Source of the DNA: Bacteroidota bacterium
GTDB lineage: Bacteria; Bacteroidota; Bacteroidia; Bacteroidales; NBLH01
NCBI GenBank assembly: GCA_025361565.1
Contig: JANYKN010000155.1
Location: forward strand, 1-64,000
Direction: 5' to 3'
DNA length: 64,000 bases
Shown: piece after piece, positions 1 through 64,000 of the stretch
Position numbering within the stretch: position 1 is the stretch's first letter
How the letters are laid out: every line of letters begins with the position of its first letter
The notes under the pieces: model-generated
Told to the model about the DNA's origin: nothing
The model's database searches: none
What the model saw: the letters and a program-made list of their open reading frames with translations, nothing else
Translations under genes and position numbers: made by a program

Positions 1-271
1 TTTGAGCGAATATTCATTTCGTATAAATAGGTCGATTTTCAAAGAAACAATATTTCATAAACTCATTGAAAGAATGGTATCCAATGCGCACATTGGATAT
101 AAACAAATAATAATTAGTACATAAGTAAACACCTCAATAAATTTATTCTGAAAATCAGGTTCTTACCCAAATTGAATAACATTATTTATTTGTAACATTA
201 ACCACTTTCCGGTTAACGAAAAAATCCCGAAAAATCATTATACTTTAAATTGAATTTAATATTTTAGCAGA

Positions 272-2134
272 ATGAAAAAAATTACGATTCTCTTTTTTGT
301 AATATTCTGCCCAATTTTGGTCAATGATATTTATTCTCAAAACAATACATCCGTAAAAGCGACAAAATATCCAATTTTTGAACTGGGTGAAACCGATTTT
401 TTATTGAATGGTGAGCCATTTCAAATCAGGGCTGGAGAAATACACCCAAATCGCATTCCAAAAGACTATTGGAGACAACGGATTCAAATGGCCAAAGCCA
501 TGGGTTTAAATACAATTGCTTCTTATATTTTCTGGAATTATTTTGAGACTGAAGAAGGAAAATTTGACTTTAAAACAGAAAATCGCGATATTGCTGAATT
601 CTTTAGAATTGTTGAGGAAGAGGGAATGTACCTTTTTCTGCGTCCGGGACCATATTGTTGCGCTGAATATGATTTTGGAGCGCTACCACCCTATTTACTA
701 AAATATCCTGATATTAAAATTCGCTGCATGGATCCTAGGTATACTGCGGCAGTTGAGCGTTATATTAAAAAGCTTGCAAAAATTGTAAAAGAATATCAAA
801 TTACAAATGGTGGCCCTATTATTCTGTTACAAATTGAAAACGAATATGGAAGTTTTGCCAACGACAAGAATTATCTAAACTGGTTATCCAATTTATGGCG
901 AAAAAATGGGATTGATATTCCATTTGCTACCGGCGATGGCCCAACACCCTACATGTTAGATGCCGGAAGACTATCACATTGTGCAGTAGGCCTGGACTCT
1001 GGTTCAGAATTAGAACACTGGGATTTGGCAAAGAAAATGAATCCTGGAGTTCCCGTTTTTAGCAGCGAAACTTATCCAGGTTGGCTCACTCATTGGGGCG
1101 AAGAATGGGCCAAAGTCAATACTGAAGATATTTGCAAAGAAGTTGGTTTTTTAATGGATAATAAAAAATCTTTTAGTCTGTATGTTTTTCATGGTGGCAC
1201 CAATTTTGGTTTCACTGCCGGATCAAATGCTTTTAGTACTAAAGATTTACCATCGGGAATAACACATAATTTTTCGCCCGATGTGACCAGTTATGATTAC
1301 GATGCACCTTTGACAGAACAAGGCAGGGTTACTCAAAAATATAAAGCATTGCGAAATCTTATTCAAAGCCATCTATCAAATGAAACGTTACGAGATATAC
1401 CTTCAGAAATTGCTGTTGTAAGTTTGCCTGATATAAAGATGGAACGATTTACTACACTTTGGGACAATATGCCCAATTCATTAAAATTGGTTCAACCTAA
1501 ACCCATGGAATATCTGAATCAATTTCATGGAATGATTCTGTACAAAACTGTGTTGATTGGACATAAAAGCGGGAAACTGACTTTGCGCGAAGTTCATGAT
1601 TATGCCATTGTATTTGTTGATGGGAAATTTATTGGCACAATCGATCGTCGCTTAAATCAAAATTCCATTGAAATTCCGAAAACAGAAACAGAAAATCCAG
1701 TTTTGGAAATATTGGTTGAGGAAATGGGACACGTCAACTTTGCTGAATTTATGATCGACAGAAAAGGGATTACAGAAAGAGCTGTTTTAAATGGCATGAC
1801 ATTAATGAATTGGGAAGTTTTTCAATTTCCATTGAATGAAAAATGGATTACAATGTTAACAAAAGCACAAAAAAATATCGATAAACCACTCGTCTTTTTC
1901 AAAGGCACTTTTAAAATGGACAAAAAAGCGGATACTTATCTGGACATGTCAAATTATAAAAAGGGTTATGTTTGGGTTAATGGGAATAATTTGGGTAGAT
2001 ATTGGGAAGTTGGTCCACAAAAAAGGCTCTATTGCCCAGCTTGTTGGCTAAAAGAAGGAGAAAACGAAATAATTGTATTCGATTTACACCAAACCGAAGC
2101 TGCTATTGTAAGTAGTTCAGAAACACTTTATTAA
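272..2134 (+). CDS. Secreted GH35 beta-galactosidase
   Basis: Predicted glycoside hydrolase family 35 enzyme that removes terminal beta-galactose from glycans outside the cytoplasm. Residues 1-22 form a signal peptide. The catalytic barrel starts near residue 35 with family-typical GEIHPNRIP and GLNTIASYIFWN stretches. IENEYG around residue 190 carries the proposed acid/base Glu191, and SSETYPGW carries the nucleophile Glu266. HGGTNFGF near residue 310 is also typical. The C-terminal part (about 400-620) is beta-rich and ends with a jelly-roll-like GYVWVNGNNLGRYW segment. The 620-aa length fits the family. No SusC/SusD pair or sulfatase is nearby, so it does not belong to a visible polysaccharide utilization locus. 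It is transcribed alone, convergent with the next gene. The family call is firm; substrate and linkage are inferred. Confidence 0.93.
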   Translation: MKKITILFFVIFCPILVNDIYSQNNTSVKATKYPIFELGETDFLLNGEPFQIRAGEIHPNRIPKDYWRQRIQMAKAMGLNTIASYIFWNYFETEEGKFDFKTENRDIAEFFRIVEEEGMYLFLRPGPYCCAEYDFGALPPYLLKYPDIKIRCMDPRYTAAVERYIKKLAKIVKEYQITNGGPIILLQIENEYGSFANDKNYLNWLSNLWRKNGIDIPFATGDGPTPYMLDAGRLSHCAVGLDSGSELEHWDLAKKMNPGVPVFSSETYPGWLTHWGEEWAKVNTEDICKEVGFLMDNKKSFSLYVFHGGTNFGFTAGSNAFSTKDLPSGITHNFSPDVTSYDYDAPLTEQGRVTQKYKALRNLIQSHLSNETLRDIPSEIAVVSLPDIKMERFTTLWDNMPNSLKLVQPKPMEYLNQFHGMILYKTVLIGHKSGKLTLREVHDYAIVFVDGKFIGTIDRRLNQNSIEIPKTETENPVLEILVEEMGHVNFAEFMIDRKGITERAVLNGMTLMNWEVFQFPLNEKWITMLTKAQKNIDKPLVFFKGTFKMDKKADTYLDMSNYKKGYVWVNGNNLGRYWEVGPQKRLYCPACWLKEGENEIIVFDLHQTEAAIVSSSETLY

Positions 2135-2175
2135 GTAATTATTAATTATAATGTAACCTGAAATCGTATATAATT

Positions 2176-3279
2176 TTAACTAGCCCTTACCCTTAAACTA
2201 TACAATGTACTTTTCGAATCGACTGAAGTTTTTTTGCTATAATTAAAATCGAGTTCGAAACTGATAGAAATCTTTACACTTATCTTTTTAGTGGCAATAA
2301 ATTCAGCCGATAAAGTACGTGTTCCATTGTACCACTCTTTAGCTGGTTGTTTTATTATAGAAATAAAGAAATCAAGCTTTTCAAACAAAGTTATCCATTC
2401 GTTGTAGGATAAACTCCAATCAAACCCACAATTTTGCCACTGTTTTGGCAAGGGATCGGTATAAGTCATATAAATATGATCTGTAATCTGGTTTGAATAC
2501 CAAAAGCGCATGTCCTTAACAGTATAGTATTTATAAAGCTTTTTATCCGAATCGAAGTCTTTGGCCTTTACACCTATTTGTTCAAGCTCGGCAATTGTCG
2601 TTTCTCCTAGTGTAACTCCATATAATGGAAAAAACGAACACTTTGGTTTGCCTAATACTTTTGCTGGACTATGTAAAGTATCAATAATTTCAATACGCTG
2701 TTGAAACGATGAAAAATCTTCCTTTTTTGTAATACTTACAGTTATGTCATTTAATTCCAGGTATTTATGAACACTCTGTTCTGCTTTTGCAACGAACAAT
2801 TTGAACTTTTCTTCAACATTTGAAACTCTATGTTTTTGCGGTATTCCAGAAAAATTAATTTTTACAGGATATTCTCCAACCGGATGTACTCTCAATAGAA
2901 CCAATTCGATAAGGTATTCGATTTGATCTTCTTTAATTTCCATGATTACTGAAATTTCTTCAAAAAAACGTTCATAGGCATTTCTAAGAACAATACTAAA
3001 TTCTTGAATTACTTCATTTAAATCATTGGTTATTTGCTCTTTATCCAGATAAAAATCTGTATCATCATGCGTAATCCTAACCAAATTTGTAATTCCAACA
3101 TCATTAAATGCAGCGTTTAATTTTAGCAAAATATCTGGTGCAGAAAATGTTTCTTCTATTATTTTTGAATGATTTTTTAGAAACAATTCTTTAAATCTGG
3201 AATAAAACCAGCTTCCATCATTATAGCGCTCATGCGTTTCTGCATCTGGTCGAATTAAAATTTGTGCAAAATATTTCAT
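2176..3279 (-). CDS. Unknown 367-aa cytoplasmic protein
   Basis: I do not recognise this protein. It has no signal peptide, no membrane segment and no obvious catalytic motif. The N-terminal third is acidic and probably helical, with a stretch rich in Glu/Ile around residues 85-130. The C-terminal third (about 300-367) reads as alternating beta strands. The stop codon lies about 40 bases from the end of the convergent GH35 gene. The downstream side shows no clear terminator and upstream is the tRNA-Gln gene on the same strand. Codon composition looks like the neighbours, and the reading frame is long and uninterrupted, so it is a real gene. Confidence 0.8.
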   Translation of the reverse strand: MKYFAQILIRPDAETHERYNDGSWFYSRFKELFLKNHSKIIEETFSAPDILLKLNAAFNDVGITNLVRITHDDTDFYLDKEQITNDLNEVIQEFSIVLRNAYERFFEEISVIMEIKEDQIEYLIELVLLRVHPVGEYPVKINFSGIPQKHRVSNVEEKFKLFVAKAEQSVHKYLELNDITVSITKKEDFSSFQQRIEIIDTLHSPAKVLGKPKCSFFPLYGVTLGETTIAELEQIGVKAKDFDSDKKLYKYYTVKDMRFWYSNQITDHIYMTYTDPLPKQWQNCGFDWSLSYNEWITLFEKLDFFISIIKQPAKEWYNGTRTLSAEFIATKKISVKISISFELDFNYSKKTSVDSKSTLYSLRVRAS

Positions 3280-3436
3280 AAAGTGCCGTTTTCCAGTTAA
3301 TCATTTCAAAGAAATCTAAATTAGTTGATAAATTTATTTTATCAAAAAATATTAGTTCATAAATCAATTTTACAAAGATAAGTCAGGAAATTCAATCTAT
3401 ACTTGCTTTTTTTATAAAATCAAAACCCCTATAACA

Positions 3437-3468
3437 AAAAAGACCTCTGCAAAAGCAGAAGTCTTTTT
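3437..3468 (-). terminator. Rho-independent terminator after tRNA-Gln
   Basis: A 14-base arm pairs with its partner with one mismatch across a 4-base AAAA loop. The ends are A-rich on one side and T-rich on the other, so it can work in both directions. It lies 10 bases past the tRNA-Gln 3' end. Confidence 0.8.
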
Positions 3469-3477
3469 CCCAATCTG

Positions 3478-3550
3478 TTGTCCCGCCAAGGCTCGAACTT
3501 GGACTCTTCTGAACCAAAATCAGACGTGTTGCCAGTTACACCACAGGACA
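3478..3550 (-). tRNA. tRNA-Gln (anticodon TTG)
   Basis: The full cloverleaf can be drawn on the minus strand. The acceptor stem is TGTCCTG/CGGGACA with discriminator A. The anticodon stem TCTGA/TCAGA encloses the loop TTTTGGT, giving anticodon TTG for glutamine. The T arm has the GTTCGAG loop. The 3' CCA is not encoded. Length is 73 nt. A promoter lies just upstream and a hairpin terminator just downstream, so it is a single-gene unit. Confidence 0.95.
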
Positions 3551-3572
3551 ATTTTTTGTTTGAATTGGAGTG

Positions 3573-3602
3573 CAAAAATAAAAAAAAAAATCAACCGACA
3601 AA
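3573..3602 (-). promoter_or_regulatory. Bacteroidota-type promoter for tRNA-Gln
   Basis: On the minus strand TTTG (3602-3599) is followed after 18 bases by TATTTTTG (3580-3573), matching the TTTG / TAnnTTTG consensus of the primary sigma factor in this phylum. It sits about 23 bases before the tRNA 5' end. Confidence 0.7.
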
Positions 3603-3686
3603 TAATTTTTTCAATAAATATTTGAATTAAGTTCGAGATGCTAAAAAAAATGTATTTTTGCCATTGAATAAACACAAAATACATTT

Positions 3687-6600
3687 ATGAGTGATCAAAC
3701 CATCAAACAAGCTGAATTCTCAGCTGTTAAATATCAGAAAATAAACAATATATCAGGTTGGCTGGTATTTTTAATTGCACTGATTACCTATTTGGCTACT
3801 ATTGAGCCTACTGCCAGTTTCTGGGATTGTGGTGAGTTTATAGCAACAGCATTTAAGCAGGAAGTTGGACACCCTCCTGGTGCACCATTATTTATGATTA
3901 TTGCAAAAGTTGCTTCTCTTTTATCCTTTGGTGATAATACAAAGGTAGCGATGATGGTCAACTCAATGTCAGCCACAGCCAGTGCCTTTACAATCCTTTT
4001 CCTTTTTTGGAGTATTACCTACTTTGCTAAAAAGCTAGTAAACAAGAAAGAGGAAGAATACACAATCGGTGATTTAATTGGTATCATTGGAAGTGGTGTG
4101 GTTGGAGCACTTGCTTATACTTATTCAGATACTTTTTGGTTCTCGGCAGTTGAAGGAGAAGTTTATGCACTATCCTCTCTTTTTACTGCAGCTGTATTTT
4201 GGGCTATTTTAAAATGGGAAAGAGTTTCGGACGAACCATATTCGAACAGATGGCTTATTTTAATTGCTTATCTGATGGGATTATCAATTGGTGTTCATTT
4301 ACTTAACCTATTGGCAATTCCTGCCATTGTTTTTGTATATTATTTTAAAAAATATAAAATTACTAAATTAGGTATTTTCTATGCTACCATGGCTTCTTTG
4401 GTCATTCTGGGATCTATTATGTATGGAATTATTCCGGGCGTTGTAAAAATTGCATCCTGGTTCGAATTGTTATTTGTAAATGGATTTGGACTCCCATTCA
4501 ATACGGGTGTACTTTTTTATATGCTGCTTCTTTTGGGACTTATTACTTGGGGAATCAGTTATACTTCCAAACATAAAAAAGTTCTTGCCAATACTCTGAT
4601 TCTTTCAGTTTCGGTAATACTTATTGGATATTCTTCATTTACCATGATTGTAATCCGAGCAGTTGCCGATACTCCAATGAATGAAAACAAACCAGATAAT
4701 GTATTTTCCCTCTTATCTTATCTCAACCGTGAACAATATGGAGACAGACCTCTGCTCTATGGCCCTTATTTTAATGCCGAAGCAGTGGAAGAACATACAA
4801 CATACACCTATCATCAAAAAAATGGGAAATACGAGCAAATACCAAATACAAACTCGGATTATGATTACGATCCTGCTTTTTGTACTATTTTCCCCAGGAT
4901 GTACAGTCACCAAGGAAGCCATATTAGCGGATATACAAGTTGGGCCAACTTAAAGGATGATAAAGCAAAGCCCACCTTTATTGAAAATATTGGTTTTTTT
5001 CTTGGATATCAAGTTAACCACATGTATATCAGATATTTTATGTGGAATTTTGCCGGAAGACAAAATGATGAACAAGGACATGGTGATCAGTTAAAAGGCA
5101 ATTGGCTTTCAGGCATTCCATTTATTGATGCTTTGCGGCTTGGGCCTCAAGATAAATTGCCAGAAAGCATGACATCCAATAAAGCAAGAAATAATTATTA
5201 TATGCTCCCTTTAATTTTGGGATTAATTGGTATCTACTTCTTATACAAACGACTACCAAAACAATTTGTTGTAGTTTTATTGCTTTTCATTCTAACAGGT
5301 TTTGCCATTTTGGTTTATCTAAACCAAACTCCTTATCAACCTAGAGAACGTGATTATGCTTATGCAGGGTCATTTTATGCGTTTGCAATTTGGATTGGGC
5401 TAGGAGTTCTGGCCATTTCGGAATGGTTGAAAAAAATTGCGCCATCAACAATTGCTGCCTCGCTGGCAACTGTATTGACTTTAGGACTTGTGCCAGGAAT
5501 TATGGCCAAAGAAAACTGGGATGATCATGACCGTTCAGGAAGATACACTGCAAGGGATTTAGCTAAGAATTACCTGAATTCCTGTGCAAAAGATGCCATT
5601 TTATTTACTTATGGTGATAATGATACTTTTCCGCTCTGGTATGTTCAGGAAGTTGAGGGATTTAGAACCGATGTAAGGGTTGTAAACTTAAGTCTTTTAG
5701 GCACAGATTGGTATATTGATCAAATGAAGAAAAAAGCTTATGATTCAGATCCTGTTCCATTTTCATATACTTCAGATAAATATGAACAGGGAAAACGCGA
5801 TGTTCTTCCAGTATTGGATCGATATAAAGAAGTTGTTTCGCTAAAAGATGTGATGGATTTTGTCGGTTCCAATGATCCAAGAGCAACAGTAGAAGCGCAG
5901 GATGGAACAAAAATGAATTATATTCCCGGACAAAATGTTGCCATATTGGTTGATTCTCTTAAAATTATCAAGTCAGGAATTGTAAAACGCGAAATGCTCG
6001 ACAGCATCGTGCCTGCCATTGTTTTTAATATCAATAAAAAATATGTGACCAAAAGTGATATGATGGTGCTTGACCTGATTGCTAACTTCAATTGGGACAG
6101 ACCTATCTATTTCGCTTCAAGCGTGGGAACTGAAAATTATATGAACTTGCAGAATTATTTTCAATTAGAAGGTTTTGCTTATCGTTTGGTTCCTTTCCAT
6201 ACTGCGTCTGTAGATGGAGATTTTGGTTATGTAAATACAGATATTCTTTATGACAACGTAATGAATAAGTTTGTTTGGGGCCGGATGAACGAGCCAGATG
6301 TTTTAATAGAAGCGTATAACCTTAGGGTTCTTTCAATTATGAAAGTGCGTGAGGTATTTGTGCGCCTTGCCGGTGCTTTAATGAAAGAAAATAAAAATGC
6401 AAAAGCAATTGAGGTTCTGGACCGAATGATAAAATTGACACCCCACAAACAAATACCATATGATTACACCATGGTGCCAATTGTTGAAATGTACTACAAA
6501 CTGGGCCAAAATGCAAAAGCCAATCAAATTATTGAAACATTGGCCAAATCATATGAAAGCGATATTGAATATTACCAAAGCCTGAAAGGCAAATATGCCG

Positions 6601-6755
6601 GCTATGTTGCTTATGATACCAAAGTTGCCATGAGTGTGATGCAGGAATTGGTTTCGTTAACAGAAAAATATAAGCAAGACAAATTATTCGAAAGTATTTC
6701 GACTAAATTTGATTCTTATCTTCAAAAATATATGGGTTCGCCACAAAGTAAATAA
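3687..6755 (+). CDS. DUF2723 / TMEM260-like multi-pass membrane protein
   Basis: Large integral membrane protein of the DUF2723 family. Residues 20-620 hold many hydrophobic segments. Between the first two is the family signature FWDCGEF followed by GHPPGAP, resembling the acidic loop of GT-C glycosyltransferases. RERDYAYAGSF near residue 555 is the second family hallmark. The last 400 residues are largely soluble and end in TPR-like helices (about 880-1015). The human relative TMEM260 is a protein O-mannosyltransferase; for bacterial members a lipid-linked-sugar glycosyltransferase role is an inference. The gene is monocistronic with its own terminator. A TATTTTTG -7-like box lies at 3653-3660, but no well-spaced -33 box was found. 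Confidence 0.88.
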   Translation: MSDQTIKQAEFSAVKYQKINNISGWLVFLIALITYLATIEPTASFWDCGEFIATAFKQEVGHPPGAPLFMIIAKVASLLSFGDNTKVAMMVNSMSATASAFTILFLFWSITYFAKKLVNKKEEEYTIGDLIGIIGSGVVGALAYTYSDTFWFSAVEGEVYALSSLFTAAVFWAILKWERVSDEPYSNRWLILIAYLMGLSIGVHLLNLLAIPAIVFVYYFKKYKITKLGIFYATMASLVILGSIMYGIIPGVVKIASWFELLFVNGFGLPFNTGVLFYMLLLLGLITWGISYTSKHKKVLANTLILSVSVILIGYSSFTMIVIRAVADTPMNENKPDNVFSLLSYLNREQYGDRPLLYGPYFNAEAVEEHTTYTYHQKNGKYEQIPNTNSDYDYDPAFCTIFPRMYSHQGSHISGYTSWANLKDDKAKPTFIENIGFFLGYQVNHMYIRYFMWNFAGRQNDEQGHGDQLKGNWLSGIPFIDALRLGPQDKLPESMTSNKARNNYYMLPLILGLIGIYFLYKRLPKQFVVVLLLFILTGFAILVYLNQTPYQPRERDYAYAGSFYAFAIWIGLGVLAISEWLKKIAPSTIAASLATVLTLGLVPGIMAKENWDDHDRSGRYTARDLAKNYLNSCAKDAILFTYGDNDTFPLWYVQEVEGFRTDVRVVNLSLLGTDWYIDQMKKKAYDSDPVPFSYTSDKYEQGKRDVLPVLDRYKEVVSLKDVMDFVGSNDPRATVEAQDGTKMNYIPGQNVAILVDSLKIIKSGIVKREMLDSIVPAIVFNINKKYVTKSDMMVLDLIANFNWDRPIYFASSVGTENYMNLQNYFQLEGFAYRLVPFHTASVDGDFGYVNTDILYDNVMNKFVWGRMNEPDVLIEAYNLRVLSIMKVREVFVRLAGALMKENKNAKAIEVLDRMIKLTPHKQIPYDYTMVPIVEMYYKLGQNAKANQIIETLAKSYESDIEYYQSLKGKYAGYVAYDTKVAMSVMQELVSLTEKYKQDKLFESISTKFDSYLQKYMGSPQSK

Positions 6756-6774
6756 TTGAACTATTGCTGATTAT

Positions 6775-6806
6775 AAAACTTCATAGTTATGCTATGGAGT
6801 TTTTTT
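6775..6806 (+). terminator. Terminator after the DUF2723 gene
   Basis: A 12-bp stem (AAAACTTCATAG against CTATGGAGTTTT, one G-T pair) is followed by a run of T. It lies 20 bases after the stop codon. Confidence 0.8.
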
Positions 6807-6918
6807 CATTTCAGGCTCTTTCTAATTGATCAAGATCATATTATCCTTTCTTTTTAAGTATTAACTTTGTAGTATTCATTTTCAATACCTTTCAAAGATT
6901 ATTAACATAATTAACCCG

Positions 6919-8400
6919 ATGAAAGCGATATCTCTAAAGACCATTTTTCTTTTCGTGGTGATTATTCTTTCCACCTCCTGCGCCACCATATTAAATGGAA
7001 GAAAGCAAGCTGTAAGGATAACGTCCTTACCGCAAGGAGCAACAGTATTTGTAAATGGAAAAGATTTGGGACTCGTTACGCCTTGTATGGCCAAATTGAG
7101 TAGAAAAGTAAAACCAAGTGCCTACAATAATAAAAATGAATACCGCTTTTTATTTACAAAAGAAGGCTATGCAAATTTCGAGGTCATTGACTACCGAAAA
7201 ATCAACCCAACTGTATATTGGAATGTTTTTACATGGCTATTTGTAATTGCCACTGTTCCTGTAGATTTTGTAACAGGTGCAGCATACAAGCATAACGATG
7301 AAGTTTTTGCCAGCCTTCAGTCATTAAGCGAGAATAAATTAGCCGAAAACAACAAAATAATTGAAGACAAGCTTCCACCAAATATTACAGTAACTGCGCC
7401 AAACCTCGATCGCGGTTTTAAACAAATAGTAAAAGATAACGTTATTGCAGTTTCTGGTAAAGCAGAAGATGAAAGTGGAATTTCTGAAGTTACCATAAAT
7501 GGAATTCAAGCCACAGTTATTGATGATGGCACATTTGAAGCCAATGTTCCTTTAGCAATGGGAAGGAATAAAATAATAATTCTTGCCAAAGACAACAAGA
7601 TGAATGTAGCCTCAGAAAGTTTTTATTTGGAACGTTCTGATGATATTCCAATCGTAAATTCAAATGAAACCAGTTCAGGTGATCTCGGATCTTTCCATGC
7701 TTTGATTATTGGTGTTCAGAATTATTCCGATTCAGCTTTCCGCGATTTGGAAAATCCTGTGAACGATGCACATAAGCTCTACAAAACGCTTACTTCAAAT
7801 TATAATTTCGATGCAGCAAACGTACTACTTCTCGAAAACCCAAAAAGAGATGAAATTACCCAAGCTCTTGAAAATGAATTCAATAAATTAACTTCAAACG
7901 ACAACTTGCTAATATTCTATGCAGGCCACGGATATTGGGATTCCAAATTTAAACAAGGCTATTGGTTGCCTGCCGATGCAATCGAAAACAACAGGGGAAC
8001 ATGGCTTTCAAATAGCACTATCCGCGATTATATGCGGGCAATACCTGCAAAACACAGTTTACTGATAACCGATGCATGTTTTGCCGGAGGCATTTTCAAT
8101 AGTCGTGATGCATTTCCCGAAGCATCAAAAGCCATCAATAAAATGTATGCCCTGCCTAGCCGAAAAGCCATGACTAGTGGCGCTATGAATCAAGTACCTG
8201 ACAAAAGTGTATTTATCGAATACCTTATTAAAAGGCTCGAAAATAATTCGGAAACATATTTATCTGCAGAACAGCTTTTTGCCAGTTTTAAAATTGCTGT
8301 AATTAATAATAGTCCAATGGATCAGGTTCCACAATATGGCGAAGTAAAAGAAACAGGCGACGAAGGTGGTGATTTTATATTTGTGAAGAAAATAAAATAA
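6919..8400 (+). CDS. Caspase-fold (peptidase C14) lipoprotein with PEGA-like and Ig-like regions
   Basis: Envelope protein with a C-terminal caspase/metacaspase domain. The N-terminus is a lipoprotein signal ending STSC near residue 21. Residues 30-60 resemble a PEGA domain (SLPQGATVFVNGK), followed by a hydrophobic segment near 95-125 ending in DFVTGAAYKH. Residues about 150-235 look like a bacterial Ig-type domain. The caspase domain starts near residue 255 (ALIIGVQNY) and has the dyad His337 in YAGHG and Cys387 in DACFAGG. Both are intact, so it is probably an active cysteine protease. The upstream TAACTTTG (6862-6869) could be a -7 box but lacks a clear -33 partner. It is transcribed alone. 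Substrate and role are unknown; caspase-fold proteins in bacteria serve cell death, defence and envelope processing. Confidence 0.9.
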   Translation: MKAISLKTIFLFVVIILSTSCATILNGRKQAVRITSLPQGATVFVNGKDLGLVTPCMAKLSRKVKPSAYNNKNEYRFLFTKEGYANFEVIDYRKINPTVYWNVFTWLFVIATVPVDFVTGAAYKHNDEVFASLQSLSENKLAENNKIIEDKLPPNITVTAPNLDRGFKQIVKDNVIAVSGKAEDESGISEVTINGIQATVIDDGTFEANVPLAMGRNKIIILAKDNKMNVASESFYLERSDDIPIVNSNETSSGDLGSFHALIIGVQNYSDSAFRDLENPVNDAHKLYKTLTSNYNFDAANVLLLENPKRDEITQALENEFNKLTSNDNLLIFYAGHGYWDSKFKQGYWLPADAIENNRGTWLSNSTIRDYMRAIPAKHSLLITDACFAGGIFNSRDAFPEASKAINKMYALPSRKAMTSGAMNQVPDKSVFIEYLIKRLENNSETYLSAEQLFASFKIAVINNSPMDQVPQYGEVKETGDEGGDFIFVKKIK

Positions 8401-8475
8401 ATGCAGAATTTTATTGGTCATCTTAAGGATTAGCATTTGAATTTTCAACCATTCACGCAACCCCAATATAAATAT

Positions 8476-8507
8476 GAAAAAAGGGCTTTAGTAAAAAACC
8501 AAAGCCC
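8476..8507 (-). terminator. Terminator of the 386-aa lipoprotein gene
   Basis: GGGCTTT and AAAGCCC arms around an 11-base loop are followed on the minus strand by TTTTTT. It sits between two convergent genes and probably serves the minus-strand one. Confidence 0.75.
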
Positions 8508-8533
8508 ATCTCTTACTAACAACTTTTTAGCAA

Positions 8534-9694
8534 CTATTTAATGTAGCCTTTATTCTGCTTAATTGATTCGATAATTCTTGGTCTTAATTTTTCAGCCGCA
8601 AATTGCAACATATCAAGGTCATCAGGAAATGCAATAGGTGATTTGCCTACCGATTTTTTGGTTTCTTCATCAAGCGCATTTAAATCGCCGTTGGCATACG
8701 ATGAAAGATATTCAAAATTAGCCTGGCCTTCAGTTGGAATACTGGCCACTATTCTTTTAGCCAAATTATCCTGAATTTCAATATTAACTTTAATGGTTGC
8801 AAACTTTTTCTGATGTTTTTCTGTTACTGTGCAGCTAACTGTTTTGTATTTCGGAGTTTTAATATCATTTCCAAGAGAGTCTTTTCTAACATTTCCTTTG
8901 GAATCATATTGATATATCCAACCATCTCGAACATCTTTTTTAACTGTTTCTCTGGATTCCTTCATGTCATCGGGACTTACATAAACAGAATTGACTGTAA
9001 TAAAAATGTTATAATCAAAATTTTCTCTTGTTGGTGAATTAAAAAACCGTATCCAGTTTTCATCAATTTCATTCATGCCAAAATTGACCAAACTTCCAAG
9101 AAATTCAGGCGAAAGCTGTGCATATGTTTTATTCAAAGGTGTTAAAAATGCATAGGTTGTACCTTTGTCTTTTGCTTCCTGGATTTTTCTTTCAAGATCA
9201 GGATATTGCGATGAATAATTCCTGACTTGCACCAAATGATCGTATGCTTTTCTGGCATCATTTCTATCGCCACCAATTAATTCAATACCTTTGTTATAAT
9301 GAAAATCGGCAGCAGAATTTTTAGCATCAACAATCATCCCACTGTAGTTAATGTGTTCAAAATCCACCGTTTTACCGCCTGCACGAATAGGTAAAACAGT
9401 TTCGGCCAGCGTTTGTCTTCTATCTAACTGGTTATAAAGCCTATATATATCATCCCATGCAGTTTGATCACCCGAAAGTTTTAAATAATCTACTTTATCA
9501 ATATCTGCTTGATTTGCTTTTTGATAGGCAACTGTAAATATTTCAGCGGTTTCGGCATCGCCAGGTTTTTTTTGCAGCTTTTTAATGGCCATCATACAGG
9601 CTTGATCATAAGAGCCTCTCGATAATGCTTTTTTTGGCGAATCGCACGAAAACAAAAGCGTAGAAACTAAAAATAGTACAATAAATTTCTTCAT
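8534..9694 (-). CDS. Lipoprotein of unknown function, TPR-like
   Basis: Lipoprotein with signal peptide and lipobox LFSC (Cys17). Residues 25-170 contain short helical pairs of TPR character (GSYDQACMMAIKKLQKKPGD and similar). The rest is mixed alpha/beta without a motif I can name. A stretch near 250-290 is rich in Lys/Asp with VKKDVRDGWIYQYDSKG. It is transcribed alone toward the caspase-like gene. A TPR-containing envelope lipoprotein is as far as the sequence supports; a role in protein-protein contacts at the inner or outer membrane is a guess. Confidence 0.82.
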   Translation of the reverse strand: MKKFIVLFLVSTLLFSCDSPKKALSRGSYDQACMMAIKKLQKKPGDAETAEIFTVAYQKANQADIDKVDYLKLSGDQTAWDDIYRLYNQLDRRQTLAETVLPIRAGGKTVDFEHINYSGMIVDAKNSAADFHYNKGIELIGGDRNDARKAYDHLVQVRNYSSQYPDLERKIQEAKDKGTTYAFLTPLNKTYAQLSPEFLGSLVNFGMNEIDENWIRFFNSPTRENFDYNIFITVNSVYVSPDDMKESRETVKKDVRDGWIYQYDSKGNVRKDSLGNDIKTPKYKTVSCTVTEKHQKKFATIKVNIEIQDNLAKRIVASIPTEGQANFEYLSSYANGDLNALDEETKKSVGKSPIAFPDDLDMLQFAAEKLRPRIIESIKQNKGYIK

Positions 9695-9723
9695 AATTAT
9701 TTTGTTAGATATTAAAAATTTGA

Positions 9724-9750
9724 TATTAGTGCTTCGACTGTGCTCAACAG
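9724..9750. repeat. REP-like element, copy 1
   Basis: The core TTCGACTGTGCTCA differs at two positions from the complement of the copy at 52776-52800 (TTCGGCTGCGCTCA). Short sequences of this kind are widespread in intergenic DNA of Bacteroidota. Confidence 0.55.
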
Positions 9751-9975
9751 CCTAATAGAAATTAGAATTTAGAAAATTGTAACACCCTGAATAAGGTCAA
9801 CAATAAAATCGTATTTTAACGAAATGAAAGTAAAAAAAACTTATTTAATAACAAAATTCTCAAATTTTACGAATTACACTATTACCAACAATGAAGCAAT
9901 TCGAGTTCAAAAAGTCAGACGACAGGCTAGTTAAAAGAAGATACAGACAAATTTTTAGCAAAAATGAAATTATGT

Positions 9976-10006
9976 TTTGACACTCGACCTTAAAATATTA
10001 TATTTG
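9976..10006 (+). promoter_or_regulatory. Bacteroidota-type promoter for tRNA-Ala
   Basis: TTTG (9976-9979), a 19-base spacer, then TATATTTG (9999-10006): a perfect match to the TTTG / TAnnTTTG consensus, 18 bases before the tRNA 5' end. Confidence 0.85.
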
Positions 10007-10024
10007 CACTTCCATAATTCAAAC

Positions 10025-10098
10025 GGGGGATTAGCTCAGTTGGCTAGAGCGTTTGACTGGCAGTCAAAAGGTCATCGGTTCGATTCCGATATTCTCCA
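10025..10098 (+). tRNA. tRNA-Ala (anticodon GGC)
   Basis: The acceptor stem GGGGGAT/ATTCTCC has the G3-U70 wobble pair that is the main alanine identity element, with discriminator A. The anticodon stem TTTGA/TCAAA encloses CTGGCAG, giving anticodon GGC. The T stem is ATCGG/CCGAT with loop TTCGATT. Length 74 nt; no encoded CCA. It has its own promoter and terminator. Confidence 0.96.
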
Positions 10099-10099
10099 C

Positions 10100-10133
10100 A
10101 AAAGCAGCAAATCAGAAATGGGTTGCTGCTTTT
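10100..10133 (+). terminator. Terminator after tRNA-Ala
   Basis: AAAAGCAGCAA pairs perfectly with TTGCTGCTTTT over a 12-base loop. It abuts the stop of the convergent radical SAM gene (10137) and can serve both directions. Confidence 0.85.
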
Positions 10134-10136
10134 TAT

Positions 10137-10916
10137 TTATCCAGAAACCTGCACATTAAAACCCTCCTTTTCAAGTCTATCGCTTATTTTCATCAAATCT
10201 TCTATATTCACTTTATCGAGATTTGGTGAAGGAGTATCGCGCTCAATGGTGTAAATCATTACTTGACGTGGTTTAATTTGGTGCAAAACTTTAATCCATG
10301 CAGAAAGTTCTTTTTCAGTGGTATTGTCAACAAGCTTTCCATCAAAATTTCCTTTTACAAACATGGTTTGAATAATCAATTTGCCATTAAAATGTACAAA
10401 TTTTTCGATCAATTTATCCACATTTATCTTACCAAGGGGCATATTAAGTTGCTGAATGGTTTCAGGAAATACAGAATCGAGCTTTAGAATAGGATCGTCT
10501 ATTTTATTTAAAGCATTAAATACTTGTTCCTTATGAATTAAGGTTGCATTCGACAGAACAGCTATTCTTACTTTTGGAAAATAAGTATTTCTCAACCTGA
10601 TGGTATCGTCAATAATTCCTTCAAACTCAGGATGCATAGTTGGTTCGCCATTTCCGGCATAGGTTATTACATCCAAATCTTCCTTGTTTTTTAACATGGA
10701 AGCCAGCTTTTCTTCCAGATATTCTGCAACAATCCTGCGTGGGTGAAAGGTAATTTTCGTCTCTCTTTTTTCAGGGTTCCAGCCACATTCGCAATAAATA
10801 CAATTAAAATTGCACAATTTCGAATCAACAGGTAAAAGATTAATACCCAGAGAAATACCTAAGCGCCTGCTATTTACAGGACCAAAAATAATTTTATCGA
10901 AGAGGAAAACAGCCAT
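10137..10916 (-). CDS. Radical SAM protein
   Basis: Radical S-adenosylmethionine enzyme of about 260 residues. The [4Fe-4S] cluster motif CNFNCIYC (CxxxCxxC) is near residue 35, preceded by FGPVNSRRLGISLGIN, which is characteristic of a subgroup with broad COG0731-like similarity. The glycine-rich GNGEPTMHPEF near residue 90 is the SAM-binding GGE-like motif. No accessory SPASM or auxiliary cluster cysteines are visible at the C-terminus. Context (tRNA-Ala, a chemoreceptor-like gene) does not reveal the substrate. The class assignment is firm; the reaction is unknown. Confidence 0.9.
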   Translation of the reverse strand: MAVFLFDKIIFGPVNSRRLGISLGINLLPVDSKLCNFNCIYCECGWNPEKRETKITFHPRRIVAEYLEEKLASMLKNKEDLDVITYAGNGEPTMHPEFEGIIDDTIRLRNTYFPKVRIAVLSNATLIHKEQVFNALNKIDDPILKLDSVFPETIQQLNMPLGKINVDKLIEKFVHFNGKLIIQTMFVKGNFDGKLVDNTTEKELSAWIKVLHQIKPRQVMIYTIERDTPSPNLDKVNIEDLMKISDRLEKEGFNVQVSG

Positions 10917-11282
10917 TTTATAAAATAAAAGACAAATGTTAAACTAGCTGCAAAAGTAAGGAAATTATTGGGATTAAATATTGGCTATTCCTGGCTATTA
11001 TTCCATAGAAGTGCCTAGTTTCTATTGTAAAGTAATATTAATCAAGTTGGTATTCTTTTTTCTAAATCCAATCCTCCTTTTTAAACGGTTAAAACAATTG
11101 AAGAAAAATGGAAGAAAAAATTCATTTAACAAATAATTGTTATCTTTATTTTGCAAAACGCATGGATGTATGGTCTCGAATATACTTATAATTCACTTTC
11201 TTTCAAATTCCAATAATAAAACTGAAAATAACAATTCAGTTATTCAAAGCTTATTTTCGTAACACACATATTTAAATTAATT
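10917..11282. other. Gene-free AT-rich interval
   Basis: Divergent spacer between the radical SAM and chemoreceptor-like genes. It contains a near direct repeat (TGGCTATTCC twice, near 10980-11003). No RNA gene or convincing promoter was found; CAAAAGTA at 10951-10958 could be a minus-strand -7 box without a -33 partner. Confidence 0.5.
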
Positions 11283-12407
11283 ATGGAACAATTAACCATT
11301 TTTGCCGCAGTTATTTTCTTAATGGGAGTACCAGTGGCAATTTTATTATTAAAAAGAATTTTCAAGAATTCATTTTTAGTAAAAATAGGAATAGTCCTCA
11401 GTACAGAAATGGCATTTGTAGCTACACTTGCATATTCAATAAATTTCATTGGATTAATAAATCTATCTTGGGCTCTACCGCTTGCAATTGTTGTTATGGT
11501 TGTAGGAGTATTAATTATACGTAAAGAAATTTTGAGCTTGCAGGATTTAACCAATAATCTCACTCAACTATCTCAGGGAGATCTTGATATTCAAGTCAAT
11601 CCTGATTATTTGCATAAAAAAAACGAAATGGGTGATATATCCAGAGCCCTTAGCAAACTATTAAAAGTTTTGTCGGTAACTTTAAGTGAAATCAAATCAA
11701 GTTCGTTAAATTTATATTCAGCAAGCGCAAGTACAAGCGAGGTTGCATCAAACCTTTCGTCAAGTACAAGTGAGCAATCGGCTACAATTGAAGAAATATC
11801 GGCATCGCTCGAAGAAATGCTTGCTACAATAATAGAAAACTCAAGTAATTCAGTCGAAACAAAAAGTGTAGCTGAAAAAGCGTCCAGTAAATTAGAAAAT
11901 GGACATCAGGCTTTTATTAAAGCCACGGATTCAATGATTCAAATTGCTGAAAAAATTAATATTATTTCCGAAATTGCTCATTTGACCAAATTACTATCAC
12001 TTAATGCCGCCATAGAAGCCGCACGCGCGGGTGAAAGTGGAAGAGGTTTTGCTGTAGTAGCCGATGAAGTTCGCCGATTAGCGGAGCAAAGCCAGATAGC
12101 TGCGATTGAAATTGATGAAGCTTCACAATCAACAATCAGTATAGCAAGTAGTTCTGCAGAATTACTCAATATTATTATTCCCGAAATTTTGAAAACTGCC
12201 AATCTAGTAAATGAAATTGCAATAGCTAGTGTTCAACAACAAGCAGGTGCTCAAATAATTAATGATTCAATGAGCCAGCTTACTGAAATTGCACAAAAAA
12301 ATTCTTCTGTTTCCGAAGAACTATCGGCTAGTTCAGAAGAAATGCGAAGTCAGGCTGAAAGATTGAATAAAACTATTTCTTTCTTTAAAACAAATAATCT
12401 GAATTAA
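11283..12407 (+). CDS. Methyl-accepting chemotaxis-like protein lacking a sensor domain
   Basis: Signal-transduction protein with two or three closely spaced membrane helices (residues about 3-80) and essentially no periplasmic loop. A HAMP-like segment follows (about 85-140), then the long coiled-coil signalling domain. The tip contains the hallmark [14 protein letters not shown] and [18 protein letters not shown], so it should still bind CheW/CheA-type partners. Flanking Ser/Glu-rich stretches resemble methylation helices. No che genes are in the window. The missing ligand domain suggests it senses a membrane or cytoplasmic cue, or another input protein. It is monocistronic with its own terminator. 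Confidence 0.92.
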
Positions 12408-12458
12408 TACTTGTTTTTTTTATTAATTAATCAGCCAATTTAGAGAGTAATATTTTAT

Positions 12459-12487
12459 TGAACCCTGAAAAATGCAGGGTTTTTTGT
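12459..12487 (+). terminator. Terminator after the chemoreceptor-like gene
   Basis: AACCCTG and CAGGGTT form a short stem followed by TTTTTTGTTT, 54 bases after the stop codon. Confidence 0.8.
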
Positions 12488-12536
12488 TTATGTACATTGA
12501 AAAATTCAATTTATCTTTTGTGTAAAATCTTTAATT

Positions 12537-15500
12537 ATGAAAAATATAGTTGCACTTCTTTTTGTAATTTTTTGTTTGTTTTCTTCCAATTTAATTGCAC
12601 AACAAACCATATGGTCAGAAACCTTTGATGTTGCAGAAAAGGGATTCTGGGGCGGAGGAAATGATATGTCAGGAATTACAAAATGGACATTGGATGCAAG
12701 TGCATGCATATTAAGCACTTCCTCCACTTATATCAAAACTGTAGCAACAAGCAGTGGCAGAATGGAAGCCAAAAATATAAATGGTGAGGCTGTATGGAAA
12801 TCGGAAGTTATCGATATCTCAACTTATCCGAACATTGAACTTACGGCAAACGTTTCGGAATTAGGGTCGTTAAACTATGCAAACAAATATGTCAAAGTTT
12901 ATTATTCTTTGGATGCTGGAGCTGAAACTTCTTTTGAATTAAACGGACAAAACATTGGTAATTTTGGGAGCCTAATTGCATCACAAAATTGTTTGAATGG
13001 ATCAAGCATTCAAATCATTATTAGAATTAATAATGCAAATTCAACCGAAGCCACTATTTTCGATAATGTTGCCGTTAAATACGATAATATTGCACCCGAT
13101 GTACTTTCTGTTTTTGCAATAAGTGAGTCGGTAGTTAAAATCCAGTTTTCGGAACAAGTACAAAAAGCAGTTGCAGAAACAATCGGTAATTACAGTATTT
13201 CAGGTATTGGATCACCTATTTCAGCGACTTTGGGATCAGACCTGAGCAGTGTGAGCCTTACATTACCATCCAACCTGACTGAAAATCAAAACTATACCAT
13301 AAATATTTCGAATATTGCTGATCATTGTGGTAATGCAATTACATTGATTAGCAAACCATTTACTTATAGTCCTTTTAAACTCGAAAATATTTATATCGCC
13401 ACAAAAAACGAGGTATATCTGGAATTTTCTCATAAATTAAACAAAACAAGTGCAGAAACCTCGGCAAATTACACAATCAATAATGGAATTGGAAATCCAG
13501 CTACAGCCATTTTAGTATCGGATACAATTGTTCATTTAACTTTTACTAATAGTTTTGTAAATAATTCAGGCTATTCAATCAATATCAACAATTTAGCAGA
13601 TGCCTATGGTATTATCATGGCAACTGGCAATACATCGTTTATTTTCCACCAGGCTGCTGCTTACGATTTGGTAATTAATGAGATAATGGCCGATCCAAGC
13701 CCAACAGTTAATTTGCCCGAATATGAATATTTTGAAGTTTATAACCGTACAGCGTATGATTTTAGTATTTCAAATTGGAAAGTTAAAATTGGGGATGTTG
13801 CAAAAACGATCCCATTTAAAAATTTAAAAGCCAACTCCTACATGCTTTTCAGTTCAGTTTCAGGAGTCAATTCTTTAAAAAACTTTGGCGAAACCATTGG
13901 CATTTTAGGAAGCACTGATTTGACCAATGCAGGAAATGCAATTGCAATCATCAGCAACGAAGGGCTTCAAATCGATTCCTTGAATTATTCTGACACTTGG
14001 TATAAAGACACCCAAAAAGTTGGTGGAGGATGGTCTATTGAACGAATTGACCCTGATAATACTTGCAGCCGCACAAGCAATTGGAAAGCATCAATTTCAA
14101 CTAATGGCGGCACACCTGGAAGTATTAATTCAGTTGATGCAGCTAATCCAGACAATACGGCTCCTGAACTTTTATCAGTGCAGGCTATAGCTTTAAACCA
14201 GTTACAACTTAAATACAACGAAGAACCTGAAAACACAAGTGCTTTGGATCTAAATAATTATTTGATTGATGGAACGATTAAGCCACAATTTGTTACTTTG
14301 GTAGACAATCAGCCTGGATGGCTAATCCTAAATTTTGAATCAGATTTCGCTTGGGGAAATCACGATATTCGAATTACAAACTCAATGGATATCTGTGGAA
14401 ACGCAACGCCAATTATAGAATCTACTTTTAGTTATTATCCTGGCAATCCTTTTGATATCAGCATCAATGAAATAATGGCTGATATAAATCCGACTCCAAA
14501 TGTTTTGCCGGCAAACAAATATATTGAGCTTTATAATCAAACAGATTTGAATGTTGATCTTTTAGGCTGGACCTTGCAGATAGATGACAATGCTCCAGTC
14601 CAGATTTCCAATTCCATAATCAACTCAAAAAGCCATTTAATAATTTGCTCGAAAGATCAATTACCTAATTTTCAGATATATGGAAATGCAATCGGAATAT
14701 TGAGCGAAACTCAATTAATCAGCAGTGGTGCCCAAATTTCAATCTACAATGCCCAAGGTATTTTAATCGATTATGTAAAGTATTCCGATACCTGGTATGG
14801 CGATGAAACCAAAGCAGCTGGAGGCTGGTCGCTCGAAAGGATTGATGCCATGAATTATTGTGGCGATTCCCGGAATTGGAAAGCAAGTATCGATTTTAAA
14901 GGTGGAACTCCAGGACAGGAAAATTCTGTGAAAGCTCCAAATGCAGATTTAACTACTCCAGTTTTGAAAAAGCTGGCAGTATTATCTTCTTACAAGCTAG
15001 CACTGGTTTTCTCTAAAAATATCATACAATCTACCGCTTTTGATGTTAACAATTATTTGCTTGACAATGGTGATAATTTTCCAGTTTTAATCAACTTTCC
15101 AGACAGCAACAGAACAACTGTAATCCTCCAATTTGCTGGTCAATTTATTGATGGTCAGGAGCAATCCATCAAAATTCAAAAACTGAAAGATTTTTGTGGA
15201 AACGAATTGAAAGATACTACAGTTCATTTTACATATCACCTCATCAATCCTGTTGGCGTTTTTGCAGAAAATTCAAAAATCATACATATTCAGTTCTCTG
15301 AAGAAGTGGAAGTAGTTACAGCACAATCAACTGCAAATTATATAGTTAGTGATGGAATTGGGAGTCCAGCGCATGCTTATAAACATACGGAAAGAAAAAA
15401 TGAAGTTTACCTCGAATTTCCAAGTGAATTCAACAACGGAAAGACTTATACGCTTCATATCGAAAACATTAAAGATTTAAGCGGGAATCCAATCAAACCG

Positions 15501-16379
15501 GTAGATTTAGCATTTACCTATTTTGCTCCTTCGTATAACGATATAGTTATCAATGAAATACTATTTAATCCCAAACCAAACGGCTTTGATTTTGTCGAAA
15601 TTTACAACAAATCTACACACGAAGTTGATTTAAGCAAACTAAGCATTGCAAGCAGAGACGAAAATGGATTGATAACTCAAGCTAAAGTTCTGTCACCGAA
15701 GAATATATTACTTGGGTCTGGCTATTTTTTAGCAATTAGCGGCGACACAAGCCATGTTAAAAATGATTATCCGGCAGCGAGTTATGATAAATTTCTGCAG
15801 ATTTCCAGCATGCCCTCATACTCAGATGACAAAGGCGTAGTTGTTCTTTTATTTGGCGATACCATTATTGATGAATTTGCTTACAGCGACAACATGCATT
15901 TTGCGCTAATCACCAACACCGAAGGCATTTCGCTTGAAAGGATAGATCCTGAAAAAGCTACAGAATTGGAAACAAACTGGCATTCGGCGGCTGAGAATAT
16001 TGGATATGCAACGCCTGCCAATCAAAATTCACAATTCAGAAATTCAAATGTGGACATGACTGATGAAATTGTCCTTTCGCCCGAAACATTTTCACCAAAC
16101 AACGATGGACTTGACGACCAGGTTTTTATCAAATATAAATTCAATGAACCTGGCTTTGTAGCAAATATTTCGATATATGATAGCAAAGGACTGATTGTTA
16201 AAAAAATAGCAGCAAGTGAATTGTTGGGAACTGAAGGAGAATTCAGCTGGGACGGTTTGCATCAGGACAACTCAAAAGCAAGAATTGGAATATACCTGGT
16301 TTATTTTGAAGTTTTTAATTTACAAGGTGAAGTCAAAAAATATAAGAAAGTTTGCGTTTTGGCGGGGAGGTTGGATTGA
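12537..16379 (+). CDS. Secreted lamin-tail / Ig-like surface protein with T9SS type B-like C-terminus
   Basis: Exported 1280-aa protein with a signal peptide (residues 1-22). Residues 25-180 resemble a beta-sandwich binding domain. Then SbsA-type Ig-like units, recognisable by ISxSxVKIQFSE-like starts, alternate with three lamin-tail domains, each beginning with INEIMADxxP or INEILFNP (near residues 378, 640 and 1002). Each of the first two ends in GGWSIERID-like text and a GGTPGS turn. The C-terminus (from about 1175) starts ETFSPNNDGLDD and continues as a FlgD-like strand domain, the pattern of T9SS type B / gliding-associated C-terminal domains. It is likely attached to or released from the cell surface. 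Lamin-tail domains in such proteins often accompany nucleases or adhesins, but no catalytic domain is visible here. Confidence 0.9.
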   Translation: MKNIVALLFVIFCLFSSNLIAQQTIWSETFDVAEKGFWGGGNDMSGITKWTLDASACILSTSSTYIKTVATSSGRMEAKNINGEAVWKSEVIDISTYPNIELTANVSELGSLNYANKYVKVYYSLDAGAETSFELNGQNIGNFGSLIASQNCLNGSSIQIIIRINNANSTEATIFDNVAVKYDNIAPDVLSVFAISESVVKIQFSEQVQKAVAETIGNYSISGIGSPISATLGSDLSSVSLTLPSNLTENQNYTINISNIADHCGNAITLISKPFTYSPFKLENIYIATKNEVYLEFSHKLNKTSAETSANYTINNGIGNPATAILVSDTIVHLTFTNSFVNNSGYSININNLADAYGIIMATGNTSFIFHQAAAYDLVINEIMADPSPTVNLPEYEYFEVYNRTAYDFSISNWKVKIGDVAKTIPFKNLKANSYMLFSSVSGVNSLKNFGETIGILGSTDLTNAGNAIAIISNEGLQIDSLNYSDTWYKDTQKVGGGWSIERIDPDNTCSRTSNWKASISTNGGTPGSINSVDAANPDNTAPELLSVQAIALNQLQLKYNEEPENTSALDLNNYLIDGTIKPQFVTLVDNQPGWLILNFESDFAWGNHDIRITNSMDICGNATPIIESTFSYYPGNPFDISINEIMADINPTPNVLPANKYIELYNQTDLNVDLLGWTLQIDDNAPVQISNSIINSKSHLIICSKDQLPNFQIYGNAIGILSETQLISSGAQISIYNAQGILIDYVKYSDTWYGDETKAAGGWSLERIDAMNYCGDSRNWKASIDFKGGTPGQENSVKAPNADLTTPVLKKLAVLSSYKLALVFSKNIIQSTAFDVNNYLLDNGDNFPVLINFPDSNRTTVILQFAGQFIDGQEQSIKIQKLKDFCGNELKDTTVHFTYHLINPVGVFAENSKIIHIQFSEEVEVVTAQSTANYIVSDGIGSPAHAYKHTERKNEVYLEFPSEFNNGKTYTLHIENIKDLSGNPIKPVDLAFTYFAPSYNDIVINEILFNPKPNGFDFVEIYNKSTHEVDLSKLSIASRDENGLITQAKVLSPKNILLGSGYFLAISGDTSHVKNDYPAASYDKFLQISSMPSYSDDKGVVVLLFGDTIIDEFAYSDNMHFALITNTEGISLERIDPEKATELETNWHSAAENIGYATPANQNSQFRNSNVDMTDEIVLSPETFSPNNDGLDDQVFIKYKFNEPGFVANISIYDSKGLIVKKIAASELLGTEGEFSWDGLHQDNSKARIGIYLVYFEVFNLQGEVKKYKKVCVLAGRLD

Positions 16380-16442
16380 GTAGGATTAGATATCTTTTCA
16401 AAGACTCATCGTCCAGTAATGACAAAATTTAAATATAACAAT

Positions 16443-16889
16443 ATGCCGTATTCTAAATCAAGAAATATTCTGATTCTAATATCATCTTTATTTATCACAA
16501 ATTGTAATGTTTATAGATATAAGGAATGCCATTGCTTTTCAAAACAAGAAAAAATCAGGGCTTTAGAAAGTTTTAAAGTTGATAAAAAGCCTGAATTTAT
16601 GGGTGGTGATGCCAGTCTCCTTGTATACATCGCAAAAAACACACAATATCAAGAAGCTGATAGTTTAGTAAGTCTAGAAACTTCATTTTATGCTAGATTT
16701 GTCGTTGACACATGCGGTAAAATCAAAAACTTATGCATAATGAGACCTGTCTATCCGGACAGGTTAACGGAAACAGAAAAAGAGTTTTTACGAGTAATTT
16801 CTGAAATGCCTGCATGGATTCCTGCTGAAAATAAAGGAAAAAAAGTGCCTGTATGGATTATTATTCCAATAAAATTTGAAATACAATAA
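16443..16889 (+). CDS. TonB C-terminal-like lipoprotein
   Basis: Short protein related to the TonB C-terminal domain. I prefer the ATG at 16443 over 16419, because it leaves a compact signal peptide with lipobox ITNC. The mature part contains PEFMGGDASLLVYIAKN, a hallmark of the Bacteroidota TonB_C subfamily, followed by the central strand region and a MPAWIPAENKGKKVPVWI end. Unlike true energy transducers it lacks an N-terminal membrane anchor plus proline-rich linker, so it probably does not couple to ExbBD. The gene starts 63 bases after the lamin-tail protein and may be co-transcribed with it. Confidence 0.8.
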   Translation: MPYSKSRNILILISSLFITNCNVYRYKECHCFSKQEKIRALESFKVDKKPEFMGGDASLLVYIAKNTQYQEADSLVSLETSFYARFVVDTCGKIKNLCIMRPVYPDRLTETEKEFLRVISEMPAWIPAENKGKKVPVWIIIPIKFEIQ

Positions 16890-16967
16890 AAAAACATTTC
16901 TGTGAAAATATATTCAATACTTTTCAATTTATAATTGGAATTTCCCATATTGAAAAGTTAAACCGTT

Positions 16968-17426
16968 TTACTGCTTAGTTAAATTGCTCTTTTTTAAAAT
17001 ATACCCTTTTAATTCTGGTGATATTTGCACCTGATGATAGCGACCAAAATCTGTTTTGGTGTTAATAGGAATAATTTCTCCCATTTTATATTCATGTATT
17101 ATCTTAGAATCATCCAATGTTTTTTGATAAACTGGCAAAGTTTGGTCATTTAAAATGTATTTTTCAATCTGAAAATTTTCAATCACTTTCAAATTACTGA
17201 CGATCAAATAAATAATCAAGTATCCAAGACCTGCAGCAAGCAGTGCAAAAACATAAACACCAATACCTTCGCCAAGCACTATGGTTCCAATTACGGCACC
17301 GATTAATTCAAAGACAATCCAGAACAAAACGGTTAAAAATTTATACATTCCAGCTGAATGGCCTTTTTCGAAAGCCATAGAACCTATATTCCTCGAAAGG
17401 AAAATGATAGCAATAATTTCGAGCAT
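16968..17426 (-). CDS. Small membrane protein of unknown function
   Basis: A 152-aa protein with an N-terminal membrane segment (residues 1-12), two further hydrophobic segments (about 28-55 and 56-78), and a soluble C-terminal tail of about 70 residues rich in Lys/Ile. The middle, ELIGAVIGTIVLGEG, is glycine-rich like a helix-packing segment. I do not recognise the family. It is transcribed alone. Confidence 0.75.
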   Translation of the reverse strand: MLEIIAIIFLSRNIGSMAFEKGHSAGMYKFLTVLFWIVFELIGAVIGTIVLGEGIGVYVFALLAAGLGYLIIYLIVSNLKVIENFQIEKYILNDQTLPVYQKTLDDSKIIHEYKMGEIIPINTKTDFGRYHQVQISPELKGYILKKSNLTKQ

Positions 17427-17970
17427 AACTTTTGATTTTAGTTTATATTTTAATTTTTTAATGTTTGGGTTCTTGCACCTAAACTATTGATAATGTAAAG
17501 AATTCCAATCTTTTAAACCTTGTTTAAAGGTACTCATCTTTTCTAAATGAACAAAACTTTAATGTCAGAATTTTAATCTAAAACTCGATTTAATCTATCA
17601 ATAATTTATGTCTCATGTTATAAATAAAAATGCCAGTAGAATAAATATAAATTTATTCAATCAACGCTTTACTTTTGAAGTATTTTTAGGAATAATGAAA
17701 TACCTAAAAGTTCACAATATTCTAAAAGTCAATTACCCTATTTAAAAACATGATTTCCTTACATTAAATAATAGTTCATTATATATATATTTGCACTTTT
17801 TAAACGTCTAATTCTCAGAAACTAGTGAAATTAATTCGTTCTGCCTCAATTTTAATCTTTATTAGACTATTTCACAATTGAATCGTATAAAACCAGATTA
17901 CCAGAACTTTAAAACTTCTAAAATTTAATTGTTTTATTTTATCCAATGTTTAATCAATATCTATTAAAAA
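17427..17970. other. Long leader / intergenic interval
   Basis: No coding region. TATATTTG at 17786-17793 matches the -7 consensus and could start the next gene with a leader of about 170 bases, but no TTTG lies at the right distance upstream. I see no recognised riboswitch or RNA gene. Confidence 0.5.
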
Positions 17971-19029
17971 ATGAAAAAATTATTGTTTTTATTACTCTTA
18001 TGTCCTATTGCTTTAGGATTAAAAGCTCAACGTGTCGATTTAGATAAAGCATGGTTTGACTACACTTATCGTAATCTTCCCAGTTCAGTGCTGGATAAAT
18101 CCTACACTACTTATTCGATAAATATTACAAAAACTGCAGCTTTGAATATTTATTCAAACGAATCAAGCAGTAGCAGGATTAATATCGAAGGGAAAAAAAA
18201 GCTTGCATCTGGAGGACATATTCTTGTTAACCTGAATCTTGGCGATTTAATAATAGAAAGTTCTCAGGTAAAAGATCGTGTTGAAATACACAAAGACAAA
18301 GATGGAAAAGAAACAGGTCGTTCTTATTTCTACTGGGTGGAAGTTGTTTATTCATTTAGCGCTAATTCTACAGCAAAAGACTATAAAGGTCAGTCCATTG
18401 GAAGTTGGAATTTGAGTTCGTCAACCTCAAAAAAAACATATACCTCAAGCGAATACTCGAAAAGCAGTGATGCTTCTGATTATTACAATAACAACAAGGT
18501 AGAAATTAAAACCAGGCTAATAGAAGAACAAATTAATGCAGCTTTAGCATCTTTGAACGGATCTTTAAACAGCGCTATTGCATATCAAACAAGCTCTGCA
18601 AGAGTATATTTTTGGGATTTGGGATCAAAGAAAAATGCGGAATTTGCAAATTATACCCAAGCAACTGCAACTTCAATCGCTGCATTAAAAATGATGACTG
18701 CCAATGAAATTCCAACGCAGATTTTTGAAAAATTACAACCAGCCATTGACTATTTTACAAATCTACCTACCATGTATACATCTGAAGAGAAGGGAGATAA
18801 AAAAATGAGGTATAGCGCATATTTTAATCTGGCTACAATATATTTGTTTACTGAACAATTCGATAAAGCAAAAGAATATGCCAGGCTGTTGGTTAACAAC
18901 GACTATGATGTTAAAGATGGTGAAGATATGTTTAAGCAAGCCGATAATATAATAGCTCAGCTAGCCAGACATGAACTTACTTCCAGACATTTTGTTATTG
19001 ATGTTGAAAATGCGCAAGCACCTCAGTAA
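17971..19029 (+). CDS. Secreted protein of unknown function
   Basis: A 352-aa exported protein with a clear signal peptide ending LKAQ (residue 19). Residues 20-130 are beta-rich with many Ser/Asn. Residues 145-170 are a low-complexity Ser/Thr/Lys/Tyr stretch. Residues 255-335 contain a TPR-like helical pair (YFNLATIYLFTEQFDKAKEYARLL). I do not recognise the family. No lipobox or T9SS tail is visible, so a periplasmic location is most likely. It is monocistronic and ends in a strong terminator. Confidence 0.8.
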   Translation: MKKLLFLLLLCPIALGLKAQRVDLDKAWFDYTYRNLPSSVLDKSYTTYSINITKTAALNIYSNESSSSRINIEGKKKLASGGHILVNLNLGDLIIESSQVKDRVEIHKDKDGKETGRSYFYWVEVVYSFSANSTAKDYKGQSIGSWNLSSSTSKKTYTSSEYSKSSDASDYYNNNKVEIKTRLIEEQINAALASLNGSLNSAIAYQTSSARVYFWDLGSKKNAEFANYTQATATSIAALKMMTANEIPTQIFEKLQPAIDYFTNLPTMYTSEEKGDKKMRYSAYFNLATIYLFTEQFDKAKEYARLLVNNDYDVKDGEDMFKQADNIIAQLARHELTSRHFVIDVENAQAPQ

Positions 19030-19048
19030 TAAACTCTAAATTAAATAC

Positions 19049-19098
19049 AAAATCCTGATTTCAATGTGGATGAAACTGCATGAAATCAGGATTTTTTT
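19049..19098 (+). terminator. Terminator between secreted protein and sirtuin genes
   Basis: A 14-bp perfect stem (AAATCCTGATTTCA and its complement) with a 17-base loop is followed by T8. It sits 7 bases from the stop of the convergent sirtuin gene and may act on both. Confidence 0.85.
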
Positions 19099-19105
19099 TA
19101 CCGGT

Positions 19106-19945
19106 CTACATCAATTCAAAAATTCTTTCAAGCCCCTCTTTTGCACCAAATGGTAATCCAATTGCACCTGGAGGAACCTCGTAATCACGCGGATTAATCC
19201 GTATAAATGAAGCGTCCATGCTCCTGAAAATTCTTTGCGATTTTAAACGTACCGTAGGAATATCGTGTCCGGCTCCCATTTCAATAATAGTAACTTTAGC
19301 CTTTAAATCCAACAAGGTTTCCATCCATAAGTGCAAACGATCACCTTGATCTACAGATCGGTGCGATAACCAGCCCCAATCGTTGAACATTAATATATTA
19401 GGCCGGGCTATAGCTCCACAATGCTTGCAATGAGGAAGTTGCCCAACGGCTTCAAACTTCTCCAAATCAATTTCAATTTTAGCTGTCGAAGCATCCCAAA
19501 TTTCACTGCAACAAGGTTTTATGCATTGAAAATGGTGAATTGAACCATGACATTCTTCAATAAATGCATCATTAAAACCTGATTTTTGAAAATGTCCATC
19601 GACGTTAGAAGTAAAAATAAAGTAACCGTATTCTTTTTGATTGGCCACTTCCAATAACATTTTAAAACCTTTATGAGGCTTTGTCTCTCTATATAAATTC
19701 AACCGATGCCCATAAAATGCCCATGCTATTTTGGGATTGGTATCGAACCAGTCCGGATTTGCCATGTCGCTAAAAGATTTTCCGAGTTTTGCAATGGGAG
19801 GATACGCTTTCCAGAAACCGGAATTCCCTCTAAAATCGGGCAATCCAGAGTCAACACCCATTCCTGCACCTGCTGTAATAAAAAGTGCGTCGGCTTCTTT
19901 AATTGCTTTAGCAGCTTGTTGAAATTTTTCAAGAAATTGATCCAT
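19106..19945 (-). CDS. Sir2-family NAD-dependent protein deacylase
   Basis: Sirtuin that would use NAD to remove acyl groups from lysine, yielding nicotinamide and O-acyl-ADP-ribose. The NAD-binding motif GAGMGVDSGLPDFRG lies at residues 27-41, and TSNVDG near 113 is the second. The catalytic His is in ECHGSIHH near 135. Zinc cysteines follow as two clusters (FQCIKPCC and HCKHC). Length 279 is typical for the bacterial group. The gene lies 60 bases downstream of the unknown CFSC-motif protein on the same strand, so the two may be co-transcribed. The family call is firm; the target proteins are unknown. Confidence 0.93.
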   Translation of the reverse strand: MDQFLEKFQQAAKAIKEADALFITAGAGMGVDSGLPDFRGNSGFWKAYPPIAKLGKSFSDMANPDWFDTNPKIAWAFYGHRLNLYRETKPHKGFKMLLEVANQKEYGYFIFTSNVDGHFQKSGFNDAFIEECHGSIHHFQCIKPCCSEIWDASTAKIEIDLEKFEAVGQLPHCKHCGAIARPNILMFNDWGWLSHRSVDQGDRLHLWMETLLDLKAKVTIIEMGAGHDIPTVRLKSQRIFRSMDASFIRINPRDYEVPPGAIGLPFGAKEGLERIFELM

Positions 19946-20005
19946 TTGATAAATACTGTATTAAGAATATAAGGAATAATCCTGTTAAATTTAGATTTAC
20001 AAATT

Positions 20006-20722
20006 TCAATCAAATGGCCAGCCTCTATATCCAATATCTTTTTCGCGTGGTGCAAACTCAAAGCAAAAATAGGTTTCCTGAACTGGAATAAATCCATGTC
20101 CTGCCAATTTTAAATAATCTTCTTTGGCAGTTGCAGTCAAATAAGTCACTTTGTTTTCACGGAAACACATCATGGAACCAAAAAAGCCATTACCAATAGG
20201 ACTATAATCAGAATAGTGACATGAAAAACAGTTGTGAAAACGGAAATTTGGAAGCATTTCCTTTTGTATTTGTTTAAATGCGGTTTCAAATTCGTCACAT
20301 TTACTTGTAAATTGCTTATTATCTATTTTTAAAACAAAAAGAGCACGTAGTTTCTGAACACCTCCATTTGGCATGGGTTTCCCAAGATGCAACTGAATAT
20401 CTAATAATGACAGTGTTTCAATTTCTCTTTCTGTATCTATTACATTTTGTGGAATTTGAATTTCTAAACTACAATTACACAATTGTAAAGCAAATTTTTC
20501 ACTTTGAAAAACCGCTACTTTATTAAATGTAAATCGCTTTAATTGATTTTTACTATAACTATTTGGATCTTCAAGTTCAAAATCATCAAAACTAGCCCCT
20601 TTAAAACGAATTCCATCTATCTCTAAATAAAGGCAGTTTGTTCCGGTTTCTAAAAAGGTATTTTCAATTGAAGTTTCTACCCTTCCACTTTTGTCTGAAT
20701 AAATTGTATGATATGGTTTCAT
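20006..20722 (-). CDS. Unknown protein with CFSC and SDYSPIG motifs (possibly DUF6304-like)
   Basis: A cytoplasmic 238-aa protein, mostly beta-rich. A conserved-looking C-terminal portion reads FHNCFSCHYSDYSPIGNG near residue 160, then a MMCF segment, and ends in REKDIGYRGWPFD. The CxxC could bind a metal. I recall this pattern from the DUF6304 family but cannot confirm it here. It sits between fumC and the sirtuin gene on the same strand; a terminator-like hairpin separates it from fumC, so it probably forms a unit with the sirtuin. Function unknown. Confidence 0.72.
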   Translation of the reverse strand: MKPYHTIYSDKSGRVETSIENTFLETGTNCLYLEIDGIRFKGASFDDFELEDPNSYSKNQLKRFTFNKVAVFQSEKFALQLCNCSLEIQIPQNVIDTEREIETLSLLDIQLHLGKPMPNGGVQKLRALFVLKIDNKQFTSKCDEFETAFKQIQKEMLPNFRFHNCFSCHYSDYSPIGNGFFGSMMCFRENKVTYLTATAKEDYLKLAGHGFIPVQETYFCFEFAPREKDIGYRGWPFD

Positions 20723-20785
20723 ATTGATTCAATCTTTAAGTGAGGTTCTATTAAGAAATCATAGATTGAATTAAAAAGAATAATT

Positions 20786-20813
20786 AGTCCTTGAGTATTA
20801 ATCTTCAAGGACT
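20786..20813 (-). terminator. Terminator of fumC
   Basis: AGTCCTTGA and TCAAGGACT form a 9-bp perfect stem over a 10-base loop, followed on the minus strand by AATTATTCTTTTT. It lies about 30 bases after the fumC stop. The T tract is interrupted, so strength is uncertain. Confidence 0.65.
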
Positions 20814-20843
20814 TATAAACGATTAATCAATTATCGGAGACTT

Positions 20844-22238
20844 TTATAGCGACCCAATCATCTTACTTGGATCCACCCAGGCAGTAAACTCAGCATCAGT
20901 AAGATATCCCAATTCCAAGGCAGCAATGCGCAGGCTTTTGTTCTCTTTATGTGCTTTTTTTGCAATCTGGGCTGCCTTTTCATATCCAATATGTGTATTA
21001 AGGGCAGTAACCAGCATCAATGAATTTTCAAGATGTGATGCAATAACCGCTCGATTTGGCTCAATTCCAACAGCCATGTTGTTGTTGAACGATACGCAAA
21101 CATCGCCAATCAATCTTGCTGCCTGTAAAAAATTATAGATCATAACTGGTTTATATACATTTAACTCGAAATGACCGTTCATTCCACCAATAGTTATAGC
21201 TGCATCATTACCAATTACTTGAGCGCAAACCATAGTCATGGCTTCAATTTGGGTTGGATTTACTTTGCCTGGCATAATTGATGAACCCGGTTCATTTTCT
21301 GGAATAAACAGTTCCCCAATTCCACATCGAGGACCGGATGCCATCAGCCGAATATCGTTAGCAATTTTCATTAAACTAACGGCAACAGTTTTTAAAGCGC
21401 CAGAAGCTTCAACAATAGCATCATGTGCAGCCAAACCTTCAAATTTATTGGTTCCGGTAACAAAAGGCAAATTAGTAAGTTCGGCAATTTTTTTGGCAAC
21501 CAATTCCGAATAACCTTTTGGTGTGTTAATGCCTGTTCCAACAGCGGTTCCTCCCAAAGCAATTTCTGATAAATGTGCAAAACTGTTTTTAATGGCTGCC
21601 AAACCATGATCCAGCTGTGATACATATCCAGAAAACTCTTGTCCCAAGGTCAGTGGTGTTGCGTCCATCCAGTGTGTGCGACCAATTTTTACAATATTTT
21701 TAAACTCTTCCGATTTTTTAGCCAAAGTGCGTCTTAATAAAACGAGGCCAGGAATAGTTATTTCAATCAATGCTTTATATGCTGCAATATGCATGGCAGT
21801 AGGAAAGGTATCGTTTGAAGATTGCGACTTGTTTACATCATCATTGGGATGGATAAAAGGTTTTCCTTCGCCTAGAGTTTCACCTTTAATAACATGTGCA
21901 CGGTTCGAAACTACTTCATTTACATTCATGTTCGATTGAGTACCTGAACCTGTTTGCCAGATGACCAAAGGAAACTGATCGAATAATTTACCTTCGATGA
22001 TTTCATCGCAGGCATTTGCTATTAAATCCTTTTTTTCGGCACTTAAAACTCCCAAATCAAAATTAGCAAGTGCTGCAGCCTTTTTAAGATACCCAAAAGC
22101 AACAATAATTTCTTTTGGCATGCTACCGGGTTCACCAATTTTGAAATTTTCAACTGACCGCTGGGTTTGTGCACCCCAGTATTTATCGGCAGGTACTTTT
22201 ACCTCGCCCATTGTATCTTTTTCAATTCTGTGGTTCAT
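20844..22238 (-). CDS. fumC: Fumarate hydratase, class II
   Basis: Class II fumarase that interconverts fumarate and malate in the citric acid cycle, in the cytoplasm and without an iron-sulfur cluster. The signature [13 protein letters not shown] lies near residue 317, with [11 protein letters not shown] near 140 and [14 protein letters not shown] near 185. The length of 464 residues is normal. The start [11 protein letters not shown] is family-typical. A CAP-domain lipoprotein gene lies only 21 bases upstream on the same strand, so the two are probably one transcript. A terminator follows fumC. It could in principle be aspartate ammonia-lyase, but the SSN / GSS pattern and N-terminal [15 protein letters not shown] favour FumC. 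Confidence 0.96.
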
Positions 22239-22259
22239 AATTATTTTGTATTTAAATGA

Positions 22260-22730
22260 TTAAGGATTAGCTTTATAAAATATCTGAGTATAATAATAGA
22301 GTCCATCTCCTGCCTGAACAGCACTCAAACCGGTTAAAGTAAAATTTCCTTCTATGTTTATCCGATAGCCCTGACTGGCCAACCAACTATCAACAATTTC
22401 AGTAGCAGAACCTTGTCCTGTGGCTACATTTTCTGTAATCACACCATTTCCAAGCTGTTGTTTTATGCGATCGGATCGTTCAGTTATACCATCATGCCCA
22501 AAAGGAACATCTCCATTTGCCATATTTTCGGTATGTTCATTGGCGACCTGCCATAAAAAATCATCGTGCTCCAATGCTGTCAGGCCTTTGCTAATTCTAT
22601 GTGCATTAATGGCATCCAGAATTTCCTTATCGTAATCGGTCTGGCTTTGGGTTTGATACCTTTCTTTTTTGCATGACATTGTTAAAACTGCAAACAAAAT
22701 GAAGGTGAATATTAATATATTTTTTTGCAT
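22260..22730 (-). CDS. CAP-domain (SCP/PR1) lipoprotein
   Basis: Lipoprotein (signal to TMSC, Cys20) carrying one CAP domain. Family landmarks are EILDAINAHRISKGL near residue 40, WQVANEHTENMANG near 65 with the conserved His, FGHDG near 82, and ITENVATG near 99. The end reads YYYTQIFYK, the usual final strand. Bacterial CAP proteins act at the envelope, in lipid binding or proteolysis, but function is not predictable here. It lies directly upstream of fumC with 21 bases between them, an unexpected partner. Confidence 0.9.
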   Translation of the reverse strand: MQKNILIFTFILFAVLTMSCKKERYQTQSQTDYDKEILDAINAHRISKGLTALEHDDFLWQVANEHTENMANGDVPFGHDGITERSDRIKQQLGNGVITENVATGQGSATEIVDSWLASQGYRINIEGNFTLTGLSAVQAGDGLYYYTQIFYKANP

Positions 22731-22922
22731 TAGACGAGACTTCTTTATTTAAATTTTGGAAAACATTGGTTGACAGAATTAATATTAAATCCATCTAAAT
22801 TCCTGCTCTAATTTACTCATAATTCAATTAGCGTTTAAGGATTAATCAATAATATTTGGAATTAATAATAAAATAACTTGAAAGATAGTAAAACTAAAAA
22901 AACTTCTTGTCAAAATCAAAAA

Positions 22923-23678
22923 TTAATAAACTTTAATCTGATGATTTTTAAGTTCTTTGTTGTACTGATTTGCCCCTGGGTAAACCTTTTCCATTAAATC
23001 CCAGAATTTTTTGCTGTGATTTTTTTGAATGGTGTGGCAAAGTTCATGAATAATCACATAATCAATAAGATGCTGGTGCAAACGCATCAGATGCAGGTTT
23101 AGGTTAATACGGTTATCTCTTGAACAACTTCCCCAACGGCCTTTTGAGCTTTTTATGCTTACCGACTGATATTTAAATCCTTTTTGATTGGCCAGATAAG
23201 CTGTCCGAAGAGGCAAATGCTCAAGGGCTTCAATCATCAAGGCTCTTTCAATGCCTCTTCTGATTGCAATTTGAATACGCTCATCTCTTACCAAGGCAGC
23301 CTTTGGATATTTTACTAAAATTTTTCCATTTAGAACCCGAACTGAAATGCTTGTTTTTTCCCATGCTTCGATGTACAATTCATGCATTCCTGTTCTAAAA
23401 TTTGATTTTTCAGTATAAACGCTTAATCTTTCTTCATATTTACTTGTTTTTAAAAGACTTGCAATTATCCATTCCTTTTTTTCATTGATAAATCCTTCGG
23501 CTAGTTTAAATGACATACGGTGTGGAAGGCTAACAATAACGCCATCAAAAGGTTTAACCCTGATGCTCATTCTTTTTGCCCGTTTGCTTTTAATCACCTT
23601 AATTTCACCAACTTCCTTTAAATAAAATAGCTTCTCGCTGTCCTGCTTACTTTTTATCATCGATTTAAACAATTCCAA
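22923..23678 (-). CDS. YgjP-like (DUF45) zinc metallopeptidase
   Basis: Predicted zinc metallopeptidase of the YgjP/DUF45 family. The zinc motif HELCH lies near residue 207, followed by QKNHSKKFW, where the third His is expected. The upstream segment KSSKGRWGSCSRDNRINLN (about 158-180) is the family's second hallmark. The N-terminal half is a beta domain rich in Lys/Arg. Length 251 matches the family. Its role is poorly known. It is divergent from the isoaspartyl peptidase gene with a 66-base spacer. Confidence 0.92.
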   Translation of the reverse strand: MELFKSMIKSKQDSEKLFYLKEVGEIKVIKSKRAKRMSIRVKPFDGVIVSLPHRMSFKLAEGFINEKKEWIIASLLKTSKYEERLSVYTEKSNFRTGMHELYIEAWEKTSISVRVLNGKILVKYPKAALVRDERIQIAIRRGIERALMIEALEHLPLRTAYLANQKGFKYQSVSIKSSKGRWGSCSRDNRINLNLHLMRLHQHLIDYVIIHELCHTIQKNHSKKFWDLMEKVYPGANQYNKELKNHQIKVY

Positions 23679-23744
23679 ATTATCTTTTTTTGTGTAAATT
23701 TAGGGTGTAAAAATGCACAATAAAATGTAAAATCATCAACTGAT

Positions 23745-24743
23745 ATGAAAAATTTTATAAACCATTTATTAGTTTTAATCTTTTTGATTGCCTTCAACAC
23801 AAATGGAATGGCACAACAAAAACCTGATTATGTAATTGTTATTCATGGAGGCGCAGGAGATATAACCCGTCAAAATTTAACTCCTGAATCAGAAAAAGCA
23901 CATCTTGAAAAATTGGACGAAGCACTTATGGCCGGCGAAAAAATCTTAAAAGATGGAGGAAAAGGAATTGATGCAGTAATAAAGGTAATTCAAATCCTTG
24001 AAGAATCACCCTTGTTCAATGCAGGTAAAGGCGCGGTTTTTAATCACGATGGCATCAATGAATTGGATGCTTCAATTATGGATGGGCAATCATTGAGTGC
24101 AGGTGCAGTTACGGGCATTACAGATGTTAAAAGTCCCATTGAACTGGCATACAGGGTCATGATCCACTCGAACCATGTAATGCTATCGGGAAAAGGAGCT
24201 TCGGAATTTGCAAAAAAAGAAGGTCTTGAAATAGTTAAAAATAAATATTTCTATACCAAAGAGCGCTGGGACAATCTTCAAAAAGCGATTGAAAATGAAA
24301 AGAAAAACGAATCTGGAATCAAAGAAAAACATGGAACAGTTGGTTGTGTAGTACTCGATAAATATGGCAATTTGGCGGCAGGAACATCTACTGGAGGAAT
24401 GACCAACAAAAGATATGGACGAATTGGTGACTCACCAATTATTGGTGCTGGAACCTATGCCAACAATTCCACCTGTGCTGTCTCTTGCACAGGGCACGGC
24501 GAATATTTTATCAGGTATGTAGTTGCTCATACCGTTTCGGCCATGATGGAGTACAAAGGTACAAGTCTGGCTGAGGCTGCAGATTACATCATCAATAAAA
24601 AATTGGTAGAAGCTGGCGGCGACGGGGGTTTAATTGCTGTTGATAAAGATGGAAATATAGCATTTCCTTTCAACACTTCGGGAATGTACCGAGCCTATGT
24701 AAAAGCTGGAGGGGAAAGGGTTGTTGGGGTTTTTAAGGATTAA
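23745..24743 (+). CDS. Isoaspartyl peptidase / L-asparaginase (Ntn hydrolase), exported
   Basis: N-terminal-nucleophile hydrolase of the plant-type asparaginase family, which cleaves isoaspartyl dipeptides and asparagine. Residues 1-23 form a signal peptide (to GMAQQ), so it acts in the periplasm. The proenzyme motif is KHGTVGCVVLD: cleavage before Thr exposes the nucleophile. AGTSTGGMTNKRYGRIGDSPIIGAGT lies just after and forms the substrate site (shown only as family pattern, starting near residue 215). HGGAGDI near residue 35 is the N-terminal hallmark. Length of 332 residues is normal. Confidence 0.95.
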   Translation: MKNFINHLLVLIFLIAFNTNGMAQQKPDYVIVIHGGAGDITRQNLTPESEKAHLEKLDEALMAGEKILKDGGKGIDAVIKVIQILEESPLFNAGKGAVFNHDGINELDASIMDGQSLSAGAVTGITDVKSPIELAYRVMIHSNHVMLSGKGASEFAKKEGLEIVKNKYFYTKERWDNLQKAIENEKKNESGIKEKHGTVGCVVLDKYGNLAAGTSTGGMTNKRYGRIGDSPIIGAGTYANNSTCAVSCTGHGEYFIRYVVAHTVSAMMEYKGTSLAEAADYIINKKLVEAGGDGGLIAVDKDGNIAFPFNTSGMYRAYVKAGGERVVGVFKD

Positions 24744-24965
24744 CATCCAGAACATAAATGGGCTTGTCAAATAACAACACTTCGTTATACTTTGCCAAAG
24801 TTATGATTAAGATAATGTTATTTTATTGATTATTAAACCTTTCATTAAATTACAATAACTTTGTCAAAGTTGCTGAAAATATAACGATTTCAAAAATATA
24901 CCCAATTATTGTTATAGGGTTGTAATATTTTGAAATGAAAGAAACCTTATTAATTTTGAAGATAT

Positions 24966-25208
24966 TTATATTTTGCTTTCATGTAAATCCCAAATTGGAA
25001 AACACATTTCATAATCGTTCCAAATAATGTCGCCATACTCAATTGAAAATTTCTTGAAAAATTTTTTATCAAGATATTTCTTAGTCATTGGATTTTTTGC
25101 TTTTTTTAAAAAATCAGCGAAATCAATTAAGCGGTCAATCCCATCTGAGAATGAAATTTTGATTTTATATTCTCCAATATACTCAGCATTTATAATTGAT
25201 ATAACCAT
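24966..25208 (-). CDS. DUF2442 protein
   Basis: Small protein of the DUF2442 family, about 80 residues. I place the start at the ATG at 25208, 4 bases after the stop of the DUF4160 gene, because the typical family N-terminus (VISIINAEYIGEYKIKISFSDG) begins there; the longer frame to 25271 overlaps the upstream gene. The end WNDYEMCFPIWDLHES is close to the usual family finish. DUF4160 and DUF2442 genes often occur as neighbours and have been proposed as toxin-antitoxin-like pairs, which is unproven here. Confidence 0.82.
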   Translation of the reverse strand: MVISIINAEYIGEYKIKISFSDGIDRLIDFADFLKKAKNPMTKKYLDKKFFKKFSIEYGDIIWNDYEMCFPIWDLHESKI

Positions 25209-25212
25209 AATT

Positions 25213-25515
25213 TTATATTTTTTTTGTGATTTTTTCAGGTGATATCTCAATATTATAAATAAAGAAATCAATCCATTTTCTTACAATATCATCTCTATAT
25301 AGTTCAACTATTTTTTTGAACTTTTTCAAGTTTTGTATATCCAGTGGTTCCTTTCCATGTACATCCTTAATAAGAATCTCCTTAAATTTCCCGTTCTCAA
25401 AAATTATTTCAGCTTTGCTTTCTTTGTCCTGATATTTACAGTGAACATGTATCGGCTCGTGCTCTTGCGAATAGAACAAAATAATCAATCCAAAATATTC
25501 ATATAATTTTGGCAT
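25213..25515 (-). CDS. DUF4160 protein
   Basis: A 100-aa protein of the DUF4160 family. The hallmark HEPIHVHCKYQDKESKAEI is at residues 19-37, with several histidines close together that could bind metal. The C-terminus is helical. It is the first gene of a tight pair with DUF2442 (4-base gap). A minus-strand TACCTTTG (25539-25532) just upstream fits a -7 box, with an imperfect -33 box ATTG at 25563-25560. Confidence 0.85.
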   Translation of the reverse strand: MPKLYEYFGLIILFYSQEHEPIHVHCKYQDKESKAEIIFENGKFKEILIKDVHGKEPLDIQNLKKFKKIVELYRDDIVRKWIDFFIYNIEISPEKITKKI

Positions 25516-25683
25516 AATTCTAACTTTTAAGCAAAGGTAATTAAATAATTAATGCGATTCAATCTCATCTTATCAGGATGTTAAAAACCAGCCAAAATAA
25601 AAGCATTGAGTTTCTATATTAAATCTTTTTTGAGTTTGGACAAATGAAATTGGTAAAATTCGAAACTTAAACAAATAGAGTAT

Positions 25684-26598
25684 CTAACTCCCACCCAACA
25701 AATTAATTGCTGCAGGAACAACTTTTGCTGTAAAGGGTGTAAACCCAATACTTTCGCCATCCATTTCAATGGGATATTTCTCTTCGGAGATAATTTCGCA
25801 GTAATCGATTTTAAGATAATGAACTTCAGGATGCTTAATTAATTTGAGTTTTCGCAGGTGAGGCAAATACATTAAAAAATGGATAATGGAAATATTGCCA
25901 ACAATTACCAGACTTAATTTCCCATCATCGAGATTGGCCCCAGGTGCAACTCCCAATCCACTTCCAAAATACCGGCCATTGGCAACACAAACCGCAACAA
26001 CTTTACCTATCCACTGAAAATCTGTTGTTTTTATACGCACACTTTGCTGTTTGTAGCCAACAAAAGCTTTTATAACTCCCAGAAAAAATGTGAGAGTGCT
26101 TCCTAGTCTTTTTTTACTTTTATTTACAATTACAACTGCCTTTGCTCCTACGCCAACCTCTGCAATATTGTTAAAATAACGGTTTTTCTTTTCGTTAAAT
26201 TCATTATGAAACTCTACAAAACCTAAATCAATTTTACGATTTTTCCCATTGATGATAAGTTGTGCAAGCCTATCAACCGATTTGTCGAAATTTGCTGTAC
26301 GTGCAAAATCGTTTCCGGTACCCAGTGGAAACAAACCGATTATTACTTTATTCCGTTGTTCTTCAGTTGCCTGCATTAATCCATTCACTACCTCGTTCAT
26401 TGTGCCATCCCCTCCGGCGGCAATTATAAAATCGGCATTTTCATTTATTGCCTCAATTGTTAATTGGGTGGCATGGCCTTGTTTGTCAGTTAGTTTATCG
26501 TAAATATGGAATGTAACTGGTAGTATTTTGCTTAATTTCACTTTTAGTTCGACAGCTTTTTTGTGTTTCCGGTTCGCAATTATAGCAACTGTTTTCAT
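25684..26598 (-). CDS. Diacylglycerol kinase-family lipid kinase
   Basis: Lipid or sphingoid kinase of the DAGK catalytic (YegS/DgkB-like) family that phosphorylates a lipid hydroxyl with ATP. The nucleotide motif GGDGTMNEVVNGL lies near residue 62, and PLGTGNDFAR near 92 is the second hallmark. GSGLGVAPGANLDDGKL near 210 and YPIEMDGE near 275 complete the fold. Length 304 is typical. It is driven by a good promoter (26655-26685), upstream of which lies a 21-bp-period repeat. The lipid substrate cannot be told from sequence. Confidence 0.93.
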   Translation of the reverse strand: MKTVAIIANRKHKKAVELKVKLSKILPVTFHIYDKLTDKQGHATQLTIEAINENADFIIAAGGDGTMNEVVNGLMQATEEQRNKVIIGLFPLGTGNDFARTANFDKSVDRLAQLIINGKNRKIDLGFVEFHNEFNEKKNRYFNNIAEVGVGAKAVVIVNKSKKRLGSTLTFFLGVIKAFVGYKQQSVRIKTTDFQWIGKVVAVCVANGRYFGSGLGVAPGANLDDGKLSLVIVGNISIIHFLMYLPHLRKLKLIKHPEVHYLKIDYCEIISEEKYPIEMDGESIGFTPFTAKVVPAAINLLGGS

Positions 26599-26654
26599 TT
26601 ACATTGGTTTAAAATTGAAATAGATTGGCTATTTTCTATACAAAGGTTTTAAAA

Positions 26655-26685
26655 CAAATATAAAAGTTTAAGTTGATTTGACAAA
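26655..26685 (-). promoter_or_regulatory. Promoter of the lipid kinase gene
   Basis: On the minus strand TTTG (26685-26682), 19 bases, then TATATTTG (26662-26655), an exact match to the phylum consensus, 57 bases before the ATG. Confidence 0.8.
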
Positions 26686-26743
26686 TTATGAGGCTATAAC
26701 GGCAATCATTATAAAGAAAATATAAAGGATAAAATTCAAATTT

Positions 26744-26796
26744 CAAATAACAAATGACTAAGCCCAAATAACAAACTTCAAAATTCAAATAACAAA
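26744..26796. repeat. Three CAAATAACAAA repeats at 21-bp period
   Basis: Identical 11-mers start at 26744, 26765 and 26786, exactly 21 bp apart, with unrelated sequence between them. They lie 60-110 bp upstream of the lipid kinase promoter. Confidence 0.8.
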
Positions 26797-26832
26797 GTTC
26801 ATATTACCAAAGCGATATTCAGTTATCCAAAA

Positions 26833-27633
26833 TTAAAATTCCAACTTAATTTTATATCCTCCATGCTTTCTGATATTTAGCACCAAATAATTTTCAAAAA
26901 TCAAATATTGTCCTTTAATACCAGTTAACTTACCTGAATAATCTTTCAAAGTGTCAAAACCAACACTTTTTATTTTTACAGGATAACTGATAACCGGATA
27001 CTTTATTTCTGTAATTTCATCATCTTCAATTACATATTGCTGTAAATCCGAATTTAGCAATTCCCATGCTTTTTGCTTTTCATTTTCGAGATTAACTTCC
27101 AGATCAACCTCATTTTTAAGCATCTTTTGCCAGCTTGTTTTATCGCTCATATGTTTTTTTAGCTCCACTTCTATAACTCCTGCAAGATATCGATTTGGAG
27201 TCATGGCCAGTTTTATGGCTTTTGAAGCACCCTGATCCATCCACCGGGTTGGAATTTGACTGGAACGGGTTACCCCAACTTTTAAACCGCTTGAAACAGC
27301 AAGGTAAACGTAATGGCTTGTTAAGCAATGATTTGAAGACCATTCCATATTGCGCGAAATTCCCAAATGTGCCTGACAGAGTTCCGGGTTTAGTATACAT
27401 TCAGATGTTTCGGGCACTGAAATAAAACATTTGTAGCAATAGCCCTGGCCAAAAGTTTTTGGTGTCTTTGCCCCACATGAAATACAATTAATTTCGTCCA
27501 TGAATTTAAGCGTGAGGCTTTTACCAATCAGTTCGTTAACTGGCACCAATTCGTTTCCTATCGGAAGTTGATACTGCACAACATCTTCAAGCACAGTTTT
27601 CATTTTCAGGATATTGCCTTCAAAAATTGCCAT
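26833..27633 (-). CDS. DUF2797 protein
   Basis: Member of the DUF2797 family. A zinc-ribbon-like part is visible near residues 50-70 (INCISCGAKT ... GYCYKCF), with more cysteines near 80-90. The family core lies at about 105-150 and includes YLAVSSGLKVGVTR and PTRWMDQGAS, which resemble a GIY-YIG-like strand pair. Length 266 is usual. Function is not established. It lies downstream of asnB, separated by two terminators. Confidence 0.87.
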   Translation of the reverse strand: MAIFEGNILKMKTVLEDVVQYQLPIGNELVPVNELIGKSLTLKFMDEINCISCGAKTPKTFGQGYCYKCFISVPETSECILNPELCQAHLGISRNMEWSSNHCLTSHYVYLAVSSGLKVGVTRSSQIPTRWMDQGASKAIKLAMTPNRYLAGVIEVELKKHMSDKTSWQKMLKNEVDLEVNLENEKQKAWELLNSDLQQYVIEDDEITEIKYPVISYPVKIKSVGFDTLKDYSGKLTGIKGQYLIFENYLVLNIRKHGGYKIKLEF

Positions 27634-27689
27634 AAGGTAAAGATTTATCGATTTGATTTTGTGCTAATTTATGAAAAAATACCAATATA

Positions 27690-27750
27690 AAACCCGAAAA
27701 GTTTTGAAAACCTTTCGGGCTAAAAAAGGCCGGAACTTATCCGACCTTAA
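27690..27750 (-). terminator. Tandem terminators of asnB
   Basis: Reading on the minus strand, a first hairpin (AAGGTCGG / CCGGCCTT with one G-T pair, then T6) is followed at once by a second (CCCGAAA / TTTCGGG, then TTTTAT). Both lie within 80 bases after the asnB stop. Confidence 0.85.
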
Positions 27751-27770
27751 CTAAAATTTAACACTTTGAG

Positions 27771-29441
27771 CTAGTCTTCATAGGCATTAACATGCACTTT
27801 GCTCATTGCCCTGCCCGAAGGATCTGCATTATTCCTAAATGCCTCATCCCACTCTAAAGCCTTGGCTGTGCTGCATGCAATTGAAGCCTCGAAAGGAACA
27901 CATTTAGCAGCCGATTGCGATGGAAAATGCTCATTAAAAATGCTTCGATAATAGTATTCCTCTTTTGTTCGTGGCGTATTATGTGGAAATCGATAGGCTG
28001 CATTTTTCATTTGCTGGTCAGTTACATTATCTTCGCTATATTTCTTTAACGAATCAATCCAACTGTATCCAACACCATCTGAGAATTGTTCTTTCTGGCG
28101 CCATACCACGCTTTGGGGCAAATTTTCTTCAAATGCTTTACGCAGCACCCATTTTTCCATCTTTTCACTGGTAATCATTTTGTCTTTGGGGTTAAGTCGC
28201 ATAGCTACATCCATAAATTCTTTGTCAAGAAAAGGTACACGGCCTTCTACTCCCCAGGCAGCCAGAGTTTTATTGGCGCGCAAACAATCGTACATATGCA
28301 ATTTACTGAGTTTCCGTACCGTTTCTTCATGGAATTCCTGAGCGTTTGGAGCTTTGTGAAAATACAGATAGCCTCCAAACAATTCATCTGCTCCTTCGCC
28401 CGAAAGTACCATTTTGATCCCCATAGACTTGATTACCCTTGCCAATAAGTACATTGGTGTACTGGCACGGATGGTAGTGGTATCGTATGTTTCAATATGA
28501 TAAATTACATCTCTGATTGCATCAAGCCCTTCCTGAATTGTAAAATGAATTTCGTGATGGATGGTCCCAATGTGATCTGCAACTTTTTGTGCTGCAGCAA
28601 GATCGGGAGCACCAACTAAACCAACAGCAAATGAGTGCAATTGTGGCCACCATGCCGGTGCGGTATCATCAGATTCAATTCTTTTTTTCGAAAATTTTTG
28701 TGCCAAAAATGAAGTTATTGACGAATCCAATCCACCCGATAGCAATACGCCATAAGGCACATCTGACATTAATTGACGATGAACTGCCTGATAAAGAGCA
28801 TTTCGCAAATCATCTATACTTGTTGTATTATCTCTTACATTATCAAATTTCATCCAATCCCGTTCGTACCATTTTTTCATGATACCATCCTGGCTGCATA
28901 AAACATGACCAGGCAAAAACTCTTCGATGTTGTTGCAATACCCTTCAAGCCCTTTAAGTTCAGAAGATACATAATAATTTCCATGTTGATCATGCCCCTG
29001 ATATAAAGGGATAATACCCATATGATCTCGTGCAATTAAATAAATATCTTTTTCTTCATCATATAATGCAAATGCGAAAATTCCATTTAAATCTTCAATA
29101 AAGTTTACGCCTTTTTTTTTGTAAAGTGCCAATATTACCTCACAATCAGAATTGGTTTGGTATTCATAAATATCTTCGGTCTGTGCTCGTAATTCTTTGA
29201 AATTATATATTTCGCCATTTACAGCCAAAATATGTTTTTTATCTTTGCTAAACAAGGGTTGCTTTCCCGATTGGGGATCTACTATCGAAAGCCGTTCGTG
29301 CGCAAGTATTGCCTTGTCAGAAAAAAATATCCCTGACCAATCCGGTCCACGATGCCTGACACGTTTACTCATTTCAAGTGCTTGCGACCTTAACTCCTGA
29401 GGATTTGATTTAATATCAAAAATACCAATTATACCACACAT
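27771..29441 (-). CDS. asnB: Asparagine synthase, glutamine-hydrolysing
   Basis: Makes asparagine from aspartate, glutamine and ATP in the cytoplasm. The protein starts MCGIIGIFD, so Cys2 is the glutaminase nucleophile after Met removal. The N-terminal class II glutaminase domain (1-205) has RHRGPDWSG and LAVNGEIYN. The synthetase domain has the pyrophosphate loop VLLSGGLDSSI near residue 233 and the LSGEGADELFGGY motif near 345. Length 556 is normal for AsnB. A CAL to CVPFEAS tail is family-like. It is a single-gene unit with two terminators. No promoter of the phylum type was found in the upstream 100 bases. Confidence 0.97.
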   Translation of the reverse strand: MCGIIGIFDIKSNPQELRSQALEMSKRVRHRGPDWSGIFFSDKAILAHERLSIVDPQSGKQPLFSKDKKHILAVNGEIYNFKELRAQTEDIYEYQTNSDCEVILALYKKKGVNFIEDLNGIFAFALYDEEKDIYLIARDHMGIIPLYQGHDQHGNYYVSSELKGLEGYCNNIEEFLPGHVLCSQDGIMKKWYERDWMKFDNVRDNTTSIDDLRNALYQAVHRQLMSDVPYGVLLSGGLDSSITSFLAQKFSKKRIESDDTAPAWWPQLHSFAVGLVGAPDLAAAQKVADHIGTIHHEIHFTIQEGLDAIRDVIYHIETYDTTTIRASTPMYLLARVIKSMGIKMVLSGEGADELFGGYLYFHKAPNAQEFHEETVRKLSKLHMYDCLRANKTLAAWGVEGRVPFLDKEFMDVAMRLNPKDKMITSEKMEKWVLRKAFEENLPQSVVWRQKEQFSDGVGYSWIDSLKKYSEDNVTDQQMKNAAYRFPHNTPRTKEEYYYRSIFNEHFPSQSAAKCVPFEASIACSTAKALEWDEAFRNNADPSGRAMSKVHVNAYED

Positions 29442-29954
29442 AAATTCCTTTGTTTTAAATTTTGCACAATATTACATAATTACTGTCATATTCCATTCAT
29501 TTATATCTTTTTTCTTTTATTTTGATTTCAATTTAATGCTTTTAAGCAATTTATTATTAAATTTAATTCGAAAAATTAATACGCTATTAATCTTTAATAA
29601 TTTAAGTTTTCAATTCCGGTCCTAAAACAATCATTTCACTTCCATTGCTAGTAAACAGTGTTATTGTAAGCATTTATTTTTTTGCCCAAAAACAAATAAT
29701 TGACATATAAGTTTTAACTTTGTGTTATGACAAATATTGCAGTAAAGCAAATTATAGACACATCGACAAACCTATTTAGTGTTTTATTTTTTTGTCCTCA
29801 CATGAATGCATATCGCGATCAAGATAGAAACTCACTTAAATTGTTAAACTAAGAATTAAACAAACTTCAAAAATAAAATCAACAAGTCATGTTACAAGAA
29901 AATTATTTTATTGAAAACATTAATCACAATCCAAATAAATATCAAAAAAAACAA
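29442..29954. other. Divergent intergenic region between asnB and the GH8 gene
   Basis: No coding region. TAACTTTG (29715-29722) matches a plus-strand -7 box and may start the exopolysaccharide genes with a leader of about 230 bases; the -33 box is missing at the expected distance (TTTG at 29681-29684 is 30 bases away). The leader shows no riboswitch I recognise. Confidence 0.5.
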
Positions 29955-31214
29955 ATGAGAAAAATAATTATTTGCATTACTATATTTATTATGAGTACAA
30001 TCAACAGTATATATCCACAAAACCCAAAATATCCGTTTCCGCAAAATAAAAGCTATTCTGTTGGTTCTATAAAACCACAAAATCATCCACAAACAGAATT
30101 AAACAAGGCTGTAATGCAGTTTTATAAAGTATGGAAAAATGCCTATATCCGTCATGATTGTTCCGACCCAAAGCAATATTACGTTTTAAATGATGAAGAA
30201 AATGTAAAAGGCAAGGGCTCGACAATTTGCGTTTCTGAAGGTCAAGGTTACGGTATGCAGATTATGGTTTTAATGGCAGGTTTTGATAAAGATGCAAGAA
30301 CCATTTTTAATGGAATGTTCAAATTTTCGAGAGCACATCCAAGCAGTAAAAGTCCGCACTTAATGTCGTGGAGTATACTTAAAGGCTGCATCACCAATAC
30401 TCATGACGGAAATAATTCATCAGCTACAGATGGTGATTTGGATATTGCCCTTTCGCTATTAATGGCAGACAATCAGTGGGGTAGCAATAGTGAAATAAAC
30501 TACCGCAATGAAGCTCTCAAAATATTAACTGCGATTCTTAAACACGAAATCAACTACAAGAATAATTCAGTATTACTTAGCGATGATAATGTTTTGGGCG
30601 ACGAAGATTATAATGACATCAGATCTTCTGATTTTATGCCTGCTCATTTACGGGTTTTCAATAAGTTTTATCCCAACGAGGAATGGATAAAAGTAATTGA
30701 TAACTCCTATTTGATATTCGAAAAACTACAAGCTGAATATAGTCCAAAAGTATTTCTGATACCCGATTTTATAGAATACAAATCTGGAAAATATTTGCCG
30801 GCAAAACCCAATTATCTGGAATCAAAACATGATGGTGAATATTATTACAACGCTTGCCGGGTGCCTTTTCGCTTAGCCATTGATTATTTAATATTTGGTG
30901 ATGCACGGGCAAAAAAAATATTAGACCCTTTATGCGACTGGATTCAAGAAAAAACAGTAAATAATGCTGACAAAATATGTGCAGGTTATCACTTGAACGG
31001 AGAGCCGATTGCAGGTAGAAATTATGCTGTACCTGCATTTGTTTGTCCATTTACAATTGGCTCGATGGTTAATGCTGAAAACCAGGAATGGCTAAACGAT
31101 TGTTGGAATTCAATAGCTGATTTTGAATTCAAGGATTACAAATACTTCGATAATTCAATTCAAATGTTGTCTTTATTGATCATATCAGGAAACTTTTGGT
31201 TACCCCAACCTTAA
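29955..31214 (+). CDS. Secreted GH8 glycoside hydrolase
   Basis: Family 8 glycosidase, an inverting endo-enzyme acting on beta-1,4-glucans, chitosan or related polymers. I choose the ATG at 29955 because it begins a compact signal peptide (to IYPQ), whereas the first in-frame ATG (29889) adds a hydrophilic lead. VSEGQGYGM carries the proposed acid Glu95, and ATDGDLDIAL carries the proposed Asp159. WSILKGC and the C-terminal YKYFDNSIQMLSLL end follow the family. The next gene starts 15 bases after the stop, so the two form an operon. Its partner (GH18-CE4-GT2) suggests it trims or releases the polymer that partner makes, much as GH8 BcsZ does in cellulose operons. Confidence 0.92.
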   Translation: MRKIIICITIFIMSTINSIYPQNPKYPFPQNKSYSVGSIKPQNHPQTELNKAVMQFYKVWKNAYIRHDCSDPKQYYVLNDEENVKGKGSTICVSEGQGYGMQIMVLMAGFDKDARTIFNGMFKFSRAHPSSKSPHLMSWSILKGCITNTHDGNNSSATDGDLDIALSLLMADNQWGSNSEINYRNEALKILTAILKHEINYKNNSVLLSDDNVLGDEDYNDIRSSDFMPAHLRVFNKFYPNEEWIKVIDNSYLIFEKLQAEYSPKVFLIPDFIEYKSGKYLPAKPNYLESKHDGEYYYNACRVPFRLAIDYLIFGDARAKKILDPLCDWIQEKTVNNADKICAGYHLNGEPIAGRNYAVPAFVCPFTIGSMVNAENQEWLNDCWNSIADFEFKDYKYFDNSIQMLSLLIISGNFWLPQP

Positions 31215-31228
31215 AACAAAAGAATTTC

Positions 31229-34200
31229 ATGCAACAAATATTTCAAAGTTCCAATTCATCAAGGTGGAAAAAATTCAAATGGGCATTCCAGATTTTTATT
31301 GTTTTTCTTTTGATAGGTGCCCTTTCGATACTTATTTCACTTTTACATAATCAAAAATATGATGCTAAGGATTTAGTATTTAATGAACTACAAATTCAAA
31401 ACATCAATTCCGATACCCTAAAAGAAGATGTTTCTGATTCTGAGTTAATTGCTTATGAGAAACATTTGAAGCAAGTAAGGAATACAAAAAAGAAAAATTT
31501 TTACAAATCCCCATCTACAAATCCCGGCCCGGCACAAGCATATCTTCCGGTTAGGGCGGGCTTTTATGTAAATTGGGATAATAATTCCTTCTATTCGTTG
31601 CAAAGCAATATTGGAAAATTGAACATGGTTTTGCCGGAGTGGATGTTTCAAAAGGATGCACAAGGGAATATTGATTTACAGATTGATGAAAAAGCATTAA
31701 ATATTTTGCGCAAAAACAATATTGCAATTATACCGATGCTAAGTAACAATTATGATGATAGTTGGAATGGCGATTCGTCACTACTCCTATTAAAAAATGA
31801 TTATTACGTTACTAAGCTAATTACCGGTATAAAAGATAATTTAGATAAATATCATTTTCAGGGAATAAATATCGATATGGAAAGCTTACCGGTTGCTGCG
31901 TATCCATATTTAATAGATTTTTCTAAAAAACTATATCAGGTGCTTCATCCATCAGGATATTTAATCACCATTGATGTTAACCCATTTGACAAAAACATTA
32001 ATTTTAAACAAATAGCTCAATTCTACGATTTTATTTTCCTGATGGCTTATGACGAACATTATCCTGAAAGCGAACCAGGCTGCATTTCATCTGTAGAATA
32101 TATCGAAAAATCTCTGGAAAAAGCGATGAAAATTGTTCCTTCCGAAAAATTTATCCTTTGTATAGCGGGATATGGCTATGATTGGAAACCCGGTAAAGAA
32201 GGAACTGATATTTCGTACGAAGATTTTATTTCACTGGCAAATGAATACAAAACGCCAGTTCTTTTTAGGGAAGATTATTCCGATTTATATATTGAATATA
32301 ACAACGAAAAAAACGATCCATGTGAAGCACATTGTAATGATGCCGCAAGTATTTACAATGCTATCCGTACTTCTGAAGATTACGAAACAGCTGGAGTTGC
32401 ATTATGGTATTTGGGTTGCGAGGATTATCGAATCTGGAGTTTTTATAATAAATGCTTATCAATTGATTCTCTGACAAAAAATCCTTTCGAATATAAACAA
32501 TTGGAACACATAAAGTCAATGTATTCTGTAAATTTCGATGGAAAAGGCGAAATATTGGATGTTATCACTGAACCAGAACCTGGTTCAGTAACACTGACGA
32601 TAGATACAGCTGGACAAATGATTTCAAAAGAGGAATACCAGCAGCTTCCATCGGCTTACCTCATTAAACGATTTGGAGAGGCATCCGATAAATCAATAGC
32701 AATAACATTCGACGATGGCCCTGATGAAGATTTTACTCCCCAAATTTTAGATATCCTTAAAGAAAAGAAAGTTCCGGCTACCTTTTTTGTTACTGGATTA
32801 AATATTGAACAAAACATTCCGTTAATAAGGCGGATGTATAATGAAGGGCACGAAATTGGCAACCATACATTTACTCATCCAAATCTCGAAATTTCGTCTG
32901 ATGATCGCGAAAGAATCGAACTGCGTTCAACCCGTTTATTGCTTGAGAGTATTCTGGGGCATACAACTTTACTTTTCCGGCCTCCGTATAATACCGATTC
33001 TGAACCACGGACTATTTTCCAAATAAGACCATTGGCCATAGCTGAGCAAGAGGGATATTTAACGGTAGCGTCATCAATTGATCCGAACGACTGGCAAGAA
33101 GGAGTTATTGCCGATACTATCATATCCAGGGCCATTGCACAACAGCACGAAGGGAATATTATGCTGCTGCATGATGCCGGCGGTGAACGTTCCCAAACGA
33201 TTATTGCCTTACCCCATATTATAGATTATTATCGTCAACAAGGCTACCATTTTGTTTCTATCTCAGATATAATGGGAAAAACAAGAGACCAAGTTATGCC
33301 AATTGTAAAAGGTAAAATGAGATATACTGAAACAGTTGATAATCTATTTTTTATTCTCACTTTCCTTTGGGAACATTTTCTGCATGGATTTTTTGTTGTA
33401 GCCATATTGTTAGGCATTTTTCGTATGATTAGTCTGCTTGTATTAGCAATTCTTCAACGTAAAAAATCTAAAAAAGAGAAAATTAATCACAATCCTGAAT
33501 TTCTGCCAAAAGTCAGCATCATAGTTCCCGGATATAATGAAGAGCTAAGTGCCGCACGTACAATTGAAAATTTATTAAAAAGTAATTATCCTGATTTCAA
33601 TATCTTTTTTATAGATGATGGTTCAAAAGATCACACTTTCGAAAATGTTAACAAAGCTTTTGGCAATCATCCCAAAGTAAGCGTATTTACAAAACCTAAC
33701 GGGGGAAAAGCATCTGCTTTAAACTTTGGAATTTCTAAGGCTACAGGAGAAATTTTAGTATGCATCGATGCCGATACTTTATTATTACCCGATGCCATTT
33801 CAAAAATGATTCCATTTTTTATTGATACAAAAGTAGGTGCAGTTGCTGGGAATGTTCGCGTCGGGAACACGGTTAACCTCTTAACAAATTGGCAAAAACT
33901 GGAATATACTACAAGCCAAAACTTCGATCGCCGAGCGTTTGATTATGTAAATGCTATTCTTGTTGTTCCGGGTGCAATTGGCGCTTTCCGTAAAAAAGCT
34001 ATAGACGAAATAGATGGTTTTACTACAGATACTTTGGCCGAGGATTGTGATTTAACCGTGCGTTTGCTCCGTGCCGGATATACAATCCGAACATGTAACG
34101 AAGCCATTTCACTTACCGAAGCTCCTGAAACTCTAAAAATGTTTATGAAACAAAGATTCCGATGGTCGTTTGGTATGATGCAAAGCTTTTGGAAACACCG

Positions 34201-34576
34201 CGATTTACTTTTCAGCAAGCTAAAACCAAACATGGGTTGGATTTTATTACCCAATCTACTCATTTTCGGTTTCATTATCCCGGTATTTTCACCTATTGTT
34301 GATATTCTGTTTGTTGCAGGGCTCTTTACACGTCATGCATTGTTTTACCTCCTTTTTTATGTTGCATTTTTTCTTGTTGACTGGATTGTTTCTATTATGG
34401 CATATCGATTTGATGCACAAAAATTTACAATTAATAATGCCTTGATGCTTTTTATCCAAAGGTTTGTTTATAGGCAGATATTATTTGTGGTTCTCTTAAA
34501 AGCATATTTAAAAGCCATAAAAGGAGAACTTGCAAACTGGGGAGTTTTAAAAAGGACAGGTAATGTGAAAATTTAA
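31229..34576 (+). CDS. GH18 - polysaccharide deacetylase - GT2 fusion (exopolysaccharide synthase)
   Basis: Single 1115-aa protein with three enzymatic modules. After a membrane anchor (about 16-40) a GH18-type barrel (about 85-420) has QGINIDMES with Asp216 and the catalytic Glu218 kept. A NodB/CE4 deacetylase follows: TFDDGP (Asp495/496), HTFTHP (His546 and His550), RPPY and LLHD. A membrane helix near 715-740 leads to a processive GT2 glycosyltransferase with DDG (Asp796/797), DAD (847/849), EDCD (Asp939) and QRFRW (Gln975-Trp979), then three or four membrane helices. GH18 and CE4 should face the periplasm and GT2 the cytoplasm. The set equals PgaB plus PgaC of poly-N-acetylglucosamine synthesis, which suggests a partly deacetylated amino-sugar polymer. 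I start at 31229; the frame opens at 31196 inside the GH8 gene. No outer membrane exporter is nearby. Confidence 0.93.
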   Translation: MQQIFQSSNSSRWKKFKWAFQIFIVFLLIGALSILISLLHNQKYDAKDLVFNELQIQNINSDTLKEDVSDSELIAYEKHLKQVRNTKKKNFYKSPSTNPGPAQAYLPVRAGFYVNWDNNSFYSLQSNIGKLNMVLPEWMFQKDAQGNIDLQIDEKALNILRKNNIAIIPMLSNNYDDSWNGDSSLLLLKNDYYVTKLITGIKDNLDKYHFQGINIDMESLPVAAYPYLIDFSKKLYQVLHPSGYLITIDVNPFDKNINFKQIAQFYDFIFLMAYDEHYPESEPGCISSVEYIEKSLEKAMKIVPSEKFILCIAGYGYDWKPGKEGTDISYEDFISLANEYKTPVLFREDYSDLYIEYNNEKNDPCEAHCNDAASIYNAIRTSEDYETAGVALWYLGCEDYRIWSFYNKCLSIDSLTKNPFEYKQLEHIKSMYSVNFDGKGEILDVITEPEPGSVTLTIDTAGQMISKEEYQQLPSAYLIKRFGEASDKSIAITFDDGPDEDFTPQILDILKEKKVPATFFVTGLNIEQNIPLIRRMYNEGHEIGNHTFTHPNLEISSDDRERIELRSTRLLLESILGHTTLLFRPPYNTDSEPRTIFQIRPLAIAEQEGYLTVASSIDPNDWQEGVIADTIISRAIAQQHEGNIMLLHDAGGERSQTIIALPHIIDYYRQQGYHFVSISDIMGKTRDQVMPIVKGKMRYTETVDNLFFILTFLWEHFLHGFFVVAILLGIFRMISLLVLAILQRKKSKKEKINHNPEFLPKVSIIVPGYNEELSAARTIENLLKSNYPDFNIFFIDDGSKDHTFENVNKAFGNHPKVSVFTKPNGGKASALNFGISKATGEILVCIDADTLLLPDAISKMIPFFIDTKVGAVAGNVRVGNTVNLLTNWQKLEYTTSQNFDRRAFDYVNAILVVPGAIGAFRKKAIDEIDGFTTDTLAEDCDLTVRLLRAGYTIRTCNEAISLTEAPETLKMFMKQRFRWSFGMMQSFWKHRDLLFSKLKPNMGWILLPNLLIFGFIIPVFSPIVDILFVAGLFTRHALFYLLFYVAFFLVDWIVSIMAYRFDAQKFTINNALMLFIQRFVYRQILFVVLLKAYLKAIKGELANWGVLKRTGNVKI

Positions 34577-34727
34577 AATTATAAATATCTGTAAATCTAT
34601 TTATTCAAGAATTTCTAATAAAAAGACATTTTTAATATTCTTTAAATATTTTCTAACCCCTAATTTCAAACCGTAAGATACATAAGGAATAAAACTCCAA
34701 TTTATATCCAGATTTTATAATGCATCA

Positions 34728-34759
34728 TTTGATTGCTGAAAATAATTGAATTAAATTTG
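34728..34759 (+). promoter_or_regulatory. Promoter of the M16 peptidase gene
   Basis: TTTG (34728-34731), 20 bases, TAAATTTG (34752-34759). It lies 28 bases before the ATG at 34787 and covers the alternative upstream start (34733), which supports the downstream start. Confidence 0.8.
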
Positions 34760-34786
34760 ACCTTCATTAAACTAAAAATAAAAATT

Positions 34787-37615
34787 ATGAAATTTCAAAA
34801 ACAAGCTTTTCTATTGGCTGTATTTTTGATTTTTAACGGACTATTTGCAATTGCACAAACACCCGATCTAAATTCGAAAGTACCTGTTGATCCCAACATT
34901 AAAATTGGGAAATTAAAAAACGGAATTACTTATTACATCAAAAAAAACACAAAACCAGAAAACCGTGTCGAAATGAGACTTGTTGTCAATACCGGTTCCA
35001 TCATGGAAAATGACAACCAGCTTGGCTTGGCCCATTTTGTGGAGCATATGTGTTTTAATGGTACCAAGCATTTCAAAAAGAGCGAATTAGTTGATTTTCT
35101 TGAAAAAGCTGGTGTTAAATTTGGCGCACATTTAAATGCTTACACTTCGTTCGATGAAACCGTGTATATGCTTCAATTGCCAACCGACAAGCCTGAATTG
35201 CTAGATAAAGGATATTTAGTACTCGAAGATTGGGCTTCAAACGTTTCAATGGAGGATGTTGAAATTGAAAAAGAAAGAGGCGTTATCATTGAAGAATGGA
35301 GACTTGGACTTGGTGCCAGTGACCGTATGAGGCAAAAATATATGCCCGTTTTATTTAAAGGATCAAAATATGCCGACCGCTTACCAATTGGGAAAAAAGA
35401 AGTAATAGAAACATTTAAACCCCAGCTTCTTAAAGATTTTTATAAAGATTGGTACAGACCCGATTTAATGGCTGTTGTTGTGGTGGGTGATGTGAATATC
35501 GATGATGCTGAAAAAAAAATCAAAGAACATTTTGAGCAAATTCCTGTAGTAAATAATCCACGAGAACGCACCAAATTTGATGTTCCTGACAACACAGAAC
35601 CATTGATTTGCGTGGCATCTGATAAAGAAAACACATATACTGTAATTCAATTGTTCTACAAGCACGCTAATGAGGATAAAAGCACTTTTGATGCATACCG
35701 AAATAGTATTAAGGCGCAACTTTATAGTGCAATGCTTAATGCTAGGATTAATGAAATTGCTCAAAAACCTGATGCACCTTTTCTATATGCAGCCTCAAAT
35801 TACGGCGGCTTTTTGGGAAGGTCAAAATCTGCCTATAATTCTATAGCTGTGCCTAAAGAAAACATGATTAACCAAGCACTTGAAGTACTTTTGGCTGAAA
35901 ATCAGAAAGTAAAAAACTTTGGTTTTACCAAAACTGAATTAGAACGTGAAAAGAAAAGTATGCTTTCTAATTATGAAAAAATGGCAAGTGAATCTGACAA
36001 AAATGAATCAGGTAATTTTGCTAGCGAGTACATAAGAAATTTCTTAGAAAACGAGCCAATTCCAGGAATAAAAAATGAAAATGAATATGTTAAAACCTTT
36101 CTGCCGGAAATAACCCTGGATGAAATCAATGCACTCGCTAAAAAATGGATAACCGATAATAATCTTGCAGTTTTAGTTTTGGTTAAAGAAGGCGCAAACA
36201 TAAAAATACCTACTGAAACTGAAATTCTGGATATTATTAATGCTTCAAAAACTAAAAAGTATGAGGCGTATGTTGATGAATCGACTAATGCTCCGTTGAT
36301 GGCCAATAGACCACAAGCAGGTAAAGTAACTGCAGTAAATGTGATTAAAGCTTTTGGTGTAACCGAACTAACTTTTGCAAACAAGGTGAAAGTGATTTTA
36401 AAACCAACAGATTTTAAAAATGATGAGATTTTGCTTACCGCTTTTGCTCCAGGTGGTAAATCAGCATTTGCAGATAATGAAATTATCGCTGCCACTTATA
36501 TGACCTCAGTAATGAATGCAAGCGGATTTGGCGACTTTGATAATATTGCATTGAATAAAGCACTGGCAGGAAATACGGCCAATCTCAGTTTATTTTTTGA
36601 TGATTTAAATCAAGGTTTGTCCGGTAGTGCTTCGCCTAAAGATTTCGAAACATTATTACAGCTCAACTATCAGTACTTTACATCAGCAAGAAAAGACGAA
36701 AAAGCATTTAAAACTTTTGTTTCGGGATTAGATAACCAAATAAAATTTATGAGTGCAAGCCCCGAAATGGCTTTTTATACCAAATTGGTTGAAATTACTT
36801 CGTCAAATAATCCAAGGATGTTTATTTTTCCAAAGTCAGAGCAACTGCAAAAACTGACGCTGGATGAAATTTATAATGCATATTTAAAAGCATACATATC
36901 AGCAGATGCATATACTTTTGTTCTTGTAGGAAATTTTGATGTTACTAAAATTACGCCATTGTTGGAAACTTACATTGGTGGACTTCCCATATCAAACCTT
37001 AAACGAAATTGGGTTGATCGTAAAATTGAATTCCCAAAAGGCAAAACAGAAGTTGTTGTAAACAAAGGTAAAGAACCCAAAAGCTCAGTTGCTCTTTCAT
37101 TTAATGGAAAATTTACATGGAACGATAAGAATTATTGGGCATCAAAACTTTTATTTCAAGCTTTGTCCATCAAACTTCGCGAATCAATGCGTGAAGATCA
37201 AGGTGGAGTTTATGGTGTTAGAGCAAATATAGGAATGGATAAATATCCTAAACCTAATTATGATATTAGTGTTAGCTGGGGTTGTTCACCCGAAAATGTA
37301 GATAAATTGGTAAAAACCGTTTTCGACGAAATGAAAAAAATAGCAGACAATGGGCCTACTGAAATAGATATTGAAAAAGCCAAAGAAACATCGATAAAAG
37401 AACTCGAAACGCAAGTAAAAGAAAATGGTTTTTGGCTTGAGTATCTTAAAAAAAGCAATTTTATGGGCGAAAAACTAATTTCGTTTGAAGATTTCCAATC
37501 CATTATCAAACAAATTACAAAAAGCGATATGCAAAAATTAGCTAAAACCTATTTTACACCAAATCATTTTGTAAAAGTGGTTTTAATGCCCGAAGAAATT
37601 AAAGAAAACAAATAG
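34787..37615 (+). CDS. M16-family zinc peptidase, exported
   Basis: Pitrilysin-type peptidase of about 940 residues with a signal peptide (to AIAQ, near residue 24). The inverted zinc motif HFVEH is at residues 83-87 (His83, Glu86, His87), with GLAH before it and MCFNGTKHF after it. The distal zinc Glu is in VEIEKERGVIIEEW, near 160. The protein has the usual four repeats, the second pair (from about 520) without a zinc site. Probably periplasmic, degrading peptides. The start at 34787 is chosen from the signal peptide and the promoter, since 34733 lies within the promoter region. A bidirectional terminator follows. Confidence 0.93.
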   Translation: MKFQKQAFLLAVFLIFNGLFAIAQTPDLNSKVPVDPNIKIGKLKNGITYYIKKNTKPENRVEMRLVVNTGSIMENDNQLGLAHFVEHMCFNGTKHFKKSELVDFLEKAGVKFGAHLNAYTSFDETVYMLQLPTDKPELLDKGYLVLEDWASNVSMEDVEIEKERGVIIEEWRLGLGASDRMRQKYMPVLFKGSKYADRLPIGKKEVIETFKPQLLKDFYKDWYRPDLMAVVVVGDVNIDDAEKKIKEHFEQIPVVNNPRERTKFDVPDNTEPLICVASDKENTYTVIQLFYKHANEDKSTFDAYRNSIKAQLYSAMLNARINEIAQKPDAPFLYAASNYGGFLGRSKSAYNSIAVPKENMINQALEVLLAENQKVKNFGFTKTELEREKKSMLSNYEKMASESDKNESGNFASEYIRNFLENEPIPGIKNENEYVKTFLPEITLDEINALAKKWITDNNLAVLVLVKEGANIKIPTETEILDIINASKTKKYEAYVDESTNAPLMANRPQAGKVTAVNVIKAFGVTELTFANKVKVILKPTDFKNDEILLTAFAPGGKSAFADNEIIAATYMTSVMNASGFGDFDNIALNKALAGNTANLSLFFDDLNQGLSGSASPKDFETLLQLNYQYFTSARKDEKAFKTFVSGLDNQIKFMSASPEMAFYTKLVEITSSNNPRMFIFPKSEQLQKLTLDEIYNAYLKAYISADAYTFVLVGNFDVTKITPLLETYIGGLPISNLKRNWVDRKIEFPKGKTEVVVNKGKEPKSSVALSFNGKFTWNDKNYWASKLLFQALSIKLRESMREDQGGVYGVRANIGMDKYPKPNYDISVSWGCSPENVDKLVKTVFDEMKKIADNGPTEIDIEKAKETSIKELETQVKENGFWLEYLKKSNFMGEKLISFEDFQSIIKQITKSDMQKLAKTYFTPNHFVKVVLMPEEIKENK

Positions 37616-37652
37616 TAATGTGTTAGGGATGACTCTATTACCCTTAATTTGT

Positions 37653-37694
37653 AAAACAAAAAAGCACGGAGGTTTTCTGTGCTTTTTGTTTTTG
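37653..37694 (+). terminator. Bidirectional terminator between M16 and DsrE genes
   Basis: AAAACAAAAAAGCACGGA pairs with TCTGTGCTTTTTGTTTT (one bulged A, one G-T pair). The arms end in A and T runs, so it can stop both convergent genes. Confidence 0.85.
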
Positions 37695-37745
37695 ATGAAT
37701 TGATATCAATTTAACTATTATTTTCAGCTTGTGGTTTTAGCATAA

Positions 37746-38096
37746 TTAAACAGTAATTACTTTATCCACATTCCATTGGTAATGAATAATATCAGCCATA
37801 GTACCAACTTTTCCTATTTTAATTTTGTCCACAATTCCATAAAAATTCAGACAGGTTTTACACACAATTAAATTAACGCCTTTTTTTTCGAGTACAGAAA
37901 GAATATCAATAAAAGGAGAATTTTCAATTACTGTTTTTACTCCTTCTCCATAAAACAACAATGCATTGGGGATTAAATCTTCGTCTACCAATAATTTAAG
38001 ATAGTTAATTAGTAATGTGTTACTGAGCTCCTGGTCTGCATTGCTCATACCGTTTGATGTTATCAGGATTGATGTGGATTTTTTTTTGATTTGCAT
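37746..38096 (-). CDS. DsrE-family protein (YedF C-terminal type)
   Basis: A 116-aa DsrE-fold protein resembling the C-terminal half of YedF, the sulfurtransferase-like selenium-metabolism protein. ITSNGMSNADQELS near residue 12 and ICKTCLNF-like VCKTCLNFYGI near 77 match that family; the CxxC may carry persulfide. GKVGTMADI follows. The usual N-terminal TusA/SirA domain of YedF is absent, so it is a stand-alone DsrE domain. It has its own promoter (38135-38165), divergent from the ABC ATPase. Confidence 0.85.
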   Translation of the reverse strand: MQIKKKSTSILITSNGMSNADQELSNTLLINYLKLLVDEDLIPNALLFYGEGVKTVIENSPFIDILSVLEKKGVNLIVCKTCLNFYGIVDKIKIGKVGTMADIIHYQWNVDKVITV

Positions 38097-38134
38097 TTTG
38101 TAATTGGATTTATGTAGTTAAACAATTTAGATTC

Positions 38135-38165
38135 CAAAGGTAATTATTCATTCAAATGGATCAAA
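38135..38165 (-). promoter_or_regulatory. Promoter of the DsrE gene
   Basis: On the minus strand TTTG (38165-38162), 19 bases, TACCTTTG (38142-38135). This is an exact fit, 39 bases before the ATG. Confidence 0.8.
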
Positions 38166-38283
38166 TTGTATGATAATCAAAATGTGACAGTATTTTATAA
38201 ATGATTAAATATTAGCGCATAACAGCTCTATTTATGATTTTTTTATACCTTTAAACTCTTTTTAATGGTTCAATTAAAGCTCT

Positions 38284-39222
38284 ATGTTTATCGATCTATC
38301 CTTACAAAAAAAGCTTTTTACCGCTCATGGCGAAATGAATTTAAACATCAAATGCACCATTGATAAAGGTGAAGTGACAACTCTTTTTGGTAAATCCGGA
38401 GCAGGTAAAACTACTCTTCTTAAGCTCATTGCCGGATTATTGGAACCCGAAAGCTCTCATTTAACTGTGGATGGCGTAAGTTGGTTTGATTCAAAAAAAA
38501 GGATTAATTTAAAACCACAACAACGATCTACTGGATTTGTATTTCAGAATTATGCCTTATTCCCAAACATGACTGTTAAAGAAAACCTTTTGTTTGCCGA
38601 TAACAACACGTCTAAAATAAACAATTTGCTGGAAATTACGGGTTTAATTGGTTTAAAAGACAGGAAACCTCAAAACCTTTCTGGTGGCCAGCAGCAAAGA
38701 GTTGCACTTGCCCGTGCATTGGTAAAAAACCCGATGATATTATTGCTTGACGAACCTTTGGCTGCACTTGACATGGAAATGCGACAAGAATTACAAGATG
38801 AAATCATCAGGGTAAATAAAGAATTGAATCTGACCATTATTTTAATCAGCCACGACTTAGCTGAAATATTTAAACTTTCAAACCGTGTGCTGGTAATTGA
38901 TGAGGGACAGATAATTAATTCCGGAAACCCAACTCATGTATTCACAAGAGAAAGCTTTAGTGCCAAATTTCAGTTTGTTGGTGAAATTTTACATATCCAA
39001 AAATCAGATTGCATATTTATTGTTAATGTGCTGGTTGGCAACAATATAATTAAAGTAGTAATAACCAATGACGAAGCAAAAGATTTTCAGATTGGAGAAA
39101 AAGTAATTGTAGGATCCAAGGCGTTTAACCCAATTATTCAAAAACTTCCAACTAAAATGGTAGGTAAAAGGATTAAAAACATTTGGTTTAGTCCCGGAAA
39201 TGATTTAACACAAGATATTTAA
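38284..39222 (+). CDS. ABC transporter ATPase, molybdate/sulfate-type (ModC-like), orphan
   Basis: ATP-binding subunit of an importer in the ModC/CysA branch. Walker A GKSGAGKTT is at residues 36-44, the Q loop is VFQNYALFPNMTV near 87, the signature LSGGQQQR is near 135, Walker B is ILLLDEP near 156, and the H loop is ISHD near 191. Residues 235-312 form a degenerate regulatory domain like MOP/TOBE. Permease and binding-protein genes, normally adjacent, are absent: upstream is a divergent DsrE gene and downstream a convergent beta-barrel gene. Molybdate or tungstate is the best guess for the substrate. Confidence 0.9.
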   Translation: MFIDLSLQKKLFTAHGEMNLNIKCTIDKGEVTTLFGKSGAGKTTLLKLIAGLLEPESSHLTVDGVSWFDSKKRINLKPQQRSTGFVFQNYALFPNMTVKENLLFADNNTSKINNLLEITGLIGLKDRKPQNLSGGQQQRVALARALVKNPMILLLDEPLAALDMEMRQELQDEIIRVNKELNLTIILISHDLAEIFKLSNRVLVIDEGQIINSGNPTHVFTRESFSAKFQFVGEILHIQKSDCIFIVNVLVGNNIIKVVITNDEAKDFQIGEKVIVGSKAFNPIIQKLPTKMVGKRIKNIWFSPGNDLTQDI

Positions 39223-39283
39223 TATTATATAAATCAGCAATTTGTAAAACAAAAGATTAAACATCGATCATAAATGCCAAAGT

Positions 39284-39949
39284 TTAATATGCGCGGTTAT
39301 TAAAGCAACTTAAAACCTTTTTCTTATAAAGGGTAAAACCGAGTGTTGCACTAATAAAAGAGTTTCGAATGCTTGGAACATTATGTCCACCATAAATATT
39401 GACAATTCCATGATGGTAACGTATATCAAGAATAATTCGATAAAAATTTAATCCACAGCCTCCAATTACTGAAGCGTCCAAACTATTATAAGAAAATGGA
39501 AAATAAGGTGCCGACGAAATTTCAAATCCATTTTCTGTGGCATAGTCCGAACTTTCGTAATTGATCAGGTATGAACCAGCAACTCCTAAATAAAGATAAT
39601 AGTTTGCTTGTTTTCCAAAATATGCTTTTATATATGCCGGAAGTGTTAGATATTTCAACCTGCTGTCTACTTTAACCGTAGTTCCCAACCGTGGATCGTA
39701 CTGATAAAATGTTCCTTTTTGATCATAATTAAATTCAGTGCCAAAACTTAGCGTTAAGTTAATTTCGCGTTCAAAAAAGAAACCTGCTGTTATTCCAAAT
39801 TTTGGCTCATTGTCTGGAGGGAAATCTTTTCCCACATAATTGCTTATACCTGCGCCACCCTGTAAACCGATTTTATATTGCGAAAATGTGTTAAATCCGA
39901 TAAATAAATCTATTAAAAGAATTATAAATATTTTCAGATCAATTTTCAT
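39284..39949 (-). CDS. Outer membrane beta-barrel protein (PorT-like), copy A
   Basis: A 221-aa exported protein: signal peptide to TFSQ (residue 23), then alternating strands ending in aromatic residues. GLQGGAGISNYVG is the usual first strand of small outer membrane beta-barrels (OMP_b-brl / PorT group). A likely extracellular loop is at about 150-175. It lies 50 bases downstream of a similar gene on the same strand (40000-40713), as a tandem pair. Its role is probably structural or transport at the outer membrane. Confidence 0.83.
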   Translation of the reverse strand: MKIDLKIFIILLIDLFIGFNTFSQYKIGLQGGAGISNYVGKDFPPDNEPKFGITAGFFFEREINLTLSFGTEFNYDQKGTFYQYDPRLGTTVKVDSRLKYLTLPAYIKAYFGKQANYYLYLGVAGSYLINYESSDYATENGFEISSAPYFPFSYNSLDASVIGGCGLNFYRIILDIRYHHGIVNIYGGHNVPSIRNSFISATLGFTLYKKKVLSCFNNRAY

Positions 39950-39999
39950 AATTAATTTATATTCTGTTTAATAGATCAATAAAGGTAGAAACGAACATC

Positions 40000-40713
40000 T
40001 TAATTATTAATAGATGTAAAACTGATTCCAATGGTAAAAGTATTATTTCTTAGGCTCATACCAGGTATTGTACCTGAGGGATCAAGCTTGATAAAACCCA
40101 TATTATATTTAAAATCGACGAGCATAATAGGTGTATTCCTATTGCGATGCCTTCTATTTCTGCCCCTTACTGGATCGAAAAAATGAATAAACCCAAAACC
40201 AAAAGATAATCCTAAATCATATTTACTCACTTTGTTTGCAAAATCTTCATTATATCCAGTAGTATCCTTCACAAAAACATTTGCGCTTGTTTCTTCTTTT
40301 TTCCATTTCTCTTGTGCACTTATCAGATAAGCCGCATAGGGTCCTATTTTAGTATAGAAATTTGAATAGTTTTCTTTGAGGTAGATTGGTAAAACGATAT
40401 AATTGAGCTTATCGTGAACAGTTAACTTGGTTGATAAACCAATTTGAGTAAGTGTCTTTACATGATTTGCGCCTTGTTGCGAAAAACCTAATCCGGTTTC
40501 AATCGACACGATACTATTGTGGCCCAGTGGAATATCACCAAAAACATAAGCATTCAAACCCAAACGGAGTTTGTTTTCATCATAACCTGTACTTCCGCTT
40601 AAGGCAGAAGCATTAATGCCTGCCTGAAATCCCATAACGGGCTGGGAATGAGTATTGACAAAAAAAGAAAAAAGACAGAAAATGAAAAATGCAAGCCTGT
40701 ATAATGAATTCAT
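40000..40713 (-). CDS. Outer membrane beta-barrel protein (PorT-like), copy B
   Basis: A 237-aa exported protein with a signal peptide to THSQ (residue 24) and beta-barrel pattern. MGFQAGINASAL is the first strand and FTIGISF the last, which ends close to the C-terminus as barrels do. An Arg/Asn-rich loop (GRNRRHRNRN) near residue 195 is unusual. It is a distant paralogue of the next gene and probably the first gene of a two-gene unit. Confidence 0.83.
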   Translation of the reverse strand: MNSLYRLAFFIFCLFSFFVNTHSQPVMGFQAGINASALSGSTGYDENKLRLGLNAYVFGDIPLGHNSIVSIETGLGFSQQGANHVKTLTQIGLSTKLTVHDKLNYIVLPIYLKENYSNFYTKIGPYAAYLISAQEKWKKEETSANVFVKDTTGYNEDFANKVSKYDLGLSFGFGFIHFFDPVRGRNRRHRNRNTPIMLVDFKYNMGFIKLDPSGTIPGMSLRNNTFTIGISFTSINN

Positions 40714-41221
40714 TTTATTCTATATTATGATTTTAATTCTTACAAAAAAACGGCCAAATTTGATTTTTGTTTTATCCTAAATTTTTTAATCGCTGCAATA
40801 TTGTATAATTATAAGATTCTAATCAATTCAATTGCTCAGATTTACATATCATGCGTGCTAAAAAATTTATTTGAATTTTAGAGTCAAAATACTTTTTCAG
40901 GATAAATGTACACAAAAATTAAAATAACAAAGGTACTGAAATGAAAGTTTAAGCTTTTACATTATTTAGTATATCTTATAATATAAGTGAATCTTCAATT
41001 TTACAGATTTATTCAATCAATTGATTATTTGTATATTTCAGAATGTATAAAAAATAGTTTCAGGAATTTCGATGAAATTAGAACAATATATATAATAAAC
41101 TGTTGTCTAGAATTTTGGATTAATGCAAAAAATCAAAGATGAAAAATAAAAAATCAACATGGATGTAGTTATTGAAATAACAGCCAAAAAAACGTAAGGT
41201 TAATTCAGAGTATGAAATCAA
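40714..41221. other. Gene-free interval upstream of the beta-barrel pair
   Basis: About 500 bases of very AT-rich DNA. I see no gene, no tRNA, no terminator and no clear promoter of the phylum type. Confidence 0.5.
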
Positions 41222-42007
41222 TTATTCTTGCAAAACAAAATTGCTAACATTAGAAGGATTTCCAATTTTATAAGAAATTATATCAAAATTTGAAATATGG
41301 TCATTGTATAAGGTAAAAGATGCATCAATGATTGGATAACAAACAGAATAAATCATATCTCCAATAAGTAAACCATTGTCTGTAAAAAGTGTTAAAGAGC
41401 TACTTGTCGCAGAATTAATCGTCCAGTTAATATAGCTTACATCTGAATTACTTCCAGTTCCCATGAAAAATGCACAATTATTTAATGATACATTCGGATT
41501 TTTGCCAAAACAAATTAACTCGCCTACTAAATATGAATCATTTGTTTGATAGGTTGTGGACCTACTATAATGTATCATATTATTGCCGTAGTATATTGAA
41601 AATGAATTGTAACTGAGAGGTAATTCTTCAGCCAATATTATAGTTGATAGAGTATCAATACTCTTTTGAAGATTAAAACTCAAAGTATCGACAACTCCAT
41701 ATCCAGGTTTATCAATTATCAACAATATCTTCCCAAAGCAAATACTATCAATTAGAAATGTACCTGCAGTACCAAGGTCAACTAATCTATGTGCATTTAA
41801 ACTATCAATTAATTCAATTTTTACATCGTCAAAATTTAAGTTTTCAGCTCTATACTTATTAATCAATTTAACATTTCCTAATAAAGAACCTAAATGAGGA
41901 ATGGGCAAAGAAGTTTCAATATTATCAGAATCTTTTGTGCAGGATCCTAAAATTACTATCAGAATTAAGAAGGAGATTTTAAATAATTTCAACAATTCAA
42001 TTTTCAT
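41222..42007 (-). CDS. Lipoprotein of unknown function with carboxypeptidase-regulatory-like start
   Basis: A 261-aa lipoprotein (lipobox LGSC, Cys23; next residues TKDSD). After a short linker, GSLLGNVKLINKY begins a strand pattern like the CarboxypepD_reg / Ig-like domains common in this phylum: a turn at DLGTAGTFLI and IDKPGYGVVD. The rest (about 130-261) is beta-rich without known motifs. Likely on the outer membrane. It is transcribed alone. Confidence 0.75.
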   Translation of the reverse strand: MKIELLKLFKISFLILIVILGSCTKDSDNIETSLPIPHLGSLLGNVKLINKYRAENLNFDDVKIELIDSLNAHRLVDLGTAGTFLIDSICFGKILLIIDKPGYGVVDTLSFNLQKSIDTLSTIILAEELPLSYNSFSIYYGNNMIHYSRSTTYQTNDSYLVGELICFGKNPNVSLNNCAFFMGTGSNSDVSYINWTINSATSSSLTLFTDNGLLIGDMIYSVCYPIIDASFTLYNDHISNFDIISYKIGNPSNVSNFVLQE

Positions 42008-42232
42008 ATTATCCTTTATTTATAAATAAAATGTTATTCATTGTGCCCAAACTACGTTTGCTATATTCCGTTTGCCCTTTTTAACACATTTCTCGACTGA
42101 AAAAATGATCGAAAGACAAATTGCCAGCTACATAATGTCGGCAACTTGCCTTTTCTTTTCAATTTTATTAAATTTCAAAACTTAAATATTTTTTTAGCTT
42201 TAATTTAATTGTTTGAAAAAAATTAAAAATGA

Positions 42233-43198
42233 TCAGTCCTTTAACAACCGAACTGCAAAGCCGGTGGCATTAGGTGGACTACCACTAAAGCAATATTCGC
42301 TGAAGAAGCCTATATAGCAGCTCCACGCGTTGGAAGCGCTGCTCTGCGTAATACTCCAATAGCTAACTCCCTCACCAAGGTTAACGAACCGACCATTGTC
42401 GCCACGATCTCCAGCTGGTGATGCACTGAAACCACTTTCGTTTGTTGCACCAGTGTTTGGGCTTAACCAATGAGTTGTTCCAATTTCTTTCATTTTACCA
42501 CCTGCAACAAATTTGTCACCCAGAAATGTAATTAATGTTATCCACTCGGCATCTGTAGGAACATGCCAGCCTGTAAGCGCTATATTGCGATTGTCCGCAA
42601 CAGTGAACCAATTGTACAATCTTCCACTTGTGCATATTTTGTCCATATTGGTTGTGTTTTCATAATTGCAATATGCTCCTGTAGTTAAGGTTATCCAAGT
42701 CGCACTGTCAGTTACATTGGGGATTGGGTCACCATTCCTGTATTTGGTAACACGCAGATTTTCAGCCATCCAGGTTTGTGTTCCAATCTTAATGGTTTTA
42801 TAAGCGTTTCCATCTTGATCGGTCATTATACCATAAGTTAAATTCGGATTAAATACAACACTGCTTACTCCTTGCCTTACATTAATTTTTACAGTTTTAC
42901 TTGCTATGTTGTAGGAGGTAGCATCGGCAGGAGTATAGTCCACTTTTAAATCTTGAGTAGATCCTAAACTTAATATTGTTCCACTACCAGGTGTGAAAAC
43001 GAAAGTTCCTGGTACGATGGTAGTAGCATTTAGTTGGGTTACACTTAATGGGGTACCCAAAGCTATATCAATCGGATTTGACCAGGTAATATCTACATCT
43101 TTTTTAATAATTACATCCTCTTTTTTACAACTGTTTATAGTTGTAATTAACAATCCAATCATTAATAATTGGATTATCAGGTTCATTTTTTTTCTCAT
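42233..43198 (-). CDS. FISUMP-domain lipoprotein
   Basis: Lipoprotein (lipobox INSC, Cys24) with the mature N-terminus CKKEDV. That K/acidic pattern resembles the Bacteroidota surface-export signal, so it is probably on the outer face. A beta-rich part (about 35-115) is followed by the Fibrobacter succinogenes major paralogous (FISUMP) domain: YKTIKIGTQTWMAENLR near residue 135, GRLYNWF near 190, GWHVPTDAEW near 210, and GFAVRLLKD at the end. This C-type-lectin-like fold is common in surface proteins. The binding partner is unknown. Confidence 0.9.
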   Translation of the reverse strand: MRKKMNLIIQLLMIGLLITTINSCKKEDVIIKKDVDITWSNPIDIALGTPLSVTQLNATTIVPGTFVFTPGSGTILSLGSTQDLKVDYTPADATSYNIASKTVKINVRQGVSSVVFNPNLTYGIMTDQDGNAYKTIKIGTQTWMAENLRVTKYRNGDPIPNVTDSATWITLTTGAYCNYENTTNMDKICTSGRLYNWFTVADNRNIALTGWHVPTDAEWITLITFLGDKFVAGGKMKEIGTTHWLSPNTGATNESGFSASPAGDRGDNGRFVNLGEGVSYWSITQSSASNAWSCYIGFFSEYCFSGSPPNATGFAVRLLKD

Positions 43199-43388
43199 TC
43201 TATAAAATTTAAAATATATTAATTAATATTTGTTTATCCTAATGGTGATCCCTTAACGGAATTTCGGCATTCATCCCTTTATCGTTAAAATTAATGATAT
43301 TTATCATTTTTGCTTCATCCCAATTATCTATTTAACATGCAATAATACAACAAATTCAACCAACTACCCAAACGCATTAACTAATTAT

Positions 43389-43440
43389 AATAAAAATAAA
43401 AAATCTCGGGAAACTGCACAAATATCAGTATCCCGAGATT
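43389..43440 (-). terminator. Terminator of the giant repeat-protein gene
   Basis: AATCTCGGGA and TCCCGAGATT make a 10-bp perfect stem over a 19-base loop. On the minus strand it is followed by TTTTATTTTTATT. It lies 20 bases after the stop. Confidence 0.85.
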
Positions 43441-43459
43441 ACAACTTCGAAATCAAATT

Positions 43460-46400
43460 TTATTTCTGAATAATTAACTTGCTCCTAATCCATTCATTAC
43501 CTTTTTGAATGCTTATAAAATAAACTCCATCGGCATAATTTGTCATGTCAATTATTTCAGTGGCATTCAAATCTTGTTTGAAAAATATTTTCTCGCCGTT
43601 TATGCTTGAAATATTTAAATTCTTCATCTCCTGGGTATTTTCAAACTCAAAATAAACAATACCTTTCGATGGGTTTGGATAAATTTTTATTCCATTATTG
43701 CTCAATTCCTCAAAACCTGAAATTACTGATAATTGGACGGTACCAGTGTTCAATGTGTTACAATATCCTTTAACAATACAATTATAAAAACCTTCATCGC
43801 TCATCTTTAAATTAGCAATATTTAAACTAGCCTGGTTAACTCCGGTTATCCTACTATTGTTTATCATATCAACTCCATCTTTTTGCCATTGGAAAAACTC
43901 AACATCTCCGCTAGTTTCCACAGTTATGACTGAATTTTGCCCCTCATTCAATTCTCTTGAAACCGGCAGATTTATAATACTAACTGTTTTTCGGGCAAAA
44001 ACCGTTACCTCATCAGCTGACTGGCAACGTGTGTTGGTAATAGTCCACCACAACATATTCGATCCATTTTGCAGATTACTTGCAATAGTATTAAACATTG
44101 ATGGATTTGAAAAAGAAATACCCGCATCTAAAGTTGACCAGATTCCAGTTCCAAATGCTGGAAAATTTGCCGTAAGTATATAACTATTTTTATCACAGAT
44201 GGTAACATCTGCACCAGCATCAGCAACAGTTGTTGGCTGATAATGCGTAATATAAACCGTGTCGCTGTGTGAACACCCATTTCTTTGAACTTCCCAAACG
44301 TAATGGTTAACACCTACCTGCAAATTGCTTACACGGGTATTATTGCTGTTATAGTTTTCAAAAACACCACTACCTTGGGTAATATACCAACTACCCGTAC
44401 CACCTGGACCTGCATCCAAAGCCCCCATAAACACCTCATTATCACAGGTTGCCTGATCAATTCCGGCATTGGTTGTAAATGAATTGTTTGTAACAGAAAC
44501 ATCATCGCTGGCAAAAACCCCAAAAGCATTTACAGTCCATCTATAAGTATTGATTCCTGGTGAAACATTATTTACCAGAGTAAGGTTGCTTGCAGGGCTT
44601 TGAAACTGGCCGGTTCCAATTACTAAAGACCAGTTTCCAAAACCCATCATCGGCGGATCTGCTGCTAGTGAAGCATAGTTATTACAAATAACTTGATCCG
44701 TTCCTGCATGTGCTTCAGCAACATTATAGGTTATGGCTACATCGTCAAATGCATAACAACCATTCCAGTTAACTGTCCATCTGTAGGTATTGATTCCATA
44801 TCCCAAATTACTTAGCGTTACCGTCGGATTTGTATAATCACTAAAGATACCGTTGCCGTTTAAAATTGTCCATTGGCCATCAGCACCTAAACCGGGATAT
44901 TGAGCATCCATGTTTGCTGTTGGAACAATTACAGTTTGATCATTTCCTGCAAAAGCATCAAAATCGCTGTTGGTTATAATTACTGTGGCGTTTCCTGTGC
45001 AACCTTTATCTGAAACAGTCCATGCAAATATATTTGCACCTCTGCTTAAATTGCTAACATTTGTAAATGCTGAAACTGAACTTGAAATCAAGACACCTGG
45101 AATATTGCATGTCCATTGACCAGTTCCTGTAACGCTTAAAGGTGCAGCAAATAAACTTGTATTATTAACACAAATCACCTGGTCGGTTCCAGCTGAAATA
45201 TCAAGTCGGTTATTCTGCACATCAATATTCATAGTACTTATACAACTTCCTTTGCTAACAGTCCAACGGAACCTGTTTAAACCTTGAGACAAGCCCCTGG
45301 CGGTTGTAATATTAGTACTTGCATCATCAAAAACACCACCTCCCAAAAGGGTTGTCCATTTTACTGAAGTACCAGAACCAACAGGCAAGGCTGTGGCGGT
45401 AAGTAAGACATCATTTATACAAATAGAAGCTGGAGCACTTGCCTGTGCTAAATAAAAATCATTAATAATGTTCACTTCGTCAAATGCACTGCATCCATTG
45501 CGTTGAACTGTCCATCGGAATACATTATCTCCATTGCTTAAATTTGTAGCATTGGTGTTAAAATTAGATAGATTTGCAATTAATCCTGTTCCAGAAATTA
45601 CTGACCAGTTACCAACTCCTGTTGCTAAAGGATCGCTCCCGGCTAGCGAATAATTAGTCCCACAAATGGTTTTATCGTTTCCTGCTGATACGCTAAAAGA
45701 ATAATTGTTTACTATGAGATCATCGCTTGCTGTGCAACCATTTGAAGTTAATGTCCAGGTAAATAAATTTGTACCTGCGGGTAAATTACTTGCCGAAGAA
45801 TTTGGATCAAGGCTATTACTAAATATAATTATAGCATAATTGGCAGTCCAATATCCAGACTGGCCAGCTTGCAGAGCCTGGGCATTCAGATTAGCTGTTG
45901 ATAAACAACCGGCAGCATCAATGCCTGCATTGGTTGTAATTGAATAATTATATAAATTGAAACTAGTCTGCGCAGCGCAACTGTTGTTGGTAATTGTCCA
46001 ATATATGGTTGATGTTCCAAGTGGAATACTTTGCGCCGTAGTTGTACTTGTAGAGGCATTTGAAAAAGTAATTGCCCCATTATTAGCAGTCCATCTACCT
46101 GATCCCGAAACAGGTGGAGTAGTTCCAATTGCAGCCACATGATTAACACAAAGATTCGCGGAACCAACAGGAACTGCATTTGCTGTATAATAATCATTTA
46201 TAACTGAAATCACATCAAAAGATGAGCAAAAAGCGTTGGAAACTGTCCATTTGAACCTGATTTCGCCATTTGCCAGATTTGATATCGCAGTTGAAAAATT
46301 ACTGGGGCTTTCAATAATTCCTGAACCTGCCGAAATTTTAGTCCACAGTCCCAAAGCCCCAGGATCATTTGGTTCGATAGCTGTCAGTGTAGTGCTATGC

Positions 46401-49168
46401 AACGGGCTACAGATATTAAATTGGTCAGCAGTGATTATCGCATCAACAGAATTATTTGTAACATTTAAATCTGCGGATAAGATACATCCGTTTTTATTCA
46501 CCGTCCATCGATAAGTATTTAAACCTCTTGGTATTGCATTAGCAAATGTATTGTTCAGATTCTGATTTTGGATATTTCCTCCTCCAACGGGAACGGACCA
46601 ACTTCCAACTCCATTGGTAACCGCAACTGCACTTATTGGAGTATTATCTGTACAAATAATCTGATTTGCACCAACCTTGGCAGAGTCCGGAGTGTTATTG
46701 GTAATAATTACCTGTGCAAAATTACTGCAATAAGCATCTTTTAAAGTCCATTTATAGGTATTTGTCCCTTTTATTGTAGATGAAACATCGCTATTTGATA
46801 AAGAAGCATTTGAAAAACTTCCGTTTCCACCAACTACTGTCCAAAGACCTGTTTGGCTACCAGACGGCGCAGTTCCAGCTAGATGAACAATTGGTTGATT
46901 ACATGTAATTTGATCAACACCTGCTGATACAACAACTCTGTTGTTTGAAATCATAACATCATCATATCCGGAACATGAATTATAAGTAACCGTCCATCTA
47001 AAAATATTTGGCCCAAGCGCCAATCCGGTTACATCAGATTGATACAAATTAACATTTGCAATTGATCCAGCACCTGATATCCTGGACCAGACACCTGCTC
47101 CATGTGTTGGATTATCTGCCGAAAGGTAAGCAACATCAGCACAAACTACCTGATCAATTCCGGCAAAGATTGTTGGTGAAAGTTGGTTTGTAATTATTAC
47201 TTCATCATTGGCGGTACAACCAAGATCCAATCGTGTCCACTGAAATGAATTGGCACCAAAAGGAAGATTAGATATGCTTGATGTAGGAGATGTACTATTT
47301 GAAAAAATGACTCCAGCAGTCGAACTTGTCCAGTAGCCAATACCTCCTGCATTTGTAGCGTTTAGTGCAGTTGAGCTTCCACAAATAATTTGGTCAGAAC
47401 CGGCATTGGTTGTAATTGAATTGTTTGTAACGTTAACAATATCATTAGTACTACAAAATTGGTTATAAATTGTCCATTTAAATGTATTTATTCCTTGTTT
47501 TAAATTGGTAATAAGTGTTTGAAATAAACTTGGATTTTCTATACTGGATGTATTAAGTGGATCAACTTTGGTCCAGATTCCTGATTCATTGACTTTTGGT
47601 GCATCAGCGGTTATAAATGCCTGATTTGAACAAACCGTTTTATCTAACTGGGCTAAAGCATGGCTTGGCAATTGGTTAACATATTCAATTTCATTAGAAA
47701 AAGTACATGCCCCTGATAAAATTGTCCATTTAAAATGGCTGATGTAGCTAATATTTCTGGCAATTGTGTTATTCGAAAGCGAGTTGTCAATTGAACCATC
47801 GCCATAAGTTATTGTCCAATAACCGGTTCCGGCTGTTGCCGACAAAATCAAAGTATCGGAGCAGTCGCTCTTATTAATTCCTGCTGAAATAGTTACAAAA
47901 TCAGTATGTAGAATTACGTTATCCCTGGCTGTGCAGGTTCCATTTGTAACTGTCCATGTTAAAGTATACGTGTTATTTAACAGATTTGATATTTGCGCCT
48001 GGTTGGAATGACTATTGTTAAAAATTACTGAAGCATTCGCGCATGTCCATGTACCTATAAGTGGAGTAGGATTATCGGCACTCAACATATATGTATTTGC
48101 ACAAATGGTATTATCGGGGCCTGCATTGATACTTGGGCGATTGTTTACTACCTGCACAAAATCACTGGCAGAGCAAAACGCATTTGAAAGTGTCCACTGA
48201 AACGAAGTTGTACCTTGCTTTAATTTTGTAACCATAGGATTTTCAATGCTTTGGTTTGTAAAAACCTCTCCCTGAGGATCAATTACAGACCAATTACCCT
48301 GCTCTCCACCTAATGGAGCAACAGCGCTTAATAATACTGTGTCTTTACATACAGACTGATCAACTCCGGCATTAGGAGCAGGTAAATGATTGCTGATATT
48401 AAAATCCTTCGATGAAGAACAAACGCTATAATTAACATTCCATCGTACCACACTGGTTCCAATTGGGGAGGTAATTTCAACACCGGGAATGGCAGTATTA
48501 TCAAAGATTACAGTTGGCCCGGAAATTTGTGTCCATTTACCATTTCCACCTACTGGAGGAGTTGCAGCCCCAATATAAAAGGTAGATGTACAACCCGATT
48601 GATCTGTGCCCAAATTATTTGAAGGTAAGTTGTTAACAATGCTCAATTCCGCGGAACCCGCACATCCATTAGCGCTAACTGTCCATAAAAATATGGTATT
48701 TCCAAAAGGTATACTACTTGCAGTTGTTACATTTAAGGATGTATTAGCAATAATTACTCCTGGGGTTGGATATTGCAACGACCAGACTCCTGTGCCTCCA
48801 GATGGGATTGCACTTCCTGTTAAAGTAGCGGTAGTTAAGCAATTATCGGGTCTGGTTGTTGATGTACTGACTATTATCTGGTTATTGGTGATAATCAAAT
48901 CTTTACTTCCGGTTCCGGCAATTGTATAAGTAAACGTATTTATACCCAAAACCAAATTATTAACGGTTGTAGATAATGATGAGGGAGCAACAATACTCGC
49001 TGTTCCCAAAGTTGACCAAACACCGCCTGGTGTAACAGCACTAATGATAGTGGAAGTTGTGCAAACAGATTTGTCTGGTTCAACTACTTGCGAAATAGCC
49101 TGACTGCTCATCAATACCAACAAAATGATTGTAAGCAGATTGTGAAGTTTAAAAAAACGCTTGTGCAT
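43460..49168 (-). CDS. Giant T9SS-exported protein with 21 disulfide-type repeats and an Ig domain
   Basis: A 1902-aa cell-surface protein with a signal peptide to AISQ (residue 27). Twenty-one repeats of about 80 residues follow (to about 1725), each with the pattern AGxDQxxC, then a GxGxW strand, NxxFRWTV and NGCxxxDxVxITNN. Almost every repeat has one cysteine near its start and one near its end, so an internal disulfide is likely. Repeats 18 and 19 break this rule in a complementary way. An Ig-like domain (FFQWQKDG and the DEGFYNC motif) lies at about 1735-1815, and a T9SS type A sorting domain begins with IKIYPNPSKG and ends at Lys1902. This is likely an adhesin or surface-layer filament. 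It is alone in its transcript. Confidence 0.92.
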   Translation of the reverse strand: MHKRFFKLHNLLTIILLVLMSSQAISQVVEPDKSVCTTSTIISAVTPGGVWSTLGTASIVAPSSLSTTVNNLVLGINTFTYTIAGTGSKDLIITNNQIIVSTSTTRPDNCLTTATLTGSAIPSGGTGVWSLQYPTPGVIIANTSLNVTTASSIPFGNTIFLWTVSANGCAGSAELSIVNNLPSNNLGTDQSGCTSTFYIGAATPPVGGNGKWTQISGPTVIFDNTAIPGVEITSPIGTSVVRWNVNYSVCSSSKDFNISNHLPAPNAGVDQSVCKDTVLLSAVAPLGGEQGNWSVIDPQGEVFTNQSIENPMVTKLKQGTTSFQWTLSNAFCSASDFVQVVNNRPSINAGPDNTICANTYMLSADNPTPLIGTWTCANASVIFNNSHSNQAQISNLLNNTYTLTWTVTNGTCTARDNVILHTDFVTISAGINKSDCSDTLILSATAGTGYWTITYGDGSIDNSLSNNTIARNISYISHFKWTILSGACTFSNEIEYVNQLPSHALAQLDKTVCSNQAFITADAPKVNESGIWTKVDPLNTSSIENPSLFQTLITNLKQGINTFKWTIYNQFCSTNDIVNVTNNSITTNAGSDQIICGSSTALNATNAGGIGYWTSSTAGVIFSNSTSPTSSISNLPFGANSFQWTRLDLGCTANDEVIITNQLSPTIFAGIDQVVCADVAYLSADNPTHGAGVWSRISGAGSIANVNLYQSDVTGLALGPNIFRWTVTYNSCSGYDDVMISNNRVVVSAGVDQITCNQPIVHLAGTAPSGSQTGLWTVVGGNGSFSNASLSNSDVSSTIKGTNTYKWTLKDAYCSNFAQVIITNNTPDSAKVGANQIICTDNTPISAVAVTNGVGSWSVPVGGGNIQNQNLNNTFANAIPRGLNTYRWTVNKNGCILSADLNVTNNSVDAIITADQFNICSPLHSTTLTAIEPNDPGALGLWTKISAGSGIIESPSNFSTAISNLANGEIRFKWTVSNAFCSSFDVISVINDYYTANAVPVGSANLCVNHVAAIGTTPPVSGSGRWTANNGAITFSNASTSTTTAQSIPLGTSTIYWTITNNSCAAQTSFNLYNYSITTNAGIDAAGCLSTANLNAQALQAGQSGYWTANYAIIIFSNSLDPNSSASNLPAGTNLFTWTLTSNGCTASDDLIVNNYSFSVSAGNDKTICGTNYSLAGSDPLATGVGNWSVISGTGLIANLSNFNTNATNLSNGDNVFRWTVQRNGCSAFDEVNIINDFYLAQASAPASICINDVLLTATALPVGSGTSVKWTTLLGGGVFDDASTNITTARGLSQGLNRFRWTVSKGSCISTMNIDVQNNRLDISAGTDQVICVNNTSLFAAPLSVTGTGQWTCNIPGVLISSSVSAFTNVSNLSRGANIFAWTVSDKGCTGNATVIITNSDFDAFAGNDQTVIVPTANMDAQYPGLGADGQWTILNGNGIFSDYTNPTVTLSNLGYGINTYRWTVNWNGCYAFDDVAITYNVAEAHAGTDQVICNNYASLAADPPMMGFGNWSLVIGTGQFQSPASNLTLVNNVSPGINTYRWTVNAFGVFASDDVSVTNNSFTTNAGIDQATCDNEVFMGALDAGPGGTGSWYITQGSGVFENYNSNNTRVSNLQVGVNHYVWEVQRNGCSHSDTVYITHYQPTTVADAGADVTICDKNSYILTANFPAFGTGIWSTLDAGISFSNPSMFNTIASNLQNGSNMLWWTITNTRCQSADEVTVFARKTVSIINLPVSRELNEGQNSVITVETSGDVEFFQWQKDGVDMINNSRITGVNQASLNIANLKMSDEGFYNCIVKGYCNTLNTGTVQLSVISGFEELSNNGIKIYPNPSKGIVYFEFENTQEMKNLNISSINGEKIFFKQDLNATEIIDMTNYADGVYFISIQKGNEWIRSKLIIQK

Positions 49169-49622
49169 GATGTTTTTTATTTAGACGATCCTATTTAAGG
49201 ACATAATAATTGAAATTTCTTATTCATTTGCAAGTGCCAATAATTAAATCCTGGATATTTGAATTTTTAACCCCATGCAATACCTATTTATACGTAAAAT
49301 TGAGAAAAATGTTTAAGATTTTGACCTAATTTTAGTTTCTTTAGCATATCAGGATGGAAAATTAAATAGAAAATTTAAATTTTTCACAATCATTTAACTA
49401 ATTCCTTTGCATTTAAAGACATAAGGAGGCTGCATTAAGTTGCTTTATTCGATGAATTTTTAAAGAAAAAGTAAAAAGGCAAACCCCAAAATCAATTTTC
49501 AGATTTTGGGGTTAGACTTTAGCTAATATTGAATAATCATTTTTGAATTGATTATTTCATCATTATACCAAATATCAAAATTTTAAATTTATTTTTCAAG
49601 GTTCGAAAGACAAAATAATTCT
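49169..49622. other. Gene-free interval between kbl and the giant gene
   Basis: About 450 bases, AT-rich. It contains the kbl terminator (49482-49513) and otherwise no gene or RNA that I recognise. Confidence 0.6.
49482..49513 (-). terminator. Terminator of kbl
   Basis: AACCCCAAAATC and GATTTTGGGGTT form a perfect 12-bp stem over an 8-base loop. The minus strand continues TGCCTTTTTAC. It lies 110 bases past the kbl stop. Confidence 0.75.
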
Positions 49623-50849
49623 CTACTTTCCAAACATTTCCATAATTTCTTCTTTGGATTTACCCAGAATATTCAATTCTTTCCCAATCTTAATAAAGGC
49701 GGCTATGGCTTTGTCCAGATTTTCACGGCTGTGGGCGGCTGATATCTGTATTCGGATGCGGGCTTGTCCTTTGGCCACAACTGGATAGTAAAATCCAATC
49801 ACATAAATTCCTTCTTCAAGTAATTTGGCAGCAAAATCCTGCGATAATTTAGCATCATAAAGCATCAAGGCTATAATGGCCGAATTGGACGGTTTTAAAT
49901 CAAAACCGGCTTGGCCCATTTTTCCTCTGAAATATTCGGCATTCCCCATTAATTTATCGCGGAGCTCTGTATTTTCGCCCAGCATTTCAAATACTTTTAA
50001 GGCTGCACCAACTATTGCTGGCGAAAGTGAGTTCGAAAACAAATATGGCCTGCTTCGCTGACGTAATAAATCTATAATTTCTTTTTTGCCGGTAGTAAAT
50101 CCACCCATTGCTCCGCCAAGTGCTTTACCGAGTGTACTTGTTATAATGTCGACACGGTTCATCACATTGTGGTGTTCGTGGGTTCCCCGTCCGGTTTTAC
50201 CAATAAATCCAGAAGCATGGCTATCGTCAACCATTACCAAAGCATCATATTTATCGGCCAAATCGCAAATTTTATCCAATTTGGCTATATCGCCGTCCAT
50301 TGAAAATACACCATCCGTAACAATGATTCTGAAACGCTGCGCAGAAGCCAATTTCAACTGCACTTCCAAATCTTCCATATCGGCATGTTTGTATTTGTAA
50401 CGATGGGCTTTTGCCAAACGAACGCCATCTATGATGGAAGCGTGGTTCAATTCATCCGAAATAATGGCATCGTCCTGCAGGAAAAGTGGTTCGAAAATTC
50501 CACCGTTTGCATCAAAAGCAGCAGCATATAAAATGGTATCCTCCATTCCGAAGAATTTCGAAATTTTTTCTTCCAATTGTTTGTGGATATCTTGTGTTCC
50601 GCAGATGAAGCGCACCGAAGACATACCATAACCATGTGTGCCTAAAGTTTTTTGGGCAGCTTCAACCACTTTTGGATGAGATGACAATCCCAAATAATTG
50701 TTTGCACAAAAATTCAACACGGTTTTGCCTGTACTTAATTTAATTTCGGCATCTTGTGGCGATGTGATGATACGTTCCCTTTTATATAATCCAGCTTCTT
50801 CAATCGAGCGAAGCTCTTCCTTTAAAAATTCCTGCATTTTCCCGTACAT
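49623..50849 (-). CDS. kbl: Glycine C-acetyltransferase (2-amino-3-ketobutyrate CoA ligase)
   Basis: PLP enzyme of the alpha-oxoamine synthase family that splits 2-amino-3-oxobutyrate with CoA to glycine and acetyl-CoA in threonine breakdown. Hallmarks in order: [10 protein letters not shown] (about 46), [17 protein letters not shown] (near 69), [14 protein letters not shown] (near 130), [10 protein letters not shown] (near 174), [11 protein letters not shown] (near 206), and the PLP lysine in [10 protein letters not shown] (near 240). The C-terminal [13 protein letters not shown] is the family end. The 408-aa length fits. Tdh, its usual partner, is not adjacent. The start is the first of two close Met codons. 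Confidence 0.95.
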
Positions 50850-51062
50850 ATATCTTTTTCTTTAGTTTAGAATTGAATTTGATAGATTAAATAATCACCA
50901 AAATTAGGTATAAAAGAATATCAAAACAATGATATTTATTGGTTTTGAAATTGAGTGATCTATTAATTTCCCTTTCATAATTTTTTTTTTGATGCTGTGT
51001 AACAAATATTTGTAAATTTTATCACCCTGATTATCAAAACAAATCAAATTATTTTTATTCTT

Positions 51063-51079
51063 TGTGTATTTTTAACACA
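51063..51079 (+). promoter_or_regulatory. Operator copy 1, TGTGT-N7-ACACA
   Basis: TGTGT, then ATTTTTA, then ACACA. It lies just upstream of the -33 box of the Nudix regulator promoter. The identical architecture recurs at 51116-51132, 53 bp away centre to centre, close to five helical turns. Confidence 0.75.
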
Positions 51080-51085
51080 ATAATA

Positions 51086-51117
51086 TTTGGATCGATATAG
51101 TTTCTATATTATCTTTG
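51086..51117 (+). promoter_or_regulatory. Promoter of the NrtR-type operon
   Basis: TTTG (51086-51089), 20 bases, TATCTTTG (51110-51117). It is flanked on both sides by operator copies; the downstream copy overlaps the end of the -7 box and the expected start site. Confidence 0.85.
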
Positions 51118-51132
51118 TGTAATATTAACACA
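51116..51132 (+). promoter_or_regulatory. Operator copy 2, TGTGT-N7-ACACA
   Basis: TGTGT, then AATATTA, then ACACA. It covers the end of the -7 box and the presumed transcription start, so a bound protein would block RNA polymerase. Predicted binding site of the Nudix regulator encoded just downstream. Confidence 0.78.
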
Positions 51133-51141
51133 GTGAAAAAA

Positions 51142-51843
51142 ATGGAAAACAAACAGAAATATTGCTACGATTATCCAAGACCAGCCTTAACAACTGATTG
51201 TGTGATATTTGGATTTGACGAAACCGATTTAAAAGTATTGTTAATCGAACGCGGAATTGAACCATTTAAAGGAAAATGGGCTTTCCCCGGTGGATTTGTC
51301 CAAATGGACGAAAACACCGAAGATGGTGCAAAACGTGAACTTTTTGAAGAAACCGGATTAAAGGATATTTTCATAGAACAATTATATACTTTCAGCGATG
51401 TGGACAGGGATCCGAGAGGAAGAGTTGTCACCGTAGCTTATTACGCCTTGGTTTCACTAAATAAATTTGCACCTACAGCAGGCGATGATGCCAACAAAGC
51501 AGCATGGTTTTCGGTTAGGGACATCCCAACTTTAGCCTTTGATCACGAAAAAATATTGAGAATGGCTTTGTACCGGATTAAAGGAAAAATAAGATATCAA
51601 CCCATTGGCTTTGAATTGCTTCCTGAAAAATTCACTTTTACTGAATTGCAACATCTTTACGAAGTAGTTCTCGAAACTCCATTGGACAGAAGAAATTTCC
51701 GTAAAAAGTTCCTGAATATGGATTTATTAATTGAATTGGACGAAAAACAACAAGGAGTGGCTCACAAAGCTGCAAATTATTATAAGTTTGACAAGATGAA
51801 GTATGAACAGTTGGTCTTGAAGGGATTTAATTTTGAAATCTAG
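51142..51843 (+). CDS. NrtR-type Nudix transcriptional regulator
   Basis: Nudix hydrolase fold (residues about 10-145) joined to a winged-helix DNA-binding domain (about 150-230; [15 protein letters not shown] and [18 protein letters not shown] are the family landmarks). The Nudix box G-x5-E-x7-REL-x-EE-x-GL is complete near residue 52, so hydrolase activity may be kept, unlike many regulators of this type. Family members (NrtR, and sugar-sensing Nudix regulators of Bacteroidota) repress NAD-salvage or sugar genes and respond to ADP-ribose-like ligands. The start at 51142 is chosen because the upstream codons lie in the operator/leader. The following gene is a nicotinamidase, which fits NAD control; the sensing ligand itself is inferred. 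Confidence 0.9.
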
Positions 51844-51936
51844 AATTGAATGTAGACAAAAGATTAAAGTAAAAAGATGAAAGTATAAAGCAGAATTTTG
51901 AAATTAAAGAATAAGTTAAATAATATTAAAATAAAG

Positions 51937-52749
51937 ATGAAAAAAAACGCACTATTAATTATCGATCCGCAGAATGATTTCTGCAACCCAGGTGATGCAC
52001 AGGGAAATGGAAAAGGCTCTCTATATGTTGGTGGAGCTGAACAAGACATGAAACGTTTGGCAAGTTGGATTAAAAAATACAACGAAGCCGTTGATTTCAT
52101 TGGTGTTACCATCGACTCGCACCAGCCAAACGATATTTCGCACCCCAACTTTTGGATGGACAAAGACGGCAATTTCCCCGCCCCTTTCACACTTATCACT
52201 TACAAAGAAGTGGAAGAAGGAAAATGGTCTGCCCGATTTGACCCAAAACGTTCATTAAACTACTTAAAGGAACTTGAAGCACAAGGTGAATATCCACACG
52301 TAATCTGGCCTGCCCATTGCCTAATTGGATCTGTTGGTGCAGCAATTTACCAGCCTTTGATGGATGCAATGATCGACTGGACAGTGAAAGGCAAGTTCTA
52401 TCAAACCGTTGCCAAAGGAACTTTTCCGTTTACTGAGCATTTTGGAGCATTCAGGGCTCAGGTTCCGGATGCCGAGCGACCAGAAACCCAGTTAAACCAA
52501 GGATTAATTAAAACCCTTGAAACTTATCAGAACATCTATCTGGCTGGTGAAGCAAAATCGCACTGCGTGGCAAACAGCTTGAAACAGGTTATGGATGAAT
52601 CTCCTGAATTGGCAGCTAAATTCATTGTTTTGGAAGATGCCATGTCAAATGTTACCGGATTCGAAACTTTAGCCGATCCAATTTACGATAGGGCAAAAAA
52701 ACTGGGTGTCCGTTTCACAACAACAGCTGCAGAAAAACTGGTTAATTAA
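51937..52749 (+). CDS. Nicotinamidase-like cysteine hydrolase
   Basis: Isochorismatase-fold hydrolase that should convert nicotinamide to nicotinic acid plus ammonia in NAD salvage. The catalytic triad is Asp10 (LIIDPQNDF), Lys160 (VAKGT) and Cys210 (KSHCVANS). The metal site matches PncA: Asp60 and His62 in DSHQPNDISH, His69, and His127 in WPAHC. At 270 residues it is longer than classical PncA (about 190-210). The ATG at 51937 is preferred over the TTG upstream. It lies 93 bases after the regulator on the same strand and is likely in its operon. Another amidase substrate is possible, but the complete metal site supports nicotinamide. Confidence 0.9.
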   Translation: MKKNALLIIDPQNDFCNPGDAQGNGKGSLYVGGAEQDMKRLASWIKKYNEAVDFIGVTIDSHQPNDISHPNFWMDKDGNFPAPFTLITYKEVEEGKWSARFDPKRSLNYLKELEAQGEYPHVIWPAHCLIGSVGAAIYQPLMDAMIDWTVKGKFYQTVAKGTFPFTEHFGAFRAQVPDAERPETQLNQGLIKTLETYQNIYLAGEAKSHCVANSLKQVMDESPELAAKFIVLEDAMSNVTGFETLADPIYDRAKKLGVRFTTTAAEKLVN

Positions 52750-52775
52750 CCAATACTTTAATTTCAATATTTTTT

Positions 52776-52800
52776 GGTCACTGAGCGCAGCCGAAGTGCC
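52776..52800. repeat. REP-like element, copy 2
   Basis: TGAGCGCAGCCGAA is the core on the plus strand; its complement matches the element at 9724-9750 except at two positions. It lies in the 84-base spacer between the nicotinamidase and vWA genes. Confidence 0.6.
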
Positions 52801-52833
52801 AATTCAAATATAAATAATTTAATACATAAACAT

Positions 52834-53535
52834 ATGAAAACTAGCAATCTCCCGAACTACGCAGATCTCGATTTCAATCTAGATTTTGCAAACTTCAATC
52901 CAGAGGATATCGAAGTGGATGAAACCATCAATGCTGTGTTTGTGATTGACACTTCTTATTCGGTTTCGAGCTATATCAATGATCTCAACCAAGCGTTCAA
53001 CGATTTTACCGATAGCATGCAATCGTCGCACATTGCCGATAAACTGTTTGTTTCCATTATTGAATTTAGTGGTGATGTAAATGTCACAAGCGGATTCCGG
53101 CCTGTCCCTTCAATCCCACAAATGGATTTTTCAAAAAAACTAGGTGGTTGGACCGCTTTGTACGATGCAGTTTATACAGGATTAAAAAACGCACTCGACT
53201 ACCGCGAAAACCTTGAAAATTCAGGAGTTGAGACAAAAACACTCTTATTTATTATTACCGATGGTGAAGATAATTCTTCAAAAAATCCTCCACAAAAGGT
53301 AAAAAGTTTGATTGATAAGCTTAGAAAAGAAGAACGAAATGCATTTTCGTTTACTACCGTTCTTTTTGGATTGGGCGATCAGGCTAACTTTAAAAAAGCC
53401 CAAAAAGATATGGGTATTGAACATTTGGCCCAAATTGGAACTTCCGGTGAAGAAATTAAAAAAATGATTGGTTTTATTTCGCAATCTATTTCATCGGTCT
53501 CAGCTGGTAAACAAGCACTTGCGCCAGTATTTTAA
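52834..53535 (+). CDS. TerY-like von Willebrand A domain protein
   Basis: Cytoplasmic vWA protein of about 233 residues. The metal-ion site (MIDAS) is complete: Asp39-x-Ser41-x-Ser43 in DTSYSVS, Thr107 in GGWTALYD, and Asp143 in ITDGEDNSS. There is no signal peptide or membrane helix, as in TerY. The first in-frame ATG (52774) runs into the REP-like repeat, so I start at 52834. It is followed by PP2C and kinase genes on the same strand. That three-gene set is the TerY-P triad known from comparative genomics of tellurium-resistance-linked stress systems. The vWA protein probably acts as the scaffold or regulated partner of the kinase and phosphatase. Confidence 0.88.
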   Translation: MKTSNLPNYADLDFNLDFANFNPEDIEVDETINAVFVIDTSYSVSSYINDLNQAFNDFTDSMQSSHIADKLFVSIIEFSGDVNVTSGFRPVPSIPQMDFSKKLGGWTALYDAVYTGLKNALDYRENLENSGVETKTLLFIITDGEDNSSKNPPQKVKSLIDKLRKEERNAFSFTTVLFGLGDQANFKKAQKDMGIEHLAQIGTSGEEIKKMIGFISQSISSVSAGKQALAPVF

Positions 53536-53673
53536 GGTATATCTGATTTTAAGGATATAGTGCACGATATCCTTAATAACATTAATTAATCATAATTTTT
53601 GATTTATTCATTCATTACAATCTTTCAGACTTGCAGAATTTATTAAATTTGTTTCGATCAATCTTACATAAAA

Positions 53674-53780
53674 TCATTTGGTCATTCAATCATTTAAGCA
53701 TTCACGCATTTAATCATTCAAATATTAAATTGCTATAATGTCTTAATATTCAATCATTCATGCATTCACTCATTCAATAT
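53674..53780. repeat. Degenerate CATT/ATTCA short repeats before the PP2C gene
   Basis: The spacer between the vWA and PP2C genes is made largely of tandem short units (variants of CATTCAATCATTCA), about ten copies of CATT or ATTCA. Units are irregular in length. Confidence 0.65.
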
Positions 53781-54567
53781 GCAAGTACATCAACTATTAA
53801 AAAGAGGTGAAAACCACAAAGATTTTTGCGAAGACTTCGTAATGGCTTATGATTTAAGCGAAAGGTATTCCATTTATGGAGTTTTTGACGGATGTTCTTC
53901 CGGACTTGAGTCACACTTTGCATCTGCGTTAATTGCTAAAATTTTCAGGGCAGAACTACAGTTTTTGGAACCAGACAGTTTCGAAAATACGAAGGAAGCT
54001 TTAAACAGAGCCATGCTGCACGGAATAGAGTCGCTTTCCAGCGTCCGCAATAATCTCTTACTCGAAACGGATGAACTACTTTCGACCATCATTGTATTTT
54101 TAGTCGATAAAATTGAAATGAGTGGAGACATTATGGCAATTGGCGATGGCTTTATTTCCATTAACGGCCAAATGCATAAAATTGAACAAAACAACCAACC
54201 TGATTATTTAGCTTATTATCTGGACCAAATAAATACATTTGAAGATTATGAAAGTTGGCTTTCCGAACACGTCCTTCAATTCAATATTCCTCAAATTATT
54301 GATGTTACCATTTCAACTGATGGCATTCATACGTTTCAAAAGCTGAACAATAAAGATTATGAACAAAATGCTCCCTATCCCTTGGATTTTCTGATAAGGG
54401 ATGAATATATGATTGACAACAAAACCATGCTTTCGAGAAAATGCAATATTCTCCGTACCAAGTTCGGATTTACCCATCAGGATGATATCGGAATTATCCG
54501 GATAAAAAACAATTCACCAAAATTGATACAAAATGGCACAATTTCAAGTTATTTCGCTGAAGGGTAA
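53779..54567 (+). CDS. PP2C-family serine/threonine phosphatase (TerY-P triad)
   Basis: A 262-aa PP2C-fold phosphatase that removes phosphate from Ser/Thr with two metal ions. Metal ligands are visible: Asp37-Gly38 in GVFDGCSSG, Asp181 in STDGI and Asp236 in HQDDIGI. The canonical DGHG is replaced by DGCSSG, as in the TerY-associated subgroup. An AIGDG strand near 118 completes the core. The gene overlaps the next by 35 bases, a sign of translational coupling with the kinase. Its likely job is to reverse phosphorylation by that kinase. Confidence 0.88.
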   Translation: MQVHQLLKRGENHKDFCEDFVMAYDLSERYSIYGVFDGCSSGLESHFASALIAKIFRAELQFLEPDSFENTKEALNRAMLHGIESLSSVRNNLLLETDELLSTIIVFLVDKIEMSGDIMAIGDGFISINGQMHKIEQNNQPDYLAYYLDQINTFEDYESWLSEHVLQFNIPQIIDVTISTDGIHTFQKLNNKDYEQNAPYPLDFLIRDEYMIDNKTMLSRKCNILRTKFGFTHQDDIGIIRIKNNSPKLIQNGTISSYFAEG

Positions 54568-56230
54568 CACAATTACACTTGATGACAATAATGAAATCCA
54601 TAGAGGTGGCGAGGGACGTATCCTTTTAATTGATGGAAACTCAAGCCAAGTAGCCAAAATTTACCTTCCAGGAATTAAAACAATAAGCGAAAACAGATTC
54701 GATCAACTACAAAAGCTTGATAAACAGCTATTTATCAAACCAATGGATTTATTGTTTCATAACAAACAAATTGTTGGTTTTACAATGGAATATGCCGGAA
54801 AAGAATACTTTCCACTTTCTTCGCTTTTCACCAAAAACTTTTGTCAGCGAAATGGAATTGACGGAAAGTACAAAATCAAAATTGCCAAGCAATTGATTGA
54901 GGCAGTTAAATCGGCACATTTCAATGGTTTTATCATCGGTGATTTAAACCAATACAATGTTTTGCTCAATTTAAAAGGAGATATCCGGTTAATTGATGTT
55001 GACTCCTATGAAACACCCGGCTACAAACATACAGGTGTGCTTTTAGACGATATCCGCGATTATTATTACCAGGGCACAGTGTCGATGAATAGCGACTATT
55101 TCGCATTATCTGTGTTGCTATTTAACCTGCTCACCTATACCCATCCTTTTAAAGGTATACACGATAAATATAAATCGCTTGCCGAAAGGATGATAAATAA
55201 GGTACCTATTTTTATCAATGACCCTTTGCTGAAAATCCCAAAATGCTACGAACCCATACAAAGTAAAGATATTCAAAGCGAATTCAGTAAACAATATTTG
55301 CATGGTGAACGCTTCTTACTTTCGATTACAAATTTATCCTTGCAAACTGTTGCGAACAAACCGGTTTTAACTCAAAAAATAGAAGAAAACGATATTACAA
55401 TCCAATTCATTCTTCAGGATAAAGATATTAGGAATGTATTTTTCAGGCTCAACCATGGATATATTCAAACCAATAAAAAATTCATTCTGTTTTCATCAAC
55501 TAACCATGGATATTTGAGTCGCAAGTTTGAACTCGATAAATCAGAATTTGAAGAGATCTATCTCGGAAATGAAAATATAATTGCCCGCAAACAAAGCAAA
55601 TTATATCTGGTTAAAAATGCAAATGAATTGACTGAAATTAAGAATTTCATACTCCCACCAGATGCTGTTTGCCACCAAATGGAAAATATTTTAATTGCAG
55701 TTGGCGATGGTCAGATGTATTGGATATATCTGGATGAAGTATATAATTCATCAATTAAAATAAAAAGGACTGAAGTATTTAGTCAGGCTATTACCCACCA
55801 TAATGGATTAATTCAAAATACAGGGGGCGTTCAGCGTATTTTTTACAATACAGGAAAAGATATTGCAAGTGTAAAAACAAATAAAGTAATTAAAAAGATT
55901 TATCAACATGGCCATACAGGTATTGTCCAGTACGTTGAAAACAAGCATATTATCAACCGCTATTTTAAAATATCAGGTCTTAAAACTGAATACTGTAACG
56001 CAAAATCGGAATCATTTCTTGAATATGCATATTTACCAGGCACTTTGGATGAAGGCTTTGTACTTGAACAAGGAGATAATAAAATAAATATCAGAAGAAC
56101 CAATGATTTTGAAATTATATCGGAGGTAAAATGCAGTTACATTTCTTCGCAAACATCGCTATTCTATACTATTTCTGGAATTATTGCCTGGGAGGACGAT
56201 GTTGTATTTTTGATAAATCAAAAGAAATGA
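54533..56230 (+). CDS. Atypical protein kinase with C-terminal beta-rich region (TerY-P triad)
   Basis: Protein kinase-fold domain (residues about 15-270) followed by about 290 residues of repeated strands that look like a beta-propeller or similar. The glycine loop is GGEGRI (25-30), the ATP lysine is Lys42 (VAK), the catalytic loop is GDLNQYN (Asp137, Asn142) in place of HRDxxxxN, and DVD (Asp155-Asp157) stands where DFG is usual. All ATP/metal residues are present, so activity is plausible. The start at 54533 overlaps the PP2C gene by 35 bases. Such kinases accompany vWA and PP2C genes in TerY-P systems. The propeller-like part may sense a ligand or bind a substrate. Its stop is 5 bases from the stop of the convergent SpoIIE gene. 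Confidence 0.87.
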   Translation: MAQFQVISLKGNTITLDDNNEIHRGGEGRILLIDGNSSQVAKIYLPGIKTISENRFDQLQKLDKQLFIKPMDLLFHNKQIVGFTMEYAGKEYFPLSSLFTKNFCQRNGIDGKYKIKIAKQLIEAVKSAHFNGFIIGDLNQYNVLLNLKGDIRLIDVDSYETPGYKHTGVLLDDIRDYYYQGTVSMNSDYFALSVLLFNLLTYTHPFKGIHDKYKSLAERMINKVPIFINDPLLKIPKCYEPIQSKDIQSEFSKQYLHGERFLLSITNLSLQTVANKPVLTQKIEENDITIQFILQDKDIRNVFFRLNHGYIQTNKKFILFSSTNHGYLSRKFELDKSEFEEIYLGNENIIARKQSKLYLVKNANELTEIKNFILPPDAVCHQMENILIAVGDGQMYWIYLDEVYNSSIKIKRTEVFSQAITHHNGLIQNTGGVQRIFYNTGKDIASVKTNKVIKKIYQHGHTGIVQYVENKHIINRYFKISGLKTEYCNAKSESFLEYAYLPGTLDEGFVLEQGDNKINIRRTNDFEIISEVKCSYISSQTSLFYTISGIIAWEDDVVFLINQKK

Positions 56231-56235
56231 GCTGA

Positions 56236-58437
56236 CTAATCCATTTTTATGCCTATGACTAGAATATCATCAATCTGTTTAAAATCGCCTTTCCAATCAT
56301 AAAACTGTTTTTGAAGGAGATCTCTTTGCTCTTCCATTGGTTTTTCATGAATCTCCATTAAAAGTTCCCGAAACCTGGTTTTGTAAAATTTCCGACCTTC
56401 TTTCCCACCAATTTGATCGGGAAATCCGTCAGTAAAAATATAAAAAACATCTCCAGGATCATATTGGATTTTATGTGGTTCAAATACTTTTTCCTTTCTT
56501 AACACACCACCTATTCCAAAATTAGCACCTTTAATTTCGTGAAACTCTCCTTTTGAAAAATAATACAGTGGGTTTCCTGCTCCGGCAAAGGATATTTGTT
56601 GTTTTTCTTTTTCAATAGAAAGCACCGCTATATCCATTCCATCTTTTATCGAGGCTGGATCATTCTGTCTTAATGTCTCAACAACTTGCTGATCAAGTTT
56701 ATAAATAATTTGCTCAGGGTCTGTAACTTGTTGAATATTAACAGTAACATTTAAAAAATTATGCCCAAGCAAAGTCATAAAAGCTCCCGGCACACCATGT
56801 CCTGTACAATCGGCAGCGACCAAAACCTGAATGTGGCTGGCATCGTCAAAATCCCATGAAGAATCAACTTCGCCGTACCAATAAAAATCGCCACTTACTA
56901 TGTCTTTTGGCTGGAAAAAAATAAAATGATCTGGAAGTGCTTCTTTCAGATAATTGGTATCGGGCAATACGGCACTTTGTAGTCTTTTTGCATAATTAAG
57001 ACTATCAGTGAGTGCCCTGTTTTTCTTATTCATTTCACCCCCTTGACGTTCAAGGATTTGGTTTATCTTAACAATTTCTTCATTTGCTACTTTCAAACTT
57101 TCAGATTGCACCGTTAACTCTTCTTTTTGCTGCTCAATTTTCGAAGTCCGATCTTTTACTATAAGCTCCAAATTGTTATTCATATAATCCATCTCTTCCG
57201 TCAATTGTTCTGTATAACTAATTGCGTCAGTAAACCTGGATGATATGATATAGGCCTGAATAAGCATGAAACCAAGGAATCCAACAGGCAGAAGAAAATA
57301 TCCATGGATTGAATATTTATTAACAATTACATCATTTATAATTGCAAGTGACAATAATGAAAGCCCTATGAAAGTTGACTGTGAACCCTCCTTTCGGAGT
57401 AAAATTGCTTTTAGAACAACAAACATCAAAAACAGGCTAATCAAAATAAAAATCCAGCCTACAAAATCGAAAATCGAAATAAAAACACTAACTGGGCTCA
57501 CTACTACAAAAATCGACATAAAAGCCGAAAAAATAATAGCTGCCCGTATAGAATAAGATCTGGATTCTTTCTCAAATAAAGATTCAACGAAGAGGAGTAA
57601 TGATAATATAGAAAGGAAATAGAACGAATATTCTAGCTTTATTTGAAGTGGCCAGCTAATATTTGGCCAAAAAAGGTAAACAATATCAAAATTGCTTGAA
57701 ACGATTACCAGACCAGCTGCAAAAAATGATAAAATAGCAAAATAAAGGGAAGATTTTAAGGATTTTCTGAATAGAAACAGAACAATATGGTACAGTCCAA
57801 TAATCAACATAATTCCCAATAACAAAAAATCAAGTCCAATTTCTTTCTTGATTTGATTCTTCATCGATTCAGTACTGGTTATCTGAATCATTTTGGGAAT
57901 CCCACCTCTAACATAGCTAAAATTAGAAACCTGAATGATTATTTCTTGCTCGGTCAGATTAGAATTGATTATTTTTTCCTGTGTTCCCCATTTTGGGATT
58001 GATTGCTCTTTGCTTGTGCCAGTTTTTCCTAATGTTGCAATTAATATACCATTTACCCAGAGTTTGTAGGATGCATCTATTCGATTAATCCGAATACCAA
58101 AAACACTATCATGGGGGTTGGTTTTAATTAATAATCGGTATGTTGCATATCCAAATTCAGTAATTTCATGCCCATTATTTATAATATTCCATGCACCTGG
58201 AACTTTAGCAAATGTTCTACTCATCTGCTTTCCAGATTTAAAATCTTCGGGTGAAAGTAATTGGTTCCAATAAAACTCCCATTGACCTGAAAGATCAACT
58301 GAGCCTTTTTCACTTATCGAATTATTACTGATATCCAAAAACCCATTCACAGCCTTTTGACCTGACGCTTTGAAATTTAAAAAATTCAAAGCAGCAAGCA
58401 ATATTACAAAAGGCAATATTTTTCGAACAGGATTCAT
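56236..58437 (-). CDS. 7TMR-DISM membrane sensor with SpoIIE phosphatase
   Basis: Membrane signal protein. Residues 1-27 are a signal peptide or anchor, then a periplasmic jelly-roll sensor of the 7TMR-DISM extracellular type (about 30-190; GQWEFYWNQLL and VPGAWN). Seven membrane helices follow (about 205-405), a coiled coil (about 415-475), and a SpoIIE/PP2C-like serine phosphatase at the C-terminus (about 490-730) with FFQPKDIVSGDFYWY, ADCTGHGVPGAFM, AGAGNPLYY and FTDGFPDQ motifs, all intact. Its usual target is a phosphorylated anti-anti-sigma factor; none is encoded nearby. The start at 58437 is preferred over 58455 because it gives a compact signal. It is convergent with the TerY-P kinase gene; no terminator fits between them. 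Confidence 0.92.
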   Translation of the reverse strand: MNPVRKILPFVILLAALNFLNFKASGQKAVNGFLDISNNSISEKGSVDLSGQWEFYWNQLLSPEDFKSGKQMSRTFAKVPGAWNIINNGHEITEFGYATYRLLIKTNPHDSVFGIRINRIDASYKLWVNGILIATLGKTGTSKEQSIPKWGTQEKIINSNLTEQEIIIQVSNFSYVRGGIPKMIQITSTESMKNQIKKEIGLDFLLLGIMLIIGLYHIVLFLFRKSLKSSLYFAILSFFAAGLVIVSSNFDIVYLFWPNISWPLQIKLEYSFYFLSILSLLLFVESLFEKESRSYSIRAAIIFSAFMSIFVVVSPVSVFISIFDFVGWIFILISLFLMFVVLKAILLRKEGSQSTFIGLSLLSLAIINDVIVNKYSIHGYFLLPVGFLGFMLIQAYIISSRFTDAISYTEQLTEEMDYMNNNLELIVKDRTSKIEQQKEELTVQSESLKVANEEIVKINQILERQGGEMNKKNRALTDSLNYAKRLQSAVLPDTNYLKEALPDHFIFFQPKDIVSGDFYWYGEVDSSWDFDDASHIQVLVAADCTGHGVPGAFMTLLGHNFLNVTVNIQQVTDPEQIIYKLDQQVVETLRQNDPASIKDGMDIAVLSIEKEKQQISFAGAGNPLYYFSKGEFHEIKGANFGIGGVLRKEKVFEPHKIQYDPGDVFYIFTDGFPDQIGGKEGRKFYKTRFRELLMEIHEKPMEEQRDLLQKQFYDWKGDFKQIDDILVIGIKMD

Positions 58438-58822
58438 CGATACCAAAATTAACATTTAATTCGTAAATATAGAATATCTATAAGTTTTTTTATTGTAGTT
58501 CTCTTATTTTATCTCAAATAAAATTCTGTTATCTAACTTTTTAAACAATTGATTTATGATACCTAAAGTTTACTAATTATCATATCGTGGAGCAAATATA
58601 CTGCCAGCTTATTTCATTATTAAAGCATTTTAAAAAATAGTAAATATCATATAAACTTTATATTAATTAACACAAGTTTTACAAATTTTGTCAAATGATA
58701 TAGTCCTCAGTCTAATTCTCATAAATTTGGATTAATGGTATTTTATTCGAGAATAGTTTACAATTAAATATTTTGCTTACTTAAAGAAAAAACCTTCCAA
58801 ATTCAAGTTCCTAAATAATTAT
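58438..58822. other. Gene-free interval beside the DNA methylase gene
   Basis: About 385 bases, strongly AT-rich. No restriction endonuclease remnant, tRNA or repeat was seen. Confidence 0.55.
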
Positions 58823-59728
58823 TCAATAATTTGATATTAACAATTCATTTAATAAACCTCGTTTATTGGGGTTTGAATTTATACTTCTTTTTGCAAGTAC
58901 CCTATTTATCGTATAATCACTATAAAGTGTATCGAAAAAACCAGTTTCCAAATTACCATCTAAACTATCTGAGTTACTTAGTAACCATTTATGTCCAAGC
59001 AAATTAATTTTATCGCAAAACTCCTTTAATCTAATTTGCTCTTTATCATCGAATGAGTTTTTAGCGTATGAATTAAAGTTAGATGTCTTGTTTAAAGCTT
59101 TATAGGGCGGATCAATATAGAAGAAAGCATTATCGGATATTTCATCTAAAGTGGCTTCAAAATCAGTGTTCAATATTTTAACATTTTGCAATGAACGGTT
59201 CACTGTCCTTAAGTTCTGCTCATCACAGATCATTGGCTTTTTGTAGCTTCCTATCGGAACATTAAACTGATTATTTTTATTTACCCTGTAAAGCCCATTA
59301 TAACAAGTCCGGTTTAAAAAAATGAATAATGCACTTTGCAACGTATTCTCTGAAATTCTCAAATTATATAATTCTCTTTTGGAGTAAAAATAGACACTCT
59401 TCTTTTCAAGGTCATTAGTTAGTGCATGATATTCAATCTCAAACTGATGCAATAGTACAATTATTGGTTCAACATCTTCAGCTATTGTTTTATATAAGCA
59501 GATAAGTTCAATATTTAAATCATTAACAACTGCTTTTTCTATATTTGGAAAATTACGGAGAACCCAAAAAAACATAGCTCCGCTACCTACAAATGGTTCT
59601 ATATAGGTAAAAGATTGATTTGAGTTAAATGGAATTCGCTTTGAAATTTCCGGAATTAGTTGAGTTTTTCCTCCAGCCCATTTCAAAAAAGGCTTTGCTG
59701 GACTGAGTATCAAATCATTAATACTCAT
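58823..59728 (-). CDS. DNA adenine methylase, D12 class (Dam / M.DpnIIA-like)
   Basis: N6-adenine DNA methyltransferase that would methylate a short palindrome, probably GATC as in Dam and M.DpnIIA. SAM-binding motifs: FLKWAGGKTQL near residue 14, YIEPFVGSGAMFFW near 42 (motif I), and DPPY at Asp206 (motif IV). LNRTCYNGLYRVNKNNQFNVP-type text near 140 is typical of the class. The length of 301 is normal. No restriction enzyme gene is adjacent, so it is an orphan, perhaps used in repair, regulation or phage defence. The start codon lies inside an 11-bp inverted repeat (59726-59736/59760-59770). Confidence 0.93.
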   Translation of the reverse strand: MSINDLILSPAKPFLKWAGGKTQLIPEISKRIPFNSNQSFTYIEPFVGSGAMFFWVLRNFPNIEKAVVNDLNIELICLYKTIAEDVEPIIVLLHQFEIEYHALTNDLEKKSVYFYSKRELYNLRISENTLQSALFIFLNRTCYNGLYRVNKNNQFNVPIGSYKKPMICDEQNLRTVNRSLQNVKILNTDFEATLDEISDNAFFYIDPPYKALNKTSNFNSYAKNSFDDKEQIRLKEFCDKINLLGHKWLLSNSDSLDGNLETGFFDTLYSDYTINRVLAKRSINSNPNKRGLLNELLISNY

Positions 59729-59770
59729 TATCTTATGAATTAGTATTAAAATTTATTTTATAAGATAATG
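59704..59770 (-). promoter_or_regulatory. Two competing inverted repeats over the methylase start codon
   Basis: CATTATCTTAT (59726-59736) is perfectly complementary to ATAAGATAATG (59760-59770), sequestering the ATG in the mRNA. A second repeat, TGAGTAT (59704-59710) with ATACTCA (59721-59727), overlaps the first by two bases. The two stems cannot both form in full. Confidence 0.7.
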
Positions 59771-59874
59771 GATATGATTTCCAATGAAAAGATCTAATTT
59801 GGATGAGAGCAAAATGATCTGTAAACAACATCTAAACTATTTAAATGAAATGAAAGCCATCAAAAAATTAAAAA

Positions 59875-60753
59875 CTACTTTTTCAGCGCTTCAGCACCGC
59901 CAACAATTTCCAGTATTTCATTTGTGATTGATGCCTGACGTGCTTTGTTATAATTTAATTTAAGCTCTTTCAATAATTCAGTTGCATTATCGGTTGCTTT
60001 ATGCATAGCGGTCATTCTAGCTCCATGCTCAGCAGCATTTGACTCAAGGATTGCCTTATAAAATTGGATTTTTAAAGCGTAGGGTATTAATTTATCAGAT
60101 ATTTCTACTTTATTCGGTTCAAAAATATAGTCAGACTCACGAGCAGATTCGGTTTCATCGATCTTTACCGGTAAAAATAATTCTGTGGCCAATAATTGTA
60201 CACCAACATTTTTAAACTCATTGTATATCAAATAAACTTCATCATATTTCCCTGATTTAAATTGATCCATAACTTCATTCGAAAGTACTGAAACTGTCTT
60301 AAAATCAAGCTTTTCATAAATTTCATGATGACTTGCAGCGACATAAACTTTTCTGGCTTTTAATGGATCGTTGGCTTTTTTACCAACTGTAATGATATCA
60401 ACTTTACCATCTGAAAATAAATGTGAGAATTTTTCTTCAATAAGTTCAATTGCTCTTTTTACAACGTTGGTATTAAATGCACCACAAAGTCCACGGTTTG
60501 AGGCTATAAGTACAATTAAAACTTTTTCGGTTTTTCCTGTGCGGCTAAAAGGATTATCCTGAACTGATGCACCTGAAGCATGCACAACGTGACCCAGTAT
60601 TTCGTGTAATTTTCCGGCATACGGCCTTATCTCAATAATTGCATTTTGTGCTTTTCGCAATTTTGCAGCCGAAACCATTTTCATTGCTGAAGTAATTTGC
60701 CTTGTAGAATTTACAGAAGCAATCCGGGAGCGTATTTCTTTGAGATTAGCCAT
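59875..60753 (-). CDS. atpG: ATP synthase F1 gamma subunit
   Basis: Central rotor stalk of the F1Fo ATP synthase. The N-terminal helix LKEIRSRIASVNSTRQITSAMKMVSAAKL is the hallmark (residues 3-31), and NRGLCGAFNTNV near 85 is the second. The C-terminal helix ends NEILEIVGGAEAL. Length 292 is normal. It comes last in the visible operon, 227 bases after the acyl-CoA-binding protein gene. Confidence 0.97.
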   Translation of the reverse strand: MANLKEIRSRIASVNSTRQITSAMKMVSAAKLRKAQNAIIEIRPYAGKLHEILGHVVHASGASVQDNPFSRTGKTEKVLIVLIASNRGLCGAFNTNVVKRAIELIEEKFSHLFSDGKVDIITVGKKANDPLKARKVYVAASHHEIYEKLDFKTVSVLSNEVMDQFKSGKYDEVYLIYNEFKNVGVQLLATELFLPVKIDETESARESDYIFEPNKVEISDKLIPYALKIQFYKAILESNAAEHGARMTAMHKATDNATELLKELKLNYNKARQASITNEILEIVGGAEALKK

Positions 60754-60763
60754 ATATTTTAAA

Positions 60764-60975
60764 AGATAAAAGTCAAAAGTTTAAAAACAAAAGTAATTTT
60801 AAGACAAAAGATAAAAGTTTAAAAATTAATGTATAGAAAAATTGACGACTGAAGGTAGAAGAGCAAAGAGAAATAATCTGCTTAGAAAAAAAGCTATGAA
60901 CCCTGAAATTCCACCACTTTATTTTTATCTTTTTTACTTCAACATCAGTGTAAACCTTTTGTCTTTTATCTTAAT
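60764..60975. repeat. Purine-rich AAAAGATAAAAG repeats flanking a spacer
   Basis: Direct copies of an AAAAGATAAAAGT-type unit (near 60764-60817) and an inverted copy (CTTTTGTCTTTTATCTT, 60957-60973). A similar unit occurs at 51853-51890 before the nicotinamidase gene. Confidence 0.6.
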
Positions 60976-60980
60976 ACTTC

Positions 60981-61238
60981 TTACTGTTCACTAATTAATT
61001 TATTAACTAAAGCAATATATTCCTGGGCAGCAATTTCCTTATCTTTACCCTTTTGCGATTCCCATGCATCATATTTTGCCGCACCTTTAAAATCAAACCC
61101 TCCTGGTCTTTCACCCGAAATATCACCATCTGTTGCCTGTTTATATAAACTATATAGCTGCAACAGAATATCGTTAGAAGGTTTTTCCTTCAGTGTTTTT
61201 GAATTATTGACTGCCTTTTCAAAAGCTTCTGAATTCAT
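60981..61238 (-). CDS. Acyl-CoA-binding protein (ACBP) inside the ATP synthase operon
   Basis: A small 85-aa four-helix protein that binds long-chain acyl-CoA. The core is LLQLYSLYKQATDGD (near residue 25) and FKGAAKYDAWESQKG (near 50), with the Tyr, Lys and Trp positions used for acyl-CoA. The gene starts 6 bases after the stop of atpA, so it is almost certainly translated from the same message, and is followed by a 227-base spacer before atpG. ACBP is not a usual member of the operon. The role may simply be shared expression, or a link between acyl-CoA pools and ATP synthesis. Confidence 0.92.
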   Translation of the reverse strand: MNSEAFEKAVNNSKTLKEKPSNDILLQLYSLYKQATDGDISGERPGGFDFKGAAKYDAWESQKGKDKEIAAQEYIALVNKLISEQ

Positions 61239-61244
61239 AGTTTT

Positions 61245-62822
61245 TTATTTAAATGATCCTGCAATTTCTTTTGCCACATTTTTTAAAGTAGCCATATTTT
61301 CATCAGTTAGCTTACCAGCTGCAAGAGAATTCAACAGATCTTTCTGTTTCAATTCCAAATGCTCAAGAAAACTAGATTCAAACTGTTTTATTTTGAGTAG
61401 AGGCACGCCACCAAGTAAGCCTTGAGATCCGCAATAAATGATAGCAATTTGTTGCTCTACCCTAAGAGATTGATGAAGTCCTTGTTTAAGAATTTCAACA
61501 TTCCTGGTACCTTTTTCAAGCACAGCCTTAGTTGCAGCATCCAAATCCGATCCAAATTTAGAAAAAGCTTCCAGTTCTCGGAATTGCGCTTGATCCAATT
61601 TTAAAGTACCTGCCACTTTTTTCATTGCCTTGATTTGGGCGTTTCCACCAACCCTCGAAACAGAAATACCAACATTAATAGCGGGGCGGACACCTGAATT
61701 AAACAAATGGGATTCAAGGAAAATCTGTCCATCTGTAATAGATATCACATTCGTTGGTATATATGCCGAAACGTCGCCGTCCTGGGTTTCAATAATTGGA
61801 AGTGCTGTAAGCGATCCTCCACCTTTCACTAAATCCCTGATTGATTCAGGAATATCGTTCATTTGTTTAGCTATCACATCATTGTTGATGATTTTAGCAG
61901 CACGTTCAAGTAAACGTGAATGCAAATAAAATACATCTCCAGGATAAGCTTCGCGACCTGGTGGACGACGTAATAGAAGAGAAACCTCACGATATGAAAC
62001 CGCTTGCTTAGATAAATCATCATAAATAATCAAAGCTGCCCTACCTGTATCCCTGAAATACTCTCCAATTGAAGCTCCAGCAAAGGGTGCATAATATTGA
62101 AGTGCCGCAGGTTCTGATGCACCGGCTGTAACCATAACGGTATAACTAAGCGCACCGTGTTCTGCCAATGTTTTAGCAATATTAGCGACAGTAGAACCTT
62201 TTTGGCCAACAGCAACATAAATACAATAAACAGGAGTGCCTTTATCGTAAAATTCTTTCTGATTTATTATGGTATCTATGGCAATAGATGTTTTACCTGT
62301 TTGCCGGTCACCGATAATCAACTCACGCTGACCTCTTCCGATAGGAATCATGGCATCAATAGCTTTAATACCTGTTTGAAGCGGTTCGTTTACCGGTTGT
62401 CTGAAAATTACTCCGGGAGCCTTACGCTCTAAAGGCATTTCGTATCGTTTACCAGTAATAGGACCTTTGCCATCAATTGGTTCTCCTATGGTATTGATAA
62501 CCCTTCCCAACAATCCTTCGCCTACGTCAATTGAGGCAATTTTATTGGTACGTTTAACGGTTTCACCTTCTTTAATTCCATGCGAAGCTCCAAGTAAAAC
62601 TGCTCCAACATTATCTTCTTCAAGGTTTAGAACAATTCCCTTTACTCCATTTTCGAACTCAATCATTTCATTGGCCCTTACTTTCGAAAGTCCATAGATT
62701 CTGGCTATACCATCACCAACCTGTAAAACTGTCCCAACTTCTTCTAGCTGAACATCGGTGGTAATGCCTTCAAGTTGTTTTCTTAATACTTCGGAAACTT
62801 CTCCGGGTCTTATTCCTGCCAT
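61245..62822 (-). CDS. atpA: ATP synthase F1 alpha subunit
   Basis: Non-catalytic nucleotide-binding subunit of F1. The Walker A motif [13 protein letters not shown] is near residue 169, [13 protein letters not shown] near 207, and the family text [20 protein letters not shown] near 398. Length 525 is typical. The start [14 protein letters not shown] follows family practice. It lies between atpH (28-base gap) and the ACBP gene. Confidence 0.98.
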
Positions 62823-62850
62823 AGGTTATTTTATTATATAATTTCTATTT

Positions 62851-63387
62851 CTATGCTTTAAATGATCTTTTAACATTCTCCAATTGCTTTGCAACACTTG
62901 CATCATATTGCTCGTCATCAATTCGCAAAACAAAACCTCCAATTAAATTGCTGTTGGTTTGCTCTACAATTTCAATTTCAGAGCCATACTTATCGCGTAA
63001 GATTTCTTTTATATTTTTCCTAACTGAATCGGATATTTCTGATACACTCGTAAAAGTTATTGTTTTGATTCCTTTTTTGACTTTATATTGGCTTTGAAAA
63101 TTAAGGCACATTGAATGCAAATTAGATTCACGCCTATTTTTACATACCAGTTTTAAAAATTCAAGTGTTGTTATATTCATCTTACCTGCAAACAAAATAT
63201 TGAAAATCTCAATTTTTTTGGTGCTGGCAATCACTGGATACTCAAGGAACCTTATAAATTCCGGTTCTGATTCGCAAACCGATTTTAATAATGCGATATC
63301 CTTTTGCACCTCATCCAATATGCCCTTTTCTTCGGCAAGAGAAAACAGTGCTTTCGAATATCTTACTGCAATTCCACTATAGTTCAT
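62851..63387 (-). CDS. atpH: ATP synthase F1 delta subunit (OSCP)
   Basis: Peripheral-stalk subunit joining F1 to the b subunits. The N-terminal ALFSLAEEKG pattern (residues 14-23) and the C-terminal LIGGFVLRIDDEQYDASVAKQL (near 148) are family hallmarks. Length 178 is normal. It lies 17 bases after atpF and 28 before atpA in the same direction. Confidence 0.95.
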   Translation of the reverse strand: MNYSGIAVRYSKALFSLAEEKGILDEVQKDIALLKSVCESEPEFIRFLEYPVIASTKKIEIFNILFAGKMNITTLEFLKLVCKNRRESNLHSMCLNFQSQYKVKKGIKTITFTSVSEISDSVRKNIKEILRDKYGSEIEIVEQTNSNLIGGFVLRIDDEQYDASVAKQLENVKRSFKA

Positions 63388-63404
63388 GGATACAATTTTG
63401 GAGA

Positions 63405-63899
63405 TTAGTTGAGTTTTATATCTTTTAAATAAGTATCCAAAAATTCTTGTTGCTTTTTGGGATCTTCAAAATGCTGCTTAAGAATTTTTTCAGCAATTTG
63501 TACCGACATTGATACTATAGACTTTTTCATTTCATCAATTGCTGTAGATTTTTCATTTTCAAAGGCCTGCCTTGCAGATGCAATCATTTTATCACCTTCT
63601 TCAGCCGCTTTTTCCTTGGCTTCATCAATCATTTTTTGCCTGATATCCCGGGCTTCTTTCAACAATTCTTCTCTTTGTTGACGGGCTTCAGCCAGAATTT
63701 TTTCATTATCTGCCTGCAACTTGGCCATTTCATCCCTGGTCTTTTGAGCTAGCTCAAGAGCATCTTCAATTGAATTTTCGCGTTCTTTTAATGAACTAAG
63801 AATAGGTTTCCATGCAAACTTTTTCAAGATAAACAATACTATCCCAAAAGTTAAAACCATCCAAAATAGCAGACCATATTCAGGTAGTACTAATCCCAT
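63405..63899 (-). CDS. atpF: ATP synthase Fo b subunit
   Basis: Membrane-anchored peripheral stalk of F1Fo. One N-terminal membrane helix (about 7-27, LPEYGLLFWMVLTFGIVLF) is followed by a long charged coiled coil (about 35-145), and the end EILKQHFEDPKKQQEF is family-typical. Length 164 is normal. The c subunit gene (atpE) should lie upstream beyond the window edge; the last 100 bases hold no clear atpE coding sequence. Confidence 0.95.
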   Translation of the reverse strand: MGLVLPEYGLLFWMVLTFGIVLFILKKFAWKPILSSLKERENSIEDALELAQKTRDEMAKLQADNEKILAEARQQREELLKEARDIRQKMIDEAKEKAAEEGDKMIASARQAFENEKSTAIDEMKKSIVSMSVQIAEKILKQHFEDPKKQQEFLDTYLKDIKLN

Positions 63900-64000
63900 A
63901 ATTATATTGTTTTTGTGTTAGATTCGATTAATACTCCTGCCAAAAACCAACCGTTCCTGGCAAGAGTGTTTTACTTCAATAGAAGCGATTCGCTTTAAAA

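Follow-up and report, generated by a model that had tools for sequence, protein, structure and literature searches.

Deacetylated polymers of aminosugars give cohesion to biofilms and protect cells. Several proteins are required in the Pga, Ica and Mat systems, whereas in the locus considered here the modules for synthesis, deacetylation and cutting lie in one chain, of a kind found in five phyla. What this chain makes, and what part the hydrolase gene beside it plays, is the question that we address. The window, that is, the whole stretch of DNA analysed, comprises 64,000 nucleotides from a member of the Bacteroidales (contig JANYKN010000155.1).

The Gene Pair and Its Neighbourhood

On the forward strand, a gene for a GH8 hydrolase of 419 amino acids (29955..31214; ATG at 29955, stop codon ending at 31214) is followed by a gene for a GH18-NodB-GT2 fusion of 1115 amino acids (31229..34576; ATG at 31229, stop codon ending at 34576). 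A preliminary description of this DNA had placed a GH8 upstream of a single-chain GH18-deacetylase-GT2 protein, as the reading frame coordinates and Pfam confirm; the close adjacency also stands, with the exact spacing corrected from 15 bases to 14 nt between the GH8 stop and the fusion ATG (31215..31228, forward strand). The corresponding gap is 7–15 nt in four other loci, and the two genes are probably co-transcribed in the window lineage. A chance or misassembled fusion is excluded because full-length relatives exist in many genomes.

Pfam scans were run on all 42 window ORFs of at least 150 aa (5 of 42 without a match) and on eight of the nine ORFs of 90–149 aa between 24000 and 42000. They agree with the earlier statement that no exporter, PgaD (a small protein) or c-di-GMP protein is encoded nearby; the nearest outer-membrane proteins are two small OMP_b-brl_2 barrels at 39284–40713. 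Genome-wide, no PgaA scored above the cut-off of 366.65 (best hit 34.5 bits; one of 14 control genomes exceeded the cut-off). Control by c-di-GMP was rejected for the window genome and is unlikely, since no GGDEF protein was found in this 98%-complete genome by a search that was positive in 8 of 14 control genomes. A larger conserved exopolysaccharide operon was likewise rejected, the recurring neighbours in Paludibacter-like loci being mostly functionally unrelated (tRNA methyltransferase, GNAT-like protein, flavoprotein oxidoreductase, Dabb, SSB, CstA and a ParA-type ATPase). Ten such neighbours were scanned; one (c4) had no Pfam match, one was a DUF4337 protein, and another (c8), located downstream of the fusion in six loci, was an ABC-transport auxiliary protein. 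Neighbours in other genomes were examined through the starts of 14 proteins, so that a partner may have gone unrecognised. In two phyla mprF adjoins the synthase gene, sometimes together with an AcvB/VirJ-like gene.

A Single Chain with Three Catalytic Modules

The Pfam scan of the fusion (from residue 2) returned Glyco_hydro_18 (E 6.9e-13), Polysacc_deac_1 (E 3.5e-35) and Glyco_tranf_2_3 (E 1e-33). All coordinates below refer to the forward strand. A predicted N-terminal transmembrane segment (residues 15–43, 31271..31357, by hydropathy; model helix 10–39) precedes the GH18 barrel (residues about 106–414, 31544..32470), which structure alignment delimits together with D216, E218, Y274 and W393. 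PF00704 scores 49.4 bits against 29.6, and the TIM-barrel, the Glu and the Asp two places before it are all present. The motif FQGINIDME, from residue 210, gives D216 and E218, with further GH18 motifs at 271 (LMAYD) and 392 (LWYLG). Two Asp of the classical DxxDxDxE are replaced in the window fusion (by Q and N), and N at the second of these places is common among relatives. The barrel model superposes on chitinase 5jh8 (Z 35.5, rmsd 1.9, 302 aligned) and practically equally well on SleL 4s3k (Z 34.5), and sequence and structure comparison together place the module nearest to chitinases and SleL/YdhD.

A beta-strand linker region (residues 431–482, 32519..32674, from model secondary structure) leads to the NodB/CE4 deacetylase (residues about 483–683, 32675..33277, by Pfam and motifs). 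All five CE4 motifs are in place, namely TFDDGP at 493, HTFTH at 546, RPPY at 584, DPNDW at 618 and LLHD at 646, corresponding to the set TFDD, H(S/T)xxH, RxPY, DxxDW and LxH in the available part of PMC5855634. The same part of that source offers, as a tentative criterion, two markers of PNAG-deacetylase CE4 enzymes: four residues between the metal His and an Arg outside RxPY. Both markers are absent from this NodB, which has HTFTH and RPPY instead; the metal His are separated by three residues in 65/65 fusions and by four in E. coli PgaB (HTWNSH). The PDB sequence neighbours of the module are peptidoglycan deacetylases.

One or more predicted transmembrane segments (residues 706–745, 33344..33463, by hydropathy; helix 700–749) return the chain to the cytoplasm, where the GT2 catalytic domain (residues about 759–985, 33503..34183, by Pfam and motifs) is followed by C-terminal membrane helices (residues about 1001–1098, 34229..34522, by model and hydropathy). 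DDG at 796, DAD at 847, AEDCD at 937 and QRFRW at 975 supply the D, DxD, TED-like and QxxRW elements that, with membrane helices, define a processive GT2; QRxRW is a mark of such enzymes. Residues 717–1115 align with hyaluronan synthase (Z 33.5, rmsd 3.0, 377 aligned), an enzyme that extrudes its product unaided, and Foldseek and VIA searches with the full-length model returned mainly GH18 chains and hyaluronan synthases; PgaC and NodC structures were not in those lists, which counts as no evidence. In the model, helix 10–39 and the long helix 700–749 flank the ectodomain, and these helices and the hyaluronan synthase alignment bear out a protein with an extracytoplasmic GH18 and NodB half and a processive-type GT2 half. 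The preliminary description had seen on this chain the catalytic Glu218, a NodB deacetylase with all metal residues, and a processive GT2 with DDG, DAD, EDCD and QRFRW, all of which are now located. It had also called for a structural model to settle domain placement; the model made reproduces the modules and their flanking helices, with a relative placement that is untrustworthy (pTM 0.51).

Relatives that match over most of the length were found in Bacteroidota, Bacillota, Acidobacteriota, Alphaproteobacteria and Deinococcota. Residues were counted in 65 usable sequences of 67, with L026 and L027 (cut and broken) left out and the truncated L008 and L019 kept. In NodB, D495, D496, H546, H550, R584, D621, W622 and H648 are identical in 65/65 and D618 is kept in 64/65; in GT2, D797, D847, D849, E938, D939, Q975, R976, R978 and W979 are identical in 65/65, and the conservation of D495, D496, Q975, R978 and W979 is partly given because the ORFs were chosen by their FDDGP and QxxRW patterns. 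The GH18 acid E218 is kept in 60 of the 64 sequences having the site and replaced in 4/64, and Y274 is replaced in 5/64; GH18 cutting is therefore dispensable in some members. This type of protein may be unstudied: no study of a GH18-NodB-GT2 protein stood among the matches listed in the open-licence literature (titles and starts of abstracts), which is weak evidence because most subscription papers lie outside that scope and two of the match lists give 20 of 23 and 20 of 22 entries.

The Adjoining GH8

The GH8 enzyme (PF01270, E 3.8e-28) begins with a hydrophobic, signal-like segment by hydropathy. Its putative general acid is Glu95 in the motif SEGQGYGM (30237..30239, forward strand), a Glu in 23/23 aligned rows. 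Glu289 (30819..30821, forward strand) is the putative general base; its counterpart in the chitosanase chain 7cju is likewise Glu, and the position is Glu in 21 of 23 GH8 rows, the exceptions being E. coli BcsZ and L095. The general-base role of the equivalent residue was reportedly described by Adachi in 2004. The best PDB chains are 7cju (1.3e-85) and 1v5c (1.4e-85), both named chitosanase, followed by 5xd0, named glucanase, whereas CelA is a more distant relative (E 5e-36 vs 1e-85 for the chitosanase chains). Judged by sequence, the enzyme resembles chitosanases. The BcsZ model NF008305 scores 45.8 bits, below its cut-off of 299, and a BcsZ cellulase was thereby ruled out. Pfam found no Por_Secre_tail and the alignment no residues beyond the catalytic domain; the enzyme is probably periplasmic.

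The preliminary description had proposed a search for the same pair in other genomes, and the pair was found. Among 295 genomes of the order, 13 have the fusion, 14 a GH8 and four both, and the genes are neighbours in 4/4 (Fisher p 0.0018); among 395 genomes of the phylum the figures are 22, 4 and 3 (Fisher p 0.0006), in tests that ignore shared ancestry and samples in which several genomes are incomplete. Adjacent pairs were seen in the four order genomes and at one further locus. Their five GH8s form a clade with one unpaired GH8 (96/98, in a bootstrap that had not settled). The type IX secretion tail is absent from the GH8s of 7/7 fusion-bearing genomes and present in 10/12 GH8s from genomes without the fusion (G253, a GH8 cut at a contig end, being left out). 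The closest unpaired GH8, G173 (73%), has no adjoining fusion, and a search of its genome at E 1e-100 found none. Within one lineage, pairing with GH8 is a conserved sub-system. A close GH8 is missing from 9 of 13 fusions in the order sample and from 19 of 22 in that of the phylum. In the GT2 tree the unpaired fusions L002, L003, L006 and L013 separate the paired G069 from the window group, a pattern that implies more than one loss or gain of the pair.

The Proposed Polymer and Its Alternatives

The product to expect from this fusion is an aminosugar polymer, and it is very likely that a GlcNAc-type polymer is both made and deacetylated by it. We infer the following order of events. The cytoplasmic GT2 would polymerise UDP-GlcNAc and pass the growing chain through helices of its own; as the chain emerges, the periplasmic NodB would strip it of acetyl groups, and GH18, tethered in the same protein, would cut at remaining GlcNAc, GH18 chemistry requiring an acetamido group; a single molecule would extrude, deacetylate and cut. 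That GH8 is the trimming partner is fairly probable: it would act on deacetylated stretches beyond the reach of GH18, as BcsZ accompanies cellulose synthase. The outcome would be a cationic surface polymer. A beta-1,4 linkage is favoured, if only slightly, because the NodB His spacing and the nearest relatives of GH18 and GH8 point to beta-1,4 aminosugars, and the polymer would be chitosan-like because it is most likely beta-1,4-linked. Taken whole, this reading carries about half of our belief: an inner-membrane synthase, complete in itself, would make a partly deacetylated, most likely beta-1,4-linked GlcNAc polymer that GH18 and GH8 trim. Should the linkage indeed be beta-1,4, bacteria would have in the fusion a compact means of making chitosan, and in the GH18/GH8 pair an inherent control of chain length by acetylation pattern. 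More tentatively, a one-protein chitosan synthase may exist in at least five phyla, with GH8 adding complementary cuts, hydrolases that read the acetylation pattern and set length, and a cationic-envelope programme that includes lysyl-phosphatidylglycerol turnover. GH18 would there be restricted to acetylated sites, and a periplasmic GH8 chitosanase, in one Bacteroidales lineage, to deacetylated ones.

The main rival, which we consider rather unlikely, is that the fusion makes beta-1,6-linked PNAG like MatB or PgaC, with NodB partly deacetylating it and GH18 and GH8 serving for processing or wall opening. Counter-evidence to a beta-1,4 product lies in the GT2, for which TIGR03937 (the PgaC/IcaA equivalog) is the best NCBIfam score and outscores TIGR04242 (the NodC equivalog; cut-off 550) by 198.9 vs 100.1 bits, but 198.9 bits does not reach half of the 422.3 that TIGR03937 requires. 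In a GT2 tree of 36 selected sequences, with long branches for BcsA and for the Methylocystis and Enterococcus GT2, the fusions are set apart from PgaC/IcaA (98/94) and from NodC; yet Streptomyces and Kocuria NodB-GT2 proteins, which may or may not include MatB, share their clade (99/97), and that speaks for PNAG. Against it also stand the missing PNAG-deacetylase markers of NodB, and cleavage of beta-1,6-GlcNAc by a GH18 or GH8 enzyme is not known to us. Streptomyces MatB, with the same NodB-GT2 arrangement, is reported in the available part of PMC5972031 to make PNAG, identified by antibody, dispersin B and periodate and given as beta-1,6.

It is improbable that the hydrolytic half acts on peptidoglycan, a SleL/YdhD-like GH18 and a PgdA-like NodB opening or protecting the wall at the GT2 exit while GH8 is a separate foraging chitosanase. 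The NodB neighbours in the PDB and those of GH18, among them YdhD and the spore-cortex enzyme SleL with its near tie with chitinase, fit such a role, but a foraging GH8 is at odds with the short gaps in five loci, the shared GH8 clade and the lack of a secretion tail in fusion genomes. Equally doubtful is that the GT2 makes an oligosaccharide of few units or a polymer of a different aminosugar (e.g. ManNAc), with chain length set by deacetylase and hydrolases: NodC is also a relative, and the model has few membrane helices, fewer than cellulose synthase, but QRxRW is kept throughout the usable sequences, though this is partly given by selection.

Comparison with Known Systems

In the preliminary description, PgaB and PgaC were said to divide the activities of the fusion between them. 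The overall likeness to PgaABCD and IcaADBC holds, with a GT2 synthase, a deacetylase and, in PgaB, a hydrolase, but the detail does not, since these are separate proteins, PgaB has the PNAG-type His spacing and a GH153 hydrolase, and the GT2 differs in score and branching. The window genome also lacks a PgaA above cut-off and GGDEF. According to the part of PMC5933820 available, GH153 has no GH18 motif; the hydrolase of the fusion matches GH18 and has the GH18 acid. That homology to PgaC does not by itself fix the linkage is suggested by Citrobacter BfpC, where pgaABCD-like genes yield a polymer degraded by chitinase and chitosanase (PMC6414854, as far as its available part goes).

In NodBC, a NodC-type GT2 and the NodB deacetylase act on beta-1,4-GlcNAc, and that NodB shares the HxxxH and RxPY markers with the fusion; unlike here, the genes are separate, the products are oligomers and the GT2 falls in another clade. 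Neighbouring Paenibacillus genes for a GT2, a deacetylase and a GH18 were rejected as a split form of the fusion family because their GT2 groups with NodC. As for GH8, its gene stands beside a processive GT2 gene as in the E. coli bcs genes, but it scores far under the BcsZ model and is nearest to chitosanases. The chains 1v5c and 7cju, which we take to be the chitosanase of Bacillus sp. K17, and 5xd0, presumably a Paenibacillus GH8, align over nearly its whole length with E 1e-83 to 1e-85, and both SEGQGYGM and Glu289 lie within the alignment; the difference is that the window gene adjoins a synthase gene. Listeria PssZ was dropped as a GH8 precedent, being a GH126 member in the available part of PMC7479077.

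Compared by its description, MatB of Streptomyces appears to be the nearest described precedent, and since its product is PNAG it favours the reading of the preliminary description. Like the fusion, it joins a NodB (CE4) domain and a GT2, in this order, in one chain across the membrane; it differs, in the part of PMC5972031 available, in having two functional domains without GH18, in having no GH8 partner described and in also needing MatA. The same account names PgdA, chitin deacetylase and NodB as the closest relatives of the MatB CE4, and the His-spacing criterion is not decisive because this chitin-deacetylase-like domain nevertheless accompanies a PNAG product.

Architecture of the locus and of the fusion protein

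The GH8 gene (29955-31214, + strand) is followed, after 14 nt and on the same strand, by the gene for a 1115-aa protein with GH18, NodB and GT2 modules (31229-34576), hereafter the fusion, which occurs as a single copy in an assembly of 6.76 Mb and 98% completeness. The preliminary description of this arrangement was right as regards both genes and their modules, and every motif it listed for the fusion was found at its place. Modelling had been suggested as a guide to domain placement; the AlphaFold2 model (27 aligned sequences, mean pLDDT 82.6, pTM 0.51) is confident for most of each module, but not for the relative placement of the modules. Its GH18 part resembles chitinase 5jh8 (Z 35.5, rmsd 1.9, 302 aligned), with SleL a near-equal match, and the GT2 with its helices (residues 717-1115) resembles hyaluronan synthase (Z 33.5, rmsd 3.0, 377 aligned). 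Hydropathy indicates a membrane segment at residues 15-43, further ones at 706-745 and several beyond 1001, a profile that fits GH18 and NodB lying outside and GT2 inside. Elsewhere in the window, VWA, PP2C phosphatase, protein kinase and 7TMR-SpoIIE genes form a possible signalling module (52774-58455), and a caspase-domain (peptidase C14) protein carries Glucodextran_B and PEGA domains (6919-8400).

Conserved and dispensable modules

Residues were counted in 65 usable sequences out of 67 of the fusion type, the two omitted being cut or broken. NodB residues D495, D496, H546, H550, R584, D621, W622 and H648 and nine GT2 positions are invariant in 65/65, and D618 is kept in 64/65, although frames were chosen by the FDDGP and QxxRW patterns, so that some NodB and GT2 positions are partly given. 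The GH18 acid E218, by contrast, is Glu in 60 of the 64 sequences having the site, Asp in three and Ser in one; Y274 of GH18 is Ile in 5/64. Synthesis and deacetylation therefore form the fixed core, and GH18 cutting is the activity that some lineages have abandoned. The four loci with a replaced acid (L131, L159, L165 and L171) all retain intact NodB and GT2; Ser belongs to Sulfitobacter and Asp to three Bacteroidota. The genome of L159 (G396) has a tail-less GH8 elsewhere. In Sulfitobacter (L131, 11000-13537), where GH18 is degenerate, a DUF3131 gene overlaps the fusion gene, and its product is perhaps a substitute hydrolase. In Kocuria, a NodB-GT2 gene adjoins a gene annotated as chitinase, whose product scores 22.9 bits for GH18, below the 29.6 cut-off.

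Distribution of the fusion

A contig scan found 30 fusion loci. Most belong to Bacteroidota MAGs; those of Bacillus, Geobacillus and of two Acidobacteria show 35-38% identity across nearly the full length. Plasmid records, 20 of 1292 matching ones with query coverage of at least 80%, extend the fusion to Prevotella, Deinococcus, Sphingomonas, Novosphingobium, Sphingobium and Sulfitobacter. At E <= 1e-100 it is present in 13/295 genomes of an even order sample and 22/395 of an even phylum sample. Its distribution is therefore patchy, since the window's own family set, all one genus, has it in one of seven genomes. The other six (G001-G006, completeness 59-99%) yielded no fusion at E 1e-100, and GH8s bearing a type IX secretion tail occur in three of the six, so the GH8-fusion pair of the window may be acquired or relict. 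One MAG fusion (L027, 4784-6299) is disrupted by a frame change or deletion.

The GH8 partner

GH8 was scored at E <= 1e-40 in the order sample, where 14 genomes have it and four have both genes, as same-strand neighbours in 4/4. With locus L001 as the fifth pair, the proposed search for the same pair elsewhere was borne out in four loci besides the window; the five gaps are 14, 14, 13, 15 and 7 nt. GH8 occurs in four phylum-sample genomes, three with the fusion, on separate contigs in two. Co-occurrence is significant by Fisher tests that ignore shared ancestry (p 0.0018, order; 0.0006, phylum). Adjacent GH8s form one clade (support 96/98) that includes one unpaired member, from genome G173; its contig has no fusion within 600 nt past GH8, and the genome is absent from the fusion-positive order genomes (E <= 1e-100). 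The GH8 and GT2 trees agree in joining the window with L001 and G085 with G199, with G069 outside. Unpaired fusions sit between the window group and G069 in the GT2 tree, and GH8 was therefore lost or gained more than once.

All seven GH8s from fusion genomes end at most 6 residues past the catalytic domain and have no Por_Secre_tail match, whereas an extra tail is present in 10 of the 12 that come from fusion-negative genomes (p 0.0007; G253 omitted); all ten tails match Por_Secre_tail at E <= 0.001, seven over the cut-off. Because of this difference, the paired GH8 probably remains in the envelope, whereas most solo relatives are probably exported; such a location agrees with an enzyme acting on polymer made by the same cell.

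Proposed mechanism, export and control

The earlier idea of a polymer extruded, deacetylated and cut by one molecule is reasonable. The GT2 would polymerise and extrude the chain, and NodB would deacetylate it. GH18 catalysis requires an N-acetyl group at the cleavage site; GH18 would cut acetylated stretches and GH8 deacetylated ones, the two being complementary. The reported lack of a nearby exporter holds, no polysaccharide exporter being found by Pfam among all 42 window ORFs of at least 150 aa; genome-wide, nothing scores over the PgaA cut-off. Control by c-di-GMP is unlikely here, since no GGDEF was found in the genome; a Deinococcus homologue is adjoined by a diguanylate cyclase gene. 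In six Paludibacter-like loci (L006, 9457-11142; L011, L012, L013, L017, L026) an ABC-transport auxiliary gene (ABC_transp_aux, DUF7088) comes next after the fusion, and in one genome (G223; L150, 11940-15038) the gene immediately upstream, on the same strand, codes for an AcrB-family RND transporter.

Association with MprF

In 7/61 flanked loci, from Bacteroidota and Sphingomonadaceae (two phyla), the fusion has a gene for MprF (lysyl-phosphatidylglycerol synthase) no more than about 4 kb away: L067 (1296-5365), L069 (7903-10497), L023 (2331-5671), L142 (9111-12456), L129 (6807-16580), L168 and L169. An AcvB/VirJ-like gene accompanies it in four of the seven; in Sphingobium the order is fusion gene, an overlapping VirJ-family gene, then mprF. 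MprF occurs in 13/395 phylum genomes, 7/22 with the fusion versus 6/373 without (p 8e-7, uncorrected for ancestry). In the window genome it is on a different contig from the fusion. A common envelope-cationising programme would explain the link. In genome G619 (contig C9, 378017-380510), the match to mprF beside the fusion falls into two pieces that lie in different reading frames.

Linkage of the product and comparison with known systems

We give a beta-1,4-linked product even chances or slightly better. A beta-1,6 linkage, as in PNAG, is rather unlikely, and the comparison with PgaB and PgaC made in the preliminary description stands only in part. The PgaC model is the best scorer for the fusion GT2, though far under cut-off; the PgaB side differs in both hydrolase and deacetylase. 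By a criterion called tentative in its source (PMC5855634), a CE4 enzyme that deacetylates PNAG is marked by a four-residue spacing of the metal His and by a displaced Arg. The spacing is three residues in 65/65 fusion sequences, with R584 retained, whereas E. coli PgaB has HTWNSH. The PgaB hydrolase is GH153 (PMC5933820), and not GH18. The two chains nearest to GH8 are named chitosanase, which also argues against beta-1,6; the third is named glucanase. In favour of that linkage, PNAG is the reported product of Streptomyces MatB (PMC5972031), which shares the NodB-GT2 plan and whose CE4 is chitin-deacetylase-like. In a GT2 tree built without a verified MatB sequence, the fusions group with two actinobacterial NodB-GT2 proteins (99/97), separate from PgaC/IcaA and from NodC, a placement that favours neither linkage. 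Judged from sequence, the fusion is best described as a putative synthase-deacetylase of the MatB kind that has a GH18 module of its own and, in one lineage, a chitosanase-like GH8 as partner.
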